Source of the DNA: Armatimonadota bacterium
GTDB taxonomy: Bacteria > Armatimonadota > Fimbriimonadia > Fimbriimonadales > Fimbriimonadaceae
Assembly: GCA_018268395.1 (NCBI GenBank)
Contig: JAFDWQ010000001.1
Span: 896,644-960,643 of the forward strand
DNA length: 64,000 nt
Direction of reading: 5' to 3'
How positions within the stretch are numbered: position 1 is the first letter of the stretch; every line of letters begins with the position of its first letter. Below are positions 1 to 64,000 of the stretch, one piece after another. The position numbers and the translations under genes are program-made. Under the pieces are notes generated by a model, which had not been told where the DNA came from, made no database searches, and saw only the letters and a list, made by a program, of their open reading frames with translations.

Positions 1-795
1 GTCGGAGGGATCATCTCCCAAGGCGGGACGATCCTTCGTTCGGCACGCTCGAAAGAGTTCAGGACCTTCGAAGGCCGCGCGAAGGCCCTGGACGTCCTTC
101 GGGCTAACGGCGTCAGCGGCCTCGTCGTGATCGGTGGGGACGGCTCGTTGACGGGCGCGAAGATCCTCTCCGAGGAGTTTTCGTTCCCCGTCGTCGGCGT
201 ACCGGCCTCGATCGACAACGACATCAGCGGGACCGACTTTTCGATCGGGTTCGATACGGCCGTCAACACCGCGCTCGGTGCGATCGACAAGGTCCGCGAC
301 ACCGCCTATTCCCATGAGCGGGTCTTCGTGATCGAGGTCATGGGCCGGGCGAACGGCTTCATCGCGCTCGAAGTCGCATTGGCCTGTGGGGCCGAAGCGG
401 TGATCGTGCCCGAAGTCCCCTATTCTCTCCTTGAGATCTGCGACTATCTCCGGAACATGTCCGCGAAGGGCAAGCGGTCCGCGATCCTGATCGTCGCAGA
501 GGGCGCCGCCCGAGCGAGCGACATCAAGGAATTCGTCCATTCGAACACGGGGTTCGAGGTCCGGTACCTCGTCCTCGGCCACATGCAACGGGGCGGCTCT
601 CCGACCGCGTTCGACCGGGTTTTGGCCCTTCGCCTCGGCGCTTTGGCCGCGAACAGGCTCGTCAGCGGTTTTACGGGAGAGATGGTCGGCGTCGACGGCA
701 CGAAACTCGTTTCCCATCCGCTGTCGTACGTCCTCAGCACCGAACGGACGATCGATCCAGACAAGCTCCTTCTGGTCGACGCCATGGCGCAGTGA
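1..795 (+). CDS. pfkA: 6-phosphofructokinase, 5' end cut by window edge
   Basis: ATP-dependent 6-phosphofructokinase, the committed step of glycolysis in the cytoplasm. The frame is open from base 1, so 264 C-terminal residues are visible and about 50-60 N-terminal residues, including the first ATP-binding loop, lie outside the window. Landmarks are GGTILRSAR near the left edge, IGGDGS (Gly after the Asp, which in this family points to ATP rather than pyrophosphate as donor), the catalytic segment PASIDNDI followed by TD, and QRGGSPTAFDR near the C terminus. The usual Thr before IDND is Ser here. The next gene follows after 31 bases and has its own promoter-like hexamer, so this is probably the last gene of its transcript. 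Confidence 0.93.
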   Translation, partial: VGGIISQGGTILRSARSKEFRTFEGRAKALDVLRANGVSGLVVIGGDGSLTGAKILSEEFSFPVVGVPASIDNDISGTDFSIGFDTAVNTALGAIDKVRDTAYSHERVFVIEVMGRANGFIALEVALACGAEAVIVPEVPYSLLEICDYLRNMSAKGKRSAILIVAEGAARASDIKEFVHSNTGFEVRYLVLGHMQRGGSPTAFDRVLALRLGALAANRLVSGFTGEMVGVDGTKLVSHPLSYVLSTERTIDPDKLLLVDAMAQ

Positions 796-813
796 CCTGC
801 CGTCGGGTCCGCC

Positions 814-826
814 CATAATCCAGAAA
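814..826 (+). promoter_or_regulatory. -10 hexamer placed for a leaderless mRNA
   Basis: CATAAT at 814-819 is followed by 7 bases and then the GTG start at 827, so a transcript starting 6-8 bases after the hexamer would begin at the start codon. No Shine-Dalgarno sequence is visible. Confidence 0.55.
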
Positions 827-1297
827 GTGAGCAAGTTGCACACGCTGACCGTGCCCGACGTCCTCTGGATCAACCTTCAGGTCACAGGCGCCCCAAGACC
901 GTACTCGTACGCGACGCTGGAAGAAGGCACGTTCCTTCAGTACGGCCACGGGTCGAGCCGAGACCTTGCCGGTCAAGCGGCCCGCTTCTTGACCGGGTTC
1001 GTCCGACTTCGGCCGATTTCGGAAGGTTGCCCCGCCACGGCGTTCGTCGGTTGCGTCTCGTTCCTCGAAATGAACGGACATTCGCTGGATTTGGACGACG
1101 GATCGGCGGCGCAATGGGCTCAGGAGTGCTGGGCCGACCCCTCGAAGGCGGTTGGCGCCGTAGCGGCCCGACTCTCGGAAGACGATGCTCCTCACGGCCA
1201 TGGTGTTCCGGACGTCCGGGCCATCGTCCAGTCCGTGCTCGCGCGGTATCCGGACACGGTCGCAAAACTGGCCGGGGCGACGACCGCCGTCGCCTGA
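827..1297 (+). CDS. Doc/Fic-fold protein with a degenerate active-site motif
   Basis: 156-residue protein resembling the death-on-curing branch of the Fic superfamily: the N terminus (LTVPDVLWINLQVTG) matches the first Doc helix. The segment that should carry the HPFxxGNKRT catalytic loop reads RPISEGCPATAFVGCVSFL, followed by the typical FLxMNG. The catalytic His and the Asn-Lys-Arg are therefore missing, and AMPylation or phosphorylation activity is unlikely. No antitoxin gene is adjacent: pfkA lies upstream and a convergent protease gene downstream. GTG at 827 is chosen because it begins the recognisable domain and sits 7 bases after CATAAT. It may be a non-catalytic housekeeping relative; its function is unknown. 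Confidence 0.6.
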   Translation: MSKLHTLTVPDVLWINLQVTGAPRPYSYATLEEGTFLQYGHGSSRDLAGQAARFLTGFVRLRPISEGCPATAFVGCVSFLEMNGHSLDLDDGSAAQWAQECWADPSKAVGAVAARLSEDDAPHGHGVPDVRAIVQSVLARYPDTVAKLAGATTAVA

Positions 1298-1298
1298 A

Positions 1299-1916
1299 TC
1301 AGACCGGGCCGAAAGCGCCGCCGAGGTAGAGCCCGGCAAGCAACAGCAACGTCCAGTTGTGCAAGGCGTGGTACGCGCCAGACCTCAGAACACCGCCGAT
1401 ACGGTACTGGTAGGCGAACCATCCTCCGGCAAGGCCGAGGGACAGTCCGATCCCGAGCGGAACGCCGACGATGCAGTGCGCCAGGCCGAATTTGAGGCTT
1501 TGCCACACGATCGGCCAGAAGTGATAGTGCCCCTTGCGGAAAACGTACTCCTCATTGAGGGCCAGACGGGGCACGTTGACCGCGAGGAGGCCGAGGAACA
1601 CCCACGCGAAAACAGGGATCTGAAGGCCCGAAGCGATGAGGTTCCGAGCCGCGCCCGGCTTCTCGGCCGGAGTCGCGATCAGTTGGAGCCAGGAGAATCC
1701 CAGCACTTGGGGCCAAAGGGCGACGAGGACGAGCCCGACCGTCACGATCACGACCAGCACGGCCCAGGCACCGAGAAGGGCTGGAAGCCACTTCCAGCCC
1801 TTCAGGCACTCGAGGACCTGATAGTCCTCCTTGAGCGTCCCCCTCCGGAGCGCCAAGACCAAGTTCACCGTGACCCACGCCGTCGCTGCCCATCCGAGGA
1901 TCGTCAGCGGAGTCAC
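1299..1916 (-). CDS. CPBP-family intramembrane metalloprotease
   Basis: 205-residue polytopic membrane protein of the CPBP (CAAX protease and bacteriocin-processing) family. The three family motifs are present in order: EEYVFR at residues 122-127 (EExxxR), FGLAH at 143-147 (FxxxH) and HALHN at 183-187 (HxxxN). In this family the Glu and His residues form the metal-binding active site within the membrane. About five hydrophobic segments are visible, at roughly residues 5-22, 43-80, 95-115, 145-172 and 186-203. The start is GTG, 17 bases after the stop of the PEP-CTERM gene at 1934, so the two could be cotranscribed. The substrate is unknown; there is no bacteriocin or prenyl-protein context. 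Confidence 0.75.
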   Translation of the reverse strand: MTPLTILGWAATAWVTVNLVLALRRGTLKEDYQVLECLKGWKWLPALLGAWAVLVVIVTVGLVLVALWPQVLGFSWLQLIATPAEKPGAARNLIASGLQIPVFAWVFLGLLAVNVPRLALNEEYVFRKGHYHFWPIVWQSLKFGLAHCIVGVPLGIGLSLGLAGGWFAYQYRIGGVLRSGAYHALHNWTLLLLAGLYLGGAFGPV

Positions 1917-1933
1917 GGGCTGAGTCTGACAGA

Positions 1934-2551
1934 TTACTTCCGGCGCCGACGGGCGAGGCCGACGATGCCAAGGCCGAGCGCGATCATCGAAGCAGGCTCG
2001 GGAACGGGGGTCAGCTGGGCCTGGCCGCCGCAGTTGTCTTGCGGGATCCAGAGCATCGCGTCCATCTTGTTGTTCTTGCCCGCGTCAAGCATCGAGATGG
2101 CGTCGTTGATGACGGCGGCATGAGAGTCGTACCAGCTCGAATCGAGCTTGAACTGTCCCTTGTTCTGCTTCAGGTCCGTGCCGTAGCGTGCGGCCCAGAC
2201 GGCGATCTGGAGCGAAGCGGCCTTGTTGTCCGACGTGTCCTTACCCGCGCCGTTGGAGAGGACGCTGCCCGCCAGGGAGAAGATCGGGTCGTTCTTCGTC
2301 ATCGCGGTCTTGACGTCCCAGGTCTGGCCGACGCTGACGATGTTGTCAAGGTCGACACAGTAGCTAGTGAAGACGGAGTTCTTGTCGAGGTTCTTGAATT
2401 CGAGTTGCCCGCCGAACCCCGAGAAGGCGTTGCCTTTGTAAACGATCTTCACGGTGAGGCCGTTACCTGTGCCTTTCAGCTTGATCGTATCGGCGAAGGA
2501 CGCCGCCGCACACGCGGCGAGCGCGACGAGTGTCACAGTCCTGAGTTTCAT
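1934..2551 (-). CDS. PEP-CTERM surface protein with thioester-domain-like motifs
   Basis: Exported protein of about 205 residues. It has an N-terminal signal peptide (MKLRTVTLVALAACAAASFA) and a C-terminal sorting tail: VPEPAS, a short hydrophobic helix, then RRRRK, the substrate signature of the exosortase/archaeosortase system. The mature part has YCVDL and later LQIAVW, spaced as in thioester (TED/TQxA) domains where Cys and Gln crosslink. Two ATGs are adjacent; 2551 is preferred because AAGGAG lies 7 bases before it. It is a clear paralogue of the protein at 2695-3312, sharing the DNKAA and QIAVWAARYGT blocks. The likely role is a cell-surface or matrix protein; the ligand is unknown. No exosortase gene is in the window. 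Confidence 0.8.
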   Translation of the reverse strand: MKLRTVTLVALAACAAASFADTIKLKGTGNGLTVKIVYKGNAFSGFGGQLEFKNLDKNSVFTSYCVDLDNIVSVGQTWDVKTAMTKNDPIFSLAGSVLSNGAGKDTSDNKAASLQIAVWAARYGTDLKQNKGQFKLDSSWYDSHAAVINDAISMLDAGKNNKMDAMLWIPQDNCGGQAQLTPVPEPASMIALGLGIVGLARRRRK

Positions 2552-2639
2552 CATGTGGCTCCTTGGTCCACAGGTCAAGGTGCAATCCGCATGCCCGATA
2601 GCGCACGGTCCCGCAATTCAGGGGCAATTACCGGGCCGG

Positions 2640-2673
2640 AAGACAAAACCGCCCGTGCGAAGGGCACGGGCGG
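2640..2673 (-). terminator. Rho-independent terminator
   Basis: A perfect 10-bp stem (2649-2658 with 2664-2673, arm CCGCCCGTGC, 5-base loop) is followed on the minus strand by GGTTTTGTCTT. It lies 22 bases after the stop of the PEP-CTERM gene at 2695 and before the next minus-strand gene. Confidence 0.88.
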
Positions 2674-2694
2674 CGTTCCGGAGAGAGGACGGAG

Positions 2695-3312
2695 TCAACG
2701 TCGTCGTTTCTTGGCCAGCGCGGCGAGTCCGAGACCGGCCGCGAGGAGGCTGAAGGGTTCAGGCACCGGTCGGAGTTGGGCTTGGCCCCCGTCGATCGGG
2801 CTCGGCTTCAAGTACACGGCGCTGTTCTGATCGTCGTTGCCGAAATAGGCTTTGGCCTGGCTGAAGATCGAGCCATGGCTACTGACCCACGACCATTCGA
2901 GCTGGAAGTCGCCGCCGGAGTTCGTGTTGAGGTTGGTCCCGTACCGTGCCGCCCACACGGCGATCTGCAAGGCGGCCGCTTTGTTGTCGCTGTTCACGGA
3001 CGCAACGTTGTTCGCGAACACGGAACCTGCTTTGGAAATCCGGCTTCCCTGTGTCGCCGAGTCCTTTTCGACCACGTTGTAGACCTGTCCGTTGGAGATC
3101 GTGTGCTCAAGGTCCGCGCACATCGATTTGAACAGGATGTTCTTCTGCAAGTCCTTGAACGTCAACTGCCCCGCGAACGCTGACCGCTTGCTGCCATAGA
3201 ACTTGTAATCGACTCCGCCGACCCCGAGGCCCGAACCCTCGTACCGGATGTCGTAGGCCTGCGCAGACGCGGCGAGCGCCCCCAGGAAGACGAGCGAAAG
3301 TGTGGTCTTCAT
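2695..3312 (-). CDS. PEP-CTERM surface protein, paralogue of the one at 1934
   Basis: 205-residue exported protein with a signal peptide (MKTTLSLVFLGALAASAQA) and a C-terminal PEP-CTERM tail (VPEPFS, hydrophobic segment, KKRRR). It parallels the neighbour at 1934-2551 along its length: both have a single Cys-Asp-Leu motif (here MCADL), then DNKAAALQIAVWAARYGT, then a SW-SH block, then GGQAQLxPVPEP. This is a tandem duplication with divergence. The Cys here is the only one in the protein, so it cannot form a disulfide, which fits an internal Cys-Gln thioester as in TED domains; that is inference. A terminator-like hairpin lies just upstream at 3331-3358. Confidence 0.8.
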   Translation of the reverse strand: MKTTLSLVFLGALAASAQAYDIRYEGSGLGVGGVDYKFYGSKRSAFAGQLTFKDLQKNILFKSMCADLEHTISNGQVYNVVEKDSATQGSRISKAGSVFANNVASVNSDNKAAALQIAVWAARYGTNLNTNSGGDFQLEWSWVSSHGSIFSQAKAYFGNDDQNSAVYLKPSPIDGGQAQLRPVPEPFSLLAAGLGLAALAKKRRR

Positions 3313-3330
3313 CGTGTTTCCGAACCCTCC

Positions 3331-3358
3331 AAGACAAAACCGCGGAAAGCGCTCCGCG
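3331..3358 (-). terminator. terminator-like hairpin between sdhA and the PEP-CTERM gene
   Basis: CGCGGA (3341-3346) pairs with TCCGCG (3353-3358) across a 6-base loop, followed on the minus strand by GTTTTGTCTT, nearly the same tail as the terminator at 2640. It may end the sdhA transcript. It is only 18 bases before the ATG at 3312, so it could also act as an attenuator for that gene. Confidence 0.6.
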
Positions 3359-3465
3359 AAGGTCTATTCTGCAGCCCGATCGGGCCGTCAAGGCCTGGTC
3401 CGCGCAAATCCCGGCAATGGTGCGTGGACCTCGCCTAGGACCCCCGAGGTTTGGCAGGACCGAAG

Positions 3466-5397
<1,932 letters not shown>

Positions 5398-5511
5398 GGG
5401 GTCGTCATCGTTTTACCCTGAGCACCGTCCACACGGCGGGGGCGGACGTCACGCGGCCTCGTCCTTGCCCGGACCGGCCGCCCCGGACCCAAGCGCTGTC
5501 GACGCCAGCCG

Positions 5512-5524
5512 TAAAATCGCCTCG
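5512..5524 (+). promoter_or_regulatory. -10 hexamer placed for leaderless gpsA
   Basis: TAAAAT at 5512-5517, 7 bases, then ATG at 5525. No Shine-Dalgarno sequence is seen. Confidence 0.6.
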
Positions 5525-6520
5525 ATGACGGTCACCGTCCTGGGTGCAGGAAGCTGGGGCACGGCGCTTTCGCTCGTTCTCGCCAGGAACGGTCACGACG
5601 TGAACCTCCTCGGACGCGAATCCGGGGCTCTTGACGACCTGGTCCAGCGCCGCGAGAACCTGCGCTATCTGCCAGGGTTCGTCCTTCCCGAATCGGTCCG
5701 CGTCGCGTGGCTCGACGCCGACAGTCCGGTCGGCGACGTCACGGTGATCGCGGTGCCGTCGGGGGCCGTACAAGAGGTCCTCCCCGTCGTGTGCCGGTCG
5801 AACGTCGTCGTCGTAGCCAGCAAGGGCCTCGCGCCTGGCGGAGAGGCCCTCATCTCCGACGTCGTCGAAGCGGCTTGTCCGTCCTCCCGGGTCGTCGTCC
5901 TAAGCGGCCCGAACTTAGCCGTCGAACTCGCCCAGAGTATCCCGACGGTCGCGGTCGCGGCGAGCAAAGACTCCGATGCGGCTTGCCTCGTAAGGGACGC
6001 GTTCCATTGCAGGTCGTACCGCGTTTATGTCAGCGACGACGTCAAGGGCGTCGAGGTCGCGGGCGCGCTCAAGAACGTCATGGCGATCGCAGCGGGTATG
6101 TCCGACGGCCTTGGTTTCGGCGACAACACGAAGGGCGCGCTCCTGGCCCGTGGCCTCCACGAGACGGCGCGGATCGGGCTCGCCCTCGGTGCCCGGCTCG
6201 AGACGTTCCTCGGAATCGCGGGGGTCGGCGACCTCTTCGCGACCGCTAACTCTCGCCTGTCGCGCAACTACCGCGTCGGATTCGGGCTGGGCGAGGGCCG
6301 TCGGCTCGCAGACGTGCTTCAGCAGATCGGTCAGGTCGCCGAAGGGGTGACCACCGCTGAACTCGTCCTTCATCTGGCGCGAAAACTCGGCGTCGAGGCG
6401 CCGATCTGCGACGTCGTAAACCAGGTCATGCGCGGCAACGTCGATCCCAGAACGGCCGTTTGGCAGCTCATGGAACGGACGCCGAAGCGCGAAGGACTTG
6501 AAGCGCCCGGAACCGGTTGA
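5525..6520 (+). CDS. gpsA: glycerol-3-phosphate dehydrogenase [NAD(P)+]
   Basis: 331-residue cytoplasmic enzyme reducing dihydroxyacetone phosphate to sn-glycerol 3-phosphate for phospholipid synthesis. The N-terminal NAD(P) fold is VTVLGAGSWGTALSLVLARNGHDV-like (first 25 residues). The family blocks SGPNLAVELA, VEVAGALKNVMAIAAGMSDGL with the catalytic Lys, GFGDNTKGALLARGL and GVGDLFATANSRLSRN follow in order. ATG at 5525 is chosen because it begins the Rossmann strand and sits 7 bases after TAAAAT; a longer reading frame upstream would run antisense into sdhA. The 3' end overlaps the convergent membrane-protein gene by 23 bp. Confidence 0.96.
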   Translation: MTVTVLGAGSWGTALSLVLARNGHDVNLLGRESGALDDLVQRRENLRYLPGFVLPESVRVAWLDADSPVGDVTVIAVPSGAVQEVLPVVCRSNVVVVASKGLAPGGEALISDVVEAACPSSRVVVLSGPNLAVELAQSIPTVAVAASKDSDAACLVRDAFHCRSYRVYVSDDVKGVEVAGALKNVMAIAAGMSDGLGFGDNTKGALLARGLHETARIGLALGARLETFLGIAGVGDLFATANSRLSRNYRVGFGLGEGRRLADVLQQIGQVAEGVTTAELVLHLARKLGVEAPICDVVNQVMRGNVDPRTAVWQLMERTPKREGLEAPGTG

Positions 6521-6977
6521 CGATCGCCCAGACCGAGACGGCGAGCGTCGCGATTGCGGCAAGGGCATAGCTTTGGGCGTGCATGAGACCGGTCGCCGCC
6601 AACCTTCGGTCCGCCTCCTTGGAAGGATCTTGAAGCACGGTTGCGGTGCCGAAGTAGACCAGGCACCAAAGCACGATGCCGAGCACAAGGATCGCGCCAA
6701 GACACACGGCCAGCGGACGCACGAGGTCGCGCCAACCCAGCACCGGCATCGGACCGACCCGACTGACGGCGGCCAAGACGAGCCCAGAGACCGCACCGAA
6801 CCACCACGTCGCCAAGAATCCCCATCCTAGAGCCAGAAGCACGGGAGCCTGTGTCCCGATCGAAGGGTGGTAAGTGCCCAGGTACGGCTTACAGACGGAC
6901 ACGGAGAACAGGTCGTGGACAATTCCGAAGACGACAGCGGCCAGAATGCAGGTTCCGACGATGCGCACCCCTTGCAC
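6498..6977 (-). CDS. hypothetical four-helix membrane protein
   Basis: About 159 residues with four long hydrophobic segments (roughly residues 5-25, 45-70, 85-110 and 130-150) and no recognised catalytic motif. I do not recognise the family. The start is uncertain: GTG at 6977 or GTG at 6968 both begin just before the first helix, while a TTG at 7058 would add an Arg-rich stretch antisense to folK and is less likely. Its 5' end overlaps or abuts the start of folK, and its 3' end overlaps gpsA, so it occupies the strand opposite both neighbours. Confidence 0.5.
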
Positions 6978-7488
6978 AGTTTTTTCGACGCGCCGGGCCG
7001 TCGTCGCGTTCGGCTCCAACGTGGGCGACCGCGGCCGGCACGTCCTGGAAGCGCTCAAGTTCCTGGGTTCGCGGGTCGGGATCGTTGCGTCGAGCGGGCT
7101 TTACGAGACCGCTCCGATGTACGTCGAAGACCAGCCTCCGTTCCTCAACGGTGCCGTCCTGATCGAAACGGACCTTGACCCTCGGGAACTGTTGAAGCTT
7201 TTGAAAGACATTGAGTCACGGATCGGCCGTCAAGCACGCGAGAGGAACGGACCCCGCGAGATCGACCTCGATCTGATCGACTTCGAAGGCGACGACGTCG
7301 ACCACAGTGCGACGCTCACTGTCCCGCATCCGCGTGCCCACGAACGAAGGTTCGTACTCGATCCGATGAACGAAATCGCCCCTGATTGGGTTCTCAATGG
7401 ATACGGGGCGGTACGCGACCTCTTGAAACGGGCCGACGTACAATCCCAGGAAGTCAGGCGGACGGCCGATGCCCCAATTCTCCTTTAG
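6961..7488 (+). CDS. folK: 2-amino-4-hydroxy-6-hydroxymethyldihydropteridine pyrophosphokinase
   Basis: HPPK transfers pyrophosphate from ATP to hydroxymethyl-dihydropterin in folate synthesis. The core begins RAVVAFGSNVGDRG and continues SSGLYETAPMYVEDQPPFLNGAV, then GRQARERNGPREIDLDLIDF (Mg and ATP binding acidic cluster) and the family block VPHPRAHERRFVLDP. ATG at 6961 adds about 11 residues before the first beta strand; no other start codon in frame lies between it and the core, so it is the best choice. The 3' end overlaps the next gene by 20 bp, suggesting translational coupling to the secretion genes. Confidence 0.92.
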   Translation: MRTPCTVFSTRRAVVAFGSNVGDRGRHVLEALKFLGSRVGIVASSGLYETAPMYVEDQPPFLNGAVLIETDLDPRELLKLLKDIESRIGRQARERNGPREIDLDLIDFEGDDVDHSATLTVPHPRAHERRFVLDPMNEIAPDWVLNGYGAVRDLLKRADVQSQEVRRTADAPILL

Positions 7489-8797
7489 CGCCATCGACGG
7501 AAACGGGAGGCCCGTGCAAGGGGTCGTCGATGCCGGTACAGAGAACGAACTGATCGTCCGTTTGTCCGGCCAAGGGCTCCGGGTGCAGTCGATCACACGG
7601 GGAGCCGCGGCACCGACGCCCGCTACGCGGCCTCCGGCCCCGGCCGTGTCCACTGTGGCCGCACCGCCCGTGGCCCCGGTACGCCCTGTGACGCGAGTCG
7701 CCCATGAGCCCCGCCGTTCGGACGGCCGCCCCTATCTCGCTCCGGCAAAGACGGTCCGGACGAAACGGGCCACGTACAAGCAACTCATGTTCTTGTTCGC
7801 CCAGACCGCGACGATGCTTCGGAGCGGGGTCAGTCCGGCGGACACCTTTCAGAGGCTGTCGGTGTCGGCCGTCCCTCCCCATATCGCTCAGGCCGCACAC
7901 GGCGTCGCCGACATGGCGACCGCAGGGATCAGCATGGCCGACGCTATGGCCGTCTATCCCGACGTCTTTCCCGAGGCTGCCGTCGGAGCGGTCCGCGCCG
8001 GCGAAAACGGTGGTTACGCGCACGAAGCCTGCCGGCTGCTCAGCGTCCAGTACGAAAAGTCGCACCGGATGATGTGGCACGTACGGTTCCTGCGATGGGC
8101 GACCATGATCGGCCTTTCCGCGATCCCGGTGGTCGAGTCGTTCGTGCAAGGACTTGACCGGTCGTTCGCCGACATGAGCGGCGTGGCCGGATTGGGGCAA
8201 GGCATGATGGCCGCGTTCCGCGGATGGTCCGGCCTTTGGCTCGTCCTGCTGTGGGCCTGTTACTTCGCCGCCAAGGCCTGGATGCGTCAGACCCGGAACC
8301 GGGATCTGCGTCACGCGCTCGCCCTCAAAGTACCCGTCTTTGCAGAGCGGGCGAAAAAGGAGGGGCTCGCGGCGTTCACGTTCCATACAGGGCGCCTGTC
8401 CCAGGCCGGCCTCAGTCCCAACCGCGCTTGGACGTTGGCCGCGGCCGCAGTACCGAACCAAGCTCTCGGGAGGGCCTTTGCCGCCATGAACGACGGGACG
8501 TCCGACGGAGTGCGTTTAGGCGACCTTGTCCGTCGGTCCGAGTTGTTCCCCCGCGACTACGCGAACATTTTGGAGACCGGAGAGGCGACAGGGACTTTGC
8601 CGCAAGCGTTGGAATACGTGTCCCAAACGGCAGACCGGGACCGCTCGTTCGCCGACCGGAAGGCGAACTGGTCCTTGTACGGCACCTACATCCTCCTTTT
8701 CATCGTCTTCGGGATCGTGTGCGGTACAGCTTTTTACACCGGATACTTCAACGCGCTTTACAAGCACACGGTCGGTGAGGCGGAGGCCGAACCCTGA
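7469..8797 (+). CDS. type II secretion system F-domain protein (PilC/GspF-like), first of two
   Basis: 442-residue inner-membrane platform protein of a type IV pilus or type II secretion machine. An N-terminal 50-residue PilC-type domain (FSFSAIDGNGRPVQG, VRLSGQGLRV) is followed by a Pro/Ala-rich linker of about 50 residues and two T2SF repeats, the first starting KQLMFLFAQTATMLRSGVSPADTF and the second FTFHTGRLSQAGL. Membrane helices lie near residues 200, 255 and the C terminus (YGTYILLFIVFGIVCGTAFY). Repeat 1 keeps the usual ENGGY. The next gene starts inside its stop codon (TGATG). No prepilin ATPase or peptidase gene is nearby. Confidence 0.85.
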   Translation: MPQFSFSAIDGNGRPVQGVVDAGTENELIVRLSGQGLRVQSITRGAAAPTPATRPPAPAVSTVAAPPVAPVRPVTRVAHEPRRSDGRPYLAPAKTVRTKRATYKQLMFLFAQTATMLRSGVSPADTFQRLSVSAVPPHIAQAAHGVADMATAGISMADAMAVYPDVFPEAAVGAVRAGENGGYAHEACRLLSVQYEKSHRMMWHVRFLRWATMIGLSAIPVVESFVQGLDRSFADMSGVAGLGQGMMAAFRGWSGLWLVLLWACYFAAKAWMRQTRNRDLRHALALKVPVFAERAKKEGLAAFTFHTGRLSQAGLSPNRAWTLAAAAVPNQALGRAFAAMNDGTSDGVRLGDLVRRSELFPRDYANILETGEATGTLPQALEYVSQTADRDRSFADRKANWSLYGTYILLFIVFGIVCGTAFYTGYFNALYKHTVGEAEAEP

Positions 8798-10044
8798 TGC
8801 CGGTGTTCACCTACACGGCCCAGCGTGAAGACGGTCAGACGGTTTCGGGGACCGCTCTCGGGGATTCGTTCGAAACCGTGGCGGGTCAATTGAAGTCGCA
8901 AGGGATGACCGTGCTGAGCCTTGCCGCCGCTCCCGCACCCGGGGATCCGGTGGTCGCGGCGCCGAGCCCGCTAAGACCCGAGCAACCGCGTGCCGCGGCT
9001 CCGCCCCCTACCGAAGCCCGCAGTACGTTCGCGACCCAGGTCGCGGGGCCGATCGTCGGCCAAGTCTCGCTCTCCGCGCTCCACTTCTTCTTCCGGCAAC
9101 TGGGCACGATGTTGAACGCGGGCATCAATCCGGCAGACGCCCTCGAGACCCTGAGCAGGCAGACCGGCAGTCCGAAACTCATGTCGATCGTGCGCGAGAC
9201 CAAGGAGCACGTCATCGCAGGCCGACCGATCAGCGTCGGTCTGCACCGCTATCCCGAAGTCTTCAACCCGCTCATGATGAGCATGGTCCGGGTCGGAGAA
9301 GAAGGAGGCTTCCTTGCCGACCAGTGCTCGCAACTCTCCGAGTACATCCAGCGGGACATGGAACTGAGGAACACGATCAAGCGCGAGACCGCGATGCCGA
9401 AACTGACGGTCGGCGCTAGCCTGGTCATCATCTTTGGCGCCAACGCGACGATCCAGGCGGTAGCGCCGGGCGGGCTCACGCTGCCGACCCCTTGGATCGT
9501 CTGGCTCGCGGCGGCCGCACTCGCGATCGGTGCGTTCCTCTTCGTCAAGTTCTTTTTGCCACGGCCTCAGGTCCGCCGTGCGTTCGACGAGTTCGTCCTC
9601 AACCTGCCCGGTGTGGGCCCGATGGTCCACGGATTCGCGATGGCGAAGTTCGGTCGGGCGTTCGGCGCTTTGTACAGGGGTGGCGTCGCGATCCCGAAGG
9701 CGGTCGTCCTATCTGCGGAAGCGTGCGGCAACGAGGCGGTCCGGGCCCGGGTCGTTCCGGCGGCGGCAAGGATCGAAGGCGGCGCCTCGATCACCGAGAC
9801 CTTTACGGCGACCGGTGCTTTTTCGCCGCTGGTGCTCGATATGGCGAGGACCGGAGAGACGACGGGCAACATGGACGAGATGTTGCTACGGATGTCCGAG
9901 TTCTACGAGGACGAGGGCATTACGAAAGCCCAAATGGCGGCGAAGATCATTGGCGTCTTGGCCCTGGTCGCCGTCGGAGCGTACGTCCTCTTCATCTTGG
10001 TCTCTTTCTACTCGTCATACTTCGGTCGCATGACGAGCTCCTAA
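8797..10044 (+). CDS. type II secretion system F-domain protein (PilC/GspF-like), second of two
   Basis: 415 residues with the same plan as the preceding gene: N-terminal domain (MPVFTYTAQREDGQTVSG, LKSQGMTVLSL), Pro/Ala-rich linker, then T2SF repeats (LHFFFRQLGTMLNAGINPADALE with GEEGGF; FGRAFGALYRGGVAIPKAV with ARTGETTGN). Helices are near residues 210, 235 and the C terminus. It is clearly homologous to, but well diverged from, its neighbour, and translational coupling by TGATG suggests the two are made in fixed proportion. Standard pilus systems use one PilC, so a heterodimeric platform is possible. Confidence 0.88.
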   Translation: MPVFTYTAQREDGQTVSGTALGDSFETVAGQLKSQGMTVLSLAAAPAPGDPVVAAPSPLRPEQPRAAAPPPTEARSTFATQVAGPIVGQVSLSALHFFFRQLGTMLNAGINPADALETLSRQTGSPKLMSIVRETKEHVIAGRPISVGLHRYPEVFNPLMMSMVRVGEEGGFLADQCSQLSEYIQRDMELRNTIKRETAMPKLTVGASLVIIFGANATIQAVAPGGLTLPTPWIVWLAAAALAIGAFLFVKFFLPRPQVRRAFDEFVLNLPGVGPMVHGFAMAKFGRAFGALYRGGVAIPKAVVLSAEACGNEAVRARVVPAAARIEGGASITETFTATGAFSPLVLDMARTGETTGNMDEMLLRMSEFYEDEGITKAQMAAKIIGVLALVAVGAYVLFILVSFYSSYFGRMTSS

Positions 10045-10050
10045 GGCGAC

Positions 10051-10061
10051 CATAATCCGGA
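10051..10061 (+). promoter_or_regulatory. -10 hexamer placed for a leaderless mRNA
   Basis: CATAAT at 10051-10056, 5 bases, then GTG at 10062. It begins 7 bases after the stop codon of the upstream gene. Confidence 0.5.
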
Positions 10062-11186
10062 GTGCCGTCGCACTACGAGACTCTGGGGCTCGAACTCGGC
10101 GCGGGTGAAGCCGAAATCCGCGCGGCTTACCGACGGTTGGCCCGGACGCTCCACCCCGACGTCAACCGCGCAGAAGACGCGAAAGAGCGGTTCCAAGAAC
10201 TGCAGACGGCTTACGAAGTCTTGAGCGACGCTCGGCGCAAAGCGGCCTATGACGACATCCTCGGCCGTCAGTCCGGTCGGTCGTCGATGCCTGCCGACAA
10301 GGAAGCCAGACGCCGTCAGAAGGAGCGCGAAGAGGAAGAAGAACTCGCCCGACGGGCTGAAGAACGAATGCGGGACGCGCGCCCCGGAGCCCGGATCGAT
10401 CCGGCCGAGACGGAACGCCTCTCCCAACTGATCAATACGGGAAAGATCGTCGAAGCGGAACGGATGGCGGCCGACATGATCGCCCGCGAGCACCGGCAGC
10501 CCGTCCCACACGCCGTCTTGGGCGACGTGTACCGGTTCCGGGGCGAATATGCGAAGGCACTTCAGAGTTACGGGTACGCCGCACAGTACGAACCGAACAA
10601 CCCGGTCTACCAACGGAAGTACGAACAACTTCTGGAAGGAGGTGTCGGAACGGTCGCCGCGGCACGGTCCGACACGTACGTCCCGGAGTTCAGCTTTCCG
10701 CCCCTTGCGGTCGGTGGAGGCGTCTGTCTCGCCGCCGTCCTCTATGTCGCCCTGTCGCCGGAACCGCCTCTCGGCCTCTTCTTCGCTCCGAAATGGACGC
10801 TAGGCAACCTCGCGATGCAGCTCGTAACGGGCCTCGTGGCGGGGGCGTGCCTGTCGCTTTCGGGAGCCCTTGCACGGTTCCAGGTCGCGGCCGGAGCCGC
10901 CATGACGAAGGTCCGACCCGCGACGGCTCTCGGGCTCGTCGCCGTGGTCTCGTTCTGGCTCGCGTGCCTCGTGTACTACGCGATCGGTCAGTCGCAACAC
11001 GCGTTCAACCGTTCCCTGTCGCTGACGTTAGGCGCAGCGGCCGGGGTGACGGTCGCCTTCGCACTCGCAGGCTGGTCGCGCGGCGGCGACTTGGCGCTTC
11101 AAAACCTCCTATGGTGCGGGAATCTCGTCTACGTCTGCACGATGCTCGGTTGGTCCGTGACGGACGCTCTCAAGGGCAGTGCCTGA
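10062..11186 (+). CDS. J-domain and TPR membrane protein
   Basis: 374 residues. Residues 4-67 are a J domain (HYETLGLELGAGEAEIRAAY) with the essential HPD at 31-33, expected to stimulate a DnaK-type Hsp70. A charged Glu/Arg linker follows, then a TPR-like stretch (residues about 120-185, GDVYRFRGEYAKALQSYGYA) and four or five membrane helices in the C-terminal half (about 205-370). It is not a DnaJ chaperone: the Gly/Phe and zinc-finger regions are absent. A membrane-tethered Hsp70 co-chaperone next to secretion genes could act on export or pilus assembly; that link is inferred from position only. Confidence 0.8.
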   Translation: MPSHYETLGLELGAGEAEIRAAYRRLARTLHPDVNRAEDAKERFQELQTAYEVLSDARRKAAYDDILGRQSGRSSMPADKEARRRQKEREEEEELARRAEERMRDARPGARIDPAETERLSQLINTGKIVEAERMAADMIAREHRQPVPHAVLGDVYRFRGEYAKALQSYGYAAQYEPNNPVYQRKYEQLLEGGVGTVAAARSDTYVPEFSFPPLAVGGGVCLAAVLYVALSPEPPLGLFFAPKWTLGNLAMQLVTGLVAGACLSLSGALARFQVAAGAAMTKVRPATALGLVAVVSFWLACLVYYAIGQSQHAFNRSLSLTLGAAAGVTVAFALAGWSRGGDLALQNLLWCGNLVYVCTMLGWSVTDALKGSA

Positions 11187-11237
11187 TCCGGAGAGAGGGG
11201 CCCTGCGTGACGCTGCCGGGCGGCAGGCGTCAGACTG

Positions 11238-11249
11238 CATAATATGGCC
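11238..11249 (+). promoter_or_regulatory. -10 hexamer that decides the start of the lipoprotein
   Basis: CATAAT at 11238-11243 abuts an ATG (11244); six bases after the hexamer is an in-frame GTG (11250). The GTG fits a transcript beginning exactly at the start codon. Confidence 0.55.
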
Positions 11250-12266
11250 GTGACCGCCAGAGTGCTCCCCTTCTTCGCCCTGCTCGCCGTCGTCGGTTGC
11301 GGAGGCGACAAAGCGGATTTCACGTCCGTGCCGAAGTCTTACGCCACGACGCTGGTCTCTCCAGCAGGCGCGACCGCGATCACGATCAAGGGCGCGTCCC
11401 GCGACGGTCGCATCGTCGGCAAGTACACCAAGGACGGCAAGGACAAGCTCTTCGGCTGGCTGGTCGACGGCGATACGACGGACATCGTCCTGCCCGCCGA
11501 ATGTAAGGACATGGACGGCATCGACGACATCGGGAACCTGATCTGCTCCGACCGGACGGTCATCCCGACGAAGCTGTTCCTCTACAAGAGCGGCAGCGTC
11601 TCGTCCTTGACCCTCCCGACCGGCTACACCGATGTCACGGTGAACCAGATGACGGCGACGGGCGGCATCGCAGTCATGGCGAGCAAAACGGGCGAGACGA
11701 AGGGCTACTTGATGAAGATCGGCGAGGATCCGGTCGTCAAGACCGACGCGGGCGGGGCCACCGTCGCCGTGTCGGCGGACGGAAACGTCGCATGCAACAT
11801 GACCGCGAACGCGCACGTGTCGTGTTTCGCCGTGATCGGCGACAAGAAGGGCCCCGTGTTCGCGGTCGCGAACGGTGATGTCGTCGCGGCCGGGATCAAC
11901 GATGCCGGTGTCATGGTCGCGACGAAGACCCCTCCGGGCGACGTTCCGCGCGCGGTCAAGATCACAGGCCCCAACATGGCTCTGCTCCCGTTACCCGCCG
12001 GTGCGACCGAAAGCGTCGCGACGGACATTGAGAACGGCGGCCTAATGGCGGGGCGGGCCAAAGTCGGGGCCGAATGGGAAGCTTGCGTCTGGTTTCCAAA
12101 GGGCGAAGCGGTGCTGGTCAAAAACCTGGTGAAGCCCCCCATCGCCGGCGTCAAGTACACGTCCGTCAGGGTCGTCACCCCTCTCGGGATCGTGGTCTGC
12201 GAAGGCACGAAGACGACGGGAAACGTGACCGTCCCCATCCTGTACGCGCTTAATCCGTCGTACTGA
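11250..12266 (+). CDS. secreted lipoprotein with repeated beta-structure
   Basis: 338 residues with a lipoprotein signal (TARVLPFFALLAVVGC, lipobox VVGC) followed by GGDK. The mature part has repeated segments of about 45 residues with Gly-rich turns (RDGRIVGKYTKDGKDKLFGW, DGIDDIGNLICSD, GINDAGVMVATKTPPGD), resembling the HAF-type extracellular repeat or a small beta-propeller. No enzyme motif is visible. GTG at 11250 is preferred to ATG at 11244 from promoter spacing; either leaves the same signal peptide. The function is unknown; it is probably anchored in a membrane facing outside. Confidence 0.65.
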   Translation: MTARVLPFFALLAVVGCGGDKADFTSVPKSYATTLVSPAGATAITIKGASRDGRIVGKYTKDGKDKLFGWLVDGDTTDIVLPAECKDMDGIDDIGNLICSDRTVIPTKLFLYKSGSVSSLTLPTGYTDVTVNQMTATGGIAVMASKTGETKGYLMKIGEDPVVKTDAGGATVAVSADGNVACNMTANAHVSCFAVIGDKKGPVFAVANGDVVAAGINDAGVMVATKTPPGDVPRAVKITGPNMALLPLPAGATESVATDIENGGLMAGRAKVGAEWEACVWFPKGEAVLVKNLVKPPIAGVKYTSVRVVTPLGIVVCEGTKTTGNVTVPILYALNPSY

Positions 12267-12287
12267 GACCCTTGAGAGGCCAATCGC

Positions 12288-12321
12288 CGGCCACCGTTCA
12301 GGCCGACCTTGACGGTGGCCG
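12288..12321. repeat. inverted repeat downstream of the lipoprotein gene
   Basis: CGGCCACCGT (12288-12297) pairs perfectly with ACGGTGGCCG (12312-12321) across 14 bases. There is no T-rich tract on either side, so it is only a possible terminator. Confidence 0.55.
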
Positions 12322-12372
12322 TCCGTTGCTTCCTGGAGACTCGGCCGTCCCCCGGTACAATCGGCCCTTCCG

Positions 12373-14328
12373 ATGCCGAAAAAGACCTCGATCATGACGG
12401 CGATCCCGTACGTCAACAGCACGCCCCACATCGGCAACGTGTTGACGACCTTGAGCGGCGACATCACCGCTCGGTACATGCGGATGCGCGGGCACGACGT
12501 CTTCTTCCAGGTCGGGACCGATGAAAACGGGCTGAAGATCAAGGAAGCGGCCGAAGCGAAGGGCGAAGACGTCCATACGTTCGTCGACGCGATCTCCCAG
12601 CGGTTCGCCGACATCTTTCAGAGCCTGAAAATCTCGTCCGACGCTTTCGTGCGGACGACGGAGGACCGTCACGTCAAAGCGTGTCAGGAGCTGTTCCGCC
12701 GCCTCCAGGCGACAGGCCATATCTACGAAGGCACCTACGAAGGATGGTACGACGTCTCGACGGAGACCTTTTTCAAGGAGGAGGAGCTCGTCGATGGACT
12801 CTCGCCCGACGGCAACGAAGTGCGCTGGGTCAGCGAGCAGAACTGGTTCTTCCGTCTCAGCGCCTTCCAGCAACCCCTCCTTGACGCTTACGCCGATGGC
12901 ACCCTTCGCGTCGTTCCGGAAACGCGGCAGAACGAGGTTTTGAGCTTCATCAACCAGGGCCTGCGCGACCTCTGCGTGTCCCGGACGAACCCGGGCTGGG
13001 GGATCCCCCTTCCCGACGACCCGTCCAAGGTCATTTATGTCTGGTTCGACGCCTTGATCAACTACCTGACAGCGACCGGATGGCCGGACGCGGGCTGGGA
13101 GGACGCATGGCCGCCCGTCGTCCAATGGCTGGGCAAAGACATCCTGACCCGGTTCCATGCGACCCTCTGGCCGGCGATGCTTATGGGCGTCGGCGCGTGG
13201 GACGGTTTCGTCACGAAAGAGCGGCCGTTCACGGTCGTCGCTCACGGTTGGATCCTGCTCGGAGCGGACAAGATCTCCAAGTCCAAGGGCAACGTCGTCG
13301 AGCCGTTGGTCCTGGCCGCCGATCTTGCGGCCCGCGCCGGCGTTCCGGAACCGATCGCCGTGGACGCCCTCCGGTACTACGAGGCCGCGACGATGTCCTT
13401 CGAAAGCGACTCGACGTTCACGTACGAGGACTTCGACCGGCGCTACAACTCGGATCTGGCCAATGACCTTGGCAACGCCCTGAACAGGTCGCTGAGCATG
13501 GCCCACAAGTTCGTGGGGGGCTCTGTCCCTGAAGGCCCTAGCCTTCCCGAAGCGGTCGAGGCCGTCTGGTCGGCGCGTTCGGCGTACGACCAGGCGATGA
13601 CCGATTTCCGGCTCGACCGGGCGACGGACGCGGCTTGGGGCCTTGTCCGCTACTTGAACAAAGCGATCGATACTTGGGCTCCGTGGTCGTTGGCCAAGAA
13701 CGGGGACGCGTCCCTCGGCTCTGTCGTCCGCTCTATGCTGCTGTGCTTGCGTTCAGCCGAAGGACTGGTCCGGCCCTTGATCCCGGACGCCGCGGACGCG
13801 ATGGCGGCCCAACTCGGCTTGCCCCCCTTGACCGCTTGGGACCAGATCGGTGACGAAGGGTCGTTGCCGGCAGGGACGGCCCTGTCGCAACCTGTCCCGA
13901 TCTTCCCTAGGCTCGAGACCAAGCCCGCGACAGCCCCCGCACCGGATAAGAAAACAATGGAAGACAAGCCGAAGTCCGAGAAGCCGAAAGCCGGCCCGGC
14001 GCCCGTGATCGAGTTCCCGGACTTCGCCAAAGTCGAACTTCGCGTGGCCCGGATCATCGAAGCCGAGAGGATCGAAGGGAGCGAGAAGCTGATGAAGCTC
14101 CAAGTCCGGATCGGAGACGAGCCGCGGCAGATCGTGGCCGGGATCGCAAAGGCGTACGCCCCGCTCGACCTGATCGGGCGGCAGATCATCGTCGTCGCGA
14201 ACCTCAAACCTGCAAAGCTGATGGGCCACGAAAGTCAAGGCATGCTGCTTGCCGCCGACGACACGGACGGGGCTCCGATCCTGCTACAGCCCGAACGGGA
14301 GTCTCCCGACGGAACGAGCGTTCACTGA
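12373..14328 (+). CDS. metG: methionyl-tRNA synthetase with C-terminal tRNA-binding domain
   Basis: 651-residue class I aminoacyl-tRNA synthetase charging tRNA-Met. HIGN lies at residues 19-22 and the KMSKS loop is KISKS at 300-304. The connective peptide (GWYDVSTETFFKEEEL to EVRWVSEQNWFF) has no Cys, so the zinc knuckle found in many MetRS is absent, as in alpha-proteobacterial-type enzymes. After a Lys/Pro-rich linker (about 530-550) comes an EMAPII-like OB domain (FAKVELRVARIIEAE to MLLAADD) that binds tRNA and often dimerises. ATG at 12373 lies 11 bases after TACAAT, giving a leader of only a few bases. Confidence 0.95.
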   Translation: MPKKTSIMTAIPYVNSTPHIGNVLTTLSGDITARYMRMRGHDVFFQVGTDENGLKIKEAAEAKGEDVHTFVDAISQRFADIFQSLKISSDAFVRTTEDRHVKACQELFRRLQATGHIYEGTYEGWYDVSTETFFKEEELVDGLSPDGNEVRWVSEQNWFFRLSAFQQPLLDAYADGTLRVVPETRQNEVLSFINQGLRDLCVSRTNPGWGIPLPDDPSKVIYVWFDALINYLTATGWPDAGWEDAWPPVVQWLGKDILTRFHATLWPAMLMGVGAWDGFVTKERPFTVVAHGWILLGADKISKSKGNVVEPLVLAADLAARAGVPEPIAVDALRYYEAATMSFESDSTFTYEDFDRRYNSDLANDLGNALNRSLSMAHKFVGGSVPEGPSLPEAVEAVWSARSAYDQAMTDFRLDRATDAAWGLVRYLNKAIDTWAPWSLAKNGDASLGSVVRSMLLCLRSAEGLVRPLIPDAADAMAAQLGLPPLTAWDQIGDEGSLPAGTALSQPVPIFPRLETKPATAPAPDKKTMEDKPKSEKPKAGPAPVIEFPDFAKVELRVARIIEAERIEGSEKLMKLQVRIGDEPRQIVAGIAKAYAPLDLIGRQIIVVANLKPAKLMGHESQGMLLAADDTDGAPILLQPERESPDGTSVH

Positions 14329-14368
14329 CCGTCGGACTCTTCCTCGGCCGGTCGGCCCCGTGATCGGA

Positions 14369-14380
14369 TAACATCGCTCC
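14369..14380 (+). promoter_or_regulatory. -10 hexamer placed for a leaderless mRNA
   Basis: TAACAT at 14369-14374, exactly 6 bases, then ATG at 14381. With the normal 6-base gap between hexamer and first transcribed base, the A of ATG is +1. Confidence 0.6.
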
Positions 14381-15766
14381 ATGCAACGCAGGGAGTTCCT
14401 GAAAGCGGCGGCGGCGGCAGGAGCGACCGCCCTCGGCTCGAAGCTGGCAATGGCGTCCGGAGGTCCGGATCCGGCAGGACCGGCCGGTGAAGCGCAGGCC
14501 AAACAAAAGCGGTCGACGATGATCGACGCGACCGCAAAGAAGATGGACAAGGTCCGCGTCGGGTTCATCGGCGTCGGCGCACGCGGCAGTGGCCACGTCG
14601 AGCAAATGCTGCTGATCGACGGCGTGGAAGTGACGGCCATCTGCGACGATTGGAAGGACCTTGCCGACCGCTCGGCCGCCGCCTGCGTCAAGGCCGGACG
14701 TGCGAAACCGGCCGTCTATAAGGACGGCCCCTTGGCGTACAAAAAACTGCTGGACCGCAGCGACGTCGACATCGTCATCATTGCGACGCCGTGGGATTGG
14801 CACACACGGATGGCCGTCGACGCCATGGAGCGAGGCAAGCACGCCTTCATCGAAGTCCCGGCCGCCGTCACGATCGACGAGTGCTGGAAACTGGTCGACA
14901 CGTCTGAAAAGACCCGCAAGCTGTGCATGATGATGGAGAACGTCTGCTACGGCCGTGAAGAGCTCATGGTGCTCAACATGTGCCGCCTCGGCGTCTTCGG
15001 CGAACTCCTCCATGGCGAAGGTGCCTATATCCACGATCTGCGCGGCCAGATGCACGAGGTCGAACACGGCACGGGTTCGTGGCGGACCGTCCAATACCAG
15101 AAGCGCAACGGGAACCTTTATCCGACGCACGGTCTCGGGCCTGTCGCCCAGTACATGGGCGTCAACCGTGGCGACCGGTTCGACTTTCTTTCGTCGGTCA
15201 GCTCTCCGAGCCGCGTCCGGTCGATTTACGCGAAGAAGAACTTCCCGCCCGACCACAAGTGGAACAAGACGCCGTTCGTCTGCGGCGACATCAACACGTC
15301 GCTGATCAAGACCGTCCTTGGGCGGTCGATCATGGTGCAGTGGGACGAACAACTGCCCCGCCCGTACAATCGGTTGAACCTGATACAGGGGACCAAAGGC
15401 GTTTGGGGCGGCTTCCCGGACCGTGTGGTCGTGGAAGGGATGTCCAAGAGTACGGACTCCTGGGAAGAGGACGACAAGCTCAAGCCGTATTACGAAAAGT
15501 TCGACCACCCGTTGTGGAAGCGCATCGCGAGCGACCCTTCGAACAAGGGAGGCCACGGCGGGATGGATTTCATTATGCTGTGGCGGATCGTCTATTGCCT
15601 CAGGAACGGCCTCCCGCTCGATCAAGACGTCTACGACGCCGCGGCATGGTCGGCCATCTCGCCGTTGAGCGAAGCGTCCGTGAAGAATCGAGGAAAGTCC
15701 CTGGACTTCCCCGACTTCACGAGGGGCGGATGGAAGTTGCGGAAGCCTCTTCCCGCTGTGTCCTGA
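14381..15766 (+). CDS. GH109-type alpha-N-acetylgalactosaminidase, Gfo/Idh/MocA fold
   Basis: 461-residue NAD-dependent glycoside hydrolase homologue. It starts with a twin-arginine signal (MQRREFLKAAAAAGATALG), implying export of the folded, cofactor-loaded enzyme. The Rossmann motif is VRVGFIGVGARGSGHV, and the family's characteristic stretches are intact: DVDIVIIATPWDWH, GKHAFIEVPAA, MMENVCYGREELMVLNMCR, NLYPTHGLGPVAQYMGVNRG and GGHGGMDFIMLWRIVYCLRN. GH109 founders remove terminal alpha-GalNAc through an NAD-dependent redox-elimination mechanism. The substrate here is inferred from the family and is not certain. It is followed by a tRNA gene on the other strand. Confidence 0.88.
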   Translation: MQRREFLKAAAAAGATALGSKLAMASGGPDPAGPAGEAQAKQKRSTMIDATAKKMDKVRVGFIGVGARGSGHVEQMLLIDGVEVTAICDDWKDLADRSAAACVKAGRAKPAVYKDGPLAYKKLLDRSDVDIVIIATPWDWHTRMAVDAMERGKHAFIEVPAAVTIDECWKLVDTSEKTRKLCMMMENVCYGREELMVLNMCRLGVFGELLHGEGAYIHDLRGQMHEVEHGTGSWRTVQYQKRNGNLYPTHGLGPVAQYMGVNRGDRFDFLSSVSSPSRVRSIYAKKNFPPDHKWNKTPFVCGDINTSLIKTVLGRSIMVQWDEQLPRPYNRLNLIQGTKGVWGGFPDRVVVEGMSKSTDSWEEDDKLKPYYEKFDHPLWKRIASDPSNKGGHGGMDFIMLWRIVYCLRNGLPLDQDVYDAAAWSAISPLSEASVKNRGKSLDFPDFTRGGWKLRKPLPAVS

Positions 15767-15778
15767 CGAGGACGAAAG

Positions 15779-15854
15779 TGGTGAGCCGGCTGGGACTCGA
15801 ACCCAGGACCCACGCCTTAAAAGGGCGTTGCTCTACCGACTGAGCTACCGGCTC
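15779..15854 (-). tRNA. tRNA-Lys(UUU)
   Basis: A full cloverleaf reads on the minus strand. The acceptor arms GAGCCGG and CCGGCTC pair over 7 bp, the D arm is GCTC...GAGC, the anticodon stem is ACGCC/GGCGT with loop CTTTTAA (anticodon TTT at 15821-15819), and the T arm is CTGGG-TTCGAGT-CCCAG. A is the discriminator base at 15782 and CCA is encoded at 15779-15781. It reads AAA and AAG codons. Confidence 0.96.
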
Positions 15855-15870
15855 ACGGCTGGAGACGTTA
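15855..15870 (-). promoter_or_regulatory. possible -10 of tRNA-Lys
   Basis: TAACGT on the minus strand (15870-15865) lies 10 bases before the mature tRNA 5' end. No -35 element is evident. Confidence 0.35.
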
Positions 15871-15900
15871 CCCGTTCTGGCCGCGGACGGATGGGGCGGG

Positions 15901-15912
15901 TAACCTGGTTTC
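15901..15912 (+). promoter_or_regulatory. -10 hexamer placed for leaderless purM
   Basis: TAACCT at 15901-15906, exactly 6 bases, then ATG at 15913. Confidence 0.6.
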
Positions 15913-16953
15913 ATGCCCGAAGACGCCTTGACGTACGCCTCATCCGGCGTCGACATCGACGTGGCGGACCAGGCCGTACGCCTGATCGTGCCCGCCGTCG
16001 AAGCGACGCACAACGAGCGCGTCCTCGGTGGGATCGGCGGTTTTGGTGCCTTGTTCCAGGCGACGTTTCCGGACATGGCCAACCCGGTCTTGGTCAGTAG
16101 CATCGACGGAGTCGGCACGAAGACCAAGGTCGCGGCCATGGCCGGGGACTGGTCCGGGATCGGAAAGGACCTCGTCAACCATTGCGTCAACGACATTCTC
16201 TGTCAGGGAGCACGGCCGCTGTACTTCCTCGACTACTTCGGGTGCTCCCGCCTTTCACCGCAAGTCTTCGACCAGGTCGTCTCAGGTGCGGCGGCGGCGT
16301 GCCAGGACGTGGGTTGCGCGCTCATCGGCGGAGAGACGGCCGAACTCCCCGGCGTCTATGCCGATGAAGAGATCGACGTCGTCGGCGCGATTACGGGAGT
16401 CGTCGACTTTGACAAACGGCTGCCGCGGCCCAAAGCCTCCCCTGGGGACCGATTGGTCGGCATCGCGTCGAACGGACTCCACACGAACGGCTACTCGTTA
16501 GCAAGGCGGGCCCTCTTCGAGGTCGGCGGGCTATCGGTTCGGGACAAGCTCGCCGGTACGGACGAGACGTTGGCAGACGCCTTGCTCATGCCCCACCGCT
16601 GTTATTTCCATCCGGTCCATACCGTCGTCCAAGAGTCGGCCGGTGTGTTGGGCGCCGCCCACATCACGGGTGGAGGCATCACAGGCAACCTTCCGCGCTC
16701 GCTCCCCCATGGCGTGCAAGCGGTCGTCAACAAGCGTTCGTGGGAGCCCCTCCAGATCTTCCGCACCATACAGGCGGTCGGAAACGTGCCGGAAGACGAG
16801 ATGTTCCGGACCTTCAACATGGGCATCGGGATGATCTTGATCGTCTCCCACGACCAGGCCGCACCCGTCGTCGCGCGATTGAACGCCTTGGGAGAGCACG
16901 CGGCCGAGATCGGTGAACTCCGCCCCGGTTCCGGTGACGTGCACTTCGTCTGA
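15913..16953 (+). CDS. purM: phosphoribosylformylglycinamidine cyclo-ligase (AIR synthetase)
   Basis: 346-residue cytoplasmic enzyme that closes the imidazole ring of AIR with ATP, the fifth step of purine synthesis. Family blocks are ASSGVDIDVADQAV at the N terminus, VSSIDGVGTKTKVA, GKDLVNHCVNDILCQGARPLYFLDY, CALIGGETAELPGVY, GLHTNGYSLAR, HITGGGITGNLPRSLP and MFRTFNMGIGM. Length is normal. No other pur gene is adjacent; a glycosidase gene follows two bases after the stop, so the two are probably cotranscribed. Confidence 0.97.
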   Translation: MPEDALTYASSGVDIDVADQAVRLIVPAVEATHNERVLGGIGGFGALFQATFPDMANPVLVSSIDGVGTKTKVAAMAGDWSGIGKDLVNHCVNDILCQGARPLYFLDYFGCSRLSPQVFDQVVSGAAAACQDVGCALIGGETAELPGVYADEEIDVVGAITGVVDFDKRLPRPKASPGDRLVGIASNGLHTNGYSLARRALFEVGGLSVRDKLAGTDETLADALLMPHRCYFHPVHTVVQESAGVLGAAHITGGGITGNLPRSLPHGVQAVVNKRSWEPLQIFRTIQAVGNVPEDEMFRTFNMGIGMILIVSHDQAAPVVARLNALGEHAAEIGELRPGSGDVHFV

Positions 16954-16955
16954 CG

Positions 16956-19214
16956 ATGGATTGGACGGTCGACTACGGATCCGGGCCCAGACCCTGTAAA
17001 GTGCCCCACGCTTGGCGTCAAGACGTCGACGTCCGGTGGGAGGGCCCTGCCGTCTATCGGACGACGGTCACCGTCGACGAACCTGATACGTGGGTCGTCT
17101 TCGAAGGGGTCAGCTATGCGGCCACGGTCGCCATCGATGGGACACCTGTCCGTGAGCACCAAGGGATCTGGGACGCTTGGGCCGTCGCGGTGCCGACGGG
17201 GGTCCGCGAGATCACCGTCGAAGTCGTCAAGAACGGCGGCCCGACGTTTCCGGTCCGCGACGTTCTGAGCGGGTTCCTGCCCTATGTCTTCCACACCTTC
17301 GGCGGGATCTTTCGGGACGTACGTCTCGTGGTCTCGCGCGAAGATCCGACGCGGGTCGACCGGCCTGCCCCGCCGAGTCGGATCCGCGTCGAAGGGAACC
17401 GGCTGTTCCTCGACGATCGGCCGTGGACGGTGCGCGGTGTCCTGTCATGGGGCTGGTACCCCGGTCTCGGACACTGCCATCCTTCGGTCGACGACGTCCG
17501 GAAAGAGGTCAGAAGGATCAAGAGAGCCGGGTTCAACCTCGTCAAGTTCTGCCTTTGGGTGCCGCCGCACCACTTCCTCGACGTCCTGTCCGAAGAGGGC
17601 CTCGTCGCCTGGGTGGAACTGCCGCTGTGGATGCCCAGCCCGGAGCCGGAGCGGCTCGAAGCGATGCTGGCCGAGGCCGAGACGATCGTCCGACAATATC
17701 GGAGGCACGACGCGATCGTCGCCTGGACCTGCGGCTGTGAGCTTTCGGAATCGACGCCCCACGAGGTGCGCCGGAGGCTCTTCGAAACGGTGCGCGACCT
17801 GACCGGGTGCCCTTTGGTCAAAGACAATTCGGGAAGCGCCGAGATGTACGGCGGCGACCTGCGCGAATACGGGACGTTCTTCGACTTCCATCCTTACTGC
17901 GACACGGTGTTCTATCCGCCCGTCTTGGATTCGCTCCAGAACGGGCCCCGGCGGGCGATGCCTGTCCTTTTGGGCGAAACCAACGATTACGACGAGTACA
18001 GGCCCCTTGGACGCTGGAGCGGTCCTGAAGCGGTCACTGCCGATCCGGACCGTCCTTGGATCCTGGAACACGTCTCGACTCCACGGCCGTACTGGCTGTC
18101 CTCAGACCCGAGGCTCAACGACCAAGGAGTCCGGTGGCAGCACGACGTGCCTGGGGTCCTCGACTCTTTGCACAGCATTCCCGACGCCTCGGAAGAACGA
18201 CGGCTCCGGCTCCTCTCGCGGCAAAAGTCGGCGGCTGTTCGGAACCGGGTCACGGAGGACGTCGCTGCCCGTGCGGACATCGCGGGCTTCGTCGTGACCG
18301 GTCTCGTCGAGACGCCGATCTCGACCTCCGGCGTCGTGGACCAGGGTGAGGACGCCTTCGAACCGCAAGCGTTCGTCTGGTCGTCGCCTGTGACGTTCTT
18401 CTCGATCCCCCACCGGCGACCTCCTTGGGTCGACGGCGGGAACAGACCGGGCTGGCTGGATCCCTGGTGCCACTTTCCTGGCCCTGCCGTGATCGCGATC
18501 GGAGCCAGGTCGGACCTCGACCATTTCGGGACAGCTGTCGTCAGGGTGGGCGGGACCAAGGTCTTCGAGTCCGACATCCAGATCACGGGGGGTCGACCGC
18601 ACGAGGTGGCCCGACTGGAGGTGGAGTTCGGTGCCGGCCCTGTGGACCTGCAGATCGCCTTCGAGCCCAACGGTGCGTTGTGGCCGCTGCGGGTCTACGA
18701 GCGGTTGTCCAAAGACGACCTCGCCGGCTGGACGCTTTCAGGAACACCCTTCCGGCACCTCGACCAACCAGGACGTGACGGTCCGTCCGGCCTGGTCACG
18801 ACGGGCTGGGACGACGCGGTCCGATCGTGCGTTCATGACGAGCGCCCGGTCGTCGCGTTTTTGGGAGAAGACCGGTCTGTGGCGACCGTAAGAGCACCGT
18901 TCTGGCGCGAATGCGTCCAGACTTCGCGACCGCCGGTCCCTGAGAACGACTGGACTTTCCTGTATCCGGTCGCGACCGATGCCGTCCTCAGTCGGGAGTG
19001 GCTCGAAACGGAACTTCCTGGGGCCGAGTGGTTTATGACGCGGGTCGACACCCGGACTTACGGACGCTCGTGTTACGTCGCCAAACGGGGCCACACCGTC
19101 GTCACCACCCTACGCCCTTGGGGTGGACTGGGCGCACAACCCTATGGCCTGGAGAACAACCCGGCCGGATGCGAACTTCTCCGAATGCTGACGAAGCTGG
19201 CCGTTCAAGGTTAA
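16956..19214 (+). CDS. glycoside hydrolase family 2-like protein
   Basis: 752 residues with the order of GH2 enzymes: a sugar-binding jelly-roll (about 1-140, ending GFLPYVFHTFGGIFRDVRLVV), then a TIM barrel from about 150 (RPWTVRGVLSWGWYPGLGHC; IKRAGFNLVKFCLWVPPHHF). The usual acid/base motif G-N-E is C-G-C-E here (VAWTCGCELSE), keeping the Glu but not the Asn. LLGETNDYDEY offers a nucleophile Glu. The C-terminal 300 residues are beta-rich and unassigned. There is no signal peptide, so it acts in the cytoplasm or on imported oligosaccharide. The substrate is unknown. It starts two bases after purM and overlaps the convergent gene by 4 bp. Confidence 0.78.
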   Translation: MDWTVDYGSGPRPCKVPHAWRQDVDVRWEGPAVYRTTVTVDEPDTWVVFEGVSYAATVAIDGTPVREHQGIWDAWAVAVPTGVREITVEVVKNGGPTFPVRDVLSGFLPYVFHTFGGIFRDVRLVVSREDPTRVDRPAPPSRIRVEGNRLFLDDRPWTVRGVLSWGWYPGLGHCHPSVDDVRKEVRRIKRAGFNLVKFCLWVPPHHFLDVLSEEGLVAWVELPLWMPSPEPERLEAMLAEAETIVRQYRRHDAIVAWTCGCELSESTPHEVRRRLFETVRDLTGCPLVKDNSGSAEMYGGDLREYGTFFDFHPYCDTVFYPPVLDSLQNGPRRAMPVLLGETNDYDEYRPLGRWSGPEAVTADPDRPWILEHVSTPRPYWLSSDPRLNDQGVRWQHDVPGVLDSLHSIPDASEERRLRLLSRQKSAAVRNRVTEDVAARADIAGFVVTGLVETPISTSGVVDQGEDAFEPQAFVWSSPVTFFSIPHRRPPWVDGGNRPGWLDPWCHFPGPAVIAIGARSDLDHFGTAVVRVGGTKVFESDIQITGGRPHEVARLEVEFGAGPVDLQIAFEPNGALWPLRVYERLSKDDLAGWTLSGTPFRHLDQPGRDGPSGLVTTGWDDAVRSCVHDERPVVAFLGEDRSVATVRAPFWRECVQTSRPPVPENDWTFLYPVATDAVLSREWLETELPGAEWFMTRVDTRTYGRSCYVAKRGHTVVTTLRPWGGLGAQPYGLENNPAGCELLRMLTKLAVQG

Positions 19215-19918
19215 GCCCAGGCCGTCAAGCCGCCGGTCAAAGTCTGGCCGTCCCACACGTATTCGCCGAAGAACCGCGCGTGGGAACCTCCTTGACAGAT
19301 CCATGTCCCGGCGACGAGTTCGGGCTTCTCCAAGACGGAGTGAGAGTGACCCCCGAAAATCACATCGATGTCGCCTCCTGCTTCAGCTAGGACGCGGTCT
19401 TGGGCGAGTCCGATATGGGTCAGGGCGAAGACCGCGTCGACCTGGGGCCGAAGCTCGGCCGCGACTTTGACGGCCGTCTCGATCGGCGGGTCCCAGAGGT
19501 AGGCGCTGGCCGACCGGGTCTTCATCCGCGCCGTCACCATGGCGACGGAAACGCCGAAAACGCCGATTTTGAACCCGCTTCTCTCAAGGATCAGAGAGGA
19601 CGACAACGGTGACGTCCCATCGCGCTTATGGAGGTTGGCGCAGAGGACGGGATGGGTCGCACCCGCCAGTTTCGCTCGGAACGCCGCTTCGAGCACGTGC
19701 GTCTCCCGGTTACCGATCACGCTCGCGTCGCAACGGAGTCGTTGGAAAAGTCCCCATACCTCCTCCCGGCCGACCGGAACGCCGAGATTGCCGGTCTTGA
19801 TGCAGTCACCGGTGTCGAAATAGAGGTCGGCACGGTCACGGGCATGGGACAGGAACGCGAACCGATCCGGCCGGAGTCGTCCGTGCAGGTCGTTCGTGTG
19901 GAGGATCTTCAGCGCCAA
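19211..19918 (-). CDS. 5'-nucleotidase-type metallophosphoesterase, catalytic domain only
   Basis: 235-residue calcineurin-like phosphoesterase matching the N-terminal domain of UshA/CapA-type 5'-nucleotidases but lacking the C-terminal nucleotide-binding domain and any signal peptide. Metal-site motifs are HTNDLHG, DTGD, GNRE, LTHIG and GGHSHS. The third is normally GNHE; the His that protonates the leaving group is Arg here, which may alter activity. The start is TTG at 19918, 7 bases after the secG stop, so it is translated from the secG transcript. The substrate is unknown. Confidence 0.78.
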   Translation of the reverse strand: MALKILHTNDLHGRLRPDRFAFLSHARDRADLYFDTGDCIKTGNLGVPVGREEVWGLFQRLRCDASVIGNRETHVLEAAFRAKLAGATHPVLCANLHKRDGTSPLSSSLILERSGFKIGVFGVSVAMVTARMKTRSASAYLWDPPIETAVKVAAELRPQVDAVFALTHIGLAQDRVLAEAGGDIDVIFGGHSHSVLEKPELVAGTWICQGGSHARFFGEYVWDGQTLTGGLTAWA

Positions 19919-19925
19919 ACCGGGC

Positions 19926-20171
19926 TTAATTGAAGGCGCCGTTCGCGCCGAGCCAGTCCAAGGCCAGCATGATCAGCATGAACGCGCCGCCTAGATACAG
20001 GGTCATTCTTCCGATCTTGTCTTCGATCGTTTGACGCCCTTTGAAGGTCGTACGGATGCCGCTGCTGCCACCGGACATCGCATCGCCCTTACCCGTCATC
20101 AGGACGATGAGCGAGAATACGACGGCCGCCAAGATGCCGAGCGTGAGCAGGATGTAATAGGCGATCTTCAT
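19926..20171 (-). CDS. secG: preprotein translocase subunit SecG
   Basis: 81-residue two-helix membrane protein of the SecYEG channel, which assists SecA-driven export. Helix 1 is IAYYILLTLGILAAVVFSLI and helix 2 is LYLGGAFMLIMLALDWLG; the connecting loop carries the family's Gly-Ser-rich GKGDAMSGGSSG. ATG at 20171 is chosen because it gives the standard SecG length; TATCCT at 20190-20185 lies 13 bases before it. An unrelated zinc-ribbon membrane gene precedes and a phosphoesterase follows in the same direction. Confidence 0.93.
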   Translation of the reverse strand: MKIAYYILLTLGILAAVVFSLIVLMTGKGDAMSGGSSGIRTTFKGRQTIEDKIGRMTLYLGGAFMLIMLALDWLGANGAFN

Positions 20172-20227
20172 GGCCGGATCGGGGAGGATACCTTTGCCCG
20201 AGTGTGCGGCCAGGGGTCCTCGCTCGG

Positions 20228-20752
20228 TCACATGGCCCTGGTCCGTGTCTCCCCGATCACCCAGATCGTCGCACCCGCCACGACGATGTTGATGATGTTG
20301 TAGAGGACGAGGAGGAGTCCTAAGGGGCCCGCGAACACGATGCCGAGCAAGGACCCGATCAGGCCTCCCAACCCTCCGACCAGTTTCAAGAAGGACAAGA
20401 CGTTGACGATCCCCCGGACCAGTTCGGCCTGCAACAGGAGCCCGATGCCGACAAGGACGCTGAACGCACTGATCGCGATCCCGGCATAGCTAAAGACCGA
20501 AAGCTCTTGGCCCTTAGCCGTCAGGAACGGTTCGGCCACACCGATCGCGCCGCCGACGATCCACCAGACCGAGATCGTGTAGTAAAGCCCCCAGACGAAC
20601 TTGTGCGAGACATAGCGGCCGGACTGTCCGGCCACGTCCCCCGGTTTGGCCGAACCCTTGGCCCTCGGCACCTTCGTCACGTCGGCCTGGCAGAACTGAC
20701 ACTTCTGCGCGAAGTCCGGCAACGTGTTCTTGCAGTTCGGACACTGGATCAT
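20228..20752 (-). CDS. zinc-ribbon membrane protein
   Basis: 174 residues. The N terminus is a zinc ribbon of the zinc_ribbon_2 type: CPNC at residues 4-7 and CQFC at 18-21. After a charged linker come four hydrophobic segments (about 50-75, 88-110, 118-145 and 148-168, Gly/Ile/Val-rich). I know of no assigned function. It starts 56 bases upstream of secG on the same strand and could share its transcript. Confidence 0.7.
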   Translation of the reverse strand: MIQCPNCKNTLPDFAQKCQFCQADVTKVPRAKGSAKPGDVAGQSGRYVSHKFVWGLYYTISVWWIVGGAIGVAEPFLTAKGQELSVFSYAGIAISAFSVLVGIGLLLQAELVRGIVNVLSFLKLVGGLGGLIGSLLGIVFAGPLGLLLVLYNIINIVVAGATIWVIGETRTRAM

Positions 20753-20837
20753 GGCCCTATACCCGCCCCGACGGCCGCAGTATGCCGCCCTTGGACGCCG
20801 GACTGCAACCAGCGAGCCGCCGTCCCCCCTTCATTGG

Positions 20838-20849
20838 TAGCATCGTTGC
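20838..20849 (+). promoter_or_regulatory. -10 hexamer placed for a leaderless mRNA
   Basis: TAGCAT at 20838-20843, exactly 6 bases, then GTG at 20850. Confidence 0.6.
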
Positions 20850-22436
20850 GTGAAGTGCGACGTGTTGATCGTCGGCGGAGGCACGGGCGGGTCGGCCGCG
20901 GCCGCCGCCCTCAAGGGTCGGGGCTTGACCGTTGTCCTGACCGAAGAGACCGATTGCCTCGGCGGACAGTTCACGTCCCAATGCGTCCCTCCGGACGAAC
21001 ACCCTTGGATCGAGCAGTTCGGGTGTACCCGTCGCTACCGGGAGTTCCGATACCGGGCGCGGCGGTCTGCCCTGACTCGGACAAGCCGGGCCGACCTGTC
21101 CCCGTACGACGGCGGTTTTAACCCCGGGCAGGGATGGGTCAGCCGCCTCTGTACCCTCCCGTCGGACTTTGCCCTGGCCTTCCGGACACAGCTCGAATCC
21201 GGCCCCGTCGTCGGCCCGGACAGTGAAGGAAGCCTTCTTGTCCTTCTGCGTCACGTCGCGACCGCGGCGATGACCGACGGTTGTACGGTACGGGCCGTCC
21301 ACGTCCGGAACGTGGCCACCGGAGAAGAACAGTGGATCGAACCAAGGTTCGTCCTCGACGCCACGGAGACGGGCGACCTCTTACCGATGACAGGGACGGA
21401 ATGGACGCTCGGGGCGGAAAGCAAAGACGAGACGGGCGAACCGCACGCCGTCGACGGGCCGGCCCAGCCGGACAACGTCCAGGCCTTTACATGGTGCGCG
21501 GCCATCGAGTGGGACGGTAGCGGCGCAGACCACACGATCGCAGAGCCCGAGGACTATGGCTTCTGGCGTGAGTTCGTGCCGCCCCATTGGACGGGCCGCC
21601 TTCTGGACTTGACCTTCCCGAACGTCAGGACGGGCGAACCCATGACCTTGCCGTTGTTCGAACCTGAAGACGGCGAAGTCTCAACGTACAGGTCAGGTGG
21701 GCCATTGACGTTGTTCGGATACCGCCAGATCGTTTCGCAGAGCCAAGGGATTCAGGGATCGAACCCGGTCACCGTCATGAACTGGCCGCAGAACGACTAC
21801 ATGACCGGGTCGATCGTCGAGGTCGACGGCGCGTCGCGAGAGGCCCACCTGCGTGGCAGCAGGCAATTGACGCTGAGCGTCCTCTATTGGCTTCAGACCG
21901 AAACGGGGTTCCGCGGCCTCCGGTTGCGACCCGATGTCACGGGCACCCGCGACGGTTTGGCGAAAGCGCCGTACATCCGTGAGGGCCGAAGGATCAAGTC
22001 TCTGACGACCGTTTTGGAACAAGACGTGGCCGTCGACTGTAATCCGGGACGAGACCGTGCGCGGGACGTCGCGGACAGCGTCGGCGTCGGCGCGTACCGC
22101 ATCGACCTCCATCCCGCCGTCAACGGTGCCGCGACCATCGATATCGGCGCCTTGCCGTTCCAGATCCCGCTCGGCGCTCTCGTACCAAAGGAGACGGCAA
22201 ACCTGTTGCCCGCGTGCAAGAACATCGGGACGACCCACGTGACCAACGGCTGCTTCCGGCTCCACCCCGTGGAGTGGAACATCGGCGAGTCCGCCGGTCT
22301 GCTCGCCTTGTTCTGCATCGTCCACGGAGTGCCTCCACAAGCCGTCCACGCTTCGCCCGCCCTGTTGGCCGAGTTTCAGGGTCTTCTGATCCGGGAAGGC
22401 ATCGAGACGGAGTGGCCCCGACTAGGCCCACTTTGA
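20850..22436 (+). CDS. FAD-dependent oxidoreductase
   Basis: 528 residues of the FAD_oxidored family. The N terminus is a dinucleotide fold (CDVLIVGGGTGGSAAAAALKGRG) followed by DCLGGQFTSQCVPPDEH. The C-terminal part closes the FAD site with a segment ending CKNIGTTHVTNGCFRLHPVEWNIGESAG. It has no signal peptide. Relatives occur near polysaccharide-degradation genes and have been annotated as xanthan lyase-like without firm evidence; the substrate here is unknown. It stands alone, with a 65-base gap to the tricorn-type protease gene. GTG at 20850 is supported by the promoter position. Confidence 0.85.
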   Translation: MKCDVLIVGGGTGGSAAAAALKGRGLTVVLTEETDCLGGQFTSQCVPPDEHPWIEQFGCTRRYREFRYRARRSALTRTSRADLSPYDGGFNPGQGWVSRLCTLPSDFALAFRTQLESGPVVGPDSEGSLLVLLRHVATAAMTDGCTVRAVHVRNVATGEEQWIEPRFVLDATETGDLLPMTGTEWTLGAESKDETGEPHAVDGPAQPDNVQAFTWCAAIEWDGSGADHTIAEPEDYGFWREFVPPHWTGRLLDLTFPNVRTGEPMTLPLFEPEDGEVSTYRSGGPLTLFGYRQIVSQSQGIQGSNPVTVMNWPQNDYMTGSIVEVDGASREAHLRGSRQLTLSVLYWLQTETGFRGLRLRPDVTGTRDGLAKAPYIREGRRIKSLTTVLEQDVAVDCNPGRDRARDVADSVGVGAYRIDLHPAVNGAATIDIGALPFQIPLGALVPKETANLLPACKNIGTTHVTNGCFRLHPVEWNIGESAGLLALFCIVHGVPPQAVHASPALLAEFQGLLIREGIETEWPRLGPL

Positions 22437-22501
22437 GGCGACCGAAGCTGAAGCAGGCAGGTCGTGAAACTGCGCGGAGGTTGGAACAGTAGTGACCGTT
22501 C

Positions 22502-25500
22502 GTGCTTTCTTTGTCTCTCGCTCTCGTCCTCGGCGTTCCTGTCGAGGAAGCTCAACCTCCGTTGTCGGGCCCGCTCTTGATGCGGCACCCGACCGCGAAC
22601 GCGACGCACGTCGTGTTCTCGTTCGCAGGCGACCTTTGGTCCGTTGCCAGGCAGGGCGGCGACGCCGTCAGGCTGACGACCTCGGCAGGTACGGAGTCCG
22701 ACCCGACGTTCTCTCCCGACGGGAAGCGGATCGCGTTCACGGGCCAGTATTCCGGGACGAACGACGTCTACGTCATGGACGCGGGCGGCGGTGAACCCCA
22801 ACGGTTGACCTACTACGCCGGGAACGATACGGTCATCGGTTGGACGCCGGACGGTCAGTCCGTCCTCTTCTCTTCGACGTACGAGACCGAAACGGACCTC
22901 CCGGCGCTGTACACCGTGCCGATGACGGGGGGAATGCCACAGAGGTTGCCGCTACCGAGCGGCACCCACGGCAGCTATTCACCCGACGGCAGACACCTGG
23001 CTTACGATCCGGGTTTCCGCTGGCAGGCCGCCTGGAAGCGGTACCGCGGCGGTCAGACGTCGAAAGTGTGGATCGCAGACCTGAGCGATTCGCAGGTCAA
23101 GGAAGTCCCGCGCAAGAACTCGAACGACACCAACGCCCTCTGGACCGACGGTGCGGTCTTCTTCCTCTCCGACCGAAACGGCCCGACGACCCTCTTCTCT
23201 TACGACCTCCGATCGGGCAAGGTCGCGGAGCGGGTCAAGCCTGGCACCTTCGAGATGAAGTCGGCCACCGTCTGCGGGACGACCATCGCGTTCGAACGGC
23301 TCGGCGAGATCGGCCTCTTCGACACGTCTACGGGACAGGTGTCCATCGTCGACGTCCGGATCGCCGGCGAGTTCCCCGAAAGCCGACCGCAGTACAAGAG
23401 CGTCGCCCCACTGATCGCGTCCTCGAACATTTCGCCGACCGGGGTCAGAGCCGTCTTCGAAGCGCGCGGGGACATCTACACCGTCCCGGCCGCAAAGGGC
23501 GATATCAAGAACCTGACGCAGACCAGCGGCGTCATGGAGCGGTCCCCGGCTTGGTCACCCGACGGACAGTCGGTCTGCTATCTGTCGGACGAAGGCGGAG
23601 AGTACAGGCTGGTGGTCCGCCCCGCCTCGGGATCCGGCGAGCCGAAGTCGTACGTCTTGGGCGAAGCGCCTGCCTTCTACTACGGACCGACATGGTCTCC
23701 CGACAGCACGAAGGTCGCATACAGCGACAACCGCAACTCGGTCTGGTACCTCGATCTGAAGTCGGGCAAGAACGTCAAAGTCGATGTGAACCCGTACGTC
23801 AACCCGACGTACGTCTTATCGCCGTCTTGGTCGCCGGACAGTAAGTGGTTGACGTACCGGCGCGACTTGGACAGCCATCTCTCCGCCGTCTTCGTGTACA
23901 GCCTCGAATCCGGAAAGGCGACGCAGTTGACGGACGGGTTGGGCGACGCCAGGAACCCGGTCTTCGACGTCGGCGGCAAGTACCTCTACTTTACGGCGAG
24001 CACGAACTCGGGCCACAGCAACAGTTGGCTCGACCTGTCTTCGTACCGCTCGATCAACCAAGATTCGAGCGTCTATGTCACCGTCTTGCGGAACGACCTC
24101 CCGTCTCCCCTGGCGCCTGAGAGCGACGACGAAGCCGTTAAAACGCCTGACGCGCCGAAGACGGAACCGAAAAAGGAGGAGTTCCGGATCGATCTGGACC
24201 GGATCCGTCAACGCATCTTGGCATTGCCGCTGCCGGCCAAAAACTATCAGGCCCTGCTGCCAGGGCCGGCCGACAGCGTCCTGGCCGCAGACACAACGGC
24301 CGTAGCGTCGATCCTCTCCCAGCCCCGCGTCACCTTGACCAAGTTCAGCTTGGCGACCCGGTCAGCGACCCCGCTCACGTCCGATTTCGGTGTCTTGTCG
24401 GTCACTCCGAACGGTGAAAAGATGCTGGTCGGACGCGGACCGCTGTGGGCGATCGTCCCGACCGCGGCTCCCTCGGGCCCGGGCCAAGGTGCGCTGGACC
24501 TTTCCTCGATGTCGACGAAGGTCGAGCCGATGGACGAGTGGAGGCAGATGTACCGCGAGGCCTGGCGCATCCAACGCGACTTCCTCTACGACCCCAATTT
24601 TCACGGGATCGACCTCAAGTCGATGGAGCGCAAGTACGAGCCGTTCGTCGCCAACGTGCGGTCACGGAACGATCTGAACTACCTGTTCGAGGACATGCTG
24701 GGTGAAATCTGCATCGGTCACATGTTCGTCGGCGGTGGCGACGTCCCGTCGGTCGCCGCTGTTCCTGGAGGGCTTCTCGGAGCGGACTACAAGCTCGAAC
24801 AGGGACGATATCGGTTCGCGCGGGTCTACGACGGAGAGAACTGGAACCCGTCGCTGCGTGCACCGTTGACCCAGCCGGGCGTCAACGTCGTCGTGGGCGA
24901 GTTCCTTCTCGCGGTCAACGGACGCGAGCTCACAGCCAAGGACAGCGTGCACCAGGTGCTCGAGGCGACGGCAGGCAAACAGGTACGGATCAAAGTCGGG
25001 CCGAACGCCGACGGTTCCAAGTCGCGTGAAGTCACGGTGGTCCCCGTTCCGAGCGAAGCGGGTCTCCGGCATTTGGCATGGCGCGAAGACAACCTCCGCA
25101 AGGTCGAGAAGCTGAGCAACGGTCGTCTCGGATACATGCACATTCCGGACACGAACGTCGGCGGCTGGACGAACTTCAACCGTTACTTCTACGCCCAGGT
25201 CGGCAAAGAAGGCATCGTCATCGACGAGCGGTTCAACCATGGCGGACAGGTCGACGACTTTATGGTCGACAATCTGAACCGGCCGCTCCGTTCGAGGTGG
25301 GCGTCCCGGTACGGCAAGGACTTCTCCTCACCGCTCGGTGCGATCTATGGCCCCAAGGTGATGATCGTGAACGAGTATGCGGGATCGGGCGGCGACTACT
25401 TCCCTTGGCACTTCCGCCAGGCGAAAGTAGGGCCGATCGTCGGGAAGCGGACGTGGGGCGGCCTGGTCGGGATCCTCAACTTTCCAAGCCTGATGGACGG

Positions 25501-25738
25501 CGGCGGGGTCACGGCTCCGAACATCGCCTTCTACAACTTGAAGGGCGAATGGGAAGTCGAGAACCACGGTGTCGATCCCGACATCGAGGTCGAAATGGAT
25601 CCGGCCCTCTGGCGGAAAGGTCACGACCCGCAGCTCGAGCGCGCCGTGGACGAGGCGATGAAGTTGCTTGCCAAGAACCCGTCGAAACCTGTCGTCCGAC
25701 CTGCTTACCAGGACAAGTCGCGCACACCCGGCGGCTAG
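22502..25738 (+). CDS. tricorn-type S41 protease
   Basis: 1078-residue large protease. Residues 1-17 look like a short signal peptide (LSLSLALVLGVPVEEAQ), so it is probably exported. Beta-propeller repeats follow (TFSPDGKRIAFTG, GWTPDGQSVLFSS, AWSPDGQSVCYLSDEGG, SWSPDSKWLTYRR), then the tricorn core domain (about 670 onward, MYREAWRIQRDFLYDPNFHG), a PDZ domain (about 790-850) and the S41 catalytic domain with VNEYAGSGGDYF, whose Ser962 is the likely nucleophile, and HGVDPDIEVEMD near the C terminus. It should cut peptides fed through the propeller. The 3' end overlaps tmk by 4 bp. The GTG start is the first in frame. Confidence 0.88.
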   Translation: MLSLSLALVLGVPVEEAQPPLSGPLLMRHPTANATHVVFSFAGDLWSVARQGGDAVRLTTSAGTESDPTFSPDGKRIAFTGQYSGTNDVYVMDAGGGEPQRLTYYAGNDTVIGWTPDGQSVLFSSTYETETDLPALYTVPMTGGMPQRLPLPSGTHGSYSPDGRHLAYDPGFRWQAAWKRYRGGQTSKVWIADLSDSQVKEVPRKNSNDTNALWTDGAVFFLSDRNGPTTLFSYDLRSGKVAERVKPGTFEMKSATVCGTTIAFERLGEIGLFDTSTGQVSIVDVRIAGEFPESRPQYKSVAPLIASSNISPTGVRAVFEARGDIYTVPAAKGDIKNLTQTSGVMERSPAWSPDGQSVCYLSDEGGEYRLVVRPASGSGEPKSYVLGEAPAFYYGPTWSPDSTKVAYSDNRNSVWYLDLKSGKNVKVDVNPYVNPTYVLSPSWSPDSKWLTYRRDLDSHLSAVFVYSLESGKATQLTDGLGDARNPVFDVGGKYLYFTASTNSGHSNSWLDLSSYRSINQDSSVYVTVLRNDLPSPLAPESDDEAVKTPDAPKTEPKKEEFRIDLDRIRQRILALPLPAKNYQALLPGPADSVLAADTTAVASILSQPRVTLTKFSLATRSATPLTSDFGVLSVTPNGEKMLVGRGPLWAIVPTAAPSGPGQGALDLSSMSTKVEPMDEWRQMYREAWRIQRDFLYDPNFHGIDLKSMERKYEPFVANVRSRNDLNYLFEDMLGEICIGHMFVGGGDVPSVAAVPGGLLGADYKLEQGRYRFARVYDGENWNPSLRAPLTQPGVNVVVGEFLLAVNGRELTAKDSVHQVLEATAGKQVRIKVGPNADGSKSREVTVVPVPSEAGLRHLAWREDNLRKVEKLSNGRLGYMHIPDTNVGGWTNFNRYFYAQVGKEGIVIDERFNHGGQVDDFMVDNLNRPLRSRWASRYGKDFSSPLGAIYGPKVMIVNEYAGSGGDYFPWHFRQAKVGPIVGKRTWGGLVGILNFPSLMDGGGVTAPNIAFYNLKGEWEVENHGVDPDIEVEMDPALWRKGHDPQLERAVDEAMKLLAKNPSKPVVRPAYQDKSRTPGG

Positions 25739-26334
25739 ACCGCTAGTGCTTCGGAAAGCGCGTCCTGACAGGCGGTCAGGACGCGCTCCGGATCTTGGCC
25801 CGCATCGATGGTCCGCCAACGCTGGGGCTCGAGCGAAGCTTCCGTCAAGAACCCACGACGGATCGTTTCGTGAAAGGCGATCGGCTCACCGTCGATGCGA
25901 TCGGCAGACCCTAGACGCCCGATCCCGACGACGGGATCCACGTCTAACAAGAGCGTCAAGTCCGGGACGAGACCGCCCGTCGCATATCGGTTCCAGTCCC
26001 GCAACCTCTCCAGGTCGAGTCCTCGGCCATATCCTTGGTACACGACCGTCGAATCGGCGTACCGGTCGCACAACACGACCGTCCCACGGACCAGGGCGGG
26101 CCGGACGATGTTCGCCACGTGCTGGGCCCGATCCGCCAAAAAGAGGAAAAGCTCACAAACGGGAGGCACCTCGCCCCCTTCGAGCAAGATCTTCCGGATC
26201 GCTCCACCGATTTCGCCTGACCCAGGCTCCCGGGTGATCAAGACGTCCTTCCCCATGACGCGCAACCAGTCCGCCAACCCGGACACGGCCGTGCTCTTGC
26301 CCGCTCCCTCCGGGCCCTCGAACGTCACGAACAC
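25735..26334 (-). CDS. tmk: thymidylate kinase
   Basis: 199-residue dTMP kinase making dTDP for DNA synthesis. The P-loop FEGPEGAGKS occupies the first residues, then LITREPGSGEIG, the DR(Y/H)-type motif LCDRYADSTVVYQGYGRGLD and the lid region. Length matches bacterial Tmk only with GTG at 26334. An in-frame extension to 26709 would add 125 residues of low-complexity sequence antisense to glcD. TATCCT lies exactly 6 bases before the GTG, supporting it. It diverges from glcD. Confidence 0.93.
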   Translation of the reverse strand: MFVTFEGPEGAGKSTAVSGLADWLRVMGKDVLITREPGSGEIGGAIRKILLEGGEVPPVCELFLFLADRAQHVANIVRPALVRGTVVLCDRYADSTVVYQGYGRGLDLERLRDWNRYATGGLVPDLTLLLDVDPVVGIGRLGSADRIDGEPIAFHETIRRGFLTEASLEPQRWRTIDAGQDPERVLTACQDALSEALAV

Positions 26335-26366
26335 GCCGTCAGGATACCGGCGCTTCTGGATAGAAT
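26335..26366. promoter_or_regulatory. divergent promoters between tmk and glcD
   Basis: On the minus strand TATCCT (26346-26341) lies 6 bases before the tmk GTG. On the plus strand TAGAAT (26361-26366) lies 13 bases before the glcD ATG at 26380. The two -10 hexamers are 14 bases apart. Confidence 0.55.
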
Positions 26367-26379
26367 CCGGAGACAGACG

Positions 26380-27807
26380 ATGACCGAAGCGGAATTGGTC
26401 TTCGCGCTCGCCGGACTGCTGTCGGGCGAAAGGGTCCTGGGCGGCGAGGCGGTCCGGAGAGCGTACGATTGCGACGCCTACACCGTCGATCGTAGCCTCC
26501 CTTCGTGCGTCGTGTTCCCGGAGTCGACGGAAGACGTCCGGTCCGTCGTCCGGTGGTGCCTGGCCCATAGCGTCCCCTATACGCCTCGAGGAGCAGGGAC
26601 CGGCCTTAGCGGGGGGTCCATGCCTGCCCTCGGCGGCGTCGTCCTCAGCACCAAACGGATGACGCGGATCTTGGAAACAGACGTCGAGGACCGGTGCCTC
26701 CGCGTCCAATCAGGGGCCGTCAACCTCAAAGTGTCCGAAAGCGTGCGTCCATTCGGCCTCCACTTCGCCCCTGACCCTTCGAGCCAGAGCGTGTGCACCG
26801 TCGGAGGCAACATCAGTGAGAACTCCGGCGGCCCTCACACGCTGAAGTACGGCGTTACGGCCCAACACGTCTTGGCCCTGACGTTGGTCGGACCGGACGG
26901 CGAGGTCAGCGAGCTGGGTTCACGCGTTCCTGGACAGCCGTGGAGCGACCTGATCGACGTCGTCATCGGAGCGGAAGGGACCTTGGGCACGGTGACCGAA
27001 GCCTGGATCAAGCTGACCCCGTTGCCGGACGAAGTGAGGACCGCGCTCTTCGGCTTCCGCGACCCACGGTCGGCGACAGAAGCCGTGTCCGCCGTCATCG
27101 CCTCCGGCGTCCTTCCGGCCGCTCTCGAGATCATGGACAGCCGGATCCTCGTCGCCTTGAAAGCTGCGTTCGGACTGGAGTTCCCGTCGACCGTCGACAC
27201 TCTCTTGCTCGTAGAGTGTGACGGCCCCGTCGGTGTGGCCGAAGCGCAAATGGCCGAGGTCCGGGCCGTGTGCGCCGCTATGCGGGCGGAATTCGAACAG
27301 CTCGCGGCCGACGACGCCGAACGGGCCAAGCTCTGGACAGCGCGCAAAAAGGGGATCGGCGCCATGGGCCGGCTCGCTCCAACGATCGTGACCCACGACG
27401 GCGTCATTCCACGCTCGAAACTCCCCGAAATGCTGGACTTCGTCTACAGGGTCGCGGACGAAGCCGGGATCGGCGTCGCGAACATCTTTCATGCCGGCGA
27501 CGGCAACCTTCATCCGTGCTTCTACTTTGACGACAGGGTCGAAGGCGCCGTGGACCGGGTCGTCGCTGCGGGTGAGACGATCCTCTCGAAGTGCCTTGAA
27601 CTGGGAGGCTCGGTCACGGGCGAACATGGCGTCGGAGTCGAGAAGGCCGGGCTTTGGGCGTCGTCTCTGTCACCTGGGAGCCTGGCTCTTCAACATGCTG
27701 TCCGCGAAGTCTTCGACGTCAACGATCTGTGCAACCCTTGCAAGTTGTTCCCTGATCAAAAAGGGTGCATCGAACACCGCTCTCGGTGGCGGGGTGCGGC
27801 GACGTGA
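26380..27807 (+). CDS. glcD: glycolate oxidase GlcD-type FAD-linked oxidase
   Basis: 475-residue flavoprotein that oxidises a 2-hydroxy acid such as glycolate or lactate. The FAD_binding_4 half carries VPYTPRGAGTGLSGGSMP and VGGNISENSGGPHTLKYGVT; the C-terminal FAD-oxidase half has NIFHAGDGNLHPCFYF and VTGEHGVGVEK. The reading frame ends in a 4-base overlap (GTGA) with glcE. The iron-sulfur partner GlcF is not next to them, so electrons must reach a separately encoded partner. The gene diverges from tmk, from which it is separated by 45 bases. Confidence 0.9.
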   Translation: MTEAELVFALAGLLSGERVLGGEAVRRAYDCDAYTVDRSLPSCVVFPESTEDVRSVVRWCLAHSVPYTPRGAGTGLSGGSMPALGGVVLSTKRMTRILETDVEDRCLRVQSGAVNLKVSESVRPFGLHFAPDPSSQSVCTVGGNISENSGGPHTLKYGVTAQHVLALTLVGPDGEVSELGSRVPGQPWSDLIDVVIGAEGTLGTVTEAWIKLTPLPDEVRTALFGFRDPRSATEAVSAVIASGVLPAALEIMDSRILVALKAAFGLEFPSTVDTLLLVECDGPVGVAEAQMAEVRAVCAAMRAEFEQLAADDAERAKLWTARKKGIGAMGRLAPTIVTHDGVIPRSKLPEMLDFVYRVADEAGIGVANIFHAGDGNLHPCFYFDDRVEGAVDRVVAAGETILSKCLELGGSVTGEHGVGVEKAGLWASSLSPGSLALQHAVREVFDVNDLCNPCKLFPDQKGCIEHRSRWRGAAT

Positions 27808-28556
27808 GCAAGTTGGTCCGCGGCCTTGGAACGAAGACGTTCTTCCTACCGGACAGTTCCGGGCCCTTCTTAGACGCCGGAGCGGGACGCTCCGAGATCG
27901 TCGACGTGAGTCCGGAAGACCAGACGGTGACCGTCGGAACGGGCACCCGGATCGACGACTTGCAGCACGAACTCGCCCGGTACGGCCAGACCTTGCCGAT
28001 CCCGACCGACGACTGGGGCGCGCTGCTTCGCGGCGTTCCCGGTACGGTCGGAGGTCTGATCGGCGCCAATCTGCCGCACGCCCTTGCGGCTCAGTGCGGA
28101 GGAGTCAAGGACTGGCTCCTGCACGCCGAAGTCTGGTTCAAGGGCGGCCCTGCCTCCTCTGGGGCCAAAGTCGTCAAGAGCGTGGCCGGGTACGACGTCC
28201 ACAAGCTCTACGTGGGGTCGTGGGGTTCCCTCGGGCCGGTGCTCGAAGCGACGCTCCGGACATGGCCGATCCGGGCTTTACCGAAGGTCGAGGCGGTCCG
28301 GCACAGCGAATGGGGCGGGGGGCCCTTCTGGGCCGTGAGGACGTTGCGGAGCATGTTCTCGACGTATGAGATGGGCGTGGGGTCCATCCTTGCCTCCGAC
28401 CCGGCCTCGTGTACACTTTGGGTCGATTCGGAGCCACCCCGACCGGGCGAGGGTTGGGTCTTGGGGCCGGCCGGACACCGCTGGCCCGAGCCTTCCGCCC
28501 CTCGGCTCACGTCCCGCCTGAAGGCCGTGTTCGACCCCGAAGGAGAGTGGAGATGA
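27804..28556 (+). CDS. glcE: glycolate oxidase GlcE-like FAD-binding subunit
   Basis: 250 residues corresponding to the FAD-binding half of GlcD-type proteins. The motifs are VGTGTRIDDLQHELARYGQ, LPIPTDDWGALLRGVPGTVGGLIGANLPH and SGAKVVKSVAGYDVHKLYVGSWG, the last block being typical of GlcE. The C terminus degenerates into an unassigned stretch. GTG at 27804 overlaps the glcD stop, and the gene itself overlaps the next ATG (ATGA at 28553-28556), so three genes are translationally coupled. Confidence 0.82.
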   Translation: MSKLVRGLGTKTFFLPDSSGPFLDAGAGRSEIVDVSPEDQTVTVGTGTRIDDLQHELARYGQTLPIPTDDWGALLRGVPGTVGGLIGANLPHALAAQCGGVKDWLLHAEVWFKGGPASSGAKVVKSVAGYDVHKLYVGSWGSLGPVLEATLRTWPIRALPKVEAVRHSEWGGGPFWAVRTLRSMFSTYEMGVGSILASDPASCTLWVDSEPPRPGEGWVLGPAGHRWPEPSAPRLTSRLKAVFDPEGEWR

Positions 28557-29617
28557 ACGACGTCCTTGACCGCGCCGAAAAGTTCCTTTCGACCCGCGTC
28601 GCCCCGAACGCGAACGCGATCGACCGTGATCCCGAAGAACTTCGTAAAGCGTTGCAGGGCATGTGCGACGAAGGCCTGATGGCCCTTCGAAGACCTCGGA
28701 CGTTCGGTGGGCCCGAGCTTCCTGAACCGGAGTTCAGGACGTTCCAAGAATCCGTGGCCCGGCGGTCCGGATCACTCGCCTTCCTTCAGACCCAACACCA
28801 AAGCGCCGGCAGCATGATCGCCAAAGGCGAGAACGCGGCGCTGGCCCAAGAATATCTGCCCCTCATGGCCGACGGTCGAAAGCTCGTCGGCATCGGCTTC
28901 AGCCAACTGCGCCGCCCCGGTCCGCCGATCCTCACCGCCGAGCCCCATGCTGACGGCTTTCTCTTAAGCGGCCATGTGCCATGGGTGACGGGTTGGACCT
29001 TCTATCCGGAGTTCTTGATCGGAGCGGCGTTACCGGACGGGAGCGCCGTGTTCGGCATCGTTCCCTTCGTCGATTCTCCAGGGATCACTTTCAGCGAGCC
29101 GATGAAACTGGCGGCCATGGAGTCACCGTTGACGGTCACTGCCGACCTCGCTGGTTTGACCCTGACCGACGATCGGGTCGCTTTCGTCAAGCCGCCTGGC
29201 TGGATCCATCAGAACGACCTCATCAACATCACGATCCAAGGGTTCTTCGCGGTCGGATGCGCTCTCGCCGGCCTTGACGTGGTCTGGCGGGCGTACGAGA
29301 AGAAGCGGACGGACTTCTTGAGGACCGCGCACCAGAAGCTCGAAGCCGAGGTCTTGGCGTGCCGAGAGGCCATGGTGAAAGCCCAGGAGACCTCGACGGA
29401 AGACGTCACGACCGCCGAAAAGCTCCGAGTCCGTGCGTGGGCGATCGAACTCGCGGCCAGGTGCGCCCATGCGGGCGTCGCGGCGAGCAGCGGAGCGGCC
29501 AACAGCATCGACCACGATGCACAACGGGTGTACCGTGAGGCACTCGTCTATACCGTCAGCGCCCAAACGGCCCCGATCATGGAGGCCACGCTCGAACGCC
29601 TCTCCCGAAGCGGGTAA
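28553..29617 (+). CDS. acyl-CoA dehydrogenase-family protein
   Basis: 354 residues with the acyl-CoA dehydrogenase order: N-terminal helices (ALQGMCDEGLMALRRPRTFGG), the beta domain (LVGIGFSQLRRPGPPILTAEPHADGF, VPWVTGWTFYPEFLIGA) and the C-terminal four-helix bundle (FFAVGCALAGLDVVW). The catalytic base is not obvious, and the C-terminal domain is shorter than in classical enzymes, so it may act as an unusual dehydrogenase or oxygenase. AGGAG lies 7 bases before ATG at 28553, a clear Shine-Dalgarno sequence for an operon-internal gene. It overlaps glcE by 4 bases. Confidence 0.78.
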   Translation: MNDVLDRAEKFLSTRVAPNANAIDRDPEELRKALQGMCDEGLMALRRPRTFGGPELPEPEFRTFQESVARRSGSLAFLQTQHQSAGSMIAKGENAALAQEYLPLMADGRKLVGIGFSQLRRPGPPILTAEPHADGFLLSGHVPWVTGWTFYPEFLIGAALPDGSAVFGIVPFVDSPGITFSEPMKLAAMESPLTVTADLAGLTLTDDRVAFVKPPGWIHQNDLINITIQGFFAVGCALAGLDVVWRAYEKKRTDFLRTAHQKLEAEVLACREAMVKAQETSTEDVTTAEKLRVRAWAIELAARCAHAGVAASSGAANSIDHDAQRVYREALVYTVSAQTAPIMEATLERLSRSG

Positions 29618-29626
29618 CGTCACCCC
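29615..29626 (+). promoter_or_regulatory. possible -10 hexamer for the gene at 29627
   Basis: TAACGT at 29615-29620 is 6 bases before GTG at 29627. Its first three bases are the stop codon of the upstream gene, so part of the match may be forced. Confidence 0.4.
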
Positions 29627-30235
29627 GTGCGCCTGGTCGTCTGCCTCGTCGTCGTGGGAGCGGCCGTCGCCGTACGCGCTGACCGGGACATCACCGTCCC
29701 CTTGGGCCGCAAGCTTTTGGACGGCACGGTCCGCCTCGAGTACACGGGCGTTCCCGGAGAACGCGACGCCCGCGCGTGGCTCGGGACAGGCTTCCTGAAG
29801 GCCTACGAACTCGAATTCAGCCTCGAGAGGACCAAGACTCAAGACTGGTCGGCCAGCTTCGACCTTTCCTACAACTACACGCCACCGATCGTCGACGTCG
29901 CGCCAGGCCTGAGCGTGGGCGTCCAGGACGTTCTGAACCGGAGCGAAAACGGCCGGGCCGCTTACCTGGCGATGACGTACCGCTACGGCAACGAAGGGGC
30001 CTTGAACCAGGACGTGCCCACTGAACTGACTTTTGGTCTCTGGTCGCGGTCGTCCGGCCTGGCGTTCGTCAACGTGAGCCTCCCGTTTTCGGACCGCGTG
30101 TTCCTGTTGGGCGAACACGACAGCCGCCGGGCCGCAGCCGGAATCAGGATCCGTCCGCTTCCGGGTCTGGACTTGAAGACGGTGTTCGAAGCCGACGGGA
30201 CCCACTTCGGTCTCTCGTTGCGTCAGAAGTTCTGA
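29627..30235 (+). CDS. predicted exported beta-barrel-like protein
   Basis: 202 residues with a signal peptide (MRLVVCLVVVGAAVAVRA). The mature part has alternating polar/aromatic strands (YELEFSLERT, SASFDLSYNYTPP, AAYLAMTYRYGN, LTFGLWSRSSGLAFVNVSLPF) and ends in Phe (LSLRQKF), the usual last residue of outer-membrane barrels. It resembles the short barrel of YjbH-type lipoproteins without the lipobox. The function is unknown. Its last 92 bases overlap the convergent acyltransferase gene. Confidence 0.6.
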   Translation: MRLVVCLVVVGAAVAVRADRDITVPLGRKLLDGTVRLEYTGVPGERDARAWLGTGFLKAYELEFSLERTKTQDWSASFDLSYNYTPPIVDVAPGLSVGVQDVLNRSENGRAAYLAMTYRYGNEGALNQDVPTELTFGLWSRSSGLAFVNVSLPFSDRVFLLGEHDSRRAAAGIRIRPLPGLDLKTVFEADGTHFGLSLRQKF

Positions 30236-30869
30236 GTTCGAGCCCCGCTTCCCGGCACGCTTCCGCGATCCGTTCGGACAAAAACCGGGCGAACTCGTCC
30301 CGGTCGCCGCTCGGCGCCGCCTCGTCGAACGTGAACGGCCGCCCGTAGACCACGGTCGTCCGGCCCCGTTTCGGTCGCCGGGCTCCTCTAGGAAACATCA
30401 CGGCCGTCCCTCCGAGCCCCACGGGGACGATCGCTGCACCGCTCCGCTTGGCCAAGACCGACGTCCCGGGTAAGACCGCGTTCATCGTCTCGCCGTCGTT
30501 CCTTCCCCCCTCCGGGAACACCAGAACGGCTTCGCCGCCTTGAAGCCATTGGAGGGCACGACGGATGGCGGCAGCATCGCTTTCCCCACGTTTGACCGGA
30601 AACGCTCCAAGACTACGGATCAGCTTTCCGAAAAGGGCGTTCCGGAACAGTTCTTCCTTTGCCATGAACCGGAGCATCCGCGGGCACGTGCTGCCCACGA
30701 GGGGCGGGTCCAGGTGACTACAATGGACCGGAGCGACAAGGACCGGCCCTTCGCGCGGCACGTTCTCCTTCCCGACGACACGGCACCCTCCCATGGCTTG
30801 AAAGAACAGGGTGCGCGCCACCCATGCGGCGAACCAATACCACTGCGGTATAATGTCCCCAGTTGTCAC
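30144..30869 (-). CDS. 1-acyl-sn-glycerol-3-phosphate acyltransferase family protein
   Basis: About 241 residues, PlsC-type membrane-associated acyltransferase of phospholipid synthesis. The family motifs are in order: PVHCSHLDPPL (HxxxxD variant), LIRSLGAFPVKRG, VLVFPEGGRNDG and a VPVGLGG block. The C-terminal 30 residues are Arg/Ser-rich and overlap the convergent gene. GTG at 30869 is chosen because GGAGA precedes it by about 8 bases and it begins the first hydrophobic stretch; an upstream GTG at 30917 would add 16 polar residues. Confidence 0.85.
   Translation of the reverse strand: MTTGDIIPQWYWFAAWVARTLFFQAMGGCRVVGKENVPREGPVLVAPVHCSHLDPPLVGSTCPRMLRFMAKEELFRNALFGKLIRSLGAFPVKRGESDAAAIRRALQWLQGGEAVLVFPEGGRNDGETMNAVLPGTSVLAKRSGAAIVPVGLGGTAVMFPRGARRPKRGRTTVVYGRPFTFDEAAPSGDRDEFARFLSERIAEACREAGLELRTSDATRDRSGSRRLRTPSSSPDPEADGS
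30849..30854 (+). promoter_or_regulatory. perfect TATAAT, possible -10 for the small gene at 30988
   Basis: A consensus TATAAT on the plus strand about 130 bases upstream of the 82-residue protein. No good -35 is visible 17 bases away. It lies inside the start of the minus-strand acyltransferase gene. Confidence 0.35.
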
Positions 30870-30949
30870 GATTCTTCTCCGTTTCTGACTCGTTTCATGC
30901 TGAACATGGTGCGCCACTGATGGATCTGACCTCTTGGAAGGCCCCTCCG

Positions 30950-30985
30950 ATGCCGAAAATCATTAATGGAAAACAGGTGAGTTGA
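30950..30985 (+). CDS. possible 11-residue leader peptide
   Basis: ATG at 30950 opens a short frame (MPKIINGKQVS) ending TGA at 30983-30985, two bases before the ATG of the next gene. GGAAGG lies 8 bases upstream as a ribosome-binding site. Such coupling suggests a leader peptide, or that the two frames are one gene split by a frameshift. Evidence is only spacing and codon context. Confidence 0.3.
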   Translation: MPKIINGKQVS

Positions 30986-30987
30986 CG

Positions 30988-31236
30988 ATGCCTCTTTCGA
31001 AATCCCGCAAAGGAGTCATGTCCGACCTGAGAAAGTTGGTGAAGAACATTAAGGACCAGGTGGAACTGGCCGAACTTGACCTTCAATCCGAAGACGCTCA
31101 CGCCACCCTCAGGTACCGGTTACAGTTCGTCGAGGAATTCGCCAGGCTCGGCCAGCAGACGCTCGGGCCGGCGGAGGACTCCGACGTCAAGGCGCAAACC
31201 TCGGCCAACGGTCAAGAGTCTCCTCGCCAAGCGTGA
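30988..31236 (+). CDS. small charged helical protein of unknown function
   Basis: 82 residues, strongly charged and probably alpha-helical (GVMSDLRKLVKNIKDQVELA, YRLQFVEEFARLGQQ), with a coiled-coil-like heptad of Leu/Val between residues 12 and 55 and no membrane segment. I do not recognise the family. ATG at 30988 is preceded by AGGTGAG. Its 3' end overlaps the convergent oxidoreductase gene by 50 bp. Confidence 0.5.
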   Translation: MPLSKSRKGVMSDLRKLVKNIKDQVELAELDLQSEDAHATLRYRLQFVEEFARLGQQTLGPAEDSDVKAQTSANGQESPRQA

Positions 31237-32218
31237 CCTGTGCGATCAAACGGCCGATCCACGGGCCGAACTTAAACCCGTGCCCGCTGCACGGACTGGC
31301 GAAGAGCACACGACGATCGACCCAGCCGAGCCGAAAGTCTTCGTTCGTGGACACGGTGTAGAGACACCCCAAGGCTTCGACTACGGTCGCGGTGCAGGCG
31401 GCCCGTGGAAACCTCGAACGCGCACGGTCGATCATTAACGCCATTGCATCTTCTTGTGGTATCCGTTCGACGTCTTCCGGATCGGTCTCGGGGCCAGGCG
31501 GATGGAAGCCGATCTTGGTCGTCGAAGCGTCCGGTTCGCTGGGAAAGCCGTAGAGCATGGGATCGGAGTAGTCGATCCAAACCGGCCCCTGGGTTTCAAA
31601 GTCCAGATAGACGACGGTCTGCAACGTCACTCGAAGATCGAGGTCGAGGAACTTTGTCACCCACGCGCCGGTGGTCAGGACGACGCGGTCGAAGCCGTTT
31701 AGGGCCCTCAAGTCGGTGACTTTTCCCTCGACATAGTCGGCGCCCCGATCTTGGACGGCCTTCAAAAGCCCCTCCAAGACGGCGGGGACGTCGGCCCATC
31801 CAGCGCTCAAAGTCATGACTGCGATTTCATCATGTTTGAGAGCCATCTGTGGACAGACCGTTTTAATATCGACGTCTGTCAAGACCCGGTGCGGGACGTT
31901 CAGGTTGTCCAACGTGTCCAGTTCGTGCACGATCTCGGACGAGTCGTGCCGTCCGATCGACAGGAGCCCGACCTCGTGGATCAGCTTGCGCCCCAAGTCC
32001 TTCTCAAGGTCGTGCCACATCTCGTGGCCCTCGAGCAGGATCTCCGTATAGAACTGATCGGGGTAAGCCTGCCGAACGATGCGCGAGCGGCCGTGGCTAC
32101 TCCCTTGTGTGTTCCCCGGTCGGATCTGCTCGAAGAGCGTGACCTGATGGCCGCGCTTGAGCAGTTCCCGGGCGGTGCAAAGTCCCATGATCCCGGCACC
32201 GACGATGGCGACGTTCAT
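31187..32218 (-). CDS. DAO-family FAD-dependent oxidoreductase (sarcosine oxidase-like)
   Basis: 343 residues. The N terminus is an FAD fold (MNVAIVGAGIMGLCTARELL), then the monomeric sarcosine/N-methyltryptophan oxidase landmarks GSSHGRSRIVRQAY and, near the C terminus, LYTVSTNEDFRLG and FASPCSGHGFKFGPWIG, where the Cys is the usual site of covalent FAD. It probably oxidises a secondary amine or amino sugar. ATG at 32218 follows AGGAGG by 8 bases; that Shine-Dalgarno sequence lies inside the hairpin repeat at 32224-32274. It is downstream of the NanE-ROK gene. Confidence 0.85.
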   Translation of the reverse strand: MNVAIVGAGIMGLCTARELLKRGHQVTLFEQIRPGNTQGSSHGRSRIVRQAYPDQFYTEILLEGHEMWHDLEKDLGRKLIHEVGLLSIGRHDSSEIVHELDTLDNLNVPHRVLTDVDIKTVCPQMALKHDEIAVMTLSAGWADVPAVLEGLLKAVQDRGADYVEGKVTDLRALNGFDRVVLTTGAWVTKFLDLDLRVTLQTVVYLDFETQGPVWIDYSDPMLYGFPSEPDASTTKIGFHPPGPETDPEDVERIPQEDAMALMIDRARSRFPRAACTATVVEALGCLYTVSTNEDFRLGWVDRRVLFASPCSGHGFKFGPWIGRLIAQVTLGEETLDRWPRFAP

Positions 32219-32223
32219 CCGGA

Positions 32224-32274
32224 CCCCCTCCTCGTGTGCAGGGGATGGTTCGTGCCCCGAACATGAGGAGGGGG
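32224..32274. repeat. isolated copy of the conserved-loop hairpin family
   Basis: The outer stem CCCCCTCCTCGTG (32224-32236) pairs with CATGAGGAGGGGG (32262-32274), one G-T wobble. The inner stem is GGGG (32241-32244) with CCCC (32255-32258), and the loop is ATGGTTCGTG. The same loop caps the hairpins at 62872-63129. The repeat fills most of the gap between two genes and its left arm holds the Shine-Dalgarno sequence of the downstream minus-strand gene. Confidence 0.75.
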
Positions 32275-32306
32275 CAGGGGGTGGAGCGGTCCGGAAGGTG
32301 TGCCGT

Positions 32307-33746
32307 TCATCGTGAGAACACACCTATCGGGGGCCAGAGCGCAAGGGCTGCTGCGCCGTAGAGTCCGGCGTCTTCACCGAACGGTGAAAGGCTACAGGCA
32401 TGTTCATGAAGCTCCTCGTCTTCGGCCAGCTTCTGAAACCAATCGCTCGCGGCGACGCCTCCACAGACGACGATTCCGTCTGGCATGAAAAGATCGTGGA
32501 CGAGGGCCAAGACCGACTCGAACACCCTGTAGTATCCCAACTTTTCGTCATCTGAATGGAGCCTGGCAGCGATCTTGCCGCCCAAAGACTCTTCGACCGT
32601 CAGGCCGCCGGGCAAAAAGAGGTCGTTGACTCTTGGATAACGGCCGTTCCACGCCGTCAGTAGTTCTTCACGAACGACGTAGCCCGCCCCGACACCGGTG
32701 CCGAGTGAGATCGTGAACGTCTTCTCTCCGATTCCGATCGGAGCACAAGCGTGCCCCCATGCTGCGGCAAGTCCGTCGTTCAAGGGAAAGGCGCGGAGTC
32801 CCTCGCGGAAGGAATATCCCACGTTGTCCGGGATGGTGTCCTTCGTTTCATGCATCTTGCCCGTTCTGGGATCGATCGTCCCGCCCGTCGCGATCCCGAC
32901 CTTAGCGACTCCGGCGTTCTGGCACTGCTCAAGGATCCAAGACTTCCGGACTTCGTTCGAATCGGGTAGAGGGATCCGAACGATAGGTCCTGGCTTCCAG
33001 TCAGGGCCGAACGTGGCGAACCTCATCCAGGTTCCACCGATGTCGACCGCCCCGACCGCACTCTGCGGTCTCCGGGTCGCGGAGACGAACTTCGCCGTCT
33101 GCTTGTAGGCGTCATTGATCGCTGAGCCGATGACGACACCGATCGCTCCCGTTGCCAACGCAGCCTTCACCTGGGACTCCTGATCGAAGCGACCTTCTGC
33201 GAGCAACGGTAGACCTGAGCGATGTTCCCTGACCAATAGTAGGTCCGGTCGGGGGGACCCGCAGTCTTGGTCTGTATAACCGGCGAGCGTTGAGGAGACG
33301 ATGTCGAAGCCGCAGAGCTTCGCACGAAGGAACATGGCCTGCGAATCGCAGTCGGCGAGGGCGATCCTTCCGGCCGCACGGACCTTTGCCAGCATGGGCT
33401 CCAAGGTCTCCCCACCCGGTTGCGACCGTCCCGTGCAATCCATCGCGATGACCTCGCAACCTGTTTCCAGTAACTCTTCGACCTCGCGCATCGTCGGCGT
33501 GATGTAGATCTCGGAGTCGGGATACTTGCGTTTGATCAGCCCGATCACAGGAACGCCGGTCTCACCTTTGATCCGCTTGATGTTCTCGACGCCCTCGAGC
33601 CGTAGCACCTTCACCCCTTGCATCAGCGAAGCTTTTGCCAATTTGAGGAGCGTTTCGGGATCGTCCAGAGGCGAGCCGGGGGAGGCTTGCACCGACGCGA
33701 TCAGCGGACACTCCTTGAGGACGGCAAGGAATTCGGTGGTCGTCAA
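32307..33746 (-). CDS. fusion of ManNAc-6-P epimerase (NanE) and ROK kinase
   Basis: 479-residue bifunctional protein. Residues 1 to about 222 are NanE, which converts ManNAc-6-P to GlcNAc-6-P in sialic acid breakdown: VIGLIKRKYPDSEIYITPT with the catalytic Lys, EVIAMDCTGRSQPGG and LLAEGRFD. Residues about 232-479 are a ROK sugar kinase: VDIGGTWMRFATF (phosphate loop), SLGTGVGAGYV and VVCGGVAAS. The usual ROK zinc motif HxCxCxxxG is not evident. In E. coli the two activities are separate NanE and NanK. The start TTG overlaps the upstream UDG stop (TTGA). A hairpin repeat separates it from the next gene. Confidence 0.9.
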   Translation of the reverse strand: MTTTEFLAVLKECPLIASVQASPGSPLDDPETLLKLAKASLMQGVKVLRLEGVENIKRIKGETGVPVIGLIKRKYPDSEIYITPTMREVEELLETGCEVIAMDCTGRSQPGGETLEPMLAKVRAAGRIALADCDSQAMFLRAKLCGFDIVSSTLAGYTDQDCGSPRPDLLLVREHRSGLPLLAEGRFDQESQVKAALATGAIGVVIGSAINDAYKQTAKFVSATRRPQSAVGAVDIGGTWMRFATFGPDWKPGPIVRIPLPDSNEVRKSWILEQCQNAGVAKVGIATGGTIDPRTGKMHETKDTIPDNVGYSFREGLRAFPLNDGLAAAWGHACAPIGIGEKTFTISLGTGVGAGYVVREELLTAWNGRYPRVNDLFLPGGLTVEESLGGKIAARLHSDDEKLGYYRVFESVLALVHDLFMPDGIVVCGGVAASDWFQKLAEDEELHEHACSLSPFGEDAGLYGAAALALWPPIGVFSR

Positions 33747-34432
33747 ATGTCCGACCCCTGTCGAACGGTCTCGGCGACGGACAGTGCGGATCCGCCGTTC
33801 GGCGGCCCGCTGAACCGCGGGCCGTGCTTCTCCCGGAGTTTGACCGCCGCCTCAAAGGCCTTTTTCACGTCCGCGACGAGAAGGGAGTAGCCCCCGTCGC
33901 TTGCCGCTCCTTGGTTCCGAAGGATATAGGCAGGGTGCAAGGTCGCCAGGATCGCCCGCGCCAGAGCCGACTGGAAGAACCGGCCCCGTTCCACGGTGAT
34001 CTTGAAGTCCTTTTTGATCAGGTTGCGGGAGCTCGGCGCCCCGACGCACAGGATCACTTCCGGGCCGATCGCCTCGAGTTGCGGCATCAGCCATTGTCGG
34101 CACGTCGCAGCCTCGCTATCGGATGGAGGGCGGTTCTGGGGCCGGCCCGACGACCAATCGGCGGCCCGGCATTTGACCGTGTTGCAGATGTACACGTGCT
34201 CGCGTGTCAGACCGTTGTCGAGGAGCGCCTGGTCGAGCAGCTTGCCCGCACGCCCGACGAAGGGCCGCCCCGTTTTGTCCTCTTCGTCGCCAGGGCCTTC
34301 GCCGACGATGACGAGCGGTGCCGAAGGGTTCCCTTCGCCGAACACGACGTTCCGGCGACGTTCGCACAGCCCGCACGACGTGCAAGCCAAGGCTTGAACT
34401 TTGAGTCCTTCCAGTCTCGCGGGATCGGGCAC
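33743..34432 (-). CDS. uracil-DNA glycosylase, family 4 (iron-sulfur type)
   Basis: 229-residue DNA repair enzyme removing uracil from DNA. Cluster cysteines are Cys17 and Cys20 (CTSCGLC) plus two in the middle (NTVKCRAADW and AATCRQWL). Motif 1 is IVGEGPGDEEDKTGRPFVGR and the C-terminal motif is LHPAYILRN. The C-terminal 50 residues are an extra tail. GTG at 34432 lies 9 bases after TAAAGT. The stop overlaps the start of the NanE-ROK gene (TTGA), an odd functional pairing. Confidence 0.92.
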   Translation of the reverse strand: MPDPARLEGLKVQALACTSCGLCERRRNVVFGEGNPSAPLVIVGEGPGDEEDKTGRPFVGRAGKLLDQALLDNGLTREHVYICNTVKCRAADWSSGRPQNRPPSDSEAATCRQWLMPQLEAIGPEVILCVGAPSSRNLIKKDFKITVERGRFFQSALARAILATLHPAYILRNQGAASDGGYSLLVADVKKAFEAAVKLREKHGPRFSGPPNGGSALSVAETVRQGSDI

Positions 34433-34477
34433 GCCGGATTCACTTTAGCCGACCGAACGACCGGAAGTCAGGCTTGG

Positions 34478-34972
34478 CTACTCGGCCTCGATGACGGCAC
34501 GCAGCTTGTCCCACGTTTCGCGGAGGTCTTGCGGGATGACCCGGACGTTTCCGACAGCGGTCATGAAGTTCGTGTCCCCGGCCCAGCGCGGCACCACGTG
34601 CCAATGCAGGTGTTGCGGGATACCGGCGCCCGCCGCCGAACCGACGTTGGCCCCGATGTTGAAGCCCTCCGGCCGATACGCCGTCTTCAGCCATCCTACT
34701 GCACGCTGGACGAGCCTTCCTACGTCCAAGAGTTCGCTCTCGTCCAGGGCTTGGACGTCGTTCCCGTGCCGATACGGTGCGACCATCACGTGCCCGCTTG
34801 TATAAGGAAAGGCGTTCAGCATGACGTACGCCTTGTCCCCCCGATAAAGGACGAGACCGTCGCGGTCGCTCGGCGCGTTCAAAACCTCGCAGAAGAGGCA
34901 TTGGCCGGATTCGACGGCACTTGCCTGACGGACATAGTCGAAACGCCAGGGCGCCCAAAGGCGTTCGGTCAT
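34478..34972 (-). CDS. HIT-family nucleotide hydrolase or phosphorylase
   Basis: 164 residues. The HIT motif is HLHWHVVP (HxHxHxx), within IGANVGSAAGAGIPQHLHWH, and the N-terminal CLFC is the CxxC found in the Ap4A phosphorylase-like branch. It probably acts on dinucleoside polyphosphates. ATG at 34972 overlaps the lpxA stop (ATGA), so it is expressed with lpxA. An in-frame extension upstream would run through the end of lpxA and is Pro/Arg-rich. Confidence 0.9.
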   Translation of the reverse strand: MTERLWAPWRFDYVRQASAVESGQCLFCEVLNAPSDRDGLVLYRGDKAYVMLNAFPYTSGHVMVAPYRHGNDVQALDESELLDVGRLVQRAVGWLKTAYRPEGFNIGANVGSAAGAGIPQHLHWHVVPRWAGDTNFMTAVGNVRVIPQDLRETWDKLRAVIEAE

Positions 34973-35823
34973 CGTGAACCGGAGGGTACCTGCGCCGCCA
35001 GGCCCGGATCGCTCGGGGGCGGAGGGTGCGGCTCGATGTTCTGGTCGCCTCGGCCGTTCTTTCCGCGGAACAGCCGCTCGAGGAACCACATGAGGTACTC
35101 GACCTCGTACGTGGGTTTCACTTCGCGCTGGACGATCTCCATCGCGTTCGACAGTCCGAGTTTCGACTTGAACAGGAGCTTGCAGGCCTTATGGAGGGCC
35201 AAACGCGAATCCTGGGTGACGCCGAGGCGGCGGAGTCCCACGGCATTGATGTCGTGGACGGTCTGCTCGAGACCTTCGACGAGCATGAACGGGGGGACGT
35301 CGCGGACGATCCTGGACATTCCGCCGACCATGGCCAACCGTCCGATACGGACGAACTGGTGGATCCCGGTCATACCCCCGACCGTCACCATGTCCTCGAC
35401 CGTGACGTGCCCGCTGACGCCGACCGAATTCGCCATCGTCACGTCGTTCCGGACGACGACGTTATGGCCCAAGTGCACAAAGGCCATGAAATAGTTGCGG
35501 TCGCCGACGACCGTCGTCTGCCCTTCTCCCGTCGCGCGGTGGATCGTGACGTACTCGTGGCAGTTGTTGTCGTCGCCGATCCTCAGGAAGGTCGGCTCAC
35601 CGGCCCACTTCCGGTCTTGAGGATCGCCGCCGATCACGGCGCCCTGGGCGAAGATGTTGCGTTGCCCGATCGTCGTCCCGCCTCGGACGGTGACGTGCGA
35701 GATCAGCTTCGTCCCGGCCCCGATCGTCACGCCCGACTCGACGTAGCAGAACGGCCCGACCTGGACGTCAGCCGCCAGTTCGGCGCCCTGTTCTACGACC
35801 GCGCTCGGGTGGATCTTCGCCAA
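34969..35823 (-). CDS. lpxA: UDP-N-acetylglucosamine acyltransferase
   Basis: 284-residue left-handed beta-helix enzyme that starts lipid A synthesis by moving a hydroxyacyl group from ACP to UDP-GlcNAc. Hexapeptide repeats fill residues about 1-190 (IHPSAVVEQGAELAADVQVG, VTIGAGTKLISHVTVRG). The family landmarks are GGDPQDRKWAGEPT and VHLGHNVVVRNDVTMANSV, holding the catalytic His. The C-terminal 25 residues are a Pro-rich extension. Its presence implies an outer membrane with lipid A. It lies three bases downstream of fabZ and is coupled to the HIT gene. Confidence 0.95.
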   Translation of the reverse strand: MAKIHPSAVVEQGAELAADVQVGPFCYVESGVTIGAGTKLISHVTVRGGTTIGQRNIFAQGAVIGGDPQDRKWAGEPTFLRIGDDNNCHEYVTIHRATGEGQTTVVGDRNYFMAFVHLGHNVVVRNDVTMANSVGVSGHVTVEDMVTVGGMTGIHQFVRIGRLAMVGGMSRIVRDVPPFMLVEGLEQTVHDINAVGLRRLGVTQDSRLALHKACKLLFKSKLGLSNAMEIVQREVKPTYEVEYLMWFLERLFRGKNGRGDQNIEPHPPPPSDPGLAAQVPSGSR

Positions 35824-35826
35824 TTC

Positions 35827-36258
35827 CTATGTCCCTGGTGGCAACAGCTTAAAGGTCATTTCCATCGAGGCCGCCGTCTGACCGTCCACCGTACAGACGC
35901 CTCTGATGCGACCGACCCCTCGTTTGATCCACAAGAGTTCGACGTCCGAGATCAACGTATCGCCAGGAACGACGGGACGTCGGAGCTTCACTTCGTCGAT
36001 CGCACCGATCACGGGGACGAAACCCTTGTATTCCTCGAACGTGAGCAGGATCACCGCTCCGGCCTGGGCCATCGCCTCGATGATCAGGACCCCGGGCATG
36101 ATCGGTTTACCGGGATAGTGTCCTTGGAAGAACGACTCGTTGACGGTGACGTTCTTGAGCCCAATAGCCCGCTTTCCTGGCTCGAGTTCAAGGATGCGGT
36201 CGACCAGCAGCATCGGGTAGCGGTGCGGCAGCACCTCCATGATCTCGGTGACGTTCAT
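35827..36258 (-). CDS. fabZ: 3-hydroxyacyl-ACP dehydratase FabZ
   Basis: 143-residue dehydratase of fatty acid elongation with a hot-dog fold. The active-site loop is NESFFQGHYPGKPIMPGVLI followed by IEAMAQAGAV, with the catalytic His in QGHYP and the Glu in IEAMAQ. LPHRYPMLLVDRI is the usual N-terminal block. It supplies acyl-ACP and sits directly before lpxA, the common lipid A arrangement. ATG at 36258 follows the DedA gene by 8 bases. Confidence 0.95.
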   Translation of the reverse strand: MNVTEIMEVLPHRYPMLLVDRILELEPGKRAIGLKNVTVNESFFQGHYPGKPIMPGVLIIEAMAQAGAVILLTFEEYKGFVPVIGAIDEVKLRRPVVPGDTLISDVELLWIKRGVGRIRGVCTVDGQTAASMEMTFKLLPPGT

Positions 36259-36266
36259 GCTCGGCC

Positions 36267-36950
36267 TTACGACGGTTCGGTCTGGGCCAGTTTATCACGC
36301 GCGTCCGCACGGGACTGTTTCTTGTGCCGCCAGACCTCGAGAACGATGATGGCGAACGTGATCCCAAGGACGCCTAGGATCACCCACTCGAAGTTGTCGC
36401 GCACGAGCGGGATCTCCCCTAGGTAGTACCCGAGCAGGGTGCAGACGACGACCCAGATGACCGACGAGATCACGCTGAGGGGGAAGAACATGGCGTACGG
36501 CATGGCTTCCATACCGGCTACGAACGGGGCGACCGTCCGGACGATCGCGACCCATTTGCCCATGATGATCGTCTTCTTGCCGTGCTTCAGGTAGAAGGCG
36601 CGGGTCTTCTCCAGGTGTTTCGCGTTGAACACCTTCGACTTCGGGTTGCTGAAGAGCCTTTTGCCGACCGCTCTTCCGATCCAAAAATTCGTGTTGTCCC
36701 CAAGGATCGACGCCGCGATCAAGAGCGGGATCAGGATCGTGATATTGAGCCCTTTATGAATGGGATTGGCGAAGAGCCCCGCGGCTAACAAGAGCGTGTC
36801 TCCCGGCAAGAACGGCGTGATGACGAGGCCGGTCTCGCAGAAGATGCACAGCGCCAAGATGCCGTAAGTCCATCCCTGGTACGTGGCGATGATGGCGCCG
36901 AGGTGCTTGTCCAGGTGAAGGACGATCTCGATGAGGCTGTGATCGTTCAT
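36267..36950 (-). CDS. DedA-family membrane protein
   Basis: 227-residue polytopic inner-membrane protein of the DedA/SNARE-associated family, whose members move lipid carriers such as undecaprenyl phosphate or support membrane homeostasis. The landmarks are FCETGLVITPFLPGDTLLLAAG and, after ILGDNTNFWIGRAVGKR, the charged KTIIMGKWVAIVRTVAPFVAGMEAM segment typical of the family. It has about six hydrophobic segments and a Lys/Arg-rich C terminus. It lies upstream of fabZ-lpxA-HIT on the same strand, so membrane lipid functions are grouped. Confidence 0.9.
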   Translation of the reverse strand: MNDHSLIEIVLHLDKHLGAIIATYQGWTYGILALCIFCETGLVITPFLPGDTLLLAAGLFANPIHKGLNITILIPLLIAASILGDNTNFWIGRAVGKRLFSNPKSKVFNAKHLEKTRAFYLKHGKKTIIMGKWVAIVRTVAPFVAGMEAMPYAMFFPLSVISSVIWVVVCTLLGYYLGEIPLVRDNFEWVILGVLGITFAIIVLEVWRHKKQSRADARDKLAQTEPS

Positions 36951-36966
36951 GCCGCGTTAGCGGATT

Positions 36967-37821
36967 CTACGGGCTCAGGAGGTCGTTGAGTTTTCGCGTC
37001 TGGGCCAGACGGCGCAATTTCTTGATCGCCTGCACCTCGATCTGGCGGACCCGTTCGCGGCTGACCTGCAGTTCCTCGCACAGTTCGTCCCTGACGTCGC
37101 TCATCTCCGACTCGCTGAATTTCAGGCGGTACGTCATGACCCGGCGTTCCCGTTCGTTGAGTTCCATCAAGACTTCGTGGAGCTCTTCGACGAACTCGCC
37201 GTTGAGGACGATCTCCTCGGGATCGGAGCAGTTGCCGTCTTTGATGAGGCTGCCGAGCGTCGTGTTCTCGTTGTCGCCGACCTTCATGTCGAGCGAGAGC
37301 AGTTCCTGGGACGACTGGATGAACTGCTGCAGACGCTTGCTGCTGATCCCGAGTTCGCTGGCGATCTGGTCGGACGTCGGCTCGCGGCCGATCTCACGGA
37401 AGACCTTGGCCCTGGCCCGTTCGATCTTGCGGAGCGTCTGCGAGACGTGGGCGGGAAGCCGGATCGCCTTGGACTTGTTATCGATCGCGCGACCGATGGC
37501 CTGCCGGATCCAGTGTGTGGCGTAGGTAGAAAAACGGAAGCCTCGTGCGGGGTTGAACCTTTGGACGGCGTGCATCAGGCCGATGGCGCCTTCCTGGATG
37601 AGGTCTTCGAGCGGGACGGTCCGCGAGTGGTACGACTTCGCGATGTTGATGACGAGCCGCATGTTGGACTCGATCAAGCGCTGCCTGGCTTCGGCCGAAC
37701 CGGCCTGAGAGGCTTTCGCCAACTCGACCTCTTCCTCGAACGTCAAGAGGGGGGCCTGGGTCAACCGGCCAAGGTAGCTCGGGATGTCATCACCGTGCTC
37801 GTACGCCTCATGACGGATCAT
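36967..37821 (-). CDS. sigma-70 family RNA polymerase sigma factor
   Basis: 284 residues with sigma regions 1.2 (DDIPSYLGRLTQAPLLTFEEE), 2 (NMRLVINIAKSYHSR, DLIQEGAIGLMHAVQRFNP, FRFSTYATHWIRQAIGRAI), 3 and 4 (LNERERRVMTYR, LQVSRERVRQIEVQAIKKLR). Region 1.1 is absent, as in group 2 factors and short primary factors. Region 2.4 (FSTYATHWIRQAI) is of the type that binds TANNNT -10 elements, matching the hexamers seen before many starts here. It has no adjacent anti-sigma gene. The upstream 167 bases separate it from a divergent SpoIIM-family gene. Confidence 0.93.
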   Translation of the reverse strand: MIRHEAYEHGDDIPSYLGRLTQAPLLTFEEEVELAKASQAGSAEARQRLIESNMRLVINIAKSYHSRTVPLEDLIQEGAIGLMHAVQRFNPARGFRFSTYATHWIRQAIGRAIDNKSKAIRLPAHVSQTLRKIERARAKVFREIGREPTSDQIASELGISSKRLQQFIQSSQELLSLDMKVGDNENTTLGSLIKDGNCSDPEEIVLNGEFVEELHEVLMELNERERRVMTYRLKFSESEMSDVRDELCEELQVSRERVRQIEVQAIKKLRRLAQTRKLNDLLSP

Positions 37822-37974
37822 AACCGACTCACGCTCCTAGGGGCCGACCTGGCCCGATTGGGACGGCCGCCTGTTCGGGAACAACGCAAGAGGCGTGCCA
37901 ATGGCTGTCCTACGCCGGCACGCCCGCGCCTGTTGCACCTCGCAGCGGTTTCCTTCATCTTTGACGCCGCAAAG

Positions 37975-37988
37975 TATCATGAGGTTCG
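37975..37988 (+). promoter_or_regulatory. -10 hexamer just before the SpoIIM-like gene
   Basis: TATCAT at 37975-37980, 8 bases, then ATG at 37989, so the leader would be 0-2 bases. Confidence 0.5.
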
Positions 37989-38975
37989 ATGAATGAAGAG
38001 GCCATCCTGAGAAACCGTGTCGACGGGTGGCACCGCCTCGGAGAGCTGTCCGATAAGGCCGACCTCGGGTTCAAGCGGTTGACCGGCGAAGAAACGGTGG
38101 AGTTCGTCCGGCTTTACCGCAAAGCCTCCGCCGACCTCTCTTTCCTCGCCACTCAGACCAGCAACGCCGAAGTCGTCTCCTATCTGAACGGGATCGTGGC
38201 CCGTGCTTACGGGCTCCTCTACCGGGCTCCGACCCGCCCTTTTGCCGAATGGGCCGCCGAGGGCGTCCGTTCAGGAGCCCAGACGTTCAGGAAGAACGCC
38301 TGGGCGTTCTTCCTGGCGTTCGCCCTGTTCTTCGGTTCGAACGGGGTCGGTTATGCGATCGGCCGCTACCGTCCGGACGTCAGATCGGAAATCGTGTCGC
38401 CCGACATGGAACACAACTTCGACGCCTGGAAACAGGGCAAGTTCGAGCGACGGGCCGGGGGCGAGAACATGGCGATGACGGCCTTTTACGCCTCCAACAA
38501 CCCGCGTGCGGGTGTTTTGGCGAACGCACTCGGTGTCGCCAGCTTCGGCGTCCTGACGGCCTACCAGCTTTTCATGAACGGGGTCACGACGGGGATCCTC
38601 GCGGCCGACATGGCCTCCGTCGGCAAGCTCGGCTTTCTCGTGTCGTCGATCATGCCTCACGGCGTGAGCGAGATCGGCGGGTTCTTGGTGACGTCGGCAG
38701 CCGGGTTCGTCATGGCCAGGTCCATGCTCGCCCCTGGCCGTCAGAAGCGCACCGAATCGATCCGATCGGCGGGTAAAGAGGCCGTCGTCCTCCTCCTGAC
38801 AGGCACCACCATGATCGTCTGCGCCGCTCCCATCGAAGGGTTCTTCAGCTTCAACCCGGCCGTGCCCCAAGCCGTCAAAGTCGCGTTCGCGGTCGTCGCG
38901 CTCCTCGGTTGGACCGCGTATTTCGTCGGATTCGCCCGGGACGACAGGCAGGCCTCTTCTCAGAAATCGGCCTGA
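37989..38975 (+). CDS. SpoIIM-family membrane protein
   Basis: 328-residue polytopic membrane protein matching the stage II sporulation protein M family. After a soluble N-terminal 95 residues come helices at about 105-125, 185-215, 225-245, 260-285 and 300-320; [15 protein letters not shown] and [22 protein letters not shown] are the family core. In Bacillus SpoIIM belongs to the engulfment complex, but homologues are common in non-sporulating bacteria, often beside RDD or DUF58/MoxR genes, none of which is here. No other sporulation gene is in the window, so its role is open. Confidence 0.85.
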
Positions 38976-40351
38976 CCCGCGGAGCGGTGGAAGGGGATGA
39001 CGTCCCGGATGTTCTTCATTCCCGTGACGTACATGATCAGCCTTTCGAACCCAAGGCCGAACCCGGAGTGGGGCGCGGAGCCGAACCGTCTCAGGTCGAG
39101 GTACCACCAGTAAAGGGCCTTGTCGAGGCCGAGTTCGTCGAGCCGGGCTTCGAGACGGGACAGATCGTCCTCTCGCTGGGAACCACCGATCAGTTCGCCG
39201 ATCCGGGGGACGAGGACGTCCATCGCCCGGACCGTCTTCCCGTCGTCGTTCTGCTTCATGTAGAACGCCTTGATGTCCTTCGGATAGTCGGTCAGGATCA
39301 CCGGACGGCCGACTCTCTTCTCGGTCAGCCAGCGCTCGTGTTCGCTCTGGAGGTCGGTGCCCCATCCGACCGGGTACTCCCAGTCCTCGCCGCTCTTGAC
39401 GAGCATGTCGACGGCTTCGGTATAGGTCAGCCGCTCGAAGCCCGAACTCACGACATGGTCGAGCGTCGAAAGCAACTCGGGCTCGATCCGCTTGTCGAAG
39501 AACTCCAAATCCGGGCCACAAGCGTCGAGGATGTCCTGAATGACTTCCCGGACGAACTCCTCCGCGAGGTTCATGTCGCCGTCGATGTCGCAGAACGCCA
39601 TTTCGGGCTCGATCATCCAGAACTCGGCCAAATGACGAGGGGTGTGGGAGTTTTCGGCCCGGAACGTCGGGCCGAACGTGTACACGTTGGTCAACCCCAT
39701 CGCGTACGTCTCGACGTTCAGCTGTCCGCTGACCGTCAGGTAGGCGGGCTTGCCGAAGAAGTCTTCGGACGGATCGGAAGACTTGAGCTTGTACCCTTCT
39801 CCCTGGTGCTCCATCAGCGTCGTGACCGCGAACATCGCGCCCGCACCCTCACAGTCGCTTGCGGTGATGACAGGCGTGTGGACCCAATGGAAGCCGCGCG
39901 AGTGGAAGAACTTATGGACGGCGTAGGCGGCTTGGTGCCTGACCCGCGCGACGGCGCCGAACGTGTTCCCGCGGACGCGCAGGTGCGCGATCTCGCGGAG
40001 GAACTCCATCGTGGCCCCTTTCTTCTGCAAGGGGTATGTGGCCGGATCAGCCTCGCCGTAGACTTCGACCCCGGTCGCCTTGAGTTCGATCGACTGCCCC
40101 TCGCCAAGAGACTCGACGAGCACACCGTCGAACCGGACGCAGGCACCCGTCGTGATCCGCTTGAGAAGGTCGTCGGGGATCGTGCCGGCATCGACCACGA
40201 CCTGCAAGTCGGTGAAGCAGGAGCCGTCGTTCATCTGGACGAAGCTGACCCCTTTGCTGTCCCGGCGGGTCTTGACCCAACCGAACGCCGAAGCCTGGTT
40301 ACCATGGCCGATCGACAGCAGGTCGCGAACGTACGAGCGGCGGTAATCCAT
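38960..40351 (-). CDS. asnS: asparaginyl-tRNA synthetase
   Basis: 463-residue class II synthetase charging tRNA-Asn. The N-terminal OB anticodon-binding domain (about 15-105) is followed by the catalytic core with motif 2 [21 protein letters not shown] and motif 3 [27 protein letters not shown]. The AsnRS-type insert ATYPLQKKG after the OB fold and PRHLAEFWM distinguish it from AspRS. TAGAAT (40367-40362) lies 10 bases before ATG at 40351. The 3' end overlaps the convergent SpoIIM-like gene by 16 bp. Confidence 0.95.
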
Positions 40352-40461
40352 GGGAAGACCGATTCTACCGGGCCCGCCAGGTTCGGGCAGGATCGGACAG
40401 AGCCCGGCCAGGGCCTTCTAGCGACGGGGCAAGGGAGACGCTGGTCCACAATGGCGGGACC

Positions 40462-40941
40462 ATGAAGGCCGTCCTCTGCTCCGCACTCCTTGCCGCCCTG
40501 TTGGCGTCCGGGTGCGGAAAGACGCTCGCCGCGTCCGACCTGGCCGGAAACTGGGAAGGGACCGTGGTCGTTCCCGACGCCGAACTCCTCAAGCAACTGA
40601 AAGCGATGGGTAAGTCGGACAAAGACCTGCCGGAGTTCAAGAAGGCGATCGAATCGAACAAGTATCCGATGGAGCTCCACCCGGACATGACGTTCACGTT
40701 CGGTTCAGGGCTGGCCGCCGCATCGGGGTCTTGGACGTTCAAAAACCCGACCCTTACACTGACGATCGACAAGGCGCGCGGCATGAAGGTCGAGGACATC
40801 GTCAAACAGGCACCCCAGATGAAGGACGAGTTCAAGCCCATGGTCATGACCGCGTCCGCGGACGGCGGCAAGATCACGGGTTCGCTGCCGAACCCTGGCG
40901 GACAGTCCGTGTCCGTCACGTTCGTCAAGGCGAAGGGCTAG
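40462..40941 (+). CDS. small lipoprotein of unknown function
   Basis: 159 residues with a lipoprotein signal (KAVLCSALLAALLASGC, lipobox LASGC). The mature domain begins LAGNWEGTVVVPD, a lipocalin-like opening, and has alternating beta strands (MTFTFGSGLAAASGSWTF, LTLTIDKARG). I do not recognise the family. CACAAT lies 9 bases before the ATG. It sits between divergent asnS and convergent ybjQ-type genes, so it is monocistronic. Confidence 0.6.
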   Translation: MKAVLCSALLAALLASGCGKTLAASDLAGNWEGTVVVPDAELLKQLKAMGKSDKDLPEFKKAIESNKYPMELHPDMTFTFGSGLAAASGSWTFKNPTLTLTIDKARGMKVEDIVKQAPQMKDEFKPMVMTASADGGKITGSLPNPGGQSVSVTFVKAKG

Positions 40942-40945
40942 GTTT

Positions 40946-41308
40946 TCAGGCCGGTTCGAGGACGACGGCCGTACCGTAGGCCAAGACTTCGGTCACGCCG
41001 GGCATGATGTCGTTCGCGTCGTACCGCATGGCGATGATGCCGTTCGCTCCCATCGCCGCCGCATGTTGGACCATAAGTTGGTACGCCTCTTGCCTGGCCT
41101 TTTCCGCCAGTTCCGTGTAGATCGTGATGTTCCCGCCGACCATCGTCTGGAACGATGCAGCGAAGTTTCCTATGGCGCTCCGGCTCCGGACGGTCAGGCC
41201 CCTGACGACACCGAGGTACTGGGCGACCTTGTACCCGTCGAAGTGGTTGGCCGTGGTCACGTACTGGTGAACGTCGGGCGGACGGACGTAAGGGGGCGCT
41301 TGCGACAT
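40946..41308 (-). CDS. YbjQ-family (UPF0145) putative heavy-metal-binding protein
   Basis: 120 residues. The family blocks are FDGYKVAQYLGVVRGLTVRSRSAIGN, GGNITIYTELAEKARQEAY, AMGANGIIAMRYD and EVLAYGTAVVLE. Members form pentamers and are annotated as metal binding without an assigned role. ATG at 41308 is chosen over the ATG at 41317 because CATAAT (41321-41316) is 7 bases upstream of it. The M48 protease gene ends 17 bases upstream. Confidence 0.85.
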   Translation of the reverse strand: MSQAPPYVRPPDVHQYVTTANHFDGYKVAQYLGVVRGLTVRSRSAIGNFAASFQTMVGGNITIYTELAEKARQEAYQLMVQHAAAMGANGIIAMRYDANDIMPGVTEVLAYGTAVVLEPA

Positions 41309-41321
41309 GGACGACATTATG
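41309..41321 (-). promoter_or_regulatory. -10 hexamer placed for a leaderless mRNA
   Basis: CATAAT on the minus strand (41321-41316), 7 bases, then ATG at 41308. It overlaps an alternative ATG (41317). Confidence 0.5.
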
Positions 41322-41325
41322 CGGG

Positions 41326-42186
41326 TCAGGCAGCACCCGAAGGCGAGCGGTCGTAAAGGCCGCTCATAATCCGTTCGTACGCCCCGCTCGTGGCCCACTT
41401 CTCGAGTTCCTTCGTCCGGTGGACAGGCATCGGGTGCGTGGACTGCAGCCCGTAGACAAGGAAGACGAGGACCTTGCCGATCGCGTCCAGTGCCGTCATG
41501 TCCTGATAGGCGCGCGACTGGTCGAGGAACGGCTCGATGTTCGCTTCGTCCCGCAGCCGGGACGGCCCGGCGCACAAGAGGAGGTTGGCCTTAGCCGAGA
41601 GTTCGAAGTCCTGGGCGCAGAGCAACCCGGCCCTGTCGGCAGAAAACTCGGCCTGCCTCGACCACTCCAAAAAGGCGAGGACGAGGCCGATCGAGATCGC
41701 ATCGCCGAGCCCGAACGTCCGGCGCCCGATGAGCTCCAGAAGCGGGATCAGGACGCGGGCGATCGAACCGTACAGCAAATGCCCGCTCTTGATGTGTCCG
41801 AGCTCGTGGCCGACCAGATGGTACAGCTGCTCGTCGTCGAGACAGTCGATCATGCCGCTCCGGATCGTCACGTACGGTCGCTCGACCCCTCCCGCGAAAG
41901 CGTTCGGGAACGGGTTGCCCGTGACATAGAGCTCCGGCTCGGCCATGTCCAAGATCGAACAACACTCCCGCATCGTCTCGTAGAGCCGGCTGTACTGCCG
42001 CGGGCCACAGCGGACCGCCGTCGCCATGTTGTAGGCGTACATCCACCGGTCGTATCCGACCTCGTGAAACTTCTGGACGACCTTAGGGAGGAGGGGGATC
42101 TTCTCCAAGGCCTCCTGCGCCTTCATGTCCGTTTCGCTGGAATAGGCTTGATGGGTCAGGCCGGGAAAACGCTTTCGCTCAGGCAT
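41326..42186 (-). CDS. M48-family metalloprotease
   Basis: 286-residue zinc protease related to HtpX/peptidase M48. The zinc motif is VGHELGHIKSGH (HExxH), with the third ligand Glu in QAEFSADRAGL. A hydrophobic stretch (YGSIARVLIPLLELIGRRTFGLGDAISIGLVLAFL) between the two could be a membrane hairpin, and there is no signal peptide, so it probably faces the cytoplasm at the membrane. GAGGT lies 7 bases before ATG at 42186. It may degrade misfolded membrane proteins. Confidence 0.85.
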   Translation of the reverse strand: MPERKRFPGLTHQAYSSETDMKAQEALEKIPLLPKVVQKFHEVGYDRWMYAYNMATAVRCGPRQYSRLYETMRECCSILDMAEPELYVTGNPFPNAFAGGVERPYVTIRSGMIDCLDDEQLYHLVGHELGHIKSGHLLYGSIARVLIPLLELIGRRTFGLGDAISIGLVLAFLEWSRQAEFSADRAGLLCAQDFELSAKANLLLCAGPSRLRDEANIEPFLDQSRAYQDMTALDAIGKVLVFLVYGLQSTHPMPVHRTKELEKWATSGAYERIMSGLYDRSPSGAA

Positions 42187-42280
42187 CGGTGAGACCTCGG
42201 ACCGGTTCGGCCCGTCTTAGCTTGCCATACGTCCGCGCAGGAACGAAGTTGCGCGGTCTGGGCCCGTGGTTCGAGACCGA

Positions 42281-42293
42281 TAGACTCGCGGAC
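42281..42293 (+). promoter_or_regulatory. -10 hexamer that fixes the start of the PhzF gene
   Basis: TAGACT at 42281-42286, 7 bases, then GTG at 42294, where PhzF homology begins. An in-frame start at 42189 would lie upstream of the promoter. Confidence 0.6.
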
Positions 42294-43082
42294 GTGAGGT
42301 GCCCGTTCTTCCTCGTCGACGCGTTCGTGGCCGGCCCGTTCACGGGAAACCCCGCGGGGGTCTGTCTGCTCGAGGCCGGTCCGGACCCGGAGTGGGCCGC
42401 CCGCGTCGCGGCCGAAGTCAAACAGGCCGAGACCGCGTTCTGCTGGCCCATAGGCGACCGGTGGGGGCTGAGGTGGTTCACACCGACCGTCGAGGTCGAC
42501 CTGTGCGGGCATGCGACGCTCGCGACCGCCCACGCGCTCTACGAATCTGGCAGGCTGGCGGACGCCGACGCGGTTTTCGAGACGAAGAGTGGAACCTTGA
42601 CGTGCCGTCCGGTGGGCGGCGCGATCGAGATGGACTTTCCCTCGGCCCCGCCGTCGGCCTGTCCTTCTCCGGACGGCTTGGCCGAGGCCCTGGGGACCGA
42701 TTGGACCTGGTGCGGAGAAAACGGCACGGATTGGTTCGTCGAGGTCGGCGACACGGCCTGCCTCCGAGGCTTGTGGCCGGACATGGCGAAGGTCGAGCGG
42801 CTCGGAAAGCGCGGTGTGACCGTAACGGCGGTGGGGGACGGCACGGCGTGCGACTTCGAGAGCCGCTTTTTCGCACCCCAAAGCGGTATTCCTGAGGACG
42901 ACGCGACGGGCTCGGCCCACTGTGCCCTTGCGCCGTATTGGGCGGAACGGCTCGGACGGAACCCGCTGACCGGCCACCAAAGGTCTGCGCGGGGCGCTGT
43001 GATCCAAGTCGAGGTGCGTGACGGCCGCACCGCATTGCGCGGTGCGGCCGTCACGTCCCTTCGCGGCGAATGGCTCCTTTAG
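42294..43082 (+). CDS. PhzF-family isomerase/epimerase
   Basis: 262 residues of the PhzF/diaminopimelate epimerase-like fold. It opens RCPFFLVDAFVAGPFTGNPA, with the catalytic Glu region VKQAETAFCWP and RWFTPTVEVDLCGHATLA, and closes with the symmetrical PEDDATGSAHCALAPYWAERLG. Phenazine-pathway PhzF isomerises DHHA, but most relatives have unknown small-molecule substrates, and no phenazine genes are here. A perfect 17-bp inverted repeat lies 27 bases before its stop codon. Confidence 0.88.
   Translation: MRCPFFLVDAFVAGPFTGNPAGVCLLEAGPDPEWAARVAAEVKQAETAFCWPIGDRWGLRWFTPTVEVDLCGHATLATAHALYESGRLADADAVFETKSGTLTCRPVGGAIEMDFPSAPPSACPSPDGLAEALGTDWTWCGENGTDWFVEVGDTACLRGLWPDMAKVERLGKRGVTVTAVGDGTACDFESRFFAPQSGIPEDDATGSAHCALAPYWAERLGRNPLTGHQRSARGAVIQVEVRDGRTALRGAAVTSLRGEWLL
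43017..43055. repeat. perfect 17-bp inverted repeat inside the end of the PhzF gene
   Basis: CGTGACGGCCGCACCGC (43017-43033) pairs without mismatch to 43039-43055 around the loop ATTGC. It lies within codons near the PhzF C terminus and 33 bases beyond the stop of the convergent chemosensory operon. No T tract follows on either side. Confidence 0.8.
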
Positions 43083-43088
43083 CCCGGT

Positions 43089-43571
43089 TCAGGCGGCGGC
43101 GCGCTTCGTCGACTCTTTCAAGCTCACGTTGATCTCGAACGAGCCGGCCTCGGGCACCGTCATCGGAATGACGAGAGCGGGGACGTTCGAGGTCGAAATC
43201 CGCACGTTGGAGCCTTTGACGATCGTCGGCGGCGTGATGTCGCAAGTGAATCCTTGAGTCGACAGGAGCGTCATCGCGTTACCGCTCACGATGTTGCCCA
43301 ACTCCGCGATGGCCGAGGCCGTCAACTGATCGAACTTGTCGACTTTGGACCCGATCATCGAGCCCGCGATCTTGTACGCCGTGACAAGGGACATCCCGTA
43401 GATGACCTGGCCCTCCACGTCGCCCGTGATGCCGCAGACGATGCTGAGCTGTTGCGACGTGAAGACTTGCGGACGCGCGCTGAGTTGGCCCCTCTCCGGC
43501 GTCGTGTGGACGATCTGTTTGATGACATTGACGCTCGCCTGGACGAACGGCATGATGTATTCGATTTTCAT
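43089..43571 (-). CDS. cheX: CheX-type chemotaxis phosphatase
   Basis: 160-residue CheC/CheX/FliY-family protein that dephosphorylates CheY-P. The single phosphatase signature is LTASAIAELGNIVSGNAM (E..N), followed by the beta half CDITPPTIVKGSNV and VIPMTVPEAGSFEINVSL. One signature rather than two fits CheX. It is last in the minus-strand chemosensory operon, 29 bases after cheY. With cheC also present, the operon has two CheY phosphatases. Confidence 0.88.
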   Translation of the reverse strand: MKIEYIMPFVQASVNVIKQIVHTTPERGQLSARPQVFTSQQLSIVCGITGDVEGQVIYGMSLVTAYKIAGSMIGSKVDKFDQLTASAIAELGNIVSGNAMTLLSTQGFTCDITPPTIVKGSNVRISTSNVPALVIPMTVPEAGSFEINVSLKESTKRAAA

Positions 43572-43600
43572 CTGTTTTGATCCCCCGATCGAGCCGTCCG

Positions 43601-43966
43601 TTAGGCGGCGAGCAGCTTGCCGACGGCCTCGAGGACGCGGTCCGGCTGGAACGGCTTGACGATGAAGTCCTTGGCACCGGACTGGATCGCTTCCACGACC
43701 ATGCTCTTTTGGCCCATAGCCGTACACATGACGACGGTCGCCCCAGGATCCATCGCTTTGATCTCCTTCAGCGCCTGGATGCCGTCTTTTTCCGGCATGG
43801 TGATGTCCATCGTGACGAGGTCGGGCTTGAGCTCGGAATAGAGCTTGACCGCCTCGTTGCCGTTCTGAGCCTCGCCGCAGACTTCGTAACCGTTCTGCGT
43901 GAGGATGTTTTTCAAAGTCACCCTCATGAAGAGAGCGTCGTCCGTGATCAGGATGCGTTTCGCCAT
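43601..43966 (-). CDS. cheY: chemotaxis response regulator CheY
   Basis: 121-residue single-domain receiver. The acidic pocket is Asp9-Asp10, the phosphorylated residue is Asp54 (LVTMDITMPEKDG), then CTAMGQ with the switch Thr and VKPFQPDRV with the conserved Lys. It carries the signal from a CheA kinase to its target. The kinase gene is not in the window. The start overlaps the end of cheR by 19 bp, a sign of coupled translation. Confidence 0.92.
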   Translation of the reverse strand: MAKRILITDDALFMRVTLKNILTQNGYEVCGEAQNGNEAVKLYSELKPDLVTMDITMPEKDGIQALKEIKAMDPGATVVMCTAMGQKSMVVEAIQSGAKDFIVKPFQPDRVLEAVGKLLAA

Positions 43967-44760
43967 TGTCGTTCACCGTTTTCGGGTCGTTGATAGAAGA
44001 GCGGGATCCGAGATTCGAATCCGATTTCGGAGGCGCTGAATATGCGCTCCGTTCCTCCGACGAACAGCACCCCCCCTGGGCGCAGCGCGTCGAAAAACTT
44101 GCGGTAGAGCATGGACTTCGCGTCTTCTGTGAAGTAGATGACCACGTTCCGGCAAAGGATGAGGTCGAAGTCCTTGTCGAAGGTGTCCGCCAACAGGTTC
44201 TGCTTGCGGAACTCGAGGTGTTTCCGGGCGGCCGGCAGCGACTTCCATCCGCCGCCTTCGGCCACCAGGTACGCGTCGCGGTACTCCTTGGGAACGCTCT
44301 TGACGTCGCTCTCGCTGAACTCGCCACGCTTGGCCTGGGCGAGGGCGGCGTCGTCGATGTCCGTTCCGAGGATCCGGTGCGGGCCTGGGAAGTTGCGGTC
44401 AAGGACCATGCCGAGGGTCGTCGCTTCCGCGCCGTAGCTACAACCTGCCGACCAGCAGCGAAGTCCTTTGCCCGGCCTCAGAAGGCCGGGGATGACTTTC
44501 GTCCGAAGTTCGTCCCACTTTTCCGGATTCCGGAAGAGCTCGGAGACGTTGATCGCCAACTTGTCCATGAACCAGGACAGGTTCTCCTTCGAGCCGACGA
44601 TCCACTTTGCTAGATCGGCCAGGTCGGCGTGGCCCTTCGACTCCGCCATCATCCCGATGCGCCGTTGGAGCTGGTTCGCCTTGTACTGGCTCAAGTCCAG
44701 TCCGGACGCCTTCAACACGGCCCGGTAAAGGTCGTCCCATTCGCGTTCGCTATGAAGCAC
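43948..44760 (-). CDS. cheR: chemotaxis protein methyltransferase CheR
   Basis: 270-residue SAM-dependent methyltransferase adding methyl groups to glutamates of chemoreceptors. The N-terminal helical domain (SGLDLSQYKANQLQRRIGMM) precedes the SAM core (CWSAGCSYGAEATTLGMVL, ILGTDIDDAALAQAKRG, FDLILCRNVVIYFTEDAK, LFVGGTERIF). It has no C-terminal receptor-docking pentapeptide partner or TPR. It overlaps cheB by 11 bp and cheY by 19 bp. Confidence 0.94.
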   Translation of the reverse strand: MLHSEREWDDLYRAVLKASGLDLSQYKANQLQRRIGMMAESKGHADLADLAKWIVGSKENLSWFMDKLAINVSELFRNPEKWDELRTKVIPGLLRPGKGLRCWSAGCSYGAEATTLGMVLDRNFPGPHRILGTDIDDAALAQAKRGEFSESDVKSVPKEYRDAYLVAEGGGWKSLPAARKHLEFRKQNLLADTFDKDFDLILCRNVVIYFTEDAKSMLYRKFFDALRPGGVLFVGGTERIFSASEIGFESRIPLFYQRPENGERQWRNAS

Positions 44761-45784
44761 GGCGCGCCCTCCCGTTCAAACTGGCGACGATGGCCTGCGC
44801 CATCTCGTCGATCGGAAACTCCGCATCGACGGCCCCGATCTCCTTGGCCGCTTTCGGCATCCCGTAGACGACGCAACTCGATTCGCATTCGCCGAGGACG
44901 GTCCCACCTGCTTCGCGAAGGGCCAGGGCGCCGGCTGCCCCGTCCCGGCCCATGCCCGTCAGCACGACCCCGATCGCCTGATCCTTGTACAGCTTGGCGC
45001 CGCTCTTGAAGAGGACGTCGGCGGCCGGTCGGACCCCGTGCTGGGGCGCTTCGTCGGTCAGCTTGACGCGTCCCTCGGACGTGACCGACATGTGTCGGCC
45101 GCCGGGAGCGACGAGCGCGATGCCCGCCTTGACCGTTTCCCCGTCGGACGCTTCGTGCACCGGCATCGCCCCGATCTGTTCCAGTCGTCTCGCGAAGCTG
45201 GCGGTGAATCCGGCGGGCATGTGCTGAACGATCAGGACGGGGGCGGGAAAACCCTTCGGCATTCCGGCGAACAGAGTGGCCAGAGCCTTCGGACCGCCTG
45301 TCGAACTGGCGATGAGGACGGTCTTGTCGGTCTGCCGAACGCTTGTCGGACGCGCGGTGTGCGACGGCCCGCACCGGCCGCCGACCCGGGCGCTCCGGAC
45401 GCCGCGGAGCTTGTCCAGGAGTTCGTCCTTAGAGCGGACGAACTTGAATCCGGCACCGCCGTCAGGCTTCGTCACGAAGTCCACAGCGCCCAGTTCGAGC
45501 GCCTTGATCGTCTGCTCGGCTCCTTGCGTGGTGACGCTGCTCACCATGAGGACCGGCACGGGGCCGACCGCCATGATCTTCGCCAGCGCCGTCAACCCGT
45601 CCATGACCGGCATCTCGACGTCCAAAGTGACGATGTCCGGTTTCAGTTCTTGGACCATCCGGACGCCTTCCTCCCCGTTGGTCGCCACGCCGGCGACTTC
45701 GAAGTCCGAAGCGTCCTTCAGCCAGTCCGAGAGCATGCGCCGGATGAACGGCGAATCGTCGATGATGAGGACCCTTGTTTTCAT
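44750..45784 (-). CDS. cheB: chemotaxis methylesterase CheB
   Basis: 344-residue response regulator-methylesterase reversing CheR methylation. The receiver has Asp9-Asp10 and phospho-acceptor Asp55 (VTLDVEMPVMDG). The C-terminal esterase has the catalytic Ser in IASSTGGPKAL, His in VQHMPAGFTASFARRL and Asp in LTGMGRDGAAG. ATG at 45784 overlaps the HDOD gene stop (ATGA). All catalytic residues are present, so it should be active. Confidence 0.95.
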   Translation of the reverse strand: MKTRVLIIDDSPFIRRMLSDWLKDASDFEVAGVATNGEEGVRMVQELKPDIVTLDVEMPVMDGLTALAKIMAVGPVPVLMVSSVTTQGAEQTIKALELGAVDFVTKPDGGAGFKFVRSKDELLDKLRGVRSARVGGRCGPSHTARPTSVRQTDKTVLIASSTGGPKALATLFAGMPKGFPAPVLIVQHMPAGFTASFARRLEQIGAMPVHEASDGETVKAGIALVAPGGRHMSVTSEGRVKLTDEAPQHGVRPAADVLFKSGAKLYKDQAIGVVLTGMGRDGAAGALALREAGGTVLGECESSCVVYGMPKAAKEIGAVDAEFPIDEMAQAIVASLNGRARRAS

Positions 45785-46647
45785 GCTGCCGCCAACTCCT
45801 CGAACATCCGCTCGTAATCCTCGTACCCGGTCACGAACGCGTCCGTGATGGCATCGAGATCGTCTTCCTGGATCCCGAGCCGTCGGAAACTCTCCTCACA
45901 CACCTTGTAGTGGAGGCCGTCTCCACCGAGACCGAACCCCATCGACATCGTGAGGTAGATGCCGAGGTGGACGCAGTCGACGATCGGCGACGGCGGATCG
46001 CAACTGTCCGGGTCGTGGTGCCACCGGACGGCTTGAACGATCTCGTCCGGCAGGTTCCAGTTCAAAGCGAGGTGCTCGCCCACTTGACAGTGGTCGTAAC
46101 CGAGGATCTTGCGCTCCGCCTCGTCGAAGGGCACCTGCGCCTTCTCGGCATAGTCCACGACCAGCGCCGTCCGGTTTTCCAGCCACACGCTGAGCGCGAC
46201 CTTTCCAATGTCGTGGAGCAGGCCGGCCGTGAACGCCTGATCCTCGTTGCAGAGCCCGCTCTTCTTGGCCAGGAGCTGGGCACCGAGGGCGGTCCCGAAC
46301 GAATGCGACCACAGTTCGCGCGGGCCGAGACAGTAACCGTCCAGCTTCCGCGACATCCACGGGTACGTGGCCGCGACCATGCAAAGGTTGCGGACGCACC
46401 GCATCCCGAGCACCACGACCGACTCTTGGAGGTTGGTCACCTTGCGCGTCAATCCGTAATAGGCGCTGTTGGCCAATCGGAGGACGCGGGCGCTGAGCGC
46501 CTGGTCCTGCGCCAGGATCTTCGCGATGCCTGAGGCGTTGCTCGTGCTCGACTCCGCCTCACGCATGACTTTCAGCGCGGCCGCGGGCAAGCTCGGCAAG
46601 TCCGGTGTCCGCTTGACAATGTCTTCGATCGTGATGTTCTCGGCCAT
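45781..46647 (-). CDS. HDOD-domain signalling protein
   Basis: 288 residues dominated by an HDOD domain, the HD-related non-enzymatic output domain: LPSLPAAALKVMREAE, KILAQDQALSARVLRLANSAYYG, then LWSHSFGTALGAQLLAKKSG and FTAGLLHDIGKVAL. The GLLHDIGK keeps the His-Asp pair. GGAGGT lies 8 bases before ATG at 46647, inside the cheD stop (TGATG). HDOD proteins regulate chemotaxis, biofilm and c-di-GMP signalling in other bacteria; its place between cheD and cheB suggests it reads or tunes this pathway. Confidence 0.88.
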   Translation of the reverse strand: MAENITIEDIVKRTPDLPSLPAAALKVMREAESSTSNASGIAKILAQDQALSARVLRLANSAYYGLTRKVTNLQESVVVLGMRCVRNLCMVAATYPWMSRKLDGYCLGPRELWSHSFGTALGAQLLAKKSGLCNEDQAFTAGLLHDIGKVALSVWLENRTALVVDYAEKAQVPFDEAERKILGYDHCQVGEHLALNWNLPDEIVQAVRWHHDPDSCDPPSPIVDCVHLGIYLTMSMGFGLGGDGLHYKVCEESFRRLGIQEDDLDAITDAFVTGYEDYERMFEELAAA

Positions 46648-47174
46648 CAGGCCACCTCCCGTAAGCTTCGTTCGCGCAGATTGCACACGAGCTTCTCACC
46701 CGTGTTGACGGTGCGGACCTTCACGTTCCCGGTCGAGAGTTCGACGGTCACCGTGCGGCCGTTCGCCCCGCCGACGTCCGTAAAGATCGGCCGGATCCCA
46801 AGGGCCCTGACGGCGGCTTCCACGGCCTCGATGTTCCGCGCCCCCACGTCGAGCCTTCCCGCCCCTTGATCGCCAAACTTGAAGACTTGCGCCCCGCCCG
46901 CATAGGCGACGACGAGCCGCGATTTGGGCGCGCCCGCGGATTCGAGCAACCGGAGCATCTCGGGCAAACCGGTGTCTGCGAACTTCCCAGGCTTGTCCAC
47001 AGGTTTGTCCTTGAACGACGCGGGCAGCATCAAGTGGATCATCCCTGCGACCTCGCTGACCGGATCGAACGCGACGAGCCCGATGCAGCTTCCCAACCCG
47101 AGACAGCTCAGGACTCCTGGGGACTTGACGACGTGGATCTCCGCCATGCCGACGACGACGGTCGAGGACGCCAC
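46647..47174 (-). CDS. cheD: chemoreceptor glutamine deamidase CheD
   Basis: 175-residue deamidase that converts receptor glutamines to glutamates and binds CheC. The catalytic Cys30 is in CLGLGSCIGLV and His47 in AGMIHLMLP; the third residue, a Thr, is expected in the loop that follows. The C-terminal half has the IEAVEAAVRALGI and IFTDVGGANGRTV blocks. It begins 2 bases after cheC and overlaps the HDOD start by one base. Confidence 0.94.
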   Translation of the reverse strand: MASSTVVVGMAEIHVVKSPGVLSCLGLGSCIGLVAFDPVSEVAGMIHLMLPASFKDKPVDKPGKFADTGLPEMLRLLESAGAPKSRLVVAYAGGAQVFKFGDQGAGRLDVGARNIEAVEAAVRALGIRPIFTDVGGANGRTVTVELSTGNVKVRTVNTGEKLVCNLRERSLREVA

Positions 47175-47176
47175 GT

Positions 47177-47809
47177 TCAGGCCGCCTCCTCGACGCCGAG
47201 GCGCCCGAAGATCGCTTGGAGTCCGCCGACCGACGGGATGCAGAGGAAGAAGCCTTGGATGTCCCTGGAGCCGTCGACGAAGATCTCCGTCTCGATCGCT
47301 AGGGCGACGGACTCGGACATTTCAGCTTCGGCGACCAAGGTGCTGACGACGGTCGAACCCAAGTCGGCCGAGACAAGAGGCGGCGTCGCGTGCATCGCCA
47401 GGCCCGTCATGTCCGAAATCGCGTTCAGAAAACTGGAATTGATGATGTTGCCGACTTCGAGCGCGGCCGAAGCGCAGAGCTCGTCGATCTCCGCGGGGCT
47501 CTCCGGCGCCGTACCGATCAGCGTCCGGATCAGTTCCTGGGCGCTCGCCCACGGGAACAGGAAGGCAAGATGGCCCTCCACGTCACCGTCGAAGGGCATG
47601 TAGATGCCAAGGACGACGCCGTCTTCACCTCCAAGGACCAGGCCGGCCAGTCCGACGTCGACGGTGTCGACATGAGGCACGGCCATGTTGAAACTGCGGC
47701 CGGTCATGTCGGACAAGGCCGTCGTGGCCCGTCCGAGACCGATGTTCGCCAGTTCTTTGACGACCGACGAGGCCATCGGACCGAGGTTTCCAACACTGAA
47801 GACACCCAT
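47177..47809 (-). CDS. cheC: CheY-phosphate phosphatase CheC
   Basis: 210-residue CheC with both phosphatase signatures: VVKELANIGLGRATTALS and LCASAALEVGNIINSSFLN (each with E..N). The beta segments are DTVDVGLAGLVLGGEDGVVLGIYMPF and FLCIPSVGGLQAIF. CheC is activated by CheD, encoded just downstream. ATG at 47809 is chosen because the N-terminal helix begins at residue 8. It is the first gene of the operon; the promoter is not identifiable in the 326-base gap upstream. Confidence 0.92.
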   Translation of the reverse strand: MGVFSVGNLGPMASSVVKELANIGLGRATTALSDMTGRSFNMAVPHVDTVDVGLAGLVLGGEDGVVLGIYMPFDGDVEGHLAFLFPWASAQELIRTLIGTAPESPAEIDELCASAALEVGNIINSSFLNAISDMTGLAMHATPPLVSADLGSTVVSTLVAEAEMSESVALAIETEIFVDGSRDIQGFFLCIPSVGGLQAIFGRLGVEEAA

Positions 47810-48135
47810 AACTACCGCCCGAGCCTGAAGCCCCGCCGACGGACGGCGGTCCCTCCAGGACACCCATGAGTGCATTCCATAAGCCTACGATCTGGGGTGC
47901 AAGTAGATTCACCGGTCAAATATGTGGAGGAAATGTGGAGAAAAAGGGGCGTTCCTCTTTACATCTTTTCAACACTTGTGGTTCAATACCTGGTAGAAGT
48001 ACAAGGTGCGACAGCCGCCGGTTCGGGGGTAGGACGTACCTCAAAAAGCTTCAAAGCGTTCGGGGTGTGACGTTGCTCCTCTCCAGTCATGCCCCGTTTT
48101 TTGTTCTCCGGACGCCTACGGTAACATCCCTGTCG
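47810..48135. other. AT-richer intergenic region between divergent operons
   Basis: It holds the 5' regions of the chemosensory operon (minus) and the BCCP-like operon (plus). TAACAT at 48122-48127 fits the plus side. Around 47920-47990 the sequence is AT-rich for this genome and has two tandem TGTGGAG sites, one (47934-47942) matching the DnaA box TTATCCACA at 8 of 9 on the minus strand. No convincing gene is seen in it. Confidence 0.5.
48122..48135 (+). promoter_or_regulatory. -10 hexamer that fixes the start of the BCCP-like gene
   Basis: TAACAT at 48122-48127, 8 bases, then ATG at 48136. A longer in-frame start at 47866 would run through the regulatory region. Confidence 0.5.
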
Positions 48136-48543
48136 ATGGCGGGTTTGGACCGAGACACCTTGACCGACGTCCTTCGGGTCGCCCGAGACCACGGATACCG
48201 GTACGTCCGCATCAAATCCGGACGACACTCCTTCGAGGCGGACCTTCCTGAGCCGGACACGCAGGAGCCGGATGAAGCGCCGAACGTCGTACTCGAGACT
48301 CCGTCGTCCGTCGAAAGCGAACGGATGTTGACGGCTCCGGTGGTCGGGTATTACCGTCAGCCTGACCCGCCGCTGACGGTGGGCGCAAAGATCAAGACAG
48401 GTCAAGTCGTCGGCGAAGTCCTGGCTCTAGGGATCGCGAACGACGTCGTGTCCGACGTCGAGGGCGAGGTCACCGAAGTCCTTGTCGAAGACGGCGCGGC
48501 CCTAGAGTACGGTCAAGCGCTCGCGAAGGTGAAGTCACCATGA
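48136..48543 (+). CDS. BCCP-like protein lacking the biotinylated lysine
   Basis: 135 residues matching the biotin carboxyl carrier subunit of acetyl-CoA carboxylase. The domain runs from LTAPVVGYYRQPD (residues 60-72) to the C-terminal VLVEDGAALEYGQALAKV. In AccB proteins the hairpin reads EAMKM, the Lys being biotinylated; here the gapless equivalent is LALGI, with Gly99 (codon at 48430-48432) in place of Lys. The protein cannot carry biotin. It might be a regulatory or structural mimic, as plant BADC proteins are. It overlaps the pilin-like gene (ATGA); accC follows. Confidence 0.82.
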   Translation: MAGLDRDTLTDVLRVARDHGYRYVRIKSGRHSFEADLPEPDTQEPDEAPNVVLETPSSVESERMLTAPVVGYYRQPDPPLTVGAKIKTGQVVGEVLALGIANDVVSDVEGEVTEVLVEDGAALEYGQALAKVKSP

Positions 48544-48914
48544 AGACCAAAGGCCAGTCGCTCGTCGGCATCATCGTCGGCATCGGCATCGTCATTTTGC
48601 TGGCCGTCGCGTTCACGGTCGGATCGGGCGCGTTCGGAGGAAAAGTCGAAGCCCGTCCCGACGGTAAGGGGAACACCGTCGTCGGGAGGTCGATGTACCG
48701 GGCCAAGGACGAAGCTTGCCGGTCCAACCTGTCGCAGCTCCGCCAGTCCATTCAGATCAATACCGACCCCGTGGAGAACGTCCCGCCCGCACAGCTATCG
48801 GACACGAAGCTCGGCGCCGATTTCATGAAGTGCCCTGTCGGCGGCGAAGGCTACGTGTACGATCCGAAGACGGGTACCGTGTCCTGCCCGCACCCGGGGC
48901 ACGAAAAGTACTGA
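48540..48914 (+). CDS. small pilin-like membrane protein
   Basis: 124 residues with one N-terminal helix (QSLVGIIVGIGIVILLAVAF) preceded by MKTKG, resembling a short prepilin leader ending in Gly, though the position-5 Glu of pilins is Gly. The soluble part includes CRSNLSQLRQSIQI and ends CPVGGEGYVYDPKTGTVSCP, a C-terminal layout common in minor pseudopilins. The gene overlaps the BCCP-like stop by 4 bases and the accC start by 1 base, so it is firmly inside the fatty-acid operon. The role is unknown. Confidence 0.7.
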   Translation: MKTKGQSLVGIIVGIGIVILLAVAFTVGSGAFGGKVEARPDGKGNTVVGRSMYRAKDEACRSNLSQLRQSIQINTDPVENVPPAQLSDTKLGADFMKCPVGGEGYVYDPKTGTVSCPHPGHEKY

Positions 48915-50278
48915 TGTTCCAACGCGTCCTCATCGCCAACCGCGGCGAAATCGCCTGCCGCGTGATCCGAGCCTGTCGACAGCTCGGTATCGAGTCCGTC
49001 GCCGTCTACTCCAGGGCCGACAAGGACAGCCGTCACGTGCAGATGGCCGACCGCTCCTTCTGCATCGGTGAGGCGACGAACCAGGACAGTTACCTGAACG
49101 TCGGCAACGTCCTGACCGCCGTCGAGATCACGGGCGCCCAGGCCGTCCACCCTGGATTCGGATATTTCAGCGAGAACGCACGGTTCGCCGACGAGGTCGG
49201 CCGTATGGGCGTCAAGTTCATCGGCCCGTCGGTCTCGGCGATCGAAGCCATGGGCGACAAGGCGAAGGCCAAACACGCGGCCGTGGCGTCGGACTGCCCG
49301 GTCGTGCCCGGCAGCGAGGGCCCGGTCCCGACCGAGACCGAGGCCCTGAAGATCGCTGAGGGCATCGGTTACCCCGTCCTTCTGAAGGCCGTCGCAGGCG
49401 GCGGTGGCCGAGGGATCCGGCGCGTCGACAATCCCGACGAACTCCAGTCCCTCTGGAAGCTCTGTCAGTCCGAAGCCCAGGCCAGCTTCGGCAACGACGA
49501 AATGCTCGTGGAGAAGTTCGTCGTCGATCCGCGGCACGTCGAGATCCAGATCCTCGGCGACGAGCACGGCGACGTGGTCTACCTGGGCGAGCGCGAGTGC
49601 TCCGTCCAAAACCTCCGTCATCAGAAGATCGTCGAGGAAGCTCCGTGCGCCGTCTTGGACGAGGCCACGCGCCGGCAAATGGGCGAGGCGGCCGTCCGGG
49701 TCGCGAAGTCGGTCGGATACTCCAACGCGGGGACGGTCGAGTTCCTGCTCGACCCGCAAGGACGGTTCTACTTCTTGGAGATGAACACTCGGATCCAGGT
49801 CGAACACCCGGTGACAGAGATCGTGACGGGCCTCGACCTCGTGCATCTCCAGCTCAAGATCGCGGCCGGCGAACGGCTCCCCTTCGGTCAAGACGACGTC
49901 CGGCTCAAAGGCCACGCCATCGAAGCCCGGATCACGGCGCAAGACCCGGACAATGCGTTCGCCCCGAGCACGGGCAAGATCACGAAGTGGAACCCGCCGG
50001 GCTTCGGCAATGTCCGGCTGGACACCCACGTCTACGCCGGATTTACGGTCTCTCCGTTCTACGATCCGATGATCGCGAAGCTGATCGTCTGGGGTCAAGA
50101 CCGTGACGAAGCCGTCCGCAACCTCCGGTCGGCCCTTCGCGAGTTCGACGTCGAAGGGATCAAGACCAACATCCCGTTCCTGCAACGGCTCTGCAACCAC
50201 CCCGACTATCGGTCCGGGCAGGTCGACACCGGGTTCGTCCCGAGGTTCCTGTCGGAAAGCACGGTCGGCGATGCGTGA
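48914..50278 (+). CDS. accC: acetyl-CoA carboxylase biotin carboxylase subunit
   Basis: 454-residue ATP-grasp enzyme that carboxylates biotin on BCCP in the first step of fatty acid synthesis. Landmarks are VLIANRGEIACRVIRACR, VHPGFGYFSEN, PVLLKAVAGGGGRGIRRV (ATP loop), GERECSVQNLRHQKIVEEAP, FYFLEMNTRIQVEHPVTE and GHAIEARI. Length is typical. A true biotinylated AccB must be encoded elsewhere, because the only BCCP-like gene here lacks the Lys. It starts in the stop of the pilin-like gene (TGATG) and overlaps nusB by 8 bp. Confidence 0.96.
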   Translation: MFQRVLIANRGEIACRVIRACRQLGIESVAVYSRADKDSRHVQMADRSFCIGEATNQDSYLNVGNVLTAVEITGAQAVHPGFGYFSENARFADEVGRMGVKFIGPSVSAIEAMGDKAKAKHAAVASDCPVVPGSEGPVPTETEALKIAEGIGYPVLLKAVAGGGGRGIRRVDNPDELQSLWKLCQSEAQASFGNDEMLVEKFVVDPRHVEIQILGDEHGDVVYLGERECSVQNLRHQKIVEEAPCAVLDEATRRQMGEAAVRVAKSVGYSNAGTVEFLLDPQGRFYFLEMNTRIQVEHPVTEIVTGLDLVHLQLKIAAGERLPFGQDDVRLKGHAIEARITAQDPDNAFAPSTGKITKWNPPGFGNVRLDTHVYAGFTVSPFYDPMIAKLIVWGQDRDEAVRNLRSALREFDVEGIKTNIPFLQRLCNHPDYRSGQVDTGFVPRFLSESTVGDA

Positions 50279-50855
50279 GGCCAAGCGCCCGAACGCGTCG
50301 CCTGCGGCCGCTCGCGACGCCGCCTTTCGAGCGGTCTACGCCATGAGGGTCGGAAACGCGCCGATCGAGGACGCCCTCTCCGAAGAAACGCTCGGCGAGA
50401 CGTTCGCACCGGAACTACGGGCCTACGTCGGCCGGCTCGTCTCAGCCGCCCAAGTCGGGGGCGACTCCGAGGGCCGTCTGGTCCCTCACCTCGCCGGACA
50501 GTGGGAGATCGACCGCCTAGCCTTGACCGACCGGATCCTTCTCGCGATGGCGAGCCACGAGCTTTGGAGCGAACCCCAGATCCCTCCGAAAGTCACGATC
50601 AGTGAATATGTCAAGTTAGCAGACTTATACGGAACGGCTGACAGCCGACGATTCTTGAACGGCGTTCTCGGATCGTTGGTGCTCGCCAGCCCGAAAGCAC
50701 AGTGGACGCCTCCCGCCGAGATGGACCCCGTGCCTGTAGCGGATCGAACGGAGACCGAAGCGGGGACTCCCGAGGTGCCCGAGCCTGAAGAGGAGAATCG
50801 GGAAGGGTCGGAAGAGCGGAGCACATCCCGCTGGATCCTGAAGTCCGACGGCTAG
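50271..50855 (+). CDS. nusB: transcription antitermination factor NusB, with acidic tail
   Basis: 194-residue RNA-binding protein used in rRNA antitermination. The NusB helical domain spans residues about 10-145 (AARDAAFRAVYAMRVGN, WEIDRLALTDRILLAMASHEL, PKVTISEYVKLADLYGTADSRRFLNGVLGSL). An acidic Glu/Pro-rich tail of about 40 residues, not usual for NusB, ends SRWILKSDG. ATG at 50271 is inside the accC 3' end. The stop codon TAG is the first half of the hexamer proposed for rarA. Confidence 0.9.
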   Translation: MREAKRPNASPAAARDAAFRAVYAMRVGNAPIEDALSEETLGETFAPELRAYVGRLVSAAQVGGDSEGRLVPHLAGQWEIDRLALTDRILLAMASHELWSEPQIPPKVTISEYVKLADLYGTADSRRFLNGVLGSLVLASPKAQWTPPAEMDPVPVADRTETEAGTPEVPEPEEENREGSEERSTSRWILKSDG

Positions 50856-50867
50856 AATCCGGACACG
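50853..50867 (+). promoter_or_regulatory. possible -10 hexamer for rarA
   Basis: TAGAAT at 50853-50858, 9 bases, then GTG at 50868. Its first three bases are the nusB stop codon. Confidence 0.4.
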
Positions 50868-52181
50868 GTGTCCGACCTTTTCGACGTGCCAGGGCAGTCC
50901 GGCCTCGGACAGCCGCTCGCGGCCAGGATGCGCCCGCGAGACTTGGACGAGTTCGTCGGGCAGTCTCACATCCTTGGACCTGGTTCTGCTTTGCGACAAG
51001 CCGTGCTCGACGGCCGTCTGGGCTCGGTCGTCCTATGGGCACCGCCTGGTTGTGGCAAGACGACGCTCGCTCACATCATCGGCCATCACGCTGGAGCCTT
51101 CGTCGAAGTCCGGAGTGCGGTGACGGCCGGAGTCGCCGACGTTCGTAAGATCGCGGAGGCGGCCAAGGACCGCTTACGGATGCACGGGACGCCGACGCTG
51201 TTGCTCCTCGACGAGATCCACCACTTCAACAAATCGCAGCAGGACTCGTTGCTCGGCTATCTCGAAGACGGGACGCTGCTCTTGGTCGGGGCCACGACCG
51301 AGAACCCGTTCTTCGCATTGAACCCAGCGCTCCTGTCGCGTGCCCGCGTCCTGCCGCTTCGACCTCTCGAGCCCCAAGACGTGTCGGCCCTTGTCGAACG
51401 GGCGCTCACCGAGAAAGAAAGAGGGCTCGGCAATCTGGGGATCACCCTGCACGCCGATGCCTTGGACTTTCTCGTCCGGATGGCGAACGGGGACGGCAGA
51501 CTCGCTTTGAACGCCCTTGAAGCGGCCAGTCTGTTGACGGCGGTCGAAGGCCCTGAGGCCAGGGACGTCACCGTGCCCGTCCTGGAGCAAGTCCTCCAGC
51601 GGCAAGCGGTCCGATACGACCGACAGGGCGACTACCACTACGACACCATCTCGGCCTTCATCAAAAGCGTCCGAGGGTCGGATTCCGACGCCGCACTCCA
51701 CTATCTGGCTCGGATGATCCAAGCGGGTGAAGACCCACGTTTCATCATGCGCCGCCTACTGGTCCTTGCCAGCGAAGACGTCGGTAACGCCGAACCGCAA
51801 GGGCTGGTCGTTGCCGCCGCCGGGCTGCAGGCCGTCAGTATGTTGGGCATGCCCGAGTCGCGGATCACGCTTGCCCAAGTGACGACCTTCCTTTGCGAGG
51901 CGCCGAAGTCGAACAGGAGCTATCTCGCAATCGATAAGGCCTTGAAAGACGTCGAAGAGAAGCCCCTTCCTCCGGTTCCGATGCACCTCCGCAACGCTCC
52001 GACGAAGGGCATGGAAAAGCTGGGTCACGGACAGGGATACCTCTACCCGCACGACTTCCCGGATGCGTGGGTGAAACAGGCGTACCTCCCGGAAGGCGAC
52101 CTGGACACTCCTTACTATGAGCCGTCGGACAGAGGTTACGAAGCCCGTATGGACGAGCGCCGGAGGAGGAGGGGCGGTTAG
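50868..52181 (+). CDS. rarA: replication-associated recombination protein A (MgsA)
   Basis: 437-residue AAA+ ATPase acting at stalled replication forks. The N terminus LAARMRPRDLDEFVGQSHIL leads into Walker A APPGCGKTTLA, Walker B LLLLDEIHHFNK, GATTENPFFALNPALLSR (sensor 1), and a C-terminal tetramerisation domain with DAALHYLARMIQAGEDPRFI and KGYLYPHDF-type ending (GQGYLYPHDFPDAWVKQ). All ATPase motifs are intact. GTG at 50868 is the first start before the conserved N-terminus. Confidence 0.94.
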   Translation: MSDLFDVPGQSGLGQPLAARMRPRDLDEFVGQSHILGPGSALRQAVLDGRLGSVVLWAPPGCGKTTLAHIIGHHAGAFVEVRSAVTAGVADVRKIAEAAKDRLRMHGTPTLLLLDEIHHFNKSQQDSLLGYLEDGTLLLVGATTENPFFALNPALLSRARVLPLRPLEPQDVSALVERALTEKERGLGNLGITLHADALDFLVRMANGDGRLALNALEAASLLTAVEGPEARDVTVPVLEQVLQRQAVRYDRQGDYHYDTISAFIKSVRGSDSDAALHYLARMIQAGEDPRFIMRRLLVLASEDVGNAEPQGLVVAAAGLQAVSMLGMPESRITLAQVTTFLCEAPKSNRSYLAIDKALKDVEEKPLPPVPMHLRNAPTKGMEKLGHGQGYLYPHDFPDAWVKQAYLPEGDLDTPYYEPSDRGYEARMDERRRRRGG

Positions 52182-52205
52182 CCAGGTTTGAACCTGACCG
52201 CCAGG

Positions 52206-52217
52206 TATCCTCGACGT
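52206..52217 (+). promoter_or_regulatory. -10 hexamer that fixes the start of the 110-residue protein
   Basis: TATCCT at 52206-52211, exactly 6 bases, then ATG at 52218. An in-frame ATG at 52188 would lie upstream. Confidence 0.55.
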
Positions 52218-52550
52218 ATGTCGCGCGTCAAAGAAGGCGATCGGGTCCGTGTCGTCTCTCGACCGATCACGGAGCAGGACCGCACCGTCTACGGGTACTA
52301 CGAGCACATGAAGGGGCTCACCGGGATCGTCGAGAACGTGTACGGCAAGGACGAGGTCGCCGTCAAGGTCGATCTTGACTGCCTGCCGAAAATCCCGGCC
52401 GATCTTCATAAAGACGCGACCCGTCGGATGCGCGAGCGCTTCACGGAATCGGTCGGTGAGGAAGCCCGGAAACAGCTCTCCAAAGAAGAACTCGAGTTCG
52501 TACCGCACTACATGTTGCTCGTCCGCGCCGAGGACCTCGAGAAGGCCTAA
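52218..52550 (+). CDS. conserved hypothetical protein with KOW/SH3-like start
   Basis: 110 residues. It begins VKEGDRVRVVSRPITEQDRT and contains MKGLTGIVENVYGKDEVAVKV, which resembles a KOW- or SH3-type beta barrel, followed by a charged helical C-terminus (ARKQLSKEELEFV). No catalytic motif or membrane segment is visible. I do not recognise an assigned function. ATG at 52218 is preferred from promoter spacing. Confidence 0.6.
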   Translation: MSRVKEGDRVRVVSRPITEQDRTVYGYYEHMKGLTGIVENVYGKDEVAVKVDLDCLPKIPADLHKDATRRMRERFTESVGEEARKQLSKEELEFVPHYMLLVRAEDLEKA

Positions 52551-52596
52551 GCGTCCAGAACCAACTTACGCCCCGATCGCGTCCTGGAAGGCGTCG

Positions 52597-53412
52597 ATGC
52601 CTGACACCGCCAACTTCTTCGTTTCGCTGGCGCTGATCCCCGTCATGGGCTTTGCGGCGGTTTGGATCGTCTCACGGATGGTCCAAGGTGACCTTGGCGT
52701 CGCACCCGGACTCGGGGGGCTTTGCGTCTTGGTCGCCCTCATGATGATCGCCGTCCTCGTCCCGGAACAGCGGATGACGGCACCGGTCTTCCTGGTGACC
52801 GTCGTGACGATGGCCTTCTTCCCGTTCGCCGAGACCTATCTGGAACGGATCGGACTCGACAGTGCGGAGACGGACAGGCTGGACCGGGCCCACCGAGAGC
52901 TCGCCGTCAGGCCAGAGAACGTCCCCGCGCGTTTCGATCTGGCCCGTGCGCTCTACGACCGTGGCCTTTCCGGCCATGCGATCGCCTTGGCCGAAGACGC
53001 TCTGAACGGCCTGTCGGCCCACATGGACCCCTTGACGAACCGGTCTCAAAGGGACCTCTTCGTCAACGAGGACATCATGGTGAAGAAGTGGCGCCGCGAC
53101 CTCAAAGACCCGCGGGCCTTCGATCCTGTCAAGTGTCCGGACTGCGGCGCTCAAAACCCTCCAGGACACCTGGCGTGTGCGAAATGTAAGGGGCCCTACC
53201 TTCTGACGCTCGCCCGAAAGGCGGACCGCCAGGGACGGATCATCGGCAGGCTCCTGACCGGATGGTCGCTGACGGCCGCACTGCTCGTCGGGTGCGCATG
53301 GATCGGGGTCTCCGTGAAGTGGCCGGACAACGCGGGCTTCATCGCGGCCCTGATCGCGGCGATCGGCGGCGTCATGACTTGGCTGTTCCGTCCACGGACC
53401 CTCCGCGGCTAA
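52597..53412 (+). CDS. membrane protein with TPR-like and zinc-ribbon segments
   Basis: 271 residues. Two N-terminal helices (FFVSLALIPVMGFAAVWIVS and GLGGLCVLVALMMIAVLVP) are followed by a soluble TPR-like stretch (AHRELAVRPENVPARFDLAR), a zinc ribbon CPDC-x12-CAKC, and two C-terminal helices (LTGWSLTAALLVGCAWIGVS, FIAALIAAIGGVMTWLF). The soluble part lies between two pairs of helices. GGAAGG 6 bases before ATG at 52597 is a good Shine-Dalgarno sequence. Function unknown. Confidence 0.65.
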   Translation: MPDTANFFVSLALIPVMGFAAVWIVSRMVQGDLGVAPGLGGLCVLVALMMIAVLVPEQRMTAPVFLVTVVTMAFFPFAETYLERIGLDSAETDRLDRAHRELAVRPENVPARFDLARALYDRGLSGHAIALAEDALNGLSAHMDPLTNRSQRDLFVNEDIMVKKWRRDLKDPRAFDPVKCPDCGAQNPPGHLACAKCKGPYLLTLARKADRQGRIIGRLLTGWSLTAALLVGCAWIGVSVKWPDNAGFIAALIAAIGGVMTWLFRPRTLRG

Positions 53413-53454
53413 GCGACCGTGCCTTGGGCCGTCCTCGTTTGAACCTGAACAAGG

Positions 53455-53469
53455 CATAATAACGGCAAA
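53455..53469 (+). promoter_or_regulatory. -10 hexamer close to the yebC start
   Basis: CATAAT at 53455-53460, 9 bases, then ATG at 53470; the leader would be 1-3 bases. Confidence 0.5.
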
Positions 53470-54213
53470 ATGGCAGGCCATTCTAAGTGGAAGAACATCC
53501 GGCTGCGCAAGGGCAAGCAGGATGCGATCCGAGGCAAGCTCTTTACGAAGCTGGCCCGTGAGATCATCGTCGCAGCCCGAATGGGCGGCGGCGACCCGGA
53601 CACGAACGCGCGGCTACGGTTGGCCGTCGAAAAGGCGAAAGAGAACTCGGTCCCCAAGGACAACATCGAGCGGGCGATCGCCAAAGGCTCTGGCGGCGGT
53701 GAAGGGACCAACTACGAAGAGATCCTCTACGAGGGTGTCGGTCCGGGAGGGGTCGCGTTCATGGTCGAGGTCTACAGCGACAACCGGAACCGGACGGTCG
53801 GCGAACTTCGCCACGCGTTCACGAAGGGTGGTGGTGCCCTCGGCGAGAACGGCAGCCAAGCGTGGCAGTTCAAACACTGCGGTCAGATCGTCGTCGAGAA
53901 GTCCGACACGGACGAGGAGACTTTGACGATGGCCGCTCTCGACGCCGGTGCCGAGGACGTCGTCGCGGACGAGGAGACGTTCACCGTCACGACGCCGATC
54001 GCCAATCTGCACGCCTGTAACGATGCGCTCAAGTCGGCCGGGATCCCGACCCACGACGTGGGACTGACGCGGATGCCGACGAACTTCGCGACCCCGGACG
54101 CTGACGATCTTCGCAGAGTGGTCCGGCTCATCGAGGCGCTCGAAGATCTGGACGACGTCCGGGAGACGTTCGTGAACGTCGACATCCCCGAGGAGATCTT
54201 CGCCGACGCCTGA
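53470..54213 (+). CDS. yebC: YebC/PmpR-family protein
   Basis: 247-residue DUF28 protein. The invariant start MAGHSKWKNIRLRKGKQD is present, then RLRLAVEKAKENSVPKDNIERAI, YEEILYEGVGPGGVAFMVEVY and the acidic middle domain (FKHCGQIVVEKSDTDEETLT). The family was described as a transcriptional regulator and more recently as a translation factor that relieves ribosome stalling; the latter fits its broad conservation. No ruvC neighbour is here. Confidence 0.94.
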   Translation: MAGHSKWKNIRLRKGKQDAIRGKLFTKLAREIIVAARMGGGDPDTNARLRLAVEKAKENSVPKDNIERAIAKGSGGGEGTNYEEILYEGVGPGGVAFMVEVYSDNRNRTVGELRHAFTKGGGALGENGSQAWQFKHCGQIVVEKSDTDEETLTMAALDAGAEDVVADEETFTVTTPIANLHACNDALKSAGIPTHDVGLTRMPTNFATPDADDLRRVVRLIEALEDLDDVRETFVNVDIPEEIFADA

Positions 54214-54249
54214 GGTCGGATCGGCCGTGGGCGAACCGGGGTGGGACAT

Positions 54250-55344
54250 ATGAGCGCGACCGCAGAACCTGTCGGCCGTGTCGGGACGCCTTGGGTGACC
54301 CTGATCCTGATCGGGCTCAACTTCGTCGTCTCCCTCCTCGCCACGCTCGATCCGAACCTTCGTCTGGAACTTGCATTCGAGCCCGGCCGGCCCAGCCTCT
54401 TCACGGCTTTGGCGAGCCTCTTCCTTCACGCCAACACGCTCCACCTCCTCGGCAACATGGTGTTCCTCGCAGCGGTCGGCCCGAGGGTCGAGTCCGTGGC
54501 CGGCCGGACAGCGTACGGCTTGATCTACGTCATCGGCGGTGCAGCAGGCGTGCTGGCCCATTGGGTGGTCTCCCGCGCGGTCGGCGGGACGCCTTTGATG
54601 GGCGCCAGCGGGGCGATCGCGTCGTGCGCCGGCTATTGTGCGGTGCGGTTCATGAGCAGGCGGGTGCCTCTCGCCCCCAAACTCAGCGTGACCGTCGGCA
54701 CCGTCACCCTGGTCTGGGTCGCCCTTCAAGCGATCGGGGCGTTCGTGAAGGTCGGCGAACAGCACAGCGGTGGGCCGGCGTTCTGGACCCATCTTGTCGG
54801 ATTCGGTGCCGGCCTCCTCCTCAGCCTGCTGTTCAGGGCCCCGCAGCAAGCCCGGCGTCAGTTCGGCCACGACGTCCTGGAGCAAATGACCGAACGGGGC
54901 CCGGCCGCCCTCGCCCAGGCGGCCGAACGCCACCTCGCCGAACATCCGGACGATACGAAAGCCTTGAACGACCTGGCCTCGGCCGCCAACCAAATGGGCG
55001 ACCGTGAGCAAGAGTCGGGCGCCCTTCTCCGGTTGCTCGACCTCTTGCCGACCCCTTCCCAACCGAACGTCCTCGAACGCCTGGAAGCCTGCGGCGCCTT
55101 GGGGGCGCTCCCGGCCGTCCGACGTCTCAAACTGGCGGAGACGCACAAAGCGACCCGCCCCGACGTCTCCAAGCGGCTGTCGTACAGCATCGACGAATCG
55201 GATCCGCTCCGTCCTGAAGCTCTGCTGGCTCTGGCGACGTTGGAAGAGGGCGAAGGTCGGGACGCGGTGACCGCCGAACTCCGCGAACGGTTCGCTTTGC
55301 ACCCGGCGACCGAGATCGCGAGGCAAAAGGGGCTGCTCCGATGA
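54250..55344 (+). CDS. rhomboid-family intramembrane serine protease with TPR-like tail
   Basis: 364 residues. The rhomboid core spans residues about 10-200: FLHANTLHLLGNMVFL, the catalytic Ser in MGASGAIASCAG, and the catalytic His in FWTHLVGFGAGLLL. The C-terminal 160 residues are helical and repeat-like (AERHLAEHPDDTKALNDLAS, PTPSQPNVLERLEACGALGA), possibly TPRs that present substrates. ATG at 54250 begins the conserved region; GTG at 54241 is an alternative. The stop overlaps the next gene by 4 bases. Confidence 0.88.
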   Translation: MSATAEPVGRVGTPWVTLILIGLNFVVSLLATLDPNLRLELAFEPGRPSLFTALASLFLHANTLHLLGNMVFLAAVGPRVESVAGRTAYGLIYVIGGAAGVLAHWVVSRAVGGTPLMGASGAIASCAGYCAVRFMSRRVPLAPKLSVTVGTVTLVWVALQAIGAFVKVGEQHSGGPAFWTHLVGFGAGLLLSLLFRAPQQARRQFGHDVLEQMTERGPAALAQAAERHLAEHPDDTKALNDLASAANQMGDREQESGALLRLLDLLPTPSQPNVLERLEACGALGALPAVRRLKLAETHKATRPDVSKRLSYSIDESDPLRPEALLALATLEEGEGRDAVTAELRERFALHPATEIARQKGLLR

Positions 55345-56027
55345 CGTTAAAACAGCGCTGGAGGAACGTCCGTCCTTACATCCTGGCGCCGTTGATCTAC
55401 TTGATCGCCAGGTCGTTGAACCTGACATGGAGGATCCGGGTCGAAGGGTTCGACCGGATCGCCAAGCTTCCGGGCGGGGCCATCTACGCCGGTTGGCACG
55501 GGCGCACCATGGTCGCGGCCAGCTTCTTCCGCAAGAAGGGCGTTTGGACGATCATCAGTCAGAGCAAAGACGGAGACATGCAGGACACGATCTTCCGGAA
55601 GTTCGGCTTCAATACGATCCGTGGATCGACAGGCAGGGGCGGGGTCAAGGCCGCGATCGAGTCCATCGAGGTCCTCAAGAAAGGGGCGGTGATGGCGTTT
55701 ACGCCCGACGGTCCCCGCGGTCCGAGCGGGATCGTCCAGGGCGGCATCATGCTGATGGCGAAGAAGTCCGGGGCTTGGTTGGTACCTGTCGGCGTTTCGG
55801 CCGACCGGCGGTGGCTGGTCAAGACTTGGGACCGTTACATGGTGCCGAAATGGTTCGCACGGTGCACGATGGTCTTCGGGGAGCCCTTCCAGATCCCTTC
55901 GGACGCCAGCGAACAGGAGGTCGAGGCCTACCGGCTCAGGCTGGAACAGGAGATGCACCGGCTTCAGGACGAAGCCGAAGCCAAGATGGGGCACGGCAGT
56001 GCCGAGGCCGCAGCAGCGACGACTTAA
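55341..56027 (+). CDS. DUF374 lysophospholipid acyltransferase-like protein
   Basis: 228 residues of the DUF374/LPLAT family, related to lipid A or lipoprotein acyltransferases. The landmarks are the GWHGRTM His motif, ISQSKDGDMQDTI, TIRGSTGRGGVKAAI, FTPDGPRGPSGIVQGGIMLM and LVPVGVSAD. A hydrophobic N-terminal stretch (PYILAPLIYLIARSLNL) anchors it. With lpxA it suggests lipid A or a similar lipid is acylated here. ATGA overlap with the rhomboid gene implies coexpression. The 3' end overlaps recX by 4 bp. Confidence 0.85.
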   Translation: MTLKQRWRNVRPYILAPLIYLIARSLNLTWRIRVEGFDRIAKLPGGAIYAGWHGRTMVAASFFRKKGVWTIISQSKDGDMQDTIFRKFGFNTIRGSTGRGGVKAAIESIEVLKKGAVMAFTPDGPRGPSGIVQGGIMLMAKKSGAWLVPVGVSADRRWLVKTWDRYMVPKWFARCTMVFGEPFQIPSDASEQEVEAYRLRLEQEMHRLQDEAEAKMGHGSAEAAAATT

Positions 56028-56473
56028 AACTCCGTATCCGGAAACGCCTCGGCAAGGGCCGCCCTCGTCGCTTCCTCCCCAAAACCTTTGGACGTCAAAG
56101 ACCGCGCAGCCTTTCTCGGATCGGAGAAGCGTTTCGTGCGGAGCCAGGCTTTGGCGGCTTCCGATTCGTCCGCTTCGGAGTACGCGGTCATGGCTCGGTC
56201 CAGCACCGCTTCGTCGACCCCGCGCCGCTCCAGCTTGGCCGCGACCTTGAGCCGGCCGTCGAATCTCTGCGACTTGGCGAGTTCGGCCTCCCGGTCGGCG
56301 AGCCGCTCGTCCATCACGAACTTCTTAGACTTGCAGTAAGCCACGATCCGTTCGAGTTCGGCCTCTTCGACGCCCTTCTTGGCCAAGAACGACCGTAGCT
56401 CCGCTTCCGACTTTTCGCTAGCCGCGAGGTATCGAAGGGCCGGGCCCAAGGCGGGGTCTGGACCGGCGCTCAC
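56024..56473 (-). CDS. recX: recombination regulatory protein RecX
   Basis: 149-residue helical protein that binds and modulates RecA filaments. It has the three-helix repeat organisation: [40 protein letters not shown], and a third block [17 protein letters not shown]. It overlaps the recA stop by 4 bases, the common recA-recX arrangement that lowers RecX relative to RecA. Confidence 0.9.
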
Positions 56474-57516
56474 TCTTCGATCGCGGCAACGGCCGTGGCC
56501 GGTTCCGGCTTGGCCAATAGCTTGGCCCGGATCTTGGATTCCAGTTCGGCCCTCACTTCGGCGTTCGTGTCAAGGTACTCCCTGGCGTTGTCCCGACCCT
56601 GCCCCAGCCGGACCTCGCCGTAGTTGTAGTACGTACCGGCCTTGGTGATGTGGCCCAGTTCGACGGCTTGGTCGAGGACTTCGCCCGACTTGCTGATGCC
56701 GTGTCCGAAGATCACGTCGAATTCGGCCTGCCGGAAGGGCGGGGCGACTTTGTTCTTCACGACCTTCACCTTCGTCCTGGCGCCATAGGCTTCCGTGCCG
56801 TTCTTCAAGAACTCGCCGCGCCGGACTTCCAACCGGACGGAGGCCCAGAATTTCAGGGCCCGTCCGCCAGGGGTCGTCTCGGGGTTGCCGAACATGACGC
56901 CGATCTTCTCGCGGATCTGGTTGATGAAGATCGCGGACGTCTTGGTCTTGTTGAGGGAGCCGCCCAACTTTCGAAGGGCTTGGGACATCATCCTCGCTTG
57001 AAGGCCGACGTGACTGTCGCCCATGTCGCCTTCGATCTCGCTCTTGGGGACGAGGGCGGCGACCGAGTCGAGGACGACGATGTCCATCGCCCCGGAACTG
57101 ATCATGGCGTCCATGATCTGGAGCGCCTCTTCGCCCGTGGTCGGTTGGGCGACGTAGAGTCGGTCCACGTCGACGCCAAGGGTCTTCGCGTACTCCGTGT
57201 CGAGCGCGTGCTCCGCGTCCACGAACAAGGCCATGCCGCCGGACTTCTGGGCTTCGGCCACACAGTGAAGGGCCAGCGTCGTCTTGCCGCTCGACTCCCC
57301 TCCGTAGATCTCCGTGATCCTGCCGCGGGGGAGGCCACCGACGCCAAGGGCGATGTCGAGGCTGAGCGAACCCGTAGAAACGGCGTCCACCTGCTCCGTC
57401 GTCCCTTCTCCGAGCCGCATGATCGTGCCTTTGCCAAAGCTCTTCTCGATCTGCTGGAGCGCCAGCTCCAAGGCCCTTTCCCGATCCGTCATGCCGTTTT
57501 TCTCCGTGGTCGCCAT
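56470..57516 (-). CDS. recA: recombinase RecA
   Basis: 348-residue DNA strand-exchange protein and SOS co-protease. Walker A is [10 protein letters not shown], then [21 protein letters not shown], Walker B region [20 protein letters not shown], loop 2 and [21 protein letters not shown]. Length is typical. ATG at 57516 has GAGG 7 bases upstream and a conventional promoter 30 bases upstream, in contrast to the leaderless pattern of most other genes here. recX follows with a 4-base overlap. Confidence 0.97.
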
Positions 57517-57546
57517 CGTCTGCCTCGTCCGGAAACAGTAGACATC

Positions 57547-57575
57547 AATTTACCATAGGTTGGTTGACGAATCAA
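57547..57575 (-). promoter_or_regulatory. sigma-70-type promoter of recA
   Basis: TTGATT (57575-57570) and TAAATT (57552-57547) on the minus strand are separated by exactly 17 bases. The -10 is 30 bases from the ATG, giving a leader of about 24 bases that contains GAGG. No clear LexA operator was found. Confidence 0.6.
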
Positions 57576-57634
57576 GGCCTTGTCGTGTGAAACCGGGATA
57601 CGGGCCCTTCCTTTAAGGGAGGGCGCTTCCGTTC

Positions 57635-60079
57635 GTGCGGCGGCCCCTCGTCTTTGGCGTAGACTCGGGCCGCCTGAAAAACCTGCTCGCACTCGCACTG
57701 GCGCTGACGGGCTTGACCGCGACCGCGCAACAGACCGTCATCCGCATGATGGCGGGGCCTGCGTTCGGCATTCCCCCGAAGGACGACCCGAACCCGCGCA
57801 ACCTCACCCGCAGGGCGGTTTTCGACGAGTTCCACCGTCAGAACCCGGACGTCCGCGTCGTCAACGCGGGCGGTCTGGAAATGGTCGGAGACCAGGCCGA
57901 GGTCAATTTCCTGATGTCGATGGCGGGCGATACCGCACCCGACGTGTTCTACGTCAACTTCCGACAGTACTTCAACTACATCGACCAAGGCTTCTGCCGC
58001 CCCCTCGACGACCTCCTCGACGCCGATCCGGACTCGAAACGGCGCGTGCTCCCCGAGGTCGAAAAGGTCTTGCGCCACTACGACGGACGCATGTACGCGA
58101 TGCCGTTCTATCAGGTCGCCCAAGCGCTGTACTACCGCAAGGACCATTTTCGGGAAGCCGGGCTCGATCCGAACGAACCGCCCCAAGACTGGGAGCAGTT
58201 CCTCGCTTACGGACGCAAACTGACCGAGCGCGGCGGAAGGAACGGATTCGTCTTCGAACAGGGACTCGGCGGGAAGGGTTACTGGTGGACGAACTTCGTC
58301 TGGCAAGCGGGCGGCGAGGTCCTCCAGCCCGCCGACCGCGGCTATTCCCGAGCGGTCGTCGGTTCGCCTGAAGCGGCGAAAGCCCTGGACTTCTATCGCA
58401 GGCTGGTCCGAGAAACGTGGACCGGGGCGGACGGCAAGACGTACGGTCCGGTCGCATCGATCTCGAGCGATTGGAGCCGGGACGTCCGCGAGGGCCGGAT
58501 CAGCATGTGGTTCGCGTACACGAACGACGTGCTTCTGAGCATCAGTGACCTACCGCCCTCCCAGATCGGCGTCGCGGCCCTTCCCGCCGGGCCCGCAGGA
58601 CGGGCCAACGAGATCAACTCCGGCATGTGGGCGGTCAGTTCACAGGTCAAGGATCCGAAGAAGATCGAAGCCTGCTGGAGGTTCATCAAATTCTTCGTCA
58701 GCCAAGAAGCCGCCCGCGTCCAGACCGAAAAACTCGTCGAACTGGGACTCGGCAGTCTCGTCAACCCGGTGCTTTTGAAAAAGTTCGGGCACAGCGACAT
58801 CGCTGAGGCCATCGATCCTGGTTATGTCGAAGCGAACGTCGAAGTCTGGAAGACAGGTCATCCGGAGCCGTACGGACGGAACTCGCAGCAGGTCTACGAG
58901 TTCTTGGACCTCGCCCTCGACCGGGCGAAACTGCAGGACACGCCTTCCCTTCAAATCCTAAAAGACGTCGAAGCCGAGATGAACAAGCGGCTGCTCGGCT
59001 ATATCGAGCCGCAGGAACTCGCGGCCAAGAGACAGACTGTTGCGATATCGATAGGTTTTATCGGAATTATTGGATTGATCCTCGGAATTACGGCGCTCCG
59101 AAAGGCACGGCGCACGTTGGCGGTCTACGAAGACAGGCTACCGGCGGGGTCGGACCGGAAACGTGTGCTCCGGTTTGTCGCCGCTTGCCTGTTGCCCGCC
59201 GGTCTCAGCATGCTCGTATGGGCGTACTATCCCTTGCTCGCGGGCCTTGTCATCGGCTTCCAGGACTACAGGATCGTTCAAGGCACGAAGTGGGTCGGGC
59301 TTGACAACTTCGTCTCCGTCTTGACGCAACCCGTCTTCTACCACGCGGTGCTCAACTCGTTCCTGTACGTACTGCTGACGATCGGAATCGGCTTCCTCTT
59401 ACCGGTCGCATTGGCCGTCGCCCTGAACGAGATCACGCGGTTCCAACTTCTGTTCCGGACGCTCTTCTATCTTCCGGCCATGACGAGCGGCGTCGTGATC
59501 TCCTTCCTCTGGCGGCAGATCTATGACAAAAAGCCAGAGGGCCTCCTGAACCAACTTGTGGCTCCCTTCGCGCCCGCTTTGAACCCCGTGCTCGACGCGT
59601 TCCACGGCCCTCATTTGACGGCGGCCAACGACTGGCTGGGCGATCCCAAGCTCGCCCTCCTCGCCGTCGTGATCCCGGGGATCTGGGCCGGTGCAGGGCC
59701 AGGCTCGATCCTCTATCTCGCCGCCCTCAAGAACATCCCCGACGAACGCTACGAAGCCGCCGATCTCGACGGAGCCTCGTGGGTCCAGAAGCTATGGAGG
59801 ATCACGATGCCGGGGCTCAAGCCTCTCATGCTCATCAACCTGCTCGGCGTGTTCATCGGCGGATTTAAAGCGATGGACAACGTGTTCATCTTGACCAAGG
59901 GCGGACCGCTCTACGCGACGCACACCATCGGCCTCGAAGTCTGGAAGAACGCGTTCATGTACCTCAAGTTCGGGTACGCGACCGCTGCCGCTTGGGTCAT
60001 GGGCGCGATCCTGATCGGCTTCACCGTCACGCAGATCCGGTACCTGACGCGCCTGCGTTTCGGGACGGCGAAGGTCTGA
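57635..60079 (+). CDS. solute-binding protein fused to a MalF-type ABC permease
   Basis: Up to 814 residues. Residues about 15-480 are a family 1 extracellular solute-binding protein with a signal peptide (KNLLALALALTGLTATA), AGDTAPDVFYVNFRQYFN and MYAMPFYQVAQALYYRKD. A helix follows (about 485-505), then a complete sugar-type permease (about 520-814) with FLYVLLTIGIGFLLPVALAV and the ATPase-coupling loop YEAADLDGASWVQKLWRITM. Binding and transport parts are normally separate, so this is a fusion, probably for oligosaccharides. No MalG or ATPase gene is adjacent. The GTG at 57635 is the first start; a CTG at 57674 is discussed separately. Confidence 0.88.
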   Translation: MRRPLVFGVDSGRLKNLLALALALTGLTATAQQTVIRMMAGPAFGIPPKDDPNPRNLTRRAVFDEFHRQNPDVRVVNAGGLEMVGDQAEVNFLMSMAGDTAPDVFYVNFRQYFNYIDQGFCRPLDDLLDADPDSKRRVLPEVEKVLRHYDGRMYAMPFYQVAQALYYRKDHFREAGLDPNEPPQDWEQFLAYGRKLTERGGRNGFVFEQGLGGKGYWWTNFVWQAGGEVLQPADRGYSRAVVGSPEAAKALDFYRRLVRETWTGADGKTYGPVASISSDWSRDVREGRISMWFAYTNDVLLSISDLPPSQIGVAALPAGPAGRANEINSGMWAVSSQVKDPKKIEACWRFIKFFVSQEAARVQTEKLVELGLGSLVNPVLLKKFGHSDIAEAIDPGYVEANVEVWKTGHPEPYGRNSQQVYEFLDLALDRAKLQDTPSLQILKDVEAEMNKRLLGYIEPQELAAKRQTVAISIGFIGIIGLILGITALRKARRTLAVYEDRLPAGSDRKRVLRFVAACLLPAGLSMLVWAYYPLLAGLVIGFQDYRIVQGTKWVGLDNFVSVLTQPVFYHAVLNSFLYVLLTIGIGFLLPVALAVALNEITRFQLLFRTLFYLPAMTSGVVISFLWRQIYDKKPEGLLNQLVAPFAPALNPVLDAFHGPHLTAANDWLGDPKLALLAVVIPGIWAGAGPGSILYLAALKNIPDERYEAADLDGASWVQKLWRITMPGLKPLMLINLLGVFIGGFKAMDNVFILTKGGPLYATHTIGLEVWKNAFMYLKFGYATAAAWVMGAILIGFTVTQIRYLTRLRFGTAKV

Positions 60080-60088
60080 CGGGTCCGG

Positions 60089-60385
60089 TCAGTGCCGACC
60101 GTGCTCGAGCGGCCATCGTTCGCATTCGACGAGGACAGGCGGCGGAACGCCCTTGACGGGAGCCGGAACGTCCGGGCCGTTGGGATCTTGCCCCCAACCC
60201 CGCTCGGCCTCGAGCCATAGCCAACGTGCCCGCAACGTCGACGCCACCCCGAACCTCTCGTCCACGAACGTGAACGCCCTGTCCCGGTAGATCCGACCGA
60301 CGACGAAGAACAGGTCCAGCATGGGGACAAGCCCGAGGGCCTGACGAAGATCGTCCATTTCCGCGAGGTACTCCTGACGGGTCAC
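60089..60385 (-). CDS. small conserved protein of unknown function
   Basis: 98 residues, mostly helical, with aromatic and charged stretches (LRQALGLVPMLDLFFVVGRI, ERFGVASTLRARWLWLEAER) and a Pro-rich C terminus. No family is recognised. GTG at 60385 is chosen because TATCCT (60397-60392) is exactly 6 bases upstream; an ATG at 60406 would precede the hexamer. It lies between the ABC fusion gene and divergent priA. Confidence 0.55.
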   Translation of the reverse strand: MTRQEYLAEMDDLRQALGLVPMLDLFFVVGRIYRDRAFTFVDERFGVASTLRARWLWLEAERGWGQDPNGPDVPAPVKGVPPPVLVECERWPLEHGRH

Positions 60386-60397
60386 CCGCCCAGGATA
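60386..60397 (-). promoter_or_regulatory. -10 hexamer placed for a leaderless mRNA
   Basis: TATCCT on the minus strand (60397-60392), 6 bases, then GTG at 60385. Confidence 0.5.
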
Positions 60398-60427
60398 CTG
60401 TGCCATTCTCTGGGGATCGACACGTTC

Positions 60428-62830
60428 TTGGTCGCCGACGTCGGGCTCGACGCGAAGAGCGCCGGATCGCAAGCCGTCTACACCTATTTGGCGGGCCAGT
60501 CGCCTGTCCCCGTGCCCGGCGAAGCGTACTTCGTTCCGCTCGGTCCCCGGCGCGCCATCGGCTACGTGCTCGCCGTCCGCGAAGCCGATGAACGATCGCT
60601 CGGGTTCGCACCGTCCCGCCTGAGGCCGTTAGGAGCGCGTGTCGAGGGCCTGGCCTTGCCGTCCCAGACCCTCGACCTTGTCCGGGAAGTCGCCCGGCAG
60701 ACCTTGAGCCCGATGTCCGTCGCCTTGACGGTCGCCGTGCCTCCTTCGGTGCGGGAAAGGCTGGTGACGACGTGGCGGGCGGTCGACCCGCGCCCGACAT
60801 GCGACGAACCCTTGACCACCGCCCAACAGGAAGCTTTGCGCGTCCTCAAGGACCACGGTGGACTCACGGACAGCAAAGCCGCCCCTCTGGCCGACGGGGC
60901 GAAGAGTTCGTTGCGGGCCCTGGAGCGCCGGGGTCTCGCCGTCCAGTCCGTCGAATTAAGCCGGCGACGGGAAGACAACCGGCTCACCGGGCATTTCCGG
61001 TTGACGGCAGACCAGGCCAAAGTCGAAACGTTCCTGACCGGTCCGGGCAAAAGACGCCCCGCACAGACGGTCACCCTGATGAGGCTCCAAGGGTCTGAGT
61101 CCGCGAGTTTCAGCGTGCAAGAGATCAAGAGCTTGGGCGGAGTCACCGACCAGACGATCAAAGCTCTGGTCCAAGCCGGTCTGCTCGAAGAAGAGTCCGG
61201 ATCCCCGTCCGGCCTCAAGGCCCCACCACGACCGAACGACCACCAGCAGGCCGCCATCGATGCGATCGGGCGACCGCTCCGCGAAGGACGCCACGAGGAG
61301 TTCCTGCTCTTCGGCGTGACCGGCTCGGGAAAGACCGAGGTCTACCTCCGTTGCGCCGCCGAGGCCCTCAAGCGCGGCAGGCAAGTGCTGTACCTTGTCC
61401 CCGAGATCGCCCTCACCGCCCAAGTCATCGCCCAACTCCGCGAGCGGTTCGGCGACCAGGTCGCCGTCGTCCACTCGAACATGACCCCCGCCGAGCGCCT
61501 CGACAGTTGGCTCAAGGTGAAGAACGGCGAGTGCCCGGTCGTGCTCGGGCCCCGGTCCGCCGTCTTCGCCCCGCTCACCAACGTCGGACTGATCGTGGTC
61601 GACGAGGAACACGAGTCGAGCTACAAACAGGAGAACGCCCCCCGCTACCAGACCAAAGCGCTCGCGTCGTACCTGGGCCGACTCTCGGGCTGCCCGGTCG
61701 TCTACGGGTCGGCCACGCCGAGCATCGAGTCGTTCTTCGCGGCCGAGCGGGGCGACACGACCCTGTTGCGCCTCCCTTCCCGGGCCGCCGAGGCCGTCCT
61801 CCCCACCGTCGAGGTGGTCGATCTGGCCCAGCTCTACCGCGAAAGAAGGCCGTCCGTGCTGTCGCCGCAACTCGACGACAAAGTCCGCGAAGCCTTGGCT
61901 CGCCAGGAACAAGCGATCCTCTTCTTGAACCGCCGCGCCTACTCGCCGTTCCTCATCTGCAGGGATTGCGGCCACCGGTTCATGTGCCCCCACTGTGCGG
62001 TCTCCCTGGCCTTCCACCGCCGCGACCGCAAGATGCGCTGCCACCAGTGCGGACACCAGGAGGACGTGACCGAGACGTGCCCCGAGTGCGGCGGAACACG
62101 GGTCGCGCCGTTCGGGACAGGGACCGAAAAGGTCGAAGAGACGGTCCAGGCCCTGTTCCCCGACGCCAAGGTCAGCCGTCTCGACCGGGACGTCGCCCGC
62201 AAGAAGGGCGCGCTCGAAGAGACCATCGCCGCCTTCCGGAGCCGGACGAACGACATCCTCGTCGGGACGCAGATGGTGGCCAAAGGGCTCGACTTCCCCA
62301 ACGTCACGGTCGTAGGGGTCGTCGCCGCGGACGTGTCGCTGAACGTTCCCGACTTCCGCGCGGGCGAGCGCACCTTCCAACTCCTGTCCCAGGTCGCGGG
62401 GCGGGCGGGCCGAGGGACGTCGCCGGGGACGGTCGTCATCCAGACCTTGAGCCCGACCAACGAGGCCGTGCTCTGCGCGCGCGACCACGAATACGAAGGC
62501 TTCTACCGGAGCGAACTCGAGCAACGGCGCGAAGCCGGCTATCCGCCGTTCAAGCGGCTCGTCAACGTGCTCGTGACGGGCGAGAACCGCCAGGACGTCG
62601 TCGGGCTCGCGGCCGTCGCGGGACAACGCCTCCGCCTTGCGCTGGCAGGAGTGGAGGTGCTCGGGCCGGTCGACTGCCCGATCGAGCGGCTCCAGAACCT
62701 CTGGCGCCGCCACATCCTCGTCAAGATGGAACCCGGCTCCGACCCCGGCCCGGTCCGTGACGCGCTGGAAGGGCTGAAAGCGTCGAAGGCGCGGCTGGTG
62801 ATCGACGTCGACCCGGCGTCGTTGGTGTGA
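60428..62830 (+). CDS. priA: primosomal helicase PriA
   Basis: 800-residue 3'-5' helicase that restarts collapsed replication forks. An N-terminal DNA-binding domain (about 1-105) precedes the ATPase core with Walker A GVTGSGKTEVYL, the DEEH box IVVDEEHESSYKQ, SATPSIESF, and motifs V and VI (VGTQMVAKGLDFPNVTVVGV and QVAGRAGRG). The zinc-binding Cys clusters are CRDCGHRFMCPHC and CHQCGHQ with CPEC, seven residues of which are visible. The start is TTG at 60428; it has no strong promoter signal, and CTG codons upstream are alternatives. Confidence 0.95.
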   Translation: MVADVGLDAKSAGSQAVYTYLAGQSPVPVPGEAYFVPLGPRRAIGYVLAVREADERSLGFAPSRLRPLGARVEGLALPSQTLDLVREVARQTLSPMSVALTVAVPPSVRERLVTTWRAVDPRPTCDEPLTTAQQEALRVLKDHGGLTDSKAAPLADGAKSSLRALERRGLAVQSVELSRRREDNRLTGHFRLTADQAKVETFLTGPGKRRPAQTVTLMRLQGSESASFSVQEIKSLGGVTDQTIKALVQAGLLEEESGSPSGLKAPPRPNDHQQAAIDAIGRPLREGRHEEFLLFGVTGSGKTEVYLRCAAEALKRGRQVLYLVPEIALTAQVIAQLRERFGDQVAVVHSNMTPAERLDSWLKVKNGECPVVLGPRSAVFAPLTNVGLIVVDEEHESSYKQENAPRYQTKALASYLGRLSGCPVVYGSATPSIESFFAAERGDTTLLRLPSRAAEAVLPTVEVVDLAQLYRERRPSVLSPQLDDKVREALARQEQAILFLNRRAYSPFLICRDCGHRFMCPHCAVSLAFHRRDRKMRCHQCGHQEDVTETCPECGGTRVAPFGTGTEKVEETVQALFPDAKVSRLDRDVARKKGALEETIAAFRSRTNDILVGTQMVAKGLDFPNVTVVGVVAADVSLNVPDFRAGERTFQLLSQVAGRAGRGTSPGTVVIQTLSPTNEAVLCARDHEYEGFYRSELEQRREAGYPPFKRLVNVLVTGENRQDVVGLAAVAGQRLRLALAGVEVLGPVDCPIERLQNLWRRHILVKMEPGSDPGPVRDALEGLKASKARLVIDVDPASLV

Positions 62831-62844
62831 ACCTCGGCCTCTCG

Positions 62845-62915
62845 CCCCCTCCGTCCCGCCGGAGCGGTCCACCTCCCCCGAGTGCGGCACGGACCATCCG
62901 CGTTCAGGGGAGGAC
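62845..62915 (+). repeat. repeat unit A with conserved-loop hairpin
   Basis: The outer stem CCTCCCC (62872-62878) pairs with GGGGAGG (62907-62913). The inner stem GCGG (62884-62887) pairs with CCGC (62898-62901), loop CACGGACCAT. Its first 37 bases match unit C in inverted orientation exactly. Confidence 0.85.
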
Positions 62916-62941
62916 CTTCTTCGCTTCTCTGACGAGAAGGT
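62914..62941. repeat. small inverted repeat between repeat units
   Basis: ACCTTCT (62914-62920) and AGAAGGT (62935-62941) are perfectly complementary across 14 bases, with an alternative inner CTTCTC/GAGAAG pairing. It could be a terminator for priA, but there is no T tract. Confidence 0.4.
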
Positions 62942-62990
62942 CGCCGTGAGAAGCCGATCAGACTCCGCGCCATCGCCTGACCCGCTCCGA

Positions 62991-63069
62991 CCCCCTCCGT
63001 CTGCGGGCACGGACATCCCGCAGCCACCTCCCCCGAGTGCGGCACGGACCATCCGCGATCAGGGGAGGA
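62991..63069 (+). repeat. repeat unit B with two conserved-loop hairpins
   Basis: It has the same orientation as unit A. Hairpin B2: CTGCGGG (63001-63007) with CCCGCAG (63017-63023), loop CACGGACAT. Hairpin B1: outer CCTCCCC (63027-63033) with GGGGAGG (63062-63068), inner GCGG (63039-63042) with CCGC (63053-63056), loop CACGGACCAT. Confidence 0.85.
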
Positions 63070-63084
63070 TCTCACGCCCACGAG

Positions 63085-63156
63085 GTCCTCCCCTGATTCC
63101 GCGATGATCGTGCGCGGCATCGGGGGAGGTGGACCGCTCCGGCGGGACGGAGGGGG
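63085..63156 (-). repeat. repeat unit C, inverted relative to A and B
   Basis: The outer stem CCTCCCC (63087-63093) pairs with GGGGAGG (63123-63129). The inner stem is CCGCG (63099-63103) with CGCGG (63113-63117), loop ATGATCGTG. The inner stem bases differ from A and B but still pair. It ends 11 bases before the DUF559 start. Confidence 0.85.
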
Positions 63157-63167
63157 TAAACAGCCGC

Positions 63168-63593
63168 ATGCCGAAACCCCGCGTGCGGTCGGCGAAGACG
63201 GTCGGGAAAGGCCGGCGGCTCCGCGCCGACATGAGCCTGCCCGAGGTCTTGCTCTGGCAGGAGCTCCAAAAGAAGCAGTGGGGCCGCAAGTTTCGGAGGC
63301 AGCACCGCCACGACCCCTACGTCCTCGATTTCTTCTGCGCCGAGGTCGGGCTCGACGTCGAGATCGACAGCGCCTGGCACGACGGCCGCGCGGCGCAAGA
63401 CGAGGCGCGGGACGAGCACCTCCTGTCGCTCGGCCTGTGCGTGCTGCGGATCCCGGCGGAAGACGTCCTCGACAGCCCGGAAGCCTGCGCGTCCTGGATC
63501 GCCGACGCCTGCGACGAAGTCTCCACGTGGCGGGCGCTCGGCAGACCGGCCGGCTTCAGGTCGGAACAACGCGTGAGACGTCCGTCTCGTTGA
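63168..63593 (+). CDS. DUF559 (Vsr-like) endonuclease-domain protein
   Basis: 141 residues of the DUF559 family, a PD-(D/E)XK-type fold related to the very-short-patch repair endonuclease. The family order is visible: RLRADMSLPEVLLWQELQKK, WGRKFRRQHRHDPYVLDFFC, and EVGLDVEIDSAWHDGRAAQD, with the Asp of VLDF and Glu/Asp of VEID as likely metal ligands, then LLSLGLCVLRIPAEDVL. It has an Arg-rich start and a C-terminal basic tail. ATG at 63168 is chosen because it follows GTAAAC by 6 bases and lies outside repeat unit C; an upstream in-frame start would be inside the repeat. The role is unknown; it may act on the flanking hairpins. Confidence 0.8.
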   Translation: MPKPRVRSAKTVGKGRRLRADMSLPEVLLWQELQKKQWGRKFRRQHRHDPYVLDFFCAEVGLDVEIDSAWHDGRAAQDEARDEHLLSLGLCVLRIPAEDVLDSPEACASWIADACDEVSTWRALGRPAGFRSEQRVRRPSR

Positions 63594-63606
63594 CCCGCCC
63601 GCGCCT

Positions 63607-63795
63607 CAAACCTGCAAGACTGCGTGTACTGTCTACATGATCGCGTGTCAATGCTGCAGGACCGCGTGTCAACCCTGCAAGACCGCGTGTCAAGCGAGCA
63701 AGATTGTGTGTCAATCCTGCAAGACCGCGTGTCAACGCTGCATGACCGCGTGTCAAGCGAGCAAGATTGTGTGTCAATCCTACATGTCCGTGTGT
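63607..63795. repeat. nine-copy 21-bp tandem repeat array
   Basis: Nine adjoining 21-base units with no gaps. The typical unit begins CAAN(C/G)CTGCA and ends GACCGCGTGT; units 5 and 8 are identical, and units 4-6 and 7-9 form a higher-order 63-base repeat. Read on the minus strand each unit has TTGACA. The length is seven codons, so reading frames stay open on both strands. Confidence 0.85.
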
Positions 63796-63834
63796 CCGGT
63801 CACAGGACGGAGGCTCCTGCAGACCTGACACACG
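63789..63834. repeat. long imperfect stem-loop after the tandem array
   Basis: CGTGTGTC (63789-63796) pairs with GACACACG (63827-63834), then GGTC with GACC and AGGA with TCCT around the loop CGGAGGC; 16 Watson-Crick pairs in three blocks separated by small bulges. Confidence 0.65.
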
Positions 63835-63836
63835 CT

Positions 63837-63874
63837 CCTGTCGACTTGACACGGAACCTTGTCAAAAGGACAGG
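63837..63874. repeat. inverted repeat with TTGACA/TGTCAA core
   Basis: CCTGTC (63837-63842) and GACAGG (63869-63874), and inside them TTGACA (63846-63851) and TGTCAA (63860-63865), are both perfect inverted pairs. Confidence 0.6.
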
Positions 63875-64000
63875 AAGAACCGTACGTCGGACATGTCCCC
63901 TGTCAAGGCCGACGACCGGCCTTGTGCCCTTGACGACCGCACAAGCAGGATCGACACGCCCGTTAGACGGATGGACGAACACGGGGTGCAACCGGTCTTG
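63875..64000. other. non-coding right edge with small inverted repeats
   Basis: No gene is supported. CAAGGCC (63904-63910) and GGCCTTG (63918-63924) form a 7-bp hairpin, GGACATGTCC (63889-63898) is a perfect palindrome, and TGACG/TGTCA motifs recur. The window ends here. Confidence 0.5.

Follow-up and report, generated by a model that had tools for sequence, protein, structure and literature searches.

The hairpin at 32224-32274 of the window (the whole 64,000-nucleotide stretch of DNA analysed here) is one copy of a dispersed repeat family. We propose, with a probability of roughly 0.6, that it is a solo, non-autonomous copy of a long-looped, lineage-specific palindrome of the BoxC/PIT/TM type and that the family is spread by DUF559 nucleases. 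The repeat class itself is already known; the long-looped family and the DUF559 link appear to be new, and neither was found in the accessible text of the open-licence papers searched. The features at the hairpin locus are the following:

31187-32218, minus strand, FAD-dependent oxidoreductase (DAO) gene (PF01266, 158.7 bits), start ATG within the left repeat
32212-32219, plus strand, left copy of the 8-bp direct repeat CGTTCATC, a candidate target-site duplication
32220-32303, plus strand, inserted element of 84 nt between the direct-repeat copies, missing at the orthologous junction of the related genomes G002 and G003
32224-32274, plus strand, hairpin (pyrimidine arm, inner stem and loop, purine arm), 81.4 bits with the family model at 32223-32277
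32243-32256, plus strand, core GGATGGTTCGTGCC, T or C at one place and otherwise invariant in 21 copies
32277-32286, plus strand, G-rich tail GGGGGTGGAG, mirror of the purine arm and candidate third strand, 10/10 triplets
32304-32311, plus strand, right copy of the 8-bp direct repeat CGTTCATC
32307-33746, minus strand, NanE-ROK fusion gene (PF04131, 168.4 bits, and the list of open reading frames), stop codon within the right repeat

The sequence at 32224-32274, CCCCCTCCTCGTGTGCAGGGGATGGTTCGTGCCCCGAACATGAGGAGGGGG, forms a strong imperfect hairpin; folded as single-stranded DNA, it has an energy of -18.1 kcal/mol (z -5.25), which was equalled by 0/200 shuffles. The hairpin, the loop ATGGTTCGTG and the inner stem GGGG/CCCC described in an earlier, sequence-only reading are real, while the outer stem comprises 14 bp, including one G.T wobble, and not the 13 bp given there. 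Elsewhere in the window, a near-perfect 23-bp hairpin with a 5-nt loop is present at 43011-43061, and its sequence is unrelated to this hairpin family.

The hairpin element at the junction of the NanE-ROK and FAD oxidoreductase genes is an insertion. A search for the FAD oxidoreductase had matches in 17/21 genomes, and the two genes are adjacent in G001, G002, G003, G004 and G010. Comparison of the gap in these close relatives, as the sequence-only reading had suggested, showed that the hairpin is absent in G002 and G003, in which a GTGA-like junction joins the two genes, end to end or overlapping, without a gap; relative to both genomes, the window carries an additional 84 nt (32220-32303), bounded on either side by a copy of CGTTCATC. 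When the insert and one repeat copy are removed, the joined flanks match G002 over 120 nt without gaps, and G003 with one 1-nt gap. The G001 junction has a different spacer of 40-odd nt, and the joined flanks align to G001, G004 and G010 with gaps. As a result of the 8-bp direct repeat, which the insertion probably created, the NanE-ROK gene keeps its stop codon and the FAD gene its start codon. In an equal search space, an 8-mer repeat was found at 392/20000 random places, and at the exact spacing at 1/20000. Over 22 copies of the family, flanking repeats were only slightly longer than in permuted data (5.36 vs 4.85, 0/500 as high), and several of them are the element's own TCCGGA ends. A target-site duplication common to the 22 copies was therefore not retained as a family feature. 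Judged as a MITE, i.e. as an insertion with a target-site duplication, the element is clearly inserted, while the 8-bp repeat rests on this one locus and the signal over the 22 copies is weak.

The loop match by itself was dropped as evidence for a family, because the 10-nt loop, with one mismatch allowed, gave 4 matches within the window vs 3.9 expected by chance. By contrast, the longer 12-nt core ATGGTYCGTGCC had 22 matches in the window's own genome (G000; 3.72 Mb in 15 contigs) vs 0 for the reversed control. Alignment of 21 copies around the core matches gave three types, i.e. type A (CCCCCTCCTCGTGTG...), to which the window copy belongs, type B (CCTCCCCTGA...), which is the form at the window's DUF559 gene, and type C, the foot of which is mostly GTGG or GTAG; the part common to all three is the core GGATGGTYCGTGCC. 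In 12 copies of type A (11 distinct), 93.3% of cells in the stem are paired, with changes on both sides at 5 pairs, and the covariation score is 0.194 vs 0.101 for shuffled alignments (0/500) and at most 0.111 when slid. The G.T wobble in the stem is retained in 10/11 distinct copies. A covariance model gave the 81.4 bits for the window copy, which is a member of the training set, and also detected the type B hairpins beside the DUF559 gene. These observations bear out the earlier claim that the loop is shared with DUF559-linked repeats, the stems of which differ and still pair. The features at the DUF559 gene of the window are the following:

62870-62913, minus strand, type B hairpin beside the DUF559 gene, covariance model 31.7 bits
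63025-63068, minus strand, type B hairpin beside the DUF559 gene, covariance model 31.6 bits
63168-63593, plus strand, DUF559 (PF04480) Vsr-like nuclease gene, the proposed partner (76.1 bits; Pfam gathering cut-off 20.6)

A third item at the DUF559 side, near 63002-63023, is a shorter variant, GGGATGTCCGTGCC. Directly 3' of the DUF559 gene, at 63599-63808, lies a 21-nt tandem array of CCGCGTGTCAACCCTGCAAGA-like units.

Among relatives, the covariance model had matches in 16/61 genomes, with 45 in G000 (some copies being counted on both strands), 28 in G013, 19 in G002, 11 in G003, 10 in G016 and 9 in G001. A count of 22/61 genomes with GATGGTYCGTGCC as carriers of the family was dropped: in genomes with one or two copies, many of these matches look like chance matches or lack a matching stem, and 16/61 is the safer count. 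An automatic open-reading-frame test for intergenic placement was likewise abandoned, since the caller fused spurious long frames over known gaps, including that of the window copy.

Following the stem, the window copy has CA and then GGGGGTGGAG, which mirrors the purine arm GAGGAGGGGG. In 21 type A copies from four genomes, the tail varies with the arm, i.e. GAGGAAGGGG occurs with GGGGATGGAG, GAGGGAGGGG with GGGGAGGGAG and GAGGGGGGGG with GGGGGGGGAG. Tail and arm match at 10/10 positions in 16/21 of these copies vs 6.4 when permuted (0/2000), and after removal of duplicates (14 copies) the match is 9.57 vs 8.82 (0/2000). The layout of a class II intrastrand triplex, i.e. a 5' pyrimidine arm, a purine arm and a 3' reverse-Hoogsteen purine strand, is thus present, and the window copy forms 10/10 putative triplets. 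Because the G-rich tail covaries with the purine arm, we conclude that the repeat, judged by its sequence layout, is of the class II intrastrand-triplex type, like E. coli BoxC/PIT/TM. Purine-motif triplexes are not formed in RNA according to the accessible text of PMC4666352, and the constraint on the third strand therefore points to DNA.

The genome of the window contains three DUF559 genes. Two type B hairpins lie beside the gene in the window, and two other DUF559 units, which are 94% identical over 736 bp, are at different places in the genome. These two units (L034 1779-2884 and L035 2214-3005) are located within clusters of triplex-type motifs. Stand-alone DUF559 genes of the window's order also have strong GC-rich palindromes on their flanks. 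For a broader sample, GTDB contigs were scanned with four DUF559 proteins, giving at least 597 candidates, of which 549 were confirmed and the best 80 loci kept. These loci include Armatimonadetes, Chloroflexi, Planctomycetota, Alpha-, Gamma- and Deltaproteobacteria, Prevotella, Verrucomicrobia, Nitrospirae, Parcubacteria and others.

Over the best 80 loci, strong hairpins occur at 3.07/kb within 150 nt of the DUF559 gene vs 0.34-0.50/kb at a distance of 1.2-6 kb, and a strong hairpin is present in 71/133 intergenic segments adjacent to DUF559 vs 49/240 others (p 2e-10). The enrichment is confined to hairpins with a pyrimidine 5' arm and a purine 3' arm: 97 are found in the 61.9 kb closest to DUF559, up to a distance of 400 nt (1.566/kb), and 25 in 638.6 kb more than 1 kb away (0.039/kb), i.e. 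a 40-fold difference, while all other hairpins occur at 0.436 vs 0.387/kb; the interval from 400 to 1000 nt was excluded from both density counts. A pyrimidine/purine-arm hairpin lies near DUF559 in 56/80 of these loci, some of which are cut by contig ends, and on both sides in 23; the remaining 24/80 have none nearby. The G-rich tail is directed towards the DUF559 gene in 64/97 of these hairpins. Moreover, for 65 G-tailed hairpins from 40 DUF559 loci across phyla, the tail matches its own arm at 8.20 vs 7.19 per 10 positions (0/1000). By order, 26/30 DUF559 loci in the order of Dyella have a pyrimidine/purine-arm hairpin within 400 nt, as do 19/29 in the window's order and 2/3 in G000, where the long-looped type B of the window falls outside the filter. 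At control loci, the same search gave 0/20 for Y1_Tnp genes in the order of Dyella, 0/4 for Y1_Tnp genes in relatives and 0/16 for loci matching the FAD oxidoreductase query. We conclude that a triplex-type repeat architecture flanks DUF559 genes across phyla. Some DUF559 frames (L147, L121 and others) run into the palindrome and gain PSPPEGRGG-like tails.

The AlphaFold2 model of the window's DUF559 protein (mean pLDDT 85.7) has fold matches to NGO0050 (E 2.4e-6) and to the domain of the homing endonuclease I-Bth0305I (E 9.1e-4), and weaker matches to PvuRts1I (E 1.4e-3) and Vsr (E 0.26, TMq 0.55); PADLOC defence models had no match to two DUF559 proteins. In Caulobacter, the DUF559 protein VsrA is described as Vsr-like, as a member of the PD-(D/E)XK superfamily and as a predicted mismatch-repair endonuclease in the accessible text of PMC12907096.

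This enzymology also suits the notion that DUF559 processes or polices the repeats, e.g. as a structure- or mismatch-specific repair nuclease that has settled among them, with replication slippage or gene conversion as the means by which they spread. The modelled Vsr-like fold, the predicted function of VsrA and the retained G.T wobble are all consistent with this, as is the link of TM motifs to local instability reported in the accessible text of PMC4666352. However, policing leaves unexplained that the DUF559 gene is bracketed by repeats, that DUF559 units are duplicated and that the window element is a clean insertion with a direct repeat, and we regard it as unlikely. The T.G mismatch was also considered as a Vsr-type recognition mark, but this is no more than speculation: type A retains the mismatch, whereas in other phyla many of the palindromes beside DUF559 pair perfectly.

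Genome content links the palindromes to DUF559 as well. In a set of hand-chosen loci, the pattern CCCTCTCCCN3-6GGGAGAGGG was found in 29/36 DUF559-bearing genomes, with up to 175 copies, while the reversed pattern had 0. In a sample of 150 genomes from the order of Dyella, the CCCTCTCCC palindrome is present in 37, DUF559 in 47 and Y1_Tnp, which is the RAYT domain, in 107. With kinship ignored, DUF559 is present in 23/24 genomes with at least five CCCTCTCCC palindromes vs 24/126 others (p 4e-13), and Y1_Tnp in 19/24 vs 88/126 (p 0.46). Three palindrome-rich genomes, with 145, 76 and 54 copies, had no Y1_Tnp match, and one genome with 21 copies had no DUF559 match. Thus, in the 150 sampled genomes of this one order, CCCTCTCCC palindromes co-occur with DUF559 and not with RAYT genes. 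For the type A model in 61 relatives, the association with DUF559 is weak (13/16 vs 22/45, p 0.04), and G001 has 9 type A model matches and no DUF559 match.

These counts also argue against the reading in which a Y1 transposase (RAYT) moves the hairpin as a REP, in the manner of the REPtrons of E. coli, with DUF559 being incidental. In its favour, G000 has 4 Y1_Tnp matches, one RAYT in G000 has a type C variant copy 373 nt away, and the loop core also occurs in REPs of G017 that have a GGTAGCC foot and flank a RAYT, at distances of 203 and ~800 nt. On the other hand, the GTRG foot was not found in type A or B copies, type A having GGAG or variants, and a type A or B copy with a ATGGTTCGTG-type loop lies within 1 kb of a RAYT at 0/10 loci and within 1 kb of Y1_Tnp at 0/4 places in G000. 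Together with the lack of pyrimidine/purine-arm hairpins at the Y1 control loci, these observations disfavour RAYT as the mobilising agent, and we consider it improbable. The loop core shared with the GTAG-type RAYT-flanking REPs of G017 counts against the DUF559 proposal, which does not account for it. In G017 (C8:456500-459700, L094), GTAG-footed REPs with the same loop flank the RAYT, and many other GCCTCAACCCT hairpins are present there.

At the window site, the sequence-only reading was right about the place of the AGGAGG in the hairpin arm: on the minus (mRNA) strand, GAGGAGG of the 3' arm lies directly upstream of the ATG at 32218-32216, the element supplying GAGGAGGGGG at this position. 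The element would also replace the Shine-Dalgarno region of the FAD gene. Since it supplies, and can pair, the Shine-Dalgarno-like GAGGAGG, the element may affect the FAD gene, as a by-product of the insertion site. That the hairpin is itself a regulatory RNA or terminator-like element selected at its sites, the alternative offered by the sequence-only reading as a dispersed regulatory RNA, draws on this Shine-Dalgarno-like site and on E. coli-type copies presumed active in termination in Enterobacter sp. 638 (accessible text of PMC2869309), but it is very improbable, given that the hairpin is missing at the orthologous locus in relatives, that the tail covaries as a third strand and so points to DNA, that the Rfam search of the window had one tRNA as its sole match and none to the hairpin, and that PIT elements are described as lacking terminator or promoter activity in the accessible text of PMC4666352.

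The other suggestion of that reading, which made the hairpin a non-autonomous mobile element akin to the repeats at DUF559, is upheld by the dispersed family, by the insertion with its 8-bp repeat and by the DUF559 flanks across phyla. The third-strand tail, the 8-bp repeat and the likeness to BoxC/PIT were overlooked in that reading. We propose that DUF559 nucleases mobilise or maintain triplex-type repeats. In this mechanism, the small Vsr-like endonuclease would recognise the single-stranded hairpin or the triplex form, which might be exposed as a folded single strand, e.g. at replication forks; cleavage at the foot of the element would then let repair place copies of it at new sites. DUF559 genes with hairpins on both sides would represent the autonomous form.

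A wider version of this proposal, which we advance tentatively and at somewhat less than even odds, is that DUF559 is the long-missing partner of BoxC/PIT-type palindromes, forming a second REP-like mobile system that is RAYT-independent and occurs in many phyla, E. coli included. In this version, the Vsr-like nuclease, of homing type, would spread its own bracketed gene together with up to hundreds of solo copies. In E. coli MG1655, ycjD is a DUF559 gene (PF04480, E 1.4e-49), and one E. coli K-12 BoxC lies in the ycjD-fabI gap, ~170 nt from ycjD. By sequence and place, this BoxC fits no. 9 of the 23 in the table of PMC4666352 as far as that source was accessible, the table coordinates agreeing at the kb scale but being from another record version. 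E. coli was not among the control genomes matching in the PF04480 profile search, though MG1655 ycjD is a strong match. The question of how BoxC/PIT/TM repeats spread can thus be turned into a simple experiment, as there is a candidate enzyme family that E. coli K-12 carries as ycjD; if true, the partnership would also assign a role to DUF559, which is so far a domain of unknown function.

Among known systems, MITEs resemble the window element in being short, non-coding and inserted with a candidate target-site duplication. They differ in that no transposase with matching inverted repeats was found for the window element, the ends of which are only CCGGAC/GTCCGG. REPs and REPtrons with RAYT/TnpA_REP, as described in the accessible text of PMC3733652 and PMC6006769, are similar in that dispersed short palindromes adjoin a small nuclease-like gene and in that non-autonomous copies outnumber the partner gene; by contrast, the window family has no GTRG foot or nearby Y1/HuH enzyme, and its partner has a predicted Vsr-like fold. 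VsrA of Caulobacter, NGO0050 and the catalytic domain of I-Bth0305I have a domain or fold in common with the window's DUF559 protein; unlike in the window, the accessible text of PMC12907096 names no repeats as a partner of VsrA.

The closest likeness is to BoxC/PIT/TM repeats. According to the accessible text of Holder et al. 2015 (PMC4666352), these have been known since the 1990s, with reports from >260 genomes and a link to genome instability; how they spread is given as not known, and no mobility genes or activity were reported around E. coli TM motifs. The text of PMC4666352 contains no nuclease or DUF terms. In Enterobacter sp. 638, the form CCCTCTCCCXX(X)GGGAGAGGG is described in the accessible text of PMC2869309. 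Instead of the E. coli stem CCCTCTCCC or CCCTCGCCC with a short loop, the window family has the stem CCCCCTCCTC and ~30 nt between the 10-nt triplex arms, i.e. a long centre with its own hairpin and fixed loop and not a loop of 1-6 nt. Because of this long central part, the search settings for TM motifs in the accessible text of PMC4666352 would miss the family. Like BoxC/PIT/TM_ECO as described there, the window family has a pyrimidine arm, a purine arm and a candidate 3' purine third strand on one strand, with a short spacer before the third strand, and it is multicopy and dispersed.

Follow-up and report, generated by a model that had tools for sequence, protein, structure and literature searches.

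Analysis of a 64,000-nucleotide stretch of Armatimonadota DNA (the window) and of related genomes revealed, as read from the sequences, that the accB-like gene at the head of the accC operon has lost the codon for the biotinylated lysine, that its product keeps the BCCP fold and is under purifying selection, and that a second, Lys-bearing AccB is encoded in the same genome. The product, here called AccB1, has probably become a non-catalytic part of acetyl-CoA carboxylase (ACC), the enzyme starting fat synthesis, as a non-biotinylatable AccB paralogue with a structural or regulatory place in the heteromeric complex. For the phylum as a whole we incline, by a little, to an ACC that works with two BCCP types: one carries biotin, and the other, present in many lineages and encoded alongside accC, is a pseudo-carrier lacking it. 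The pseudo-carrier would have arisen independently several times and would be a convergent bacterial counterpart of plant BADC.

The accB1-like gene and its neighbours

The accB1-like gene extends from 48136 to 48543 on the forward strand and encodes, from an ATG start, a protein of 135 amino acids. The protein matched Biotin_lipoyl of Pfam (E=6e-8) and the BCCP family TIGR00531 of NCBIfam (E=7e-15); its 55.8 bits lie below the family cut-off of 115.2, as do the 94.7 of the Lys-bearing AccB2 of the same genome. A profile of relatives covered almost all of E. coli AccB (4hr7), starting at residue 20 and including the N-terminal part, and set Leu-Gly of AccB1 opposite Met-Lys, with the glycine in the biotinyl-Lys column. 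An earlier note on this DNA had read a glycine, Gly99, in place of the biotinylated lysine, and both the translated codon, GGG (48430..48432, forward strand), and the 4hr7 alignment agree with it. The E-x-M-K motif is absent and LALG stands in its place; only M1, G71 and Gly99 were invariant columns in a 20-row AccB1 alignment.

The AlphaFold2 model of AccB1 (pLDDT 86.8) showed an N-terminal helix (residues 6-18) and a beta-hairpin (23-36), followed by a loose linker and an intact barrel, in which the hairpin between strands 91-97 and 100-105 has Gly99 at its tip. The helix and first hairpin (48151..48243, forward strand) correspond in the model and in the 4hr7 alignment to the AccB-type region and are putatively AccC-binding, while the biotinyl-type beta-barrel domain comprises residues 62-133 (48319..48534, forward strand) according to Pfam, AlphaFold2 and Foldseek. 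Foldseek matched the model to the BCCPs of Pyrococcus, E. coli and Arabidopsis (BCCP1). The domain flanking the glycine had been described as intact, which holds for the barrel fold but not for the BCCP thumb: the spacing from Gly71 to Gly83 is 11 residues rather than 16, and a shortened segment of residues 72-82 (48349..48381, forward strand) occupies the place of the thumb of AccB2 and E. coli AccB.

The accB1-like gene is the first of a tightly packed operon on the forward strand in which it is followed by a gene for a 124-aa pseudopilin-like membrane protein (48540..48914, ATGA overlap with accB1), accC for biotin carboxylase (48914..50278, TGATG overlap; NF006367, 657 bits, above the cut-off) and nusB (50271..50855, identified by family matches; 8-base overlap with accC). 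The earlier placing of the BCCP homologue before accC was thus right as to the shared operon but overlooked the intervening pseudopilin-like gene. No sigma-70-type promoter turned up in a simple scan upstream of accB1, which carries little weight in this phylum. The first 30 same-family loci read all had the trio of accB1, pseudopilin-like gene and accC, as did most other loci of the phylum. In much of family f2 the AccB1 gene does not adjoin accC.

Almost everywhere in Armatimonadota the pseudopilin-like gene separates accB1 from accC, whether or not the lineage has the AccB1 lysine (for example at loci L116, L147, L203 and L226). No Pfam family matched its 124-aa product, which has a class III signal-like N-terminus and a C-terminal C-P...Y-x-Y-D-P-x-x-G...C-P-H-P-G-H motif. 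At eight f2 loci with a Gly-type AccB1 (L060, L065, L066, L068, L069, L071, L072 and L078) both accC and the pseudopilin-like gene were absent from the flanking DNA read; the f2 loci without linked accC keep the motif VLGIPNEV, or VLGIANEV at L078. Upstream of accB1 in the window and divergent from it are chemotaxis-type genes (44750-47875, reverse strand), CheC-like by family match and CheB-, HDOD- and CheD-like by reading of the translations.

BCCP lineages in Armatimonadota and the biotinyl-Lys site

The survey was limited to Armatimonadota, for which genomes are mostly drafts and sampling of the phylum is uneven; 207 distinct carrier-like proteins were read, of which 204 of AccB type were used and three others left out. 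Matches to AccB1 were present in 59 of the 61 genomes searched, and a search with an alignment of close relatives gave seven Armatimonadota loci, several close relatives being labelled Fimbriimonadaceae. AccB2 proteins are standalone, carry the EAMK motif and a thumb (16 residues between two anchor glycines, as in E. coli AccB), formed one clade (support 94) and had the lysine in 67 of 67 cases. AccB1 proteins are mostly linked to accC and mostly have 11 residues between the anchor glycines. Residues other than lysine (Gly, Arg, Asp, Thr, Asn, His or Ser) occupy the AccB1 site in 102 genomes spread over 21 families, against Lys in 35. All 44 genomes from which AccB2 was read alongside a non-Lys AccB1 had the lysine in AccB2. 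Gly occupies the site in 68 genomes of Fimbriimonadales, the order of the window, and Thr in one, which confirms the glycine in relatives. A sequencing error or a one-off mutation is ruled out, since all 30 same-family loci first read have Gly.

The remainder of the E-x-M-K motif has also decayed in the non-Lys AccB1 proteins, E being kept in 36/102 and M in 16/102. Lys-bearing AccB1 proteins mostly retain the motif and so may still be biotinylated. Most of these also lack the thumb, and the sequences therefore suggest that loss of the thumb preceded that of the lysine. An ordinary Lys-bearing accB-accC pair was found on one short contig (L058, G054:C238), unlike the type of its own genome, and possibly represents draft contamination.

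The phylogenetic tree of the linked AccC was taken to stand in for the history of AccB1. On it the Lys/non-Lys state changed 8 times (119 rows), or 10 times in a tree of 81 rows with E. coli, counts by parsimony in which losses of the lysine are indistinguishable from regains. Seven changes were forced by branches with support of at least 95, and a single origin of the non-Lys state, as one clade, was rejected (p-AU 9e-58). The AccB tree alone forced only 2 changes, because the protein is short. To our knowledge the biotinyl-Lys is universal in working BCCPs, so repeated loss is the natural reading. In the 119-row tree Gly is nearly fixed in Fimbriimonadales, with 58 of 59 rows and one Thr.

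The lowest-dS pairs of non-Lys AccB1 gave dN/dS of about 0.06-0.26, the same range as Lys-bearing AccB1, which indicates purifying selection, and stop codons were absent from within AccB1 matches. A pseudogene is ruled out on both grounds, and the earlier impression that the gene is not decaying was therefore correct.

Acetyl-CoA carboxylase genes and comparison with known systems

The genome of the window (3.72 Mb, 99.8% complete) encodes a standalone AccB with EAMK, AccB2 (P0002), at 34.5 kb of contig C5. The true BCCP that the earlier note expected elsewhere was thus located, and the case of a genome with no AccB other than AccB1 is ruled out. Two biotin carboxylases are encoded, one of accC type and one of PCC/MCC type; the AccD and AccA genes are adjacent and the PCC/MCC-type carboxyltransferase is separate, and an MCC-like biotin domain and one biotin/lipoate ligase are also present. 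With a Lys-bearing AccB2, AccC, AccA, AccD and a ligase, a full heteromeric ACC can be made without biotin on AccB1.

We propose that the N-terminal helix and hairpin of AccB1 would bind AccC, and possibly AccB2 too, so that AccB1 would take some of the BCCP positions in the subcomplex with biotin carboxylase while carrying no biotin itself, and carboxyl transfer would fall to the separately encoded AccB2. By analogy, AccB1 seated on AccC may shape the complex in which AccB2 works and thereby set its assembly or activity. The E. coli complex has four AccB per AccC dimer (PMC3896788), which makes mixed AccB1/AccB2 complexes possible, and in Chloroflexus the dimers of biotin carboxylase are joined by a hairpin of BCCP, with a gain in activity (PMC11077971). 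On the other side, if the thumb went ahead of the lysine, AccB1 could by then have taken up a different function.

Plant BADC is the best available analogy for AccB1. This relative of BCCP, in which the biotinylation motif is missing, binds BC and BCCP; both inhibition and assembly as a 'glue' have been ascribed to it, and it has been called unique to the plant plastid enzyme (PMC11926652). Like BADC1-3, AccB1 is a BCCP homologue without the biotinylation lysine beside a true BCCP, and it coexists with a Lys-bearing BCCP, AccC, AccA and AccD of a heteromeric ACC; unlike BADC, it is bacterial, is encoded in an operon with accC, has its thumb deleted and has lost the lysine several times to different residues. 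The likeness is drawn from described features. Bacterial AccB (TIGR00531; E. coli 4hr7) shares with AccB1 the fold, the N-terminal helix and hairpin, the linker and the gene order before accC, whereas AccB1 lacks the biotinyl-Lys, E-x-M-K and the thumb and scores below the family cut-off. The fused BC-BCCP of Chloroflexus aurantiacus (BC1) is similar in that a BCCP-type hairpin organises the biotin carboxylase (PMC11077971); unlike AccB1, that BCCP is fused to BC and biotinylated on Lys553. Some bacterial acyl-CoA carboxylases have non-catalytic 'glue' subunits that promote assembly (cited in PMC11926652), non-catalytic as proposed for AccB1 but not described there as BCCP homologues. The literature searched contained no account of a bacterial AccB that is linked to accC and lacks the lysine, which is weak evidence as subscription papers were not included.

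The earlier note had suggested a BADC-like regulator that restrains ACC. This interpretation was partly supported, restraint being by analogy only one of two possible directions for an effect of AccB1, and it missed the repeated loss across the phylum with different residues, the missing thumb and the pseudopilin-like gene. Whether a pseudo-carrier assembles or restrains ACC is a debated point in plants, and the repeated losses provide a ready-made set of variants (Lys, Arg, Gly, Asp, His) on which the two can be tested. They also give a warning, since the gene annotated accB before accC is often not the biotin carrier in Armatimonadota.

Alternative functions of AccB1

As a sub-case of the subunit reading, AccB1 may chiefly be a competitive inhibitor that displaces biotinylated AccB2 from AccC and lowers flux. 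Plant BADC has been reported to inhibit by competing with BCCP for BC (PMC7712654; PMC11926652), and the gene order makes co-expression of AccB1 with AccC likely. However, little control would be gained from an obligate inhibitor if one operon supplied it and its target at a constant ratio, and BADC also acts as assembly glue (PMC11926652), so that we regard a chiefly inhibitory role as possible but rather unlikely. We lean to assembly over pure inhibition because AccB1 has lasted throughout the phylum and is in most cases produced jointly with AccC.

A dedicated autoregulator, with the N-terminal domain acting on the own operon and the barrel merely carried along, appears improbable. The N-terminal domain of E. 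coli AccB mediates repression of accBC (PMC3896788), and the AlphaFold2 model indicates that this fold is retained in AccB1; however, the barrel is better conserved than the N-terminal domain (0.51 against 0.38) and the AccB1 gene stands away from accC in family f2. The lower conservation of the N-terminal domain and the separation from accC in f2 speak also against AccB1 as an ACC subunit.

It is highly doubtful that AccB1 is a superfluous copy on which selection has relaxed, surviving for the time being only through translational coupling to the downstream genes. The ATGA and TGATG start-stop overlaps would suit such coupling, and the residue at the site is unstable beyond Fimbriimonadales, with close families differing in G, R or K and family f33 containing both G and R. 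Against this stand the low dN/dS, the uniform Gly of Fimbriimonadales but for one Thr, the survival of unlinked AccB1 in f2 and the lack of internal stops in the copies found. That AccB1 is still the working carrier, biotinylated on another lysine, is barely credible in spite of the kept BCCP fold, given that biotin ligases modify the lysine at the hairpin tip, that the whole E-x-M-K motif is lost and that a Lys-bearing AccB2 and a biotin ligase occur in the same genome.

The role of AccB1 as an ACC subunit can also be viewed against two reduced 1.5-Mb genomes of the family of the window (G031 and G230 of genus g29; loci L255 and L256), which have a biotin carboxylase of PCC/MCC type only. In both, accC is absent and searches for the two AccB types gave no match or marginal matches only, and this joint absence, counted as one event, fits an ACC job for AccB1. 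An AccA-like match is present in these reduced genomes.
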